Part shown: in pieces, positions 1-21,540 of the stretch
How the letters are laid out: each line of letters begins with the position of its first letter
Numbering within the stretch: the first letter of the stretch is position 1
Source of the DNA: a virus
DNA: 21,540 nucleotides
IMG/VR virus record: IMGVR_UViG_3300008050_000383
Coordinates: 1 to 21,540 of that record
Direction: 5' to 3' (one strand)
Notes under the pieces: model-generated
What the model was told of the DNA's origin: nothing
The model's database searches: none
What the model saw: only the letters and a program-made list of their open reading frames with translations
Position numbers and translations under genes: made by a program

Positions 1-253
1 ATTTAACGGTATCGCCTTGCGGCGTATCAACATACCAAACATAGTCCTTCTGGAATACACCAAAGCCTAGACCAAACTGGTGACTTGATTGGTTCATCTT
101 TCTTTTGGTTGTGACAGTTTCCCATCCATCTGAGTTGAGTCTTACTTTGTCTTTGCTCCACTCAACTATTTTTGTGTTGGTATATATGACACAACCATCA
201 TTGTCGTTTTCAGTCCATGCCGTTTTGTAAGTGCTCAATTTATTGTAAGCCAT
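1..253 (-). CDS. Hypothetical protein, 3'-truncated by window edge
   Basis: I do not recognise this protein. The leftward frame opens with ATG at 253-251 and stays open for 84 codons to the window edge, so its C-terminus is missing. It begins MAYNKLSTYKTAW and is polar, rich in Lys, Thr, Asn and aromatic residues. There is no signal peptide, membrane segment or nucleotide-binding motif in the visible part. The start is supported by an AAGGA Shine-Dalgarno sequence seven bases upstream, which overlaps the stop codon of the gene before it; the two genes are only four bases apart and probably translationally coupled. It belongs to the leftward, presumably early or metabolic, module. It is short enough that any function assignment would be a guess. 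Confidence 0.75.
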   Translation of the reverse strand, partial: MAYNKLSTYKTAWTENDNDGCVIYTNTKIVEWSKDKVRLNSDGWETVTTKRKMNQSSHQFGLGFGVFQKDYVWYVDTPQGDTVK

Positions 254-257
254 GTTT

Positions 258-734
258 TCATCCTTTTTCAAGTTCAAGAATTTCACTAGGGCGCACAAGA
301 AAATCGTGCCAACCGAGGTATCTAACAGTTGGCCACCGGCCCCAGAAGCCGTTGACCTTGCGCCAAACAGCACCCGCATCGGATCTGGTCACGGCCCTGA
401 ATTTAATACGGTCGCCCACTTCAACTACTTGCATCCCTGAAACGGCTGTTGGTGCCATTAGTCCGATTTGAACGTCGATGCGCTCGAGGTAATCTTTTGA
501 GTCTTCATCGACATCTTGGGGATTGTTATCATTTGCCCAATGGATTGCGACAAAATCAAGAAAGTCCTCATATTCGTCGTCATAAACAAAATAGGCGTCG
601 TGAGTTTGGTCGTAACTGACGGTCCAGACGTGATGCGTATAGGCATGTAAGGCTTTCACGAAATCTTTTGTCAGTTGTATTCTGATACGTTGACCCTCTT
701 TCCAGCGTCCCAGATGTTCAGGTGGATATGTCAT
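258..734 (-). CDS. Hypothetical early protein (158 aa)
   Basis: This is an unrecognised leftward gene with product MTYPPEHLGRWKEG... ending EILELEKG. I chose the ATG at 734 rather than the in-frame ATG at 767. The former has a GGAG Shine-Dalgarno sequence nine bases upstream, whereas the latter has none and would add 11 residues. The middle is acidic and aromatic (YDDEYEDFLDF). The C-terminal third (GDRIKFRAVTRSDAG, then FWGRWPTVRYLGWHDF) alternates like a small beta barrel, but that is an impression only. No catalytic motif is visible. It is the first leftward gene after the control region and is followed four bases later by a second leftward gene, so it probably opens an operon. Confidence 0.75.
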   Translation of the reverse strand: MTYPPEHLGRWKEGQRIRIQLTKDFVKALHAYTHHVWTVSYDQTHDAYFVYDDEYEDFLDFVAIHWANDNNPQDVDEDSKDYLERIDVQIGLMAPTAVSGMQVVEVGDRIKFRAVTRSDAGAVWRKVNGFWGRWPTVRYLGWHDFLVRPSEILELEKG

Positions 735-767
735 TTTCAATTTCTCCGGTTTGTTTCGATGTACCAT

Positions 768-796
768 TCGCTAACACAGCTCATATGAGTTGTCAA
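768..796 (-). promoter_or_regulatory. Possible leftward promoter with palindromic operator
   Basis: A perfect -35 box, TTGACA, reads leftward at 796-791. The best -10 at 17-bp spacing is the poor TAGCGA at 773-768 (two of six consensus bases). Between them lies the perfect 10-bp palindrome CTCATATGAG (780-789). A strong -35 with a weak -10 around a dyad would fit a regulated promoter for the leftward genes, but the evidence is thin. Confidence 0.3.
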
Positions 797-1046
797 GTCC
801 TTTTTTCTACTCCCAAGGTTATTTCACGGTTTGTTCAAGTGTTATGTTAAATGTAGGGCTTGTCTAAATGATAATGATTCTCAAGAGCAGCAGGGATATC
901 AATTGGTTAACCGAATGGATGGTTAATAGGAGGTGACACAACAACCAATCAAACAGGTATTCCTATCCAGATGCCTTCACCCACTCAACGGACACGCACC
1001 GGCACCGGACGTGACGCTCTGTCAGGAATAAATATTGTATTTGCTA

Positions 1047-1072
1047 GGGGTCGGGGCAGGGGGTTTGGGGGG
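1047..1072 (+). other. G-quadruplex motif (four tracts of at least 4 G)
   Basis: The top strand carries G4 (1047-1050), G4 (1053-1056), G5 (1059-1063) and G6 (1067-1072), separated by loops of 2, 2 and 3 bases. This is a canonical short-loop quadruplex pattern able to form four tetrads. It is flanked by the inverted repeat TATTGTA (1033-1039) / TACAATA (1086-1092). In the leftward transcript the same segment is C-rich, which could instead serve as a Rho loading site. Confidence 0.75.
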
Positions 1073-1128
1073 TTCCTCTTGTATGTACAATACACCCTCA
1101 GATTTTCTCGTAAAATTTTCCCTAATGC

Positions 1129-1164
1129 AAAAAAAAAGACCCGCCTATCTCTTGACAGGGGGTC
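1129..1164 (-). terminator. Intrinsic terminator, leftward
   Basis: Read leftward, positions 1164-1138 fold into an 11-bp stem (one G-U pair, one bulged C) with an AAGA loop, followed by nine U residues (1137-1129). This is a textbook Rho-independent terminator. It stops leftward transcripts from the promoter at 1361-1333 and gives the 3' end of the candidate RNA. The TTGACA visible on the top strand at 1152 is part of this stem. Confidence 0.82.
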
Positions 1165-1203
1165 GGACCGGGGTACCTATGAAGGTTATCGTGTAGTTAC
1201 TAG

Positions 1204-1290
1204 AAAAAAGAGGAGTAGATAGCAATATTTATTTTGCTATAGACCTTGACAAAAGGGACCTCGGCGGGCACCTAAGCAGGCTACTCCTCT
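1204..1290 (-). terminator. Attenuator-like branched stem with U-run
   Basis: AGAGGAGTAG at 1209-1218 and CTACTCCTCT at 1281-1290 form a perfect 10-bp inverted repeat. Within it, ATAGCAA / TTGCTAT (1219-1225, 1234-1240) forms a second stem beside the first. Only in the leftward direction is the outer stem followed by a U-run (1208-1204). The 62-base interior is long for a classic terminator, so it may be a regulated attenuator or simply part of a folded RNA. Confidence 0.5.
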
Positions 1291-1332
1291 AAGGATGGGT
1301 ATACATATAGGAACCCCGGAAGGGGTAATGAA

Positions 1333-1361
1333 ATTATAAACACATTTGCCACCCCTGTCAA
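1333..1361 (-). promoter_or_regulatory. Leftward perfect-consensus sigma-70 promoter
   Basis: Leftward -35 TTGACA (1361-1356), a 17-bp spacer (1355-1339) and -10 TATAAT (1338-1333) match the housekeeping sigma-70 consensus at all 12 positions with ideal spacing. A/T tracts lie immediately upstream (1362-1418). The predicted start is near A1326, exactly at the base of a hairpin. Confidence 0.87.
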
Positions 1362-1418
1362 CACTTTTCTTCATTTTTCTTCGATTTATTTTTTTTTGAA
1401 GATTTATGAAAAAAGTGC

Positions 1419-1448
1419 TTGACTTCTCTTTCTGATGTGTGCTACTAT
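1419..1448 (+). promoter_or_regulatory. Rightward sigma-70 promoter for late genes
   Basis: -35 TTGACT (1419-1424), an 18-bp spacer and -10 TACTAT (1443-1448), with an extended -10 TG at 1440-1441. T- and A-tracts upstream resemble an UP element. The leader before the first late ATG (1478) would be about 23 bases and carries GGAGGA as Shine-Dalgarno sequence (1469-1474). Confidence 0.75.
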
Positions 1449-1477
1449 TCCTCCATTAAACTTTTTCTGGAGGAACC

Positions 1478-1996
1478 ATGCTCTACGGCTTCGACAAAAC
1501 AAAGAATAGTAAGGGTGTTGTCCGTACTAAGTCCCTGTTCCTAGAGTTGGTTTATCTTACTCCAGAGAATGCTATCTTCACTCTCAAGGACGAAGATCAT
1601 ACTCATAAGGGTGTGCACTATCTCTCTCTGTCGAAGCTATACATGTCGATGGTTCCGAATGATCCTACCGAGTATACCTTTGCTCAGACGGTCTTTGGTA
1701 ACTGGCATGTGTGGGACACCATCCGTAATGCCCCTCAACTGAAGGGTCACTACAAGAGATGGAAGAGAGAGGCAGAGATCAAAGTGAAGTCTCAGGCAAT
1801 CATGGCTATTGCTCAGGAGATGAATGATGGTGGTCGAAGCTCCTTCTCTGCTGCTAAACTTCTGTTGGACCGTGGTTGGATTGAGAAGACCACAGCCAGC
1901 AAGAAGAAGAAACAGTCTGAAGAAGCAGCCCTGAACAACGAGGCATTACAGTTGTTAGGTGAAGACGCAAAACGACTCGGGTTGAAGGTTAATTAA
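1478..1996 (+). CDS. terS: Putative terminase small subunit
   Basis: The 172-residue product is the first rightward gene. It probably recognises the DNA packaging site and recruits the large terminase. The call rests on its C-terminal half: a basic helical segment (HYKRWKREAEIKVKSQ), then SAAKLLLDRGWIEKTTASKKKK and an acidic/helical tail, the layout of small terminases in T7-like marine phages. The N-terminal half is unfamiliar, and at 172 residues it is longer than T7 gp18 (89). The start has a strong GGAGGA ribosome site. The stop overlaps the next start by one base (TAATG), so translation of the fibre gene is likely coupled. It is separated from the large terminase by about 5.6 kb of receptor-binding and small genes. 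A DNA-binding regulator is the main alternative. Confidence 0.65.
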   Translation: MLYGFDKTKNSKGVVRTKSLFLELVYLTPENAIFTLKDEDHTHKGVHYLSLSKLYMSMVPNDPTEYTFAQTVFGNWHVWDTIRNAPQLKGHYKRWKREAEIKVKSQAIMAIAQEMNDGGRSSFSAAKLLLDRGWIEKTTASKKKKQSEEAALNNEALQLLGEDAKRLGLKVN

Positions 1997-4065
1997 TGGC
2001 TAAAAAAGCGACACTGACCGACATCTCTACGGGGTGGGCATCTCTGTCCACCCTGAATGGTAACTTCACTGCACTCAACGATGCACTGGACAATACTCTG
2101 TCTCTGGACGGTAGTACACCAAATGCCATGACCGCTGACTTGGATATGAACTCCAAGGATATCATTAATACTGGCACGGTTAATACATCAGCCCTAAAGC
2201 TAGATGGTGCACTTGTATCTGCCGGGGACTTGAGTAGTGCAGGAGCAACCCTACACTCTGACGATCACACAGGAGACGGAAGTACAGTAAACTTCTCTAT
2301 GACCTATGCACCAGTTATCAAGGATAATACACAGGTCTATATTGATGGTGTCTATCAGGAGAAGTCTACCTACTCTATCTCAGGAACGACCCTTACCTTC
2401 TCCGAGGCCCCTCCCCTCAACGCAGGTATCGAGATTGTCGTCACTAAAACTCTGGACTTTGGTGCAGAGGATGCTGCAAATGTATCCTACACACAGGGTG
2501 GTACAGATTCCACTAACCGTACTGTTCTAGCCAAGCTACAGGAGTTTGTATCGGTCAAGGACTTTGGTGCTGTCGGTGACGGCGTGACGGATGATATAGA
2601 TGCAATCGAAAATGCAATTATACATGCTGTAGACTCTAATAACTTCCAAGTATTTTTTCCAGCCGGAACTTACCTAATCTCATCTGGCATCCCACTTGTT
2701 AAAAGAGTAAAGCTATTTGGTTTAAATCCAGATACTACAATCATTAAATGCAATGGATCAACATCAGCTATTTATACAGCTACATTATCTGGATCAACAT
2801 TTACTGATAATTTAGATGCTACACTTGGAGATATAACTTCAAAAGCAAAATCTGCACAAAGATGTTCTATAGAAAATTTAGGTATTCAACACACTGGTTC
2901 TGTTTCTGATCAATCTCCATCTGGAATAGATTGGGATGAAACTGTTCAGCTTGTTGGCTGCTATGATGGTTATTTTTCAAATCTTTCTATAAGCAATCAA
3001 ACAAATGACATTGGTGATTTTCATGTAAAATTTGCATGGAGAACTAAGATGTATAATATTTCTACAAGCCGAGGAAGTTCCTATACTGGCGGGTCTGCAA
3101 TTAAAGTTGGTTCCCAAACCAATAGTGCTATCATGCAGGGATGTAGCGCATACGGTGCGTATGACATTGGGATTGATATTTTTTCTGTTGAAGGCTTTAC
3201 AGTTATAGAGCCAAATCCAGAATTAGCTTCTACTGCTGGTCTAAGATTTTCTGGAAATTCTGTCAAAGTGCTTGGCGGGTATTATGAAGGAAATGGAATT
3301 GATATACAAATTGGCAATGGCTCAAGCCCTGCTAATTCTTTTTTAGTAGATCATCCTTGGGTCAATGGGGCATCGGGTGCTACCAATGGGATATGGTTAG
3401 ATGCAGCCGTTAGAGGTCAGTTAAATTCCCCTTACTTTACTGGCTCTTATTCTGCATCAAAGTTTAAAACTACAAGTTCAGCAACTTATAATTATAATAC
3501 CAAAATTATTGTTCACTCTGGAAATGCAGATACTTATGATCTTTCCGCAAATGGATTGATTGGAGGCAGACATAGACTTGAGGTAAGGGGCGATGATTAT
3601 AGTGCTGAAGATTATCGTGGCTTTGCAGAATATTCTACTAGCAGCGGAAATAGAATAAGTATTTACCGTGAGGGAAGTTTTACTCCAACATTAATTGCGG
3701 GAACAAGTGGAACAATTACATTAGATAGTTCTCAAGATTTGTTGCAATGGACTTTAATGGATCGAGTTGTGACTATTAAAGGTCGCATTACAGTATCCTC
3801 TGTCTCAAGTCCGACTGGCACTCTAAATCTTGAGAATTTACCATTCAGCGTTGCTACAGAAGATGAGCGGTCTGAATATTCAGCCCTTCAAGTAGAAACT
3901 GGATTTACGTCAGTCTATAGATTTTTTGGTTCAGCCCAGCTTGCGGGAGCAAGTGAGATGCGAATTTATGCAAAAGATGGGTCAGGAAACTTTGTAACTA
4001 CTCCAGCAGATCAAATTGCTGCAGGTGATCTTTGGATTAGTGGCAGCTACTTAACAGATGAATGA
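1996..4065 (+). CDS. Tail fibre / spike protein with pectate-lyase-like domain
   Basis: This 689-residue protein probably binds the host surface. Residues 1-185 look like a phage fibre N-terminus: the opening TDISTGWASLSTLNGNFTAL, then a segment with STVNFSM and VYIDGVYQEKSTY seen in podovirus and cyanophage-like fibres. Residues 189-200 are DFGAVGDGVTDD, the hallmark entry of pectate-lyase/beta-helix spikes; the central region is Gly/Ser/Asn-rich and consistent with a right-handed beta-helix. From about residue 559 (EGSFTPTLI) there is a C-terminal domain that resembles the one in the next gene. Base composition falls abruptly at the DFGAVGDGVTDD motif. In counted 60-base lines G+C is 53% at 2401-2460 but 28% at 2701-2760, which suggests exchange of the receptor-binding part. 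Enzymatic activity is not evident from sequence. Confidence 0.88.
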   Translation: MAKKATLTDISTGWASLSTLNGNFTALNDALDNTLSLDGSTPNAMTADLDMNSKDIINTGTVNTSALKLDGALVSAGDLSSAGATLHSDDHTGDGSTVNFSMTYAPVIKDNTQVYIDGVYQEKSTYSISGTTLTFSEAPPLNAGIEIVVTKTLDFGAEDAANVSYTQGGTDSTNRTVLAKLQEFVSVKDFGAVGDGVTDDIDAIENAIIHAVDSNNFQVFFPAGTYLISSGIPLVKRVKLFGLNPDTTIIKCNGSTSAIYTATLSGSTFTDNLDATLGDITSKAKSAQRCSIENLGIQHTGSVSDQSPSGIDWDETVQLVGCYDGYFSNLSISNQTNDIGDFHVKFAWRTKMYNISTSRGSSYTGGSAIKVGSQTNSAIMQGCSAYGAYDIGIDIFSVEGFTVIEPNPELASTAGLRFSGNSVKVLGGYYEGNGIDIQIGNGSSPANSFLVDHPWVNGASGATNGIWLDAAVRGQLNSPYFTGSYSASKFKTTSSATYNYNTKIIVHSGNADTYDLSANGLIGGRHRLEVRGDDYSAEDYRGFAEYSTSSGNRISIYREGSFTPTLIAGTSGTITLDSSQDLLQWTLMDRVVTIKGRITVSSVSSPTGTLNLENLPFSVATEDERSEYSALQVETGFTSVYRFFGSAQLAGASEMRIYAKDGSGNFVTTPADQIAAGDLWISGSYLTDE

Positions 4066-4073
4066 GGTATAAC

Positions 4074-4844
4074 ATGACTATCAAGCAACAAGGCGGCATT
4101 TTTGGACGAAACCCAACATTTAACGAAGTTAATGTTGAAGGCGGTCTTTCGGTTGAAGGAGAAGTTAATGTTGAAGGCGGTCTTTCGGTTGATGGCAGCA
4201 GTTACACCTATTTCAAAGAAAATGACTCTAATATTGGCTCTGTTTTTGTAACTGGTGATAAGATTGGCATTGGCACGTTAAATAATGGGATTGCATTTGA
4301 TCAATCATCAAACATTATTTTGCCTTTTAATCCTCAAACACTTCTTAAAAGAGATGGGGAATTAGACTTAGGCTATGCGGCTGGAAAATTCAAAGACCTT
4401 TATTTGTCGGGCAATGTTATTGTAGACAGCGGTCTTGGCATCGACTTCTCTGCCACCTCTGGCACTGGCACAAGTGAACTGTTCGACGACTATGAAGAGG
4501 GGACGTGGACAGGAACGCTTATTGGCGTGACAACTGCTGGATTATCTCCTACCGCAACAGGTAATTATACAAAAGTCGGAGATAGAGTTCATGCGTATAT
4601 TACGTTTTCTGCTGTAGACACAACAGGGGCAGCAGGCAATATCAGAGTAACTGGTTTGCCGTTTACATCATCATCGTCAACTATCGGTACTTGTTATAAT
4701 AGTAGAGGCCCAGCTTCTATAACTATAGCAAGCGTTCCAACATCCAACACATTTATAAGCCAAATTAATTATGCAGGCTCAAGTCAGGACTGGGCCAGTT
4801 CTGGAACTACATACGCTGCTTTTGCAATAACATATAAAGCATAG
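4074..4844 (+). CDS. Short fibre-like structural protein
   Basis: The 256-residue product begins MTIKQQGGIFGRNPTFNEV, a start used by many marine phage fibre-associated proteins. I prefer the ATG at 4074 because GAGG sits six bases upstream; an ATG at 4062 overlaps the previous stop but lacks a ribosome site. Residues 18-41 contain two copies of a 12-residue unit (VNVEGGLSVEGE / VNVEGGLSVDGS). A middle segment ends DLYLSGNVIVDSG and is followed by ELFDDYEEGTWTGTLI, where EGTWTGTLI (residues 142-150) opens a C-terminal beta domain like that of the preceding protein. It is probably a trimeric fibre or adhesin subunit, or a chaperone-like tip. It shares the A+T-rich composition of the flanking fibre genes. 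Confidence 0.82.
   Translation: MTIKQQGGIFGRNPTFNEVNVEGGLSVEGEVNVEGGLSVDGSSYTYFKENDSNIGSVFVTGDKIGIGTLNNGIAFDQSSNIILPFNPQTLLKRDGELDLGYAAGKFKDLYLSGNVIVDSGLGIDFSATSGTGTSELFDDYEEGTWTGTLIGVTTAGLSPTATGNYTKVGDRVHAYITFSAVDTTGAAGNIRVTGLPFTSSSSTIGTCYNSRGPASITIASVPTSNTFISQINYAGSSQDWASSGTTYAAFAITYKA
4125..4192 (+). repeat. Tandem 36-bp repeat (two copies) in fibre gene
   Basis: A 32-base block at 4125-4156 recurs exactly at 4161-4192, giving a 36-bp period, or 12 residues (VNVEGGLSVEGE then VNVEGGLSVDGS). The near-perfect DNA identity points to a recent duplication or slippage event. Confidence 0.9.
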
Positions 4845-4855
4845 GAGTTTCCTTG

Positions 4856-6640
4856 GTGGCACTGACAAAAGTAAACAATCGAATGGTTGATGATGCTTTC
4901 ATCAATATCAAGGATTATGGTGCGGTTGGTGATGGTGTTACTGACGACACTACAGCAATTCAAAATGCACTTGCTGACGGGAAAACAAATAACAGAACTG
5001 TATTTGCGCCGTATGGCGTTTATCTAATCTCAAGCACATTAGATTGTCATTTGGTTTCATTTGTTGGTGAGAACAAAGGAGACTGGACTGTTCTTAAATG
5101 TGATCCTGCATTTTCTGGGACTGGTATGTTGCGGGTTGGTCAAGAAACTGCTGGTACAAGCTTAACTGATCGGGGCATTGTTGAAAATTTTACATTAAAT
5201 ATGGATAATGCACCGCAAAATACCAAAGGCGTTTATTGTGATCATGGTGTATATTACAAAACAATTAGAAATATAAATGCGTCTACTGCTCTGCTTTCAA
5301 CTTCAGATACAATTACTAAAAATTTAATTGGGTTTGATTTGCAGATTTCTTCTTCAGCAACTCAAGGATTATACTATCTTCAAATAGATAATCTTATTGC
5401 TTCTGCAATGTTCAAAGGATTTAACACCTCTGGTAATGCAAACGATGGACTAAGAGTTTCTAACATAGGTGGCATCCGTTGTTGGCTCTGTGTGCAGTCT
5501 ATAACTATTAAAGATGCAGAGCTAAATACATTCGGCACTTTAGCTGTTAACTACCATCGAGATGATCTTGACACTTCTGGTGCTACTCCGTCTCAGTGGG
5601 ACATCTACATAACTGACAAAAAGAATGTAATTGAAAATGTATTCTTACATTCTGATACTGGTTCACAAGGTACTAAGCCACTAATTTTTACCACAGCTAA
5701 TCATCAATTTTTAAACATAACGCCGTTAACTACTGAACATGATACAGATGCAAATGATGTAGTTCAGATTATCAATGACTCTGGAGTTAGGCAATCAGGC
5801 AGTAAAAAAGAAACTGGCTACAATGTTTTGTTTGATAATCAAATGCAAACAGGTAGCATCAGTGGGCCGCAAACTCAAAAGAACCTAATGGTTAATGGTG
5901 ATTTTATTATCTTTGAAAATGGCAATGCTAATATATCTAATGATACTGATTTTGCATTTGCTTGGAGTTCGTATAATCCAGAGGCAAGTGCAACCGTAGG
6001 AATTACAAATGCTACTGGAGCTACGTCAGCAAGTATTTATGATTCTAGTTGCTTGCTTTCTGTGGCAAGTCCTGTTGCTGGTAATCTCTATGGAATTAAA
6101 CAAGATTTAGCAGATCAACTAAAACTATCATCCAGTCTTTTAAGCACACTATATAATAATTTTGAGGCTTTGACGGTTGGTGTTAGGTGTAGACCTTTAA
6201 GTACAAATGCTGCGCCAATGAGAGTAAGGATTGAAGTAGCCGATGGTGTAGCTACCACCAACGAAGATTACCTAATTTCATATAATCAAAATACAGACAG
6301 TGGCACAAACGATGAGCCAATTTTTGGAGGTAATGCCGATTGGTGGACTTTAATTCATAATATTTCTTTGTCTGATGCTGCAAGCAAATTAGAAATAAAG
6401 TTTGGATACCACCCAACAGACACAGCTAATGCTTCTATCCATATTGACGGTATATATCTAATTGCTGGAGCGCATACGCAGTATGGAGTAAAGCCATACA
6501 TTGAAACACCTGATGTATTTAGACCGGCTGGAGTAAAAGCAAATACAAACACACCGTCAGGCGCAACAGCAAAGGCAATACCAGTAGCACTCATTGATGG
6601 GTCGGTTGTATGGGTTCCTGCATATTCGTCACAATGGTAA
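4856..6640 (+). CDS. Tail spike, pectate-lyase superfamily
   Basis: This protein of about 594 residues is a likely receptor-binding or polysaccharide-degrading spike. The start MALTKVNNRMVDD (GTG at 4856, AGGAG eight bases upstream) fits the family; a TTG at 4853 would add one residue. Residues 20-31 read DYGAVGDGVTDD, the pectate-lyase/beta-helix entry motif, followed by TTAIQNAL and VFAPYGVYLISSTL, typical of the first helical turns. The region from NLMVNGDFIIFENG to about GIYLIAGAH looks like a carbohydrate-binding jelly-roll domain. The end, AIPVALIDGSVVWVPAYSSQW, resembles a small C-terminal motif common on phage fibres. A catalytic triad cannot be assigned by eye. A second beta-helix protein two genes after the first suggests two alternative host receptors. 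Confidence 0.87.
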   Translation: MALTKVNNRMVDDAFINIKDYGAVGDGVTDDTTAIQNALADGKTNNRTVFAPYGVYLISSTLDCHLVSFVGENKGDWTVLKCDPAFSGTGMLRVGQETAGTSLTDRGIVENFTLNMDNAPQNTKGVYCDHGVYYKTIRNINASTALLSTSDTITKNLIGFDLQISSSATQGLYYLQIDNLIASAMFKGFNTSGNANDGLRVSNIGGIRCWLCVQSITIKDAELNTFGTLAVNYHRDDLDTSGATPSQWDIYITDKKNVIENVFLHSDTGSQGTKPLIFTTANHQFLNITPLTTEHDTDANDVVQIINDSGVRQSGSKKETGYNVLFDNQMQTGSISGPQTQKNLMVNGDFIIFENGNANISNDTDFAFAWSSYNPEASATVGITNATGATSASIYDSSCLLSVASPVAGNLYGIKQDLADQLKLSSSLLSTLYNNFEALTVGVRCRPLSTNAAPMRVRIEVADGVATTNEDYLISYNQNTDSGTNDEPIFGGNADWWTLIHNISLSDAASKLEIKFGYHPTDTANASIHIDGIYLIAGAHTQYGVKPYIETPDVFRPAGVKANTNTPSGATAKAIPVALIDGSVVWVPAYSSQW

Positions 6641-6681
6641 TGCGCCTAGTGCGTGGACAGTCCTAGCCAAAGGAGATAATC

Positions 6682-6942
6682 ATGGCTTTAACTAAAACAA
6701 CACTTAACGACAAGATTGAAGTTATCACGATTGGTGATTACAAAATAGTGCAAGTACGCACTGCGACTATCATCGCAGATGATGGCACAGAAATCAGCCG
6801 TACCTTTCATCGGCATGTGGTGTCACCTGACGCAGACCTTACAGCGGAGGATGCTGACGTTCAGGCCATCTGCAAACCAGTATTTTCACAGGCTGTAAAA
6901 GACGCTTATGCGGCACATCTAGCTGCACAGGAGGCTGAATAA
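6682..6942 (+). CDS. Conserved small phage protein (86 aa)
   Basis: The product begins MALTKTTLNDKIEVITIGDY and includes VQVRTATIIADDGTEISRT, then HRHVVSPDADL and a short alpha-helical, Ala-rich tail. I recognise this as a small protein type recurrent in marine phages beside fibre or baseplate genes, but its role is not established. AAGGAG lies seven bases before the ATG. The stop overlaps the next gene's start (TAATG). Composition returns here to the window norm (53% G+C in 6781-6840) after the A+T-rich spike. No signal peptide or membrane segment is present. Confidence 0.88.
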   Translation: MALTKTTLNDKIEVITIGDYKIVQVRTATIIADDGTEISRTFHRHVVSPDADLTAEDADVQAICKPVFSQAVKDAYAAHLAAQEAE

Positions 6943-7250
6943 TGGCTAATGTAACAGCAGCAATCACTGCACAGAATACATTCACTGATGAATTCCAGAT
7001 TGCAGGCCACTTCAATCTGTCTATTTCAGGCACCTTCTCTGCCACCGTTACGGTACAACGAAGCTTTGATAACGGCAGTACATGGCTGGACGTAGATACC
7101 TTCACAGAACCCTACGAAGGTGTAGGCTATGATGCAGAGGAACTCTTCTACCGTGTTGGTGTAGAGACAGGAGACTTCACATCGGGAACGGTTGATGTCC
7201 GTCTGTCAGACAATAAAAAGTTCTCGTCTAAGGATGTGTTTGTAGCATAA
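6942..7250 (+). CDS. Small beta-rich phage protein (102 aa)
   Basis: The product starts MANVTAAITAQNTFTDEFQ and alternates hydrophobic and polar residues throughout (FNLSISGTFSATVTVQRSFD; LFYRVGVETGDF; GTVDVRLSD). This is the pattern of a small beta-sandwich and is common in phage neck or fibre-associated proteins. Function is unknown. Translation is probably coupled to the 86-residue protein by a one-base overlap, with GGAGG just upstream. Its stop is followed by a 41-base gap holding an inverted repeat that may control the next gene. Confidence 0.85.
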   Translation: MANVTAAITAQNTFTDEFQIAGHFNLSISGTFSATVTVQRSFDNGSTWLDVDTFTEPYEGVGYDAEELFYRVGVETGDFTSGTVDVRLSDNKKFSSKDVFVA

Positions 7251-7291
7251 GACTAGTTTGTCTAAATATAACTGTTTATTGGAGCTAGTCT
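7250..7291 (+). promoter_or_regulatory. Inverted repeat framing the ribosome site of the membrane protein gene
   Basis: AGACTAG (7250-7256) and CTAGTCT (7285-7291) are perfect 7-bp inverted arms with a 28-base loop. The GGAG Shine-Dalgarno sequence (7281-7284) lies at the loop edge and the ATG at 7292 begins on the next base. Pairing could restrict ribosome access to the lysis-type gene. The energy is modest because of the long loop. Confidence 0.4.
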
Positions 7292-7573
7292 ATGTCAGAA
7301 GATAACTCTTGGCACCTATCGAAATCAGTCCCTATAACACTGATCTTTGCCATCGTCATGCAGACTGTTGCCCTAGTCTGGTTTATGTCCTCCCTAAGCA
7401 GTGATCTGGACCAAGCAAAAACAGACATTGTTAGGCATGACATTAAGATTGCAAGCATAGAAAAGGTTGTACAGGGCCAAGCAGTGACTATGGCCCGAAT
7501 GGACGAGAACATCAGATCAATACGTAAACTTCTAGAGGACTATCTGAAAAGTCTGAGGGGTAGAAAAGGGTAG
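7292..7573 (+). CDS. Small membrane protein with coiled coil, possible lysis protein
   Basis: The 93-residue product has one clear membrane helix at about residues 13-32 (VPITLIFAIVMQTVALVWFM) after a short polar N-terminus. A heptad-like helical region follows (LDQAKTDIVRHDIKIASIEK... MDENIRSIRKLLEDYLKSL) with a basic tail. This layout fits either a holin-like protein or an inner-membrane spanin such as T7 gp18.5, which also sits directly upstream of the large terminase gene. No lipobox-containing partner is visible nearby, and no endolysin lies in the window, so the exact lysis role is unproven. Its stop TAG shares a base with the GTG start of the terminase gene. A hairpin may regulate its translation. 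Confidence 0.75.
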   Translation: MSEDNSWHLSKSVPITLIFAIVMQTVALVWFMSSLSSDLDQAKTDIVRHDIKIASIEKVVQGQAVTMARMDENIRSIRKLLEDYLKSLRGRKG

Positions 7574-9105
7574 TGTCAGTTACCGTACAGGAAATTAGGG
7601 AAGCGGCTGAGAATGATCTTACTACCTTTATCAAACTGGTCGCACCAGAACAAGTTCTCGGTCAATGCCATGGGGAAGTATGTTCGTGGTGGACGAGAGA
7701 AGCTGCAAAGTCTCACCAACTTCTCCTATTTCCCCGAGATCACGGCAAGTCTCGTCTTGTTGCCTATCGAGTGGCTTGGGAACTTACCCGTGATCCTACC
7801 CTAAGAATACTCTACATCTCTGCCACAGCTAACCTTGCTGAGAAACAACTAGGCTTCATCAAGGGAATTCTAACCTCTCGTATCTACCAGAGATACTGGC
7901 CTGAGCACGTTAACTCCGAGGAGGGTAAGAGAGCACGGTGGACTACCTCAGAGATTATGCTAGACCACCCAAGTCGTAAGCAAGAAAATGTCAGAGACCC
8001 ATCTATCTTTACTGGTGGTTTGACGACATCACTAACCGGCCTCCACTGTGACATTGCTGTTCTGGACGATGTGGTCGTTTTCGAGAACGCATACACGGGT
8101 GAGGGCCGAGGGAAGGTTAAGAGTCAGTACTCCCTTCTCTCTTCTATCGAAGGAGCAGAGGCAAAGGAATGGGTAGTAGGTACACGTTACCACCCTATTG
8201 ATTTGTACAACGATCTCCTTCAAATGGTCGAAGACCAGTATAGTGAAGAGGGTGAGAAGATAGGCGAAGAGAATATCTACGAGGTATTTGAACGTCCTGT
8301 TGAAGACCTAGGAGAGGGAACCGGGGAGTTTCTATGGCCTCGACAGCAGCGTAAGGACGGAAAGTGGTTCGGATTCGACAAGAAAATCCTTGCTAAGAAA
8401 AGGGGTCAGTACCTAGACAAGGGTCAGTTCCGTGCTCAGTACTACAACGATCCCACCGACCCGGACAACGTACCAGTAGGCTCGGACAAGTTCCAGTACT
8501 TTGACCGTAAACACTTGGCTCAAGAGAATGGTTACTGGTTCTACAGGGATGATAGGCTGAATGTCTTTGCTGCTGTAGACTTTGCATTCAGCCTCAGGAA
8601 AAAGGCAGACTACACAGCTATTGTCGTAGTAGGTATTGATAACTCTGGGAACATCTTCATACTAGATATCGACAGGTTTAAGACTGATCGTATCTCAGAA
8701 TACTTTGAGCACATACTCCACTTAAACAACAAGTGGGGCTTCCGTAAGTTGAGGGCAGAGACTACCGTAGCCCAGAAGGCTATTGTTCGTCAGCTAAAAG
8801 ACCTCATAAAGGAACATGGACTTGCCTTGTCTATTGATGAGTACCGTCCAAACAAAGGCTCGAAGGAAGAACGAATAGCTTCTATCCTAGAGCCTCGTTA
8901 TGACAACCTCTCTATCTGGCACTACCGTGGAGGTAACATTCAGGTACTAGAGGAAGAGTTGTCGAGTAGGAACCCTCCTCACGACGATGTAAAGGATGCT
9001 CTTGCCGCTGTAGTAGATATGGCAGTTAAGCCAGCAAAGAATTACAACAGGTCAAAACGGACTAATATTGTGTGGGCCGATAACAGATTCAGAGGTGCTG
9101 GATAA
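7573..9105 (+). CDS. terL: Terminase large subunit (ATPase and nuclease)
   Basis: The 510-residue protein is the DNA-packaging motor and headful or end-cutting nuclease, acting at the portal vertex. The N-terminal ATPase shows a Walker A-type loop FPRDHGKS at residues 53-60 and a Walker B IAVLDDVV at 161-168. ILYISATANLAEKQ (79-92) lies between them, and VVGTRYHP (201-208) matches the motif that follows in T7-like terminases. The RNase H-like nuclease is indicated by AAVDFAFS (333-340, Asp336), ADYTAIVVVGID (345-356) and the C-terminal PHDDVKDALA (469-478). It is somewhat shorter than T7 gp19 (586). The start is GTG, overlapping the upstream stop by one base, and the stop overlaps the portal start in TAATG. 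All expected key acidic residues appear intact. Confidence 0.96.
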   Translation: MSVTVQEIREAAENDLTTFIKLVAPEQVLGQCHGEVCSWWTREAAKSHQLLLFPRDHGKSRLVAYRVAWELTRDPTLRILYISATANLAEKQLGFIKGILTSRIYQRYWPEHVNSEEGKRARWTTSEIMLDHPSRKQENVRDPSIFTGGLTTSLTGLHCDIAVLDDVVVFENAYTGEGRGKVKSQYSLLSSIEGAEAKEWVVGTRYHPIDLYNDLLQMVEDQYSEEGEKIGEENIYEVFERPVEDLGEGTGEFLWPRQQRKDGKWFGFDKKILAKKRGQYLDKGQFRAQYYNDPTDPDNVPVGSDKFQYFDRKHLAQENGYWFYRDDRLNVFAAVDFAFSLRKKADYTAIVVVGIDNSGNIFILDIDRFKTDRISEYFEHILHLNNKWGFRKLRAETTVAQKAIVRQLKDLIKEHGLALSIDEYRPNKGSKEERIASILEPRYDNLSIWHYRGGNIQVLEEELSSRNPPHDDVKDALAAVVDMAVKPAKNYNRSKRTNIVWADNRFRGAG

Positions 9106-10847
9106 TGAATGAGATAGACCTAGCAACTATCATCAACCCCGACAATCTTGCTGTAGAAATCAGTAGTCGCTGGACCAGTTGGGGTCAGCACCGTGTGAAG
9201 TGGATGGAGGAAAAGAAAGAACTCCGTAACTACCTCTATGCCACAGACACTCGTACTACATCTAATGCCGTGCTGCCGTGGTCAAACTCCACTACGACAC
9301 CAAAGCTGACACAGATCATGGATAACCTCCATGCCAACTACTTCGCAACTATCTTTCCTCGTCAGCAGTGGATGCGGTTTGAGGCACATACCGAGGAGAG
9401 TGCTACAAAGCAGAAGAGAGATACTATCCAAGCCTATATGGATACAAAGCTCCGTCAGTCAGACTTCACAAATACAGTTTCAGACCTACTCTATGACTGG
9501 ATACAGTACGGTAATTGCTTTGCTACCCTATCTTGGGAACAGAAGTACTTGACATCCGAGGCCAATGAGTCTATAATTGACTACATCGGTCCTAAACTTA
9601 TTCGTATCTCTCCCTTTGATATCGTATTTAACCCCACCGCAGCTAATTTCAAGGACACTCCGAAGATTATTCGTAGCCTCAAGACGCTTGGGGAGATTAA
9701 ACGGATGGTGGAGGAGAACCCAGAGAACAAGTACCTTGAAAAGGCTCTTGATCGTAGTGTAGCTGCCCGTGCTGCTGTTCTGAATGGACATGGAGACGAC
9801 CGTTATAAGGATAGTGGGTTCGTTGCTGATGGTTTCAACAGTATTCGGCACTACTACGAGTCTGATCTGGTAGAAATCCTTACCTTCTACGGAAGTGTAT
9901 ACGATCAGGAGGCCCAGAAGTACCACAGTAACAGGATTATCACGGTACTCGACAGGGCTTTTGTACTGGACAATGCACAAAACCCCAGTTGGTTAGCAGG
10001 CTCTCCTATATTCCATGCAGGCTGGAGGCCCCGTCCAGACAATCTCTATGCTATGGGCCCACTAGACAACTTGGTTGGTATGCAGTACCGTATCGACCAC
10101 CTAGAGAACCTCAAGGCAGACGTATTTGATCAAATTGCCTACCCGATCCTGAAAGTAAGGGGAGACGTAGAGGACTTTGACTTTGAACCAGGTGCTCGTA
10201 TATACATGGGTGAAGAGGGTGATGTAGGTTACCTAGCTCCTGATGCCACAGCACTACAGGCCGACATGCAGATTGCGGTTCTGGAAGCTAAGATGGAAGA
10301 AATGGCCGGTGCTCCAAAGCAGGCGATGGGCTTCCGTACTCCGGGTGAGAAGACCGCATTTGAAGTACAGATGCTCCAGAACTCAGCCTCCCGTATCTTC
10401 GAGCATAAGACAGCCCACTTTGAAAGAGTATTCCTTGAGCCTGTCCTAAACAATATGTTGGAACTGGCAAGACGTAACCTGAATATTTCTGATGTTATCC
10501 GTTCACTGGACGCAGACTTCGGTGTTGAAATGTTCAAGACAATTACCAAAGACGACATCTCGGGTAACGGCAAGATTGTTCCTATTGGTGCCAGACACTT
10601 TGCTGAACGAGCACGAAGGGTGCAGAACCTACAGCAGTTGTATCAACTTAAACTGGCTGATCCTACTGTAGCTTCACATATGTCTGGTAAAGAGTTTGCT
10701 CGTATCCTGTCAGAAGAACTTGGGGAACCGACCCTGTTCAGTGAGAACGTGATGGTCACAGAACAGATGGAAACACAACAGGCCCTGCAAGAGGCCGATG
10801 TACGGAACCAAGAAGACCTTATGACCAAACAGGAGTTGGGAATCTAA
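9105..10847 (+). CDS. Portal (head-tail connector) protein
   Basis: The 580-residue product forms the ring at the capsid vertex through which DNA is packaged and ejected; T7 gp8 has 536 residues. Typical T7-like portal segments are visible: an N-terminal part with LPWSNSTTTPKLTQIMDNLH and MRFEAH, a central YDQ/HAGWRPRPDNLYAMGPLDNLVGMQ stretch (split here as two remembered motifs), and a long helical part with GAPKQAMGFRTPGEKTAFEV and RIFEHKTAHFERVFLEP. Its position directly after the large terminase and before the scaffold supports the call. Both ends overlap neighbours by one base. A perfect-consensus sigma-70 promoter is embedded in the coding sequence at 9549-9577. Confidence 0.94.
   Translation: MNEIDLATIINPDNLAVEISSRWTSWGQHRVKWMEEKKELRNYLYATDTRTTSNAVLPWSNSTTTPKLTQIMDNLHANYFATIFPRQQWMRFEAHTEESATKQKRDTIQAYMDTKLRQSDFTNTVSDLLYDWIQYGNCFATLSWEQKYLTSEANESIIDYIGPKLIRISPFDIVFNPTAANFKDTPKIIRSLKTLGEIKRMVEENPENKYLEKALDRSVAARAAVLNGHGDDRYKDSGFVADGFNSIRHYYESDLVEILTFYGSVYDQEAQKYHSNRIITVLDRAFVLDNAQNPSWLAGSPIFHAGWRPRPDNLYAMGPLDNLVGMQYRIDHLENLKADVFDQIAYPILKVRGDVEDFDFEPGARIYMGEEGDVGYLAPDATALQADMQIAVLEAKMEEMAGAPKQAMGFRTPGEKTAFEVQMLQNSASRIFEHKTAHFERVFLEPVLNNMLELARRNLNISDVIRSLDADFGVEMFKTITKDDISGNGKIVPIGARHFAERARRVQNLQQLYQLKLADPTVASHMSGKEFARILSEELGEPTLFSENVMVTEQMETQQALQEADVRNQEDLMTKQELGI
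9549..9577 (+). promoter_or_regulatory. Perfect-consensus sigma-70 promoter inside the portal gene
   Basis: TTGACA (9549-9554), a 17-bp spacer and TATAAT (9572-9577) match the sigma-70 consensus at all 12 bases with ideal spacing, within codons for LTSEANESI. It would give extra transcripts covering the downstream scaffold and major capsid genes. Confidence 0.7.
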
Positions 10848-10987
10848 TGCCGGTGGTGAAGAAGAAAAAGAAAGTTGTGACGACGCCTAATAAAGCATGG
10901 GCCAATAAGAGCTTCGTCGATAAAGTCTTTAGCACCCTTAGTGAAGGTTTTCCCATGGTCCGAAAGATGCACGGGAAAAAGAAATAA
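10847..10987 (+). CDS. Very small basic protein (46 aa)
   Basis: This short frame begins MPVVKKKKKVVTTPNKAW and ends MVRKMHGKKK. It is strongly basic, with Lys clusters at both ends, and could bind nucleic acid or an acidic capsid component; no family is recognised. It is supported by its exact fit between neighbours: the ATG overlaps the portal stop by one base (TAATG) and its own stop overlaps the next start in the same way. Codon composition matches the adjoining genes. It is short, so independent conservation would be the deciding evidence. Confidence 0.7.
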   Translation: MPVVKKKKKVVTTPNKAWANKSFVDKVFSTLSEGFPMVRKMHGKKK

Positions 10988-11229
10988 TGCACTCTGCATG
11001 GCTAAAGGGTTTAACCGGACCTGCCAAAGAACAACGGAAAGAAGAAATTCTCAGACATCGGAACGCATTTGATGATCTGAAAGAAGTCCTCGAAAAGAAC
11101 TATCGAAAGAAAGCGTCTATTCGAGACTATGGTGAGCCCGGATGGGAACACCGTCAAATAGCAGCTAACGAGTACAATGCTGTGCTTGATGATCTGTTGA
11201 AACTCTTATCACTAACCAAGGTGAAATAA
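10987..11229 (+). CDS. Small helical hypothetical protein (80 aa)
   Basis: The product begins MHSAWLKGLTGPAKEQRKEE and is mostly charged helix (RHRNAFDDLKEVLEKNYRKK; NEYNAVLDDLLKLLSL) with a central RDYGEPGWEHRQIAANE. Such small proteins often occur between portal and scaffold genes in T7-like phages, but I know no established function. It may assist head assembly. It is joined to both neighbours by TAATG one-base overlaps, which strongly supports it being a real gene in the head operon. No membrane segment, signal peptide or metal-binding motif is visible. Confidence 0.85.
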   Translation: MHSAWLKGLTGPAKEQRKEEILRHRNAFDDLKEVLEKNYRKKASIRDYGEPGWEHRQIAANEYNAVLDDLLKLLSLTKVK

Positions 11230-11963
11230 TGTCAATCTTTGAAGAAACTCCAACCACGGAGACCGAGCCGACACAATCATATGTCGATCAACTTGTACAG
11301 ACTAAAGGAACTAACTGGAGTGACCCCGAGGTACTAGCCAAGGGAAAGCTCGAAGCAGACACCTACATAGAGTCTCTGGAAAGTCAGCTTTCCGAAATGC
11401 GGGACGATATGACTAAACAGGACTATGCTGCTCAGTTACTTCAGGAGCTAGGTAAGGCTACAGACCCCAGCACTGTGAACCAAACTCCTTCTGACCCAGA
11501 TACTGCTGGCACTCAAGACCCTTCTACACCAGTAGGGCTAAGTGAGGAAGACCTGAAAAGCCTTGTCGATAAAGCACTCTCTGATAAAGAGAAGCAGACG
11601 GTTACTACACATAACCAGAAGCTTGTCGAAGAAGAACTGACAAAGCAGTTCGGTACTGAGGCTCAGGCCGAAGTCAATAAGAGAGCACAAGAGTTGGGAA
11701 TGCCTCTGGAGCGTATGCAAGAAATTGCCTCTGAGTCCCCTAATGCCTTCCTATCCCTGATGGGACAGCCTACCCGGAACTTTGAGCCGATGGTTAACTC
11801 AACTGTTCAAACTGAGAGTGTAACTTCACAAGCCTCTTCTGACAGGAACTGGGGATACTACCAGAACCTTAGGAAGGAAAATCGTAATCTTTACTATTCA
11901 CCTAAGATGCAGCAACAAATGATGGAAGATAAGTCTCGTCTTGGTGAAAGGTTTGGAATCTAG
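11229..11963 (+). CDS. Capsid scaffolding protein
   Basis: The 244-residue protein is acidic, rich in Glu, Gln, Ser and Thr and predicted mostly helical or disordered. It has a Pro/Thr/Asp-rich linker around NQTPSDPDTAGTQDPSTPVG and long helices such as YIESLESQLSEMRDDMTKQD. The C-terminal end (RNLYYSPKMQQQMMEDKSRL then GERFGI) is helical and basic enough to contact capsid subunits, as scaffolds do. T7 gp9, at 307 residues, occupies the same place between portal and major capsid. It would guide procapsid assembly and then leave. The stop codon is part of the TAGGAG ribosome site of the major capsid gene, 11 bases away. Confidence 0.85.
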   Translation: MSIFEETPTTETEPTQSYVDQLVQTKGTNWSDPEVLAKGKLEADTYIESLESQLSEMRDDMTKQDYAAQLLQELGKATDPSTVNQTPSDPDTAGTQDPSTPVGLSEEDLKSLVDKALSDKEKQTVTTHNQKLVEEELTKQFGTEAQAEVNKRAQELGMPLERMQEIASESPNAFLSLMGQPTRNFEPMVNSTVQTESVTSQASSDRNWGYYQNLRKENRNLYYSPKMQQQMMEDKSRLGERFGI

Positions 11964-11974
11964 GAGAAACCTAA

Positions 11975-12934
11975 ATGTCTATGACAACTGGTAACATGTC
12001 TCTCCTGACTCGTACCGATCTTTGGTCTGCCGAGCTTAAGGAGATTCTGCGTGACGAGATGCAGGCACAGAAATACGTCCGAATGTTGGACGGTTTCGGT
12101 GACGGCAATACTCTGAACATCCCGTCAATTGGTCAAGCCCAAGTTGACGACTATTCAGAAGATACTGATGTAGTCTATCGCCCGATGGACACTGGTGAGT
12201 TCACGTTCACCATTGATCAGTACCTGTCCTCTGCTTCGTACATGACGAAGAAAGCTGGTCAGGATGCCTTCTACGCCAACGAAATGATGAGCCGTTTTGT
12301 TCCTGAACAGGAACGGTCAATCATGGAGCACTTTGAGACAACTACTCTGGCTGCCCCTGAGTCTGGTGTATCGGCAAACTCGAACGAGTCCATTGACGGT
12401 GTTGAGCACCGCTGGGCTGGTGGTAACTCGGGCGTCGTTGAGGTTGAAGACTTTGCCCGTGCTCTTCATGCACTGAAAAAGGCTAACGTACCTCAGCGTA
12501 ACTTGGTTGCTATCGTCGATCCTTCGGTGGAGTACACCATTAATACCCTGTCAAACTTGGTTAACGTATCGAACAACCCCCAGTGGGAAGGGATCGTTTC
12601 GTCTGGTATTGCTTCGGGTATGAAGTTTGTCCGTAACATCTTTGGCTTCGACGTTTATACCTCGAACTTCTTGGCTGACGTTACTGACTCTGCTCTGCCT
12701 GACCGTGACGATACCACGGTGGACTTCTCGTCTACCAACGGCAAGGCAAACCTGTTCTTCTCGGCAGATGGTGCTGTAAACCCATTCGTGGGTGCATGGC
12801 GGCAGGCTCCCGAGGTAGACTATGAGTACAACAAAGACAAGCAACGTCACGAGTGGGTGACGACTGCTCGCTACGGCGTTAAGCTCTATCGTCCCGAGAA
12901 CATGGTTGTTATTCCAACTATTGACACAGTTTAA
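11975..12934 (+). CDS. Major capsid protein (HK97 fold, T7-like)
   Basis: The 319-residue protein forms the icosahedral shell; T7 gp10A has 345 residues. It begins MSMTTGNMSLLTRTDLWSAE, then LRDEMQAQKYVRMLDGFGDG and TLNIPSIGQAQVDDYSEDTD, the N-terminal arm and early beta elements typical of podovirus capsid proteins. Later, ARALHALKKANVPQRNLVAI matches the spine helix and VDPSVEYTI the following strand. The C-terminal RYGVKLYRPENMVVIPTI is also characteristic. Placement after the scaffold and before a decoration protein agrees. TAGGAG precedes the start by seven bases. A promoter inside the portal gene may raise its transcript level. No credible frameshift signal for a second capsid form is seen at its end. 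Confidence 0.94.
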   Translation: MSMTTGNMSLLTRTDLWSAELKEILRDEMQAQKYVRMLDGFGDGNTLNIPSIGQAQVDDYSEDTDVVYRPMDTGEFTFTIDQYLSSASYMTKKAGQDAFYANEMMSRFVPEQERSIMEHFETTTLAAPESGVSANSNESIDGVEHRWAGGNSGVVEVEDFARALHALKKANVPQRNLVAIVDPSVEYTINTLSNLVNVSNNPQWEGIVSSGIASGMKFVRNIFGFDVYTSNFLADVTDSALPDRDDTTVDFSSTNGKANLFFSADGAVNPFVGAWRQAPEVDYEYNKDKQRHEWVTTARYGVKLYRPENMVVIPTIDTV

Positions 12935-12948
12935 GGGAGGACTAGAAA

Positions 12949-13401
12949 ATGTCTTACACTAACTCAGATGGACTGTACGTCCTGACTAATGGTGGAGCCG
13001 GTGTTGCTAAGGATGCTGGTGTTACTACTGAAGTAGCAAAGAAGACTCTGGTTGCAAAACTGGACCTGACTTCTGATAAATCAGTGGTAGCTAATGATGC
13101 CTTCATTCCGGCAGGCTCCTACATCACTTCTGCACATCTCGTAGTTACTACGGCTGCTGCTGGTGGAACATCCATCAACTTTGGTCTTGCTGACTCGGAT
13201 GCTACAGCTATTGATGCCGATGGTATTGATGCTGCTGTAGCCACCGCTGCACTTGCTGCCGATAAGGCAGTGGTATGTGACGGCGCTCTGGTCGGCGGTG
13301 CGGATGGTGTCGGCTCTGATGATGCCTATGTGACCACCGCTAACACTGGTACGTTTACTGCCGGTGTTGCAACTTTGGTGATCGAGTACATCGAAGTCTA
13401 A
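12949..13401 (+). CDS. Putative head decoration protein (150 aa)
   Basis: The product begins MSYTNSDGLYVLTNGGAGVA and is very rich in Ala, Gly, Thr and Val with few charged residues. Segments such as FIPAGSYITSAHLVVTTAAA and INFGLADSDATAIDADGID indicate a beta-rich capsid-surface protein, as found directly after the major capsid gene in many podoviruses. Exact function is inferred from position and composition. The start has a strong GGGAGGA ribosome site and follows the capsid gene by 14 bases, so a high expression level is plausible. It is the last gene before a hairpin at 13408-13431. Confidence 0.8.
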   Translation: MSYTNSDGLYVLTNGGAGVAKDAGVTTEVAKKTLVAKLDLTSDKSVVANDAFIPAGSYITSAHLVVTTAAAGGTSINFGLADSDATAIDADGIDAAVATAALAADKAVVCDGALVGGADGVGSDDAYVTTANTGTFTAGVATLVIEYIEV

Positions 13402-13407
13402 GAAAAA

Positions 13408-13431
13408 GAGGGACCCCTACGGGGGTCCCTC
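13408..13431. terminator. 10-bp hairpin after the capsid block
   Basis: Arms 13408-13417 and 13422-13431 pair perfectly around a TACG loop, seven bases after the decoration gene stop. It occupies the position of the T7 terminator after gene 10. On the top strand the stem is followed by ACTTTACC rather than a U-run, while on the bottom strand it is followed by U5. Rightward termination is therefore probably partial; leftward termination looks better. Confidence 0.65.
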
Positions 13432-13440
13432 ACTTTACCC

Positions 13441-13468
13441 TTGACAGGATTGAAAACTCCTGTATAAT
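13441..13468 (+). promoter_or_regulatory. Sigma-70 promoter for tail genes
   Basis: TTGACA (13441-13446), a 16-bp spacer and TATAAT (13463-13468) are both perfect boxes. The promoter lies 10 bases after the capsid-block hairpin. The predicted start near 13475 would leave a short leader containing AAGGAAGG (13477-13484) before the ATG at 13493. Confidence 0.87.
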
Positions 13469-13492
13469 TCTTTCTAAGGAAGGTTCCCAGAA

Positions 13493-14104
13493 ATGGTTCA
13501 ACATTCATCTCTCACTGGTTCTGAGTGCCATGAGCCAAAGGGTGCTGACACGGCCACCTCCGGTGATGTCTTTGTAACAGATGGCTCAGGCTCGGGCTCT
13601 TGGGGAAAACCTGTTCTTCAGGGTTTTGAGGACTACAACGATACAGGCTCCTCCCAGAGCCTCACTAGTGGCTCTTTTATTGACATTACTAATGATGGTG
13701 CTGGTGCAGACACTAACACCACTTACAAACTTCCCGGTTCAACTGGTATATGGGATACGGCCTCCGACCAATTCGACTGGGCTGCTGGCCAACTGTCTGT
13801 AGGGGATACGGTCGATATTCGATTTGACTTCTCAATAACCACTACGGGTGCAAACGACGAAATTGCTATCAGGATGGACCTAGCTCACGGTCACGCATCA
13901 GAGTACACACTGGAGATAGACCGGAGGATTTACAAAACTGCCGGTACATACGGTATCATTAGATGGGTAGGTTTCTACATGGGAGACACCACAACCCTAA
14001 ACAATCCAGCTAAGATTGCTATGTACACGGACTCTACCGGCAACTCAGTCGTATGTAACGGTTGGTATGTCAGGTCTTCCCCTCGTACTATTTTCACGGA
14101 GTAA
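13493..14104 (+). CDS. Putative head-fibre / virion surface protein (203 aa)
   Basis: The N-terminus contains HSSLTGSECHEPKG followed by ADTATSGDVFVTDGSGSGSW, a short capsid- or virion-attachment segment that I recognise from head-fibre-like proteins of marine phages. The remaining roughly 150 residues are beta-rich (DTVDIRFDFSIT; YTLEIDRRIYKTAG; IIRWVGFYMGD; NGWYVRSSPRTIF), consistent with a jelly-roll domain. It may decorate the capsid and weakly bind host surfaces. It is the first gene after the internal hairpin and promoter, with a strong AAGGAAGG ribosome site. A tail or neck accessory role cannot be excluded. Confidence 0.75.
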   Translation: MVQHSSLTGSECHEPKGADTATSGDVFVTDGSGSGSWGKPVLQGFEDYNDTGSSQSLTSGSFIDITNDGAGADTNTTYKLPGSTGIWDTASDQFDWAAGQLSVGDTVDIRFDFSITTTGANDEIAIRMDLAHGHASEYTLEIDRRIYKTAGTYGIIRWVGFYMGDTTTLNNPAKIAMYTDSTGNSVVCNGWYVRSSPRTIFTE

Positions 14105-14109
14105 CTTAA

Positions 14110-14838
14110 ATGAAGTCAACCCTCCTGCAAATCGTACAGTCGATACTCTCTGACATGGACGCAGAGGATGTAGACAGCATTTCTGACACCGTAGAGGCTC
14201 AACAGATTGCCTCCGTTGTCGAGGATACCTACTACAATATTATCTCTGGACGTGAGATACCAGAGCACATGGTTCTGACTACACTCACCTCTCTAGGAGA
14301 CTCCTCTCGTCCAACCCACTTCTCCTACCCATCCAACACCAAGTCTCTTGAAAGGGTGGAGTACAATATAACAACTGACTCGACACCCCGCTGGAGGGAT
14401 ATCCGGTACGTTAGTCCAGACTATTTTATAGATAACATGAGCGGATCGGAGACTGCTGTATCAACTGTAGTCAACTCCATTCCTATCTATATCTGGAATG
14501 ACAAGATGCCCTCGTACTACACGTCCTTTGATGATAACTACATTATCATGGACTCCTATGATGCCTCAGTAGAGACTACTCTACAGGCGTCTAAGGTAAG
14601 GGCCTTCATTACAGAGTTTCCGACATTCTCCCAGACAGACGGTTTTGTACCTGATCTGGATGAGACACTCTTCCCTTACCTTCTTGCTGAGTCCAAGTCT
14701 GTATGTTTCTCAATCTTTAAGTCAGGGACTGATCCGAAGATCGAGCAGGCCGCACGTAGGTTGAAGTCTTATGTACGAAACGACTTACACAAGACTAAGG
14801 TAGCTAACAACAGGGGAAGGCCGGGTTACGGAAGATGA
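14110..14838 (+). CDS. Tail tubular protein A-like (gp11-type) adaptor
   Basis: The 242-residue protein probably forms the ring joining portal to tail nozzle; T7 gp11 has 196 residues. Characteristic features are the opening helical block (STLLQIVQSILSDMDAEDVD), then AQQIASVVEDTYYNIISGRE, and the segment LFPYLLAESKSVCFSIFKSG followed by IEQAARRLKSYVRND near the C-terminus, which ends in a basic NNRGRPGYGR tail. Its position before a gp12-type protein agrees. CGGAG precedes the ATG at 14110 and the stop overlaps the next start as ATGA. Confidence is high for the family and moderate for the exact boundary of function. Confidence 0.88.
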   Translation: MKSTLLQIVQSILSDMDAEDVDSISDTVEAQQIASVVEDTYYNIISGREIPEHMVLTTLTSLGDSSRPTHFSYPSNTKSLERVEYNITTDSTPRWRDIRYVSPDYFIDNMSGSETAVSTVVNSIPIYIWNDKMPSYYTSFDDNYIIMDSYDASVETTLQASKVRAFITEFPTFSQTDGFVPDLDETLFPYLLAESKSVCFSIFKSGTDPKIEQAARRLKSYVRNDLHKTKVANNRGRPGYGR

Positions 14839-15155
14839 AGATTGAATACAACACAGAGAACCAGACCTGTGTGCTAAAGTCGGATAGGATGAACTCGGAA
14901 ATTTTGGTCCAGAAAAAACCAAACGATCATCACTTCTTTGAAATAAAGTTCAAGAAGGGTTCAGTACCAAGCGAGATAAGTGGGAGGTACTCTAGTATTC
15001 CAGCAGGGATCAAGGCTGTTGAGCAGTACTTAAAGAACAAAAAACCTACCGCTGCTGTTCGTAGGGACGCTGTAACTGAGGAACGGAAGAAACGTAATGG
15101 CTCAAAAAATCGGACAGAAGGTAGTCAACACATTTATCAAGGGTCTGATAACTGA
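14835..15155 (+). CDS. Small hypothetical protein (106 aa) between tail genes
   Basis: The product begins MKIEYNTENQTCVLKSDRMN and includes HHFFEIKFKKGSVPSEISGR and a basic C-terminal region (KNKKPTAAVRRDAVTEERKK). It is lysine-rich and not recognised. The start overlaps the stop of the tail tubular A-like gene (ATGA), a sign of translational coupling. The last 59 bases overlap the start of the tail tubular B-like gene in another frame, which is long for this otherwise tightly packed genome. The coding part before the overlap has composition like its neighbours. It may be an accessory tail assembly protein; that is only positional inference. Confidence 0.75.
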   Translation: MKIEYNTENQTCVLKSDRMNSEILVQKKPNDHHFFEIKFKKGSVPSEISGRYSSIPAGIKAVEQYLKNKKPTAAVRRDAVTEERKKRNGSKNRTEGSQHIYQGSDN

Positions 15156-17301
15156 GGCAGGTGAACTCACCTTCCCAGAAAATGCTTCGATTGACGAAGA
15201 TAACTGTGTCCTGAGCCGTGACGGTTCTCGTAGACGTAGGCTTGCTGTAGAGTATGAGACAAGTGCGGTTGACTCCACCTTTTCTGTGGGGGCCGGTGAC
15301 GCTTTTACTACAGTTATATGGAAAAATGTAGGGGGTATTGCTGGTAAGGACTGGATGGTAGTCCAGACCGGCACTACCCTCTATTTTTATAAGACGACAC
15401 AAGAACCCTACTCTGGTAAGCAGCTAACTAGTCTGAGTGTTGACCTCAGTACCTTTATGGCAGCTTCGTCAAGCTATGTTCCTGCATCAACCAAGATCGA
15501 GGCTACGTCCATCGACGGTAATTTGGTTGTTGTTTCTCCTGCCCTCGAACCCTTCTACATCTCTTACACCAGTGACACAGTGATATCTACCACCCAGATT
15601 AGTCCAAGGGTACGGGACTATATCTGGCAGAGTGACAAGACTGTTATGAATGAGGAGGCTTCCAGCCCCTCGATGGCTCGTATGTATGACACGTCTAATT
15701 CCGGGTGGACTGGAGAGAAGGGGTCGGCAGCACTAACTACTTTCAAGACAGCCAACTCCTCAAACTATCCTCCTCTCACTCATCCGTGGTCCAGTGGTAA
15801 GGACACAAGTGGTAACTTCTCAGAGGCCGAGTGGCAAAAAGTATACTCCGGCACGTCTATTATCTCTAATGGTCATTTCATCCTTGACTTCTTTGATAAA
15901 CAACGGGCTGCTGCACATAATGCTACCGTCGAGGCCCAGCCAGACACTCTAGACTCCTCCCTTGATACGACAGAGGATAGCCGCTTCAAGACTGTTGTAT
16001 CTTATTCAGGACGTGTCTTCTACTCAGGTCTGGAGAGTGCTCAAAACTCTGGTCGTGTGTTGTACTCCCGAATACTAGACAGTATTTCGGAGGTGGGTGA
16101 CTGCTTCCAACAGAACGACCCTACGTCAGAGGAGTTCTCCGATCTCCTAGACACAGACGGTGGGGTGATTAATATCCCCGAAGCAGCTAACATCCAGAGG
16201 ATGTTTGTGATGGGGCCTTCCCTTGTTATCTTCGCAGAGAATGGTGTCTGGGCAATTGGGGGTATCGACGATGTTTTCTCTCCCACAGGTTACTCAATAA
16301 CCAAGGTATCCTCTGTTGGTATGAATAACAATAAGACGATGGCTGACATGGACGGTGCGCCTGTCTGGTGGTCTAAGACTGGTATCCACACCCTAATCCC
16401 CGACGAAGTGTCTGGAAGACTACAGGAACAGAACCTGTCAATCTCTACTATCCAGACATTCTTCGACGACATTGACGGTAATGCAAAGCAACAGTGTCAG
16501 GCCGTATTTGATAAGATCAATAAACGTGTATCTTGGTTCTACCCGGACAACGGTGAATCTCTGGTCAATAAGAAGAACAATGTACTCCTACTGGACCTTG
16601 TTACCCAGAGTTTCTATCCATGGACTATTGGAGATGAGGCAGAAACCACTGACTATATTATAAGTGGTCAGTACTTTGAGGCATTCGGATCAGAACTGAT
16701 TGACTTTGATGTTACGAATAATGCCGGGACTAACCTAACTAAGAACGATAACACAACAGAGATTACCGTACAGCGTCGATCCCAACTGTCACAGTCTGAC
16801 TCTGCTCTTGCCCTAATGGTGTATAACAGTGCCACAGGAAAAATGTCGATTGCCAACTTCTCCGGCACAGACTTCCTTGACTGGGGTTCCGCTGAGTACA
16901 CCAGCTTTGCAGAGGCTGGCTACGACTTCCTCGGTGATCTGGTTCTGAGAAAGACTGCACCCTACATCCTAGTCTACCTCCGTCCCACTGAAGAGGGATG
17001 GTCTGATAATGGTGACGGTACATACAGTGTAATCAGGGACTCGTCTCTAAAAGTCTCCACCTTCTGGGATTTCCGTAAGACTACATCCTCTGATCCCCAA
17101 GAGGCATACCGTAGGAAATTTGTTCCTGTTGTTGATGCAGGGGACTTGACAAACTTTGATTATCCTGATAACATTGTAGTTACACGATTGAAATGTAGGG
17201 GAACAGGTCGAAATATGAGGATCAGGTTTGAATCCTCATCGGGTAAAGACTTTGTTCTACTTGGGTTTGGGGTGCTTACAGGTGTTAACCGAAGATACTA
17301 G
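15097..17301 (+). CDS. Tail tubular protein B-like (gp12-type) nozzle protein
   Basis: The 734-residue product is close in size to T7 gp12 (794) and should form the tail nozzle below the adaptor ring. The N-terminus is diagnostic: FIKGLITEAGELTFPENAS, then EDNCVLSRDGSRRRRLAVEY, typical of this family. Further matches include FKTVVSYSGRVFYSGLESAQ, RMFVMGPSLVIFAENGVWAI, ISTIQTFFDDI and KINKRVSWFYPDNGES. These indicate the beta-propeller nozzle body. No domain appears missing. It overlaps the 106-residue gene by 59 bases at its start, and its last coding bases overlap a likely GTG start of the next gene. A promoter-like sequence lies inside its 3' end (17146-17174). Confidence 0.92.
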   Translation: MAQKIGQKVVNTFIKGLITEAGELTFPENASIDEDNCVLSRDGSRRRRLAVEYETSAVDSTFSVGAGDAFTTVIWKNVGGIAGKDWMVVQTGTTLYFYKTTQEPYSGKQLTSLSVDLSTFMAASSSYVPASTKIEATSIDGNLVVVSPALEPFYISYTSDTVISTTQISPRVRDYIWQSDKTVMNEEASSPSMARMYDTSNSGWTGEKGSAALTTFKTANSSNYPPLTHPWSSGKDTSGNFSEAEWQKVYSGTSIISNGHFILDFFDKQRAAAHNATVEAQPDTLDSSLDTTEDSRFKTVVSYSGRVFYSGLESAQNSGRVLYSRILDSISEVGDCFQQNDPTSEEFSDLLDTDGGVINIPEAANIQRMFVMGPSLVIFAENGVWAIGGIDDVFSPTGYSITKVSSVGMNNNKTMADMDGAPVWWSKTGIHTLIPDEVSGRLQEQNLSISTIQTFFDDIDGNAKQQCQAVFDKINKRVSWFYPDNGESLVNKKNNVLLLDLVTQSFYPWTIGDEAETTDYIISGQYFEAFGSELIDFDVTNNAGTNLTKNDNTTEITVQRRSQLSQSDSALALMVYNSATGKMSIANFSGTDFLDWGSAEYTSFAEAGYDFLGDLVLRKTAPYILVYLRPTEEGWSDNGDGTYSVIRDSSLKVSTFWDFRKTTSSDPQEAYRRKFVPVVDAGDLTNFDYPDNIVVTRLKCRGTGRNMRIRFESSSGKDFVLLGFGVLTGVNRRY
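17146..17174 (+). promoter_or_regulatory. Possible sigma-70 promoter inside the nozzle gene
   Basis: TTGACA (17146-17151), a 17-bp spacer and TAACAT (17169-17174, four of six) with an extended -10 TG at 17166-17167. It would transcribe the internal virion protein genes. It is weaker than the three perfect promoters. Confidence 0.4.
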
Positions 17302-17593
17302 GTTTTTCAGGGGAATTGAGGGGGATGGGTTTGAAGTTTCTCTCGAGTACAACGAACAGGTTTTATTCGTCCATCTAGACAGGGTGACAAAGATGAACAC
17401 CAAAACCTTCAAGAAGATAAGAGGGTTCTTGGAACAGGCTTATGAGATGTTCTCTATGCTAGGTTACAAGGCCATCTTCACTTGTGTACCTGACGAGAGA
17501 GAAGACATATTAAGGCTCGACAGGATGCTAGGGTTCAAGCCTTTTGCCAAACTTAACGAGAACAGTACTATTCTAATCTACGAAGGAAAATAA
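17282..17593 (+). CDS. gp13-like / GNAT-fold small protein
   Basis: The frame reads MLTEDTRFFRGIEGDGFEVS when started at GTG 17282, giving 103 residues; a TTG at 17228 would give 121 but overlap the nozzle gene by 74 bases. The segment VHLDRVTKMNTKTFKKIRGF then YKAIFTCVPDEREDILRLDR and LGFKPFAKLNENSTILIY has the strand-helix-strand order and RMLGFKPF turn seen in GNAT acetyltransferase-like proteins, and in T7 gp13 (138 residues), which occupies this same slot. Enzymatic activity is doubtful because the acetyl-CoA loop is not evident. It is probably needed for virion assembly. The start choice is uncertain because no strong ribosome site is present. Confidence 0.75.
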   Translation: MLTEDTRFFRGIEGDGFEVSLEYNEQVLFVHLDRVTKMNTKTFKKIRGFLEQAYEMFSMLGYKAIFTCVPDEREDILRLDRMLGFKPFAKLNENSTILIYEGK

Positions 17594-17594
17594 A

Positions 17595-17960
17595 ATGGGG
17601 TTGGAACTATCAGCAATTCTTCAGATCGCCGGACTTACTACCTCGGTAGCAGCCTATGGACAGCAACAACAGGCTGCTAGGAAACGTACCGAGGCAGCAA
17701 AGATACAGAACAGACGTTCTCAGGTTTCGGCCATTAGAGAGGCCCAGATTGCTCAGGCTCGTCTTGGAGCACGGGCAAAGGCCTTGGGAGTATCCACGGG
17801 TACTATGGCTAATCCTCTGGCAGGACAGCTTAGCCACAGCCTAGGGACAACAGGTATGATAAGTGGCTTAGGTGTAGAAGCAGGCCAACTCCAGTCAAGT
17901 GCCGCAGGTCTTTCGGCCTTCGGAGATGTCTTGTCGGGTTTGAGTACGGTAGTTGACTGA
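17595..17960 (+). CDS. Internal virion protein B-like (gp14-type)
   Basis: The 121-residue protein begins MGLELSAILQIAGLTTSVAA, a hydrophobic helix, then a Gln/Ala-rich helix (YGQQQQAARKRTEAAKIQNR; REAQIAQARLGARAKALG) and a Gly/Ser/Ala-rich end. This organisation is that of T7 gp14-type ejected internal proteins (196 residues), which insert in the host outer membrane as part of the DNA-translocation channel. It is shorter than gp14, so it is a compact version. AAGGAAA precedes the ATG and only one base separates it from the preceding stop. Position before a very large virion gene supports the assignment. Confidence 0.82.
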   Translation: MGLELSAILQIAGLTTSVAAYGQQQQAARKRTEAAKIQNRRSQVSAIREAQIAQARLGARAKALGVSTGTMANPLAGQLSHSLGTTGMISGLGVEAGQLQSSAAGLSAFGDVLSGLSTVVD

Positions 17961-18050
17961 CAACATAATGAAACCAAGTACTCATAAAAACAAAACGAGA
18001 GGCCTACTTGAGGGTCTTGGTAACGGTTAAGGTACTGAAAGGATTTCTCT
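17961..18050. other. 90-base gap without a convincing gene
   Basis: The gap holds the ribosome site AAAGGA (18038-18043) of the next gene and a 20-codon ATG frame (17968-18030) without a ribosome site. No hairpin followed by a U-run is seen. Confidence 0.5.
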
Positions 18051-21000
18051 GTGAAAGAACTTGGCCAAGAACTCTCCTTCGGTACACTAGGGGAAGAGCC
18101 AGAGAAAAAGGTTAAGGCTCCCGAGAAGGATAAGTTTCGGGACCAGCACTCTATTGTGGTTACAGGTAAGTTGTCTGATGAACTGACCCTTGAAGATACA
18201 GCCCGTATCCATGCCGAAGGCTCTATGGCAGTAAGGGCATCACTTGATAAGTCTATAGAAGATGAACGTCCGGTAGGAGAGGCTGCTGAACATGCCATAG
18301 ATCAATCAAAGAAAGCCACCCTACTAAACGTAAACGACTACGTTGCTGCTCAGGTTGAGTCTCTACGAAACGAGGATGAAACCAGTCTGGAGAGTATGTC
18401 TGCACTGAAAGTTCAGTACATTATCGAGGCCATTGACATTACTTTGCAGGAACAGACCAATCAGTACGGAGTAATTGCCAACTTTGCCGACCGGTACTTT
18501 GTCTATGAGCCTCTCTACGAGTCTTGGTTGAAGATATTCGGAGACTCTGACCTAGAACTTGCTGACGAAATCTTCGGTAAAATTGCCGGGAGTACTACGG
18601 TAGACGAGTTCAAGACCTACTTTGATGATCTGATTGAGTTTACTCTGAAAGAGGGTGCTCTCCTCGACAAGTCTCCAGAGGCCCTAGCAGAACTACAGAC
18701 TATTGCTCTGACTATGGGTAACAAAGATGTCCTAGAGGTTATGCAGATATATGCCCTCGTTGACGTTCTGGGGTGGGTTCCTATAGCTGGTCAGGTGGCA
18801 AAGTCTGGAGCAAGAGGATTATCTAAAGTAGCTGTTTCTGGAGCACGTAGGGCTCTCCTAAAGAATGCCATGGAGGTCGCAGCAAAGGCCCCTTCAAAGA
18901 CAGTAAACGAGGTTGTCGAGTCAGGTCCTACTGTTGCCACACAGGTGGGCCGTTCTGCCCGGTCTATAGAGAAGGCAGAGGAAGCCGCAGTAAAGATTGC
19001 TGGACACACAGACGATGTAGAAAACCTGGGTACTCTCGGCCCGATGGCTAACAACCCCGTGTCAGGCAAGGCTCCCTTCCACCCTACAGTACAGTCTGGT
19101 ATCGAAGATACAACAGCCAAGACACTAACGGGTGAGCTACTGGAGTATGCCCGCAGAGCACTTAGTGGTGGTCTTGATGTTGATGCTGTTGCTAGTGCTA
19201 CACGCAAGAGGGTAGAGTACCTCTCAGGCTCCGTGTTCAACCGTAGTTTACATAACTACTCCTTTGACCCATTGACAGGTCGTCTTAATACTACCTTTGG
19301 TAGGGTGGATAATGGACAGCCCCTGAGTAAGAGTCAGGCAGAGAGGCTAGCCAAACGTATCCCCGAAGCAAAGGTAGTCCCTTCTTCTGAGAAGGGTAAG
19401 TTCTTAGTAGAGGTAGAGGATGTAATCAATACAGACGATCTGGTCTTTAATCTCGATCCTGCCAGTACTATTACAGGCATGGTGTCAAAGACTGTGGCCG
19501 AGGCAATGAGGGGAATGGGTACCCTATCCACCTATGCTAGGGATGTAGACCGTCTGTCTAGTCTGGCAGAAAGGGCCGAGACAGGTCTAGCCAAGGTAGA
19601 AGGGAAAATCCTGAAGGAACTAGAGAAGGACATGAAGAAGCTATCTGGTAAACAGATAGAAGATGTTGGTGAGGTTATCTCTATTCTCCAGTCCGAGGAC
19701 TTGGTACGACAAAAGAGTTGGTTGACTGAGGACCAGTTCATCATTGAATGGGCTAAACTCCACGGAAAGCCTCCCTCCCAGAAAGTTATCGACGGCTACC
19801 ATGCGACAGTACAGGCCAGTGAACTGGCTTACATGGTCCAGTCCACCCTCCTCATTGGTAGGATGCACAATCAGGGTTTCCGGTCTATCCGAATTACCCT
19901 AAACAAAACATCTGACCACTATGTTGCAAAAAAGGTTAGCCAAATACCCGAGGACGTAGAGTACGTCTGGAATGCTGCCGATGGTCAGTTGATTAAACGT
20001 AGTAATATTGGAACGCCACGGAACATTTTCAAGGTTGCTGATGAACTGGAGGGTGGATGGGGTTCTACCCGCTACGTAGTAGATACAGATGAGATACACC
20101 ACCTAGAGCCTACCGACGTACTAGGGTACAATGCGGGTGGACCTCGTACCAATCCTACTGCCGAATACTTTGTTGTGTTGTTCAGTGAGGCGAATGAGGT
20201 TCTTAACGTAACTCTTTCTGCGTCTACCCGTAAACAGGCAGAGACTGCGACCAGACAGATGAGCCTTCTGATCGACGCAGAGAAGGCAGGAAACCTTAGT
20301 GACGATGTTGTAAAGGCTAACAACGACTGGAACCCTCTGATTGAGACAGCCGATGAATTTAGTAAGTTCGTCAAGGAGAGGGGTATCGACGTAGATAAGG
20401 TGTCTACCACTCGTTTCAAAATGAGGGGCGACACTGCTTTTGTATCAGAGGGTGATACATTTGTGCAGGGTGGTACTCTTGACGACTTCCACCTATTCCA
20501 TAATAAACGTAAGGACAAGGTTCTTACTCACTTTGGTGGAGAGAGGACGTACAACGACAACCCCATCAAGTCTATTATGTCTCAGGTGAATACCTCCAGC
20601 AGGAAGTTAGCCTATACACAGTACAACCAAGCAGCTACGGTGTCCCTCGGACGGAAAGTAAAGAACATCCTTGACCCCCAAGGGGCTATCCATAAGGGCT
20701 ACACCGATAAGGACTACCTAGACCTTCTCGATACCCTCAAGGCAGGTAGTGCTACCCCAGAGATCAGACGGTTGAAGGAACTGAAACGTATCTTTGAACT
20801 ACGTTCCGGTGCCAAGGGCTTCGGTGACGAGACACTTGAGAGGTGGATACAAAATATATCTGGGGGTATACAGGATGCCACGAAGATAGACATGAGGATT
20901 GGCAACCCTGTGGGCCTAGCGAACAGGTACTCTTTCTTCAAGACCTTCGTGTTTGACCCCTTCCAGTTGATACTCCAAGGCCTTCATGCTCCTGTTATTA

Positions 21001-21540
21001 TGGTAATGGCTGGTACTGATGGTGTCAAGGGAGCACACCTCGGCTGGAAGCTGATGGGTTCTCTCGATCTGAAACCCGGTAAGGTTATGGACGAGTGGCT
21101 CAAGAAACATGCCAAGTCCTTTGATATGTCTGTTGAGGAACTGAGGGAAGCCCGTCAACTATTTGTAGACATTGCCCGGTACGAGATTACCAGCGAGTCC
21201 ATTGCTGAAAGCTACCAAGGAGCCGCCGGAGCACTTCGTCCTCGCAGTAAGACGGGACGGGCTACTACACACAGTGTTGGTAAGGTATGGGATAAGACCC
21301 GTGATACTGGTATGGTCTTCTTCAATAAGGGTGAGCAGGTCAGCCGTACTACTGGATTTGGTGCTGCTCTTATGAAGTACCGGAAACAGTTTCCGGGTGA
21401 GTCTCTCACCACACCAAAGGCCCGTGACTGGATTTCAGCCAAGGAACAGGCATACACTCTCCGTATGAGCCAAACCAACCGTGGTGCTATCCAACAAGGT
21501 ATCGGTAAGATGCCCACTCAGTTTATGTCTCATATGTTCC
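18051..21540 (+). CDS. Large internal virion / ejection protein, 3'-truncated by window edge
   Basis: An open frame starts with GTG at 18051, AAAGGA seven bases upstream and an in-frame stop at 18036. It continues for 1163 codons to the window edge. The product begins MKELGQELSFGTLGEEPEKK and is mostly helical and charged. There is a hydrophobic stretch near residues 227-250 (LEVMQIYALVDVLGWVPIAG) and another near 962-989 (FVFDPFQLILQGLHAPVIMV). Size and position after the gp14-like gene match T7 gp15 (747) or gp16 (1318), which are ejected with the genome and form the periplasmic conduit. I see no transglycosylase motif in the visible part. It may combine gp15/gp16 roles or be followed by another such gene. 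A DarB-like antirestriction virion protein is an alternative. Confidence 0.8.
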   Translation, partial: MKELGQELSFGTLGEEPEKKVKAPEKDKFRDQHSIVVTGKLSDELTLEDTARIHAEGSMAVRASLDKSIEDERPVGEAAEHAIDQSKKATLLNVNDYVAAQVESLRNEDETSLESMSALKVQYIIEAIDITLQEQTNQYGVIANFADRYFVYEPLYESWLKIFGDSDLELADEIFGKIAGSTTVDEFKTYFDDLIEFTLKEGALLDKSPEALAELQTIALTMGNKDVLEVMQIYALVDVLGWVPIAGQVAKSGARGLSKVAVSGARRALLKNAMEVAAKAPSKTVNEVVESGPTVATQVGRSARSIEKAEEAAVKIAGHTDDVENLGTLGPMANNPVSGKAPFHPTVQSGIEDTTAKTLTGELLEYARRALSGGLDVDAVASATRKRVEYLSGSVFNRSLHNYSFDPLTGRLNTTFGRVDNGQPLSKSQAERLAKRIPEAKVVPSSEKGKFLVEVEDVINTDDLVFNLDPASTITGMVSKTVAEAMRGMGTLSTYARDVDRLSSLAERAETGLAKVEGKILKELEKDMKKLSGKQIEDVGEVISILQSEDLVRQKSWLTEDQFIIEWAKLHGKPPSQKVIDGYHATVQASELAYMVQSTLLIGRMHNQGFRSIRITLNKTSDHYVAKKVSQIPEDVEYVWNAADGQLIKRSNIGTPRNIFKVADELEGGWGSTRYVVDTDEIHHLEPTDVLGYNAGGPRTNPTAEYFVVLFSEANEVLNVTLSASTRKQAETATRQMSLLIDAEKAGNLSDDVVKANNDWNPLIETADEFSKFVKERGIDVDKVSTTRFKMRGDTAFVSEGDTFVQGGTLDDFHLFHNKRKDKVLTHFGGERTYNDNPIKSIMSQVNTSSRKLAYTQYNQAATVSLGRKVKNILDPQGAIHKGYTDKDYLDLLDTLKAGSATPEIRRLKELKRIFELRSGAKGFGDETLERWIQNISGGIQDATKIDMRIGNPVGLANRYSFFKTFVFDPFQLILQGLHAPVIMVMAGTDGVKGAHLGWKLMGSLDLKPGKVMDEWLKKHAKSFDMSVEELREARQLFVDIARYEITSESIAESYQGAAGALRPRSKTGRATTHSVGKVWDKTRDTGMVFFNKGEQVSRTTGFGAALMKYRKQFPGESLTTPKARDWISAKEQAYTLRMSQTNRGAIQQGIGKMPTQFMSHMF

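Follow-up and report, generated by a model that had tools for sequence, protein, structure and literature searches.

The window, a stretch of 21,540 nt of viral DNA analysed at its full length, very probably carries a noncoding transcription unit that stands alone beside the direct terminal repeat (DTR), at the right end of the phage genome. The predicted RNA of 198 nt is encoded on the bottom strand with its +1 near 1326 and its 3′ end at a U9 tract near 1129, and its most likely role, proposed here tentatively, is to aid concatemer maturation and packaging. The unit has its own promoter, no ORF and its own terminator, and dozens of related genomes keep the promoter, 5′ hairpin and terminator at the same place, which supports the stand-alone phage noncoding RNA that the initial annotation had offered as one of two options.

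The window was assigned to a Veravirus-like podophage of the Cobavirinae (Zobellviridae), with CRP-5, ICBM2 and CRP-4 as the nearest phages based on TerL and other proteins. At the DNA level, comparison with phage records showed weak matches only, pointing to Cobavirinae. The genomes of CRP-5, ICBM2 and CRP-4 have two gene arms diverging from the genome ends, and the arms also diverge in the cobavirus SIO1, which has no RNA polymerase gene (PMC6775973); the annotations of CRP-5 and ICBM2 list no T7-type RNA polymerase. PacBio reads were used to map the DTRs of ICBM1 and ICBM2 (PMC6775973), both of which start with (A/G)TTGTACATACAG. The same box was found on the bottom strand of the window with its start at 1091, a feature overlooked by the initial annotation, and the DTR start predicted there (ATTGTACATACAAGAGGAACCCCC, 1091-1068) falls on the base equivalent to that which starts the DTRs of ICBM1 and ICBM2 (PMC6775973). 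The window therefore spans joined genome ends. The late arm would lie to the right, the DTR would run from 1091 leftward with the early arm beyond it, and, judged by homology, the RNA gene would be found at the right end only and would not be part of the DTR. The window contig has a single collapsed DTR copy, so the DTR length is not readable from it. A predicted divergent late promoter for the right arm (TTGACT-N18-TACTAT with a TG before the -10, 1419-1448, top strand) precedes a small-terminase-like (terS-like) gene (1478-1996, top strand; phrog_8035, unknown function), a homologue of which is directly upstream of terL in phage GP100. Searches with this window protein alone returned no matches, and an alignment (A1) was needed. 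TerL carries a T7-type RNase H domain (PF22530). In addition, two pectate-lyase-fold tailspike-like genes, both with PF12708, were located close together on the top strand (1996-4065 and 4853-6640).

Using the alignment A1 of the adjacent terS-like protein, 171 IMG/VR relatives were matched and 80 loci were kept, which gave 33 distinct RNAs for analysis after near-copies were removed. The promoter of the RNA, a host sigma70-type TTGACA-N17-TATAAT, was confirmed on the bottom strand at 1361-1333 with 12 of 12 consensus positions. It is conserved in relatives, with 12/12 positions in 24 of the distinct RNAs and 11/12 in five, and the spacer is 17 bp in 31. Exact TTGACA-N17-TATAAT sites occurred three times in 21.5 kb compared to an expected 0.00 from 100 dinucleotide shuffles. 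The consensus -10 of the promoter supplied here is unusual for an alphaproteobacterial host because the -7T is missing from most sigma70 promoters in alphaproteobacteria (PMC8407463); the promoter is presumably strong in such a host. A perfect TTGACA-N17-TATAAT was also present within the portal gene (9105-10847) at 9549-9577 on the top strand, with no exact match at the corresponding place in CRP-5, and a perfect promoter 3′ of the capsid gene (13441-13468, top strand) has counterparts in CRP-5 (28078-28106) and ICBM2 (28591-28619). The source contig of one relative (L145, 39867 bases) has identical promoter-like sequence at both ends (140-167 and 39757-39784), which suggests an assembled terminal repeat.

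Inside the RNA (1326-1129), no ORF of at least 50 aa was found on the bottom strand, in agreement with the initial description of about 198 bases without a credible protein. The compact fold proposed for it was also borne out, with an MFE of -66.7 kcal/mol, a z of -5.2 and 0 of 200 shuffles equally stable; minus the terminator, the z was -4.6. The transcript starts with a predicted 5′ hairpin, ACCCC-UUCC-GGGGU (1326-1313), with compensatory changes in relatives. This is followed by CCUAUAUGUAUACCC (1311-1297), by eye the counterpart of a (C)CUAUAGUAUAUAC segment located after the 5′ hairpin in many lineages. An internal 10-bp stem (1290-1281 with 1218-1209) and subsequent U6 (1209-1204) may form a weak internal terminator, which could end the RNA early at approximately 120 nt, near the RNA size of the relatives L014 and L018 (107-119 nt). 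The predicted intrinsic terminator (GACCCCCTGTCAAGAGATAGGCGGGTC followed by T9, 1164-1129) has the 11-bp stem and U9 noted previously, with one bulged C in addition to the 11 pairs. In terminator stems of L132, L146, L150, L153, L172 and other lineages, a tandem UU/UU internal loop (CCUUGG...CCUUGG) recurred while its flanking pairs change. The Rfam check suggested by the initial annotation was run on the window and 13 relatives and showed no match above threshold; matches to rli60 and rpfG were at chance level, and the models of 6S RNA and phi29 pRNA gave no match in this set. The RNA family is absent from Rfam 15.

The RNA length across relatives ranged from approximately 105 to 275 nt. The unit was present in the 33 distinct RNAs. 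In the terS-like protein tree, the strong promoter was present throughout the Veravirus-type side with one sub-branch where it is weakened to TTGACA-N17-TACCCT or less, and the window falls near this sub-branch. The RNA unit was absent from the side of the tree occupied by the sister genus Siovirus, and no such unit was found in MEP401, another Zobellviridae phage. A pattern search for further near kin of the window RNA recovered only the L014/L120/L121 species. In three lineages (L167-L169), an extra gene separates the promoter from the terS-like gene, with the RNA unit still beside the DTR.

The distance between the U-tract and the DTR start was exactly 38 bp in 16 of the 33 lineages and 39 bp in another three, and never less than 38 bp. 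In the window, this distance corresponds to a conserved 38-bp segment (GCAT...GAAAA...AGAAAATnTT..., 1128-1091, bottom strand), which is presumed to be terminase recognition DNA. A T-run followed by a [GA]CAT-like sequence was observed approximately 38 bp before the DTR in the window (1122-1137) and relatives; it is kept in several lineages with the terminator further upstream (L037, L040, L063 and L123) and is missing from Siovirus.

In T7, polymerase paused at the concatemer junction recruits gp18/gp19 (PMC3276506). In the proposed mechanism, host RNA polymerase would make a short stable RNA from the near-perfect promoter and would be halted at the terminator, 38 bp from the terminase cut and at the border of the terminase site; the halted polymerase would help to mature and package concatemers in the style of T7 phiOR and its concatemer junction. 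The late genes point away from the DTR, which would leave the RNA unit as the sole source of strong transcription towards the junction. A packaging role is inferred from this position, the T7 precedent and the T7-type RNase H domain found in TerL; it would also agree with the 38-bp spacing, the retention of the unit in the 33 distinct RNAs and its place by the DTR despite the inserted gene. However, the terminator is 46-97 bp from the DTR in the remaining 14 lineages. Siovirus lacks the RNA unit but shares the cut-site DNA, and therefore the unit is not generally needed for packaging; a strict packaging requirement is excluded for the subfamily as a whole. The wider proposal, put forward with more reserve than the packaging role itself, is that a T7-type phage lacking an RNA polymerase of its own has its concatemer junction marked, and its maturation or packaging controlled, by a structured RNA gene that the host transcribes and that is set at a fixed distance from the terminase cut, whether through the halted host polymerase, the RNA or both.

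A single global alignment of all RNAs was too divergent, with RNAalifold returning the terminator only, and only the 5′ hairpin was therefore used to count covariation. This part of the covariance analysis recommended by the initial annotation did find compensatory changes: in six distinct 14-mers, which were hand-picked and few, 96.7% of cells pair, both-side changes occurred in three of five pairs, and the score was reached in 0 of 500 shuffles. Within the first 40 nt, the best hairpin had a mean of -6.1 kcal/mol compared to -2.0 kcal/mol in shuffles. The covariation appears to be good but not final evidence for RNA-level constraint, and the compensatory changes suggest that the RNA product matters beyond the act of transcription alone. 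The constraint on the RNA itself makes a phage small RNA acting in trans almost as probable as the packaging-junction model, though likewise short of an even chance. Such an RNA would use a conserved, probably unpaired CAGAUUC-type motif to bind a protein or an mRNA of the host or phage, and its place by the DTR would be incidental or serve timing. This agrees with a stable RNA with a covarying 5′ hairpin and a 3′ terminator hairpin, with the mean fold z (-3.7 with and -1.6 without the terminator), and with the occurrence, in most of the 33 lineages, of a YCAGAUU-type segment before the terminator. Two or three copies of the segment were observed within one RNA in L139 and L176 (GACAGCUUAAGAUUCUAC twice; GUAAACAU(C/U)AGAAUCU three times). 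However, the motif is missing in the window and in its closest relatives, L014 and L018, and CCCGCCGAG takes its place; in addition, no CRP-5 translation start paired with the motif segment better than shuffled sequence. A trans-acting role also leaves the 38-bp spacing unexplained.

T7 phiOR acts in replication, as a primer or in transcriptional activation of the origin. A corresponding role of the promoter and RNA in right-end replication is improbable here; a strong promoter in an AT-rich intergenic region beside the DTR and no annotated phage RNA polymerase gene would suit it, but an intrinsic terminator normally releases the RNA.

The remaining readings, namely an early-operon leader, a pRNA and a 6S RNA, were rejected or ranked low, the latter two with no Rfam match. 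A phi29 pRNA-like structural RNA of the packaging motor is very unlikely, as the location beside the DTR end and the low sequence conservation with a retained 5′ hairpin are set against a length varying from 105 to 275 nt, a T7-like rather than gp16-like TerL and the lack of the RNA in Siovirus.

The second option of the initial annotation, a leftward operon fed by read-through of terminators in the manner of put sites or attenuation, was not supported. As the RNA stops 38 bp short of the DTR, the linear virion genome has the leftward (early) genes at its other end and only the DTR downstream of the RNA. The annotation had seen no comparable promoter before these genes, which holds for consensus quality only, as a lower-consensus promoter was located at 796-768 on the bottom strand (TTGACA-ACTCATATGAGCTGTGT-TAGCGA, N17 spacer). 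It is conserved in L121 with only two differences, and its TAGCGA is missing the -7T, as usual in alphaproteobacteria (PMC8407463). The spacer contains a perfect palindrome, CTCATATGAG, also found in L121, a possible operator. Since the early operon is at the other genome end and has its own conserved promoter, the RNA is not its leader, and a put-like leader requiring antitermination or attenuation has very little probability even though, on a concatemer or assembled contig, the early genes follow past the DTR in the same orientation. On a concatemer, the next unit's early genes would follow downstream, and read-through there may be possible.

Cobaviruses are marine phages with a global distribution and cultured members. 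The annotation of ICBM2 lists protein genes, DTRs and a central terminator only, and the conserved, DTR-phased RNA gene is a previously unrecorded element of marine roseobacter cobavirus genomes. An almost perfect host promoter with a terminator often 38 bases from the predicted packaging cut suggests a host-made transcript linked to genome maturation. The unit gives a way to test how the concatemer junction is marked in T7-type phages that have no RNA polymerase of their own.

Among known systems, the unit resembles phage-encoded intergenic small RNAs in its own promoter, compact fold, Rho-independent terminator and lack of an ORF, but differs from them in its fixed relation to the DTR and as a family outside Rfam 15. 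It shares with the putL/putR antiterminator RNA of HK022 a structured phage RNA at the promoter start with a terminator downstream; however, the put RNA starts a protein-coding early transcript, whereas the window RNA does not and is not an operon leader on virion DNA, and the comparison is by arrangement and not by put sequence. Read-through at put depends on the zinc finger of RNA polymerase. Similar to phi29 pRNA, it is a small phage RNA encoded near a genome end, while it differs in its variable length, its own terminator hairpin, its terminase class and the absence of an Rfam match. Finally, the arrangement is like T7 phiOR/CJ in that a promoter near the right end faces the DTR, both the DTR genome and the TerL are of T7 type, and transcription stops at the junction, here at a predicted terminator. 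In contrast to T7, there is no phage RNA polymerase and the late genes run the opposite way, and the cobavirus unit has a host sigma70 promoter, an intrinsic hairpin terminator and a conserved RNA structure.
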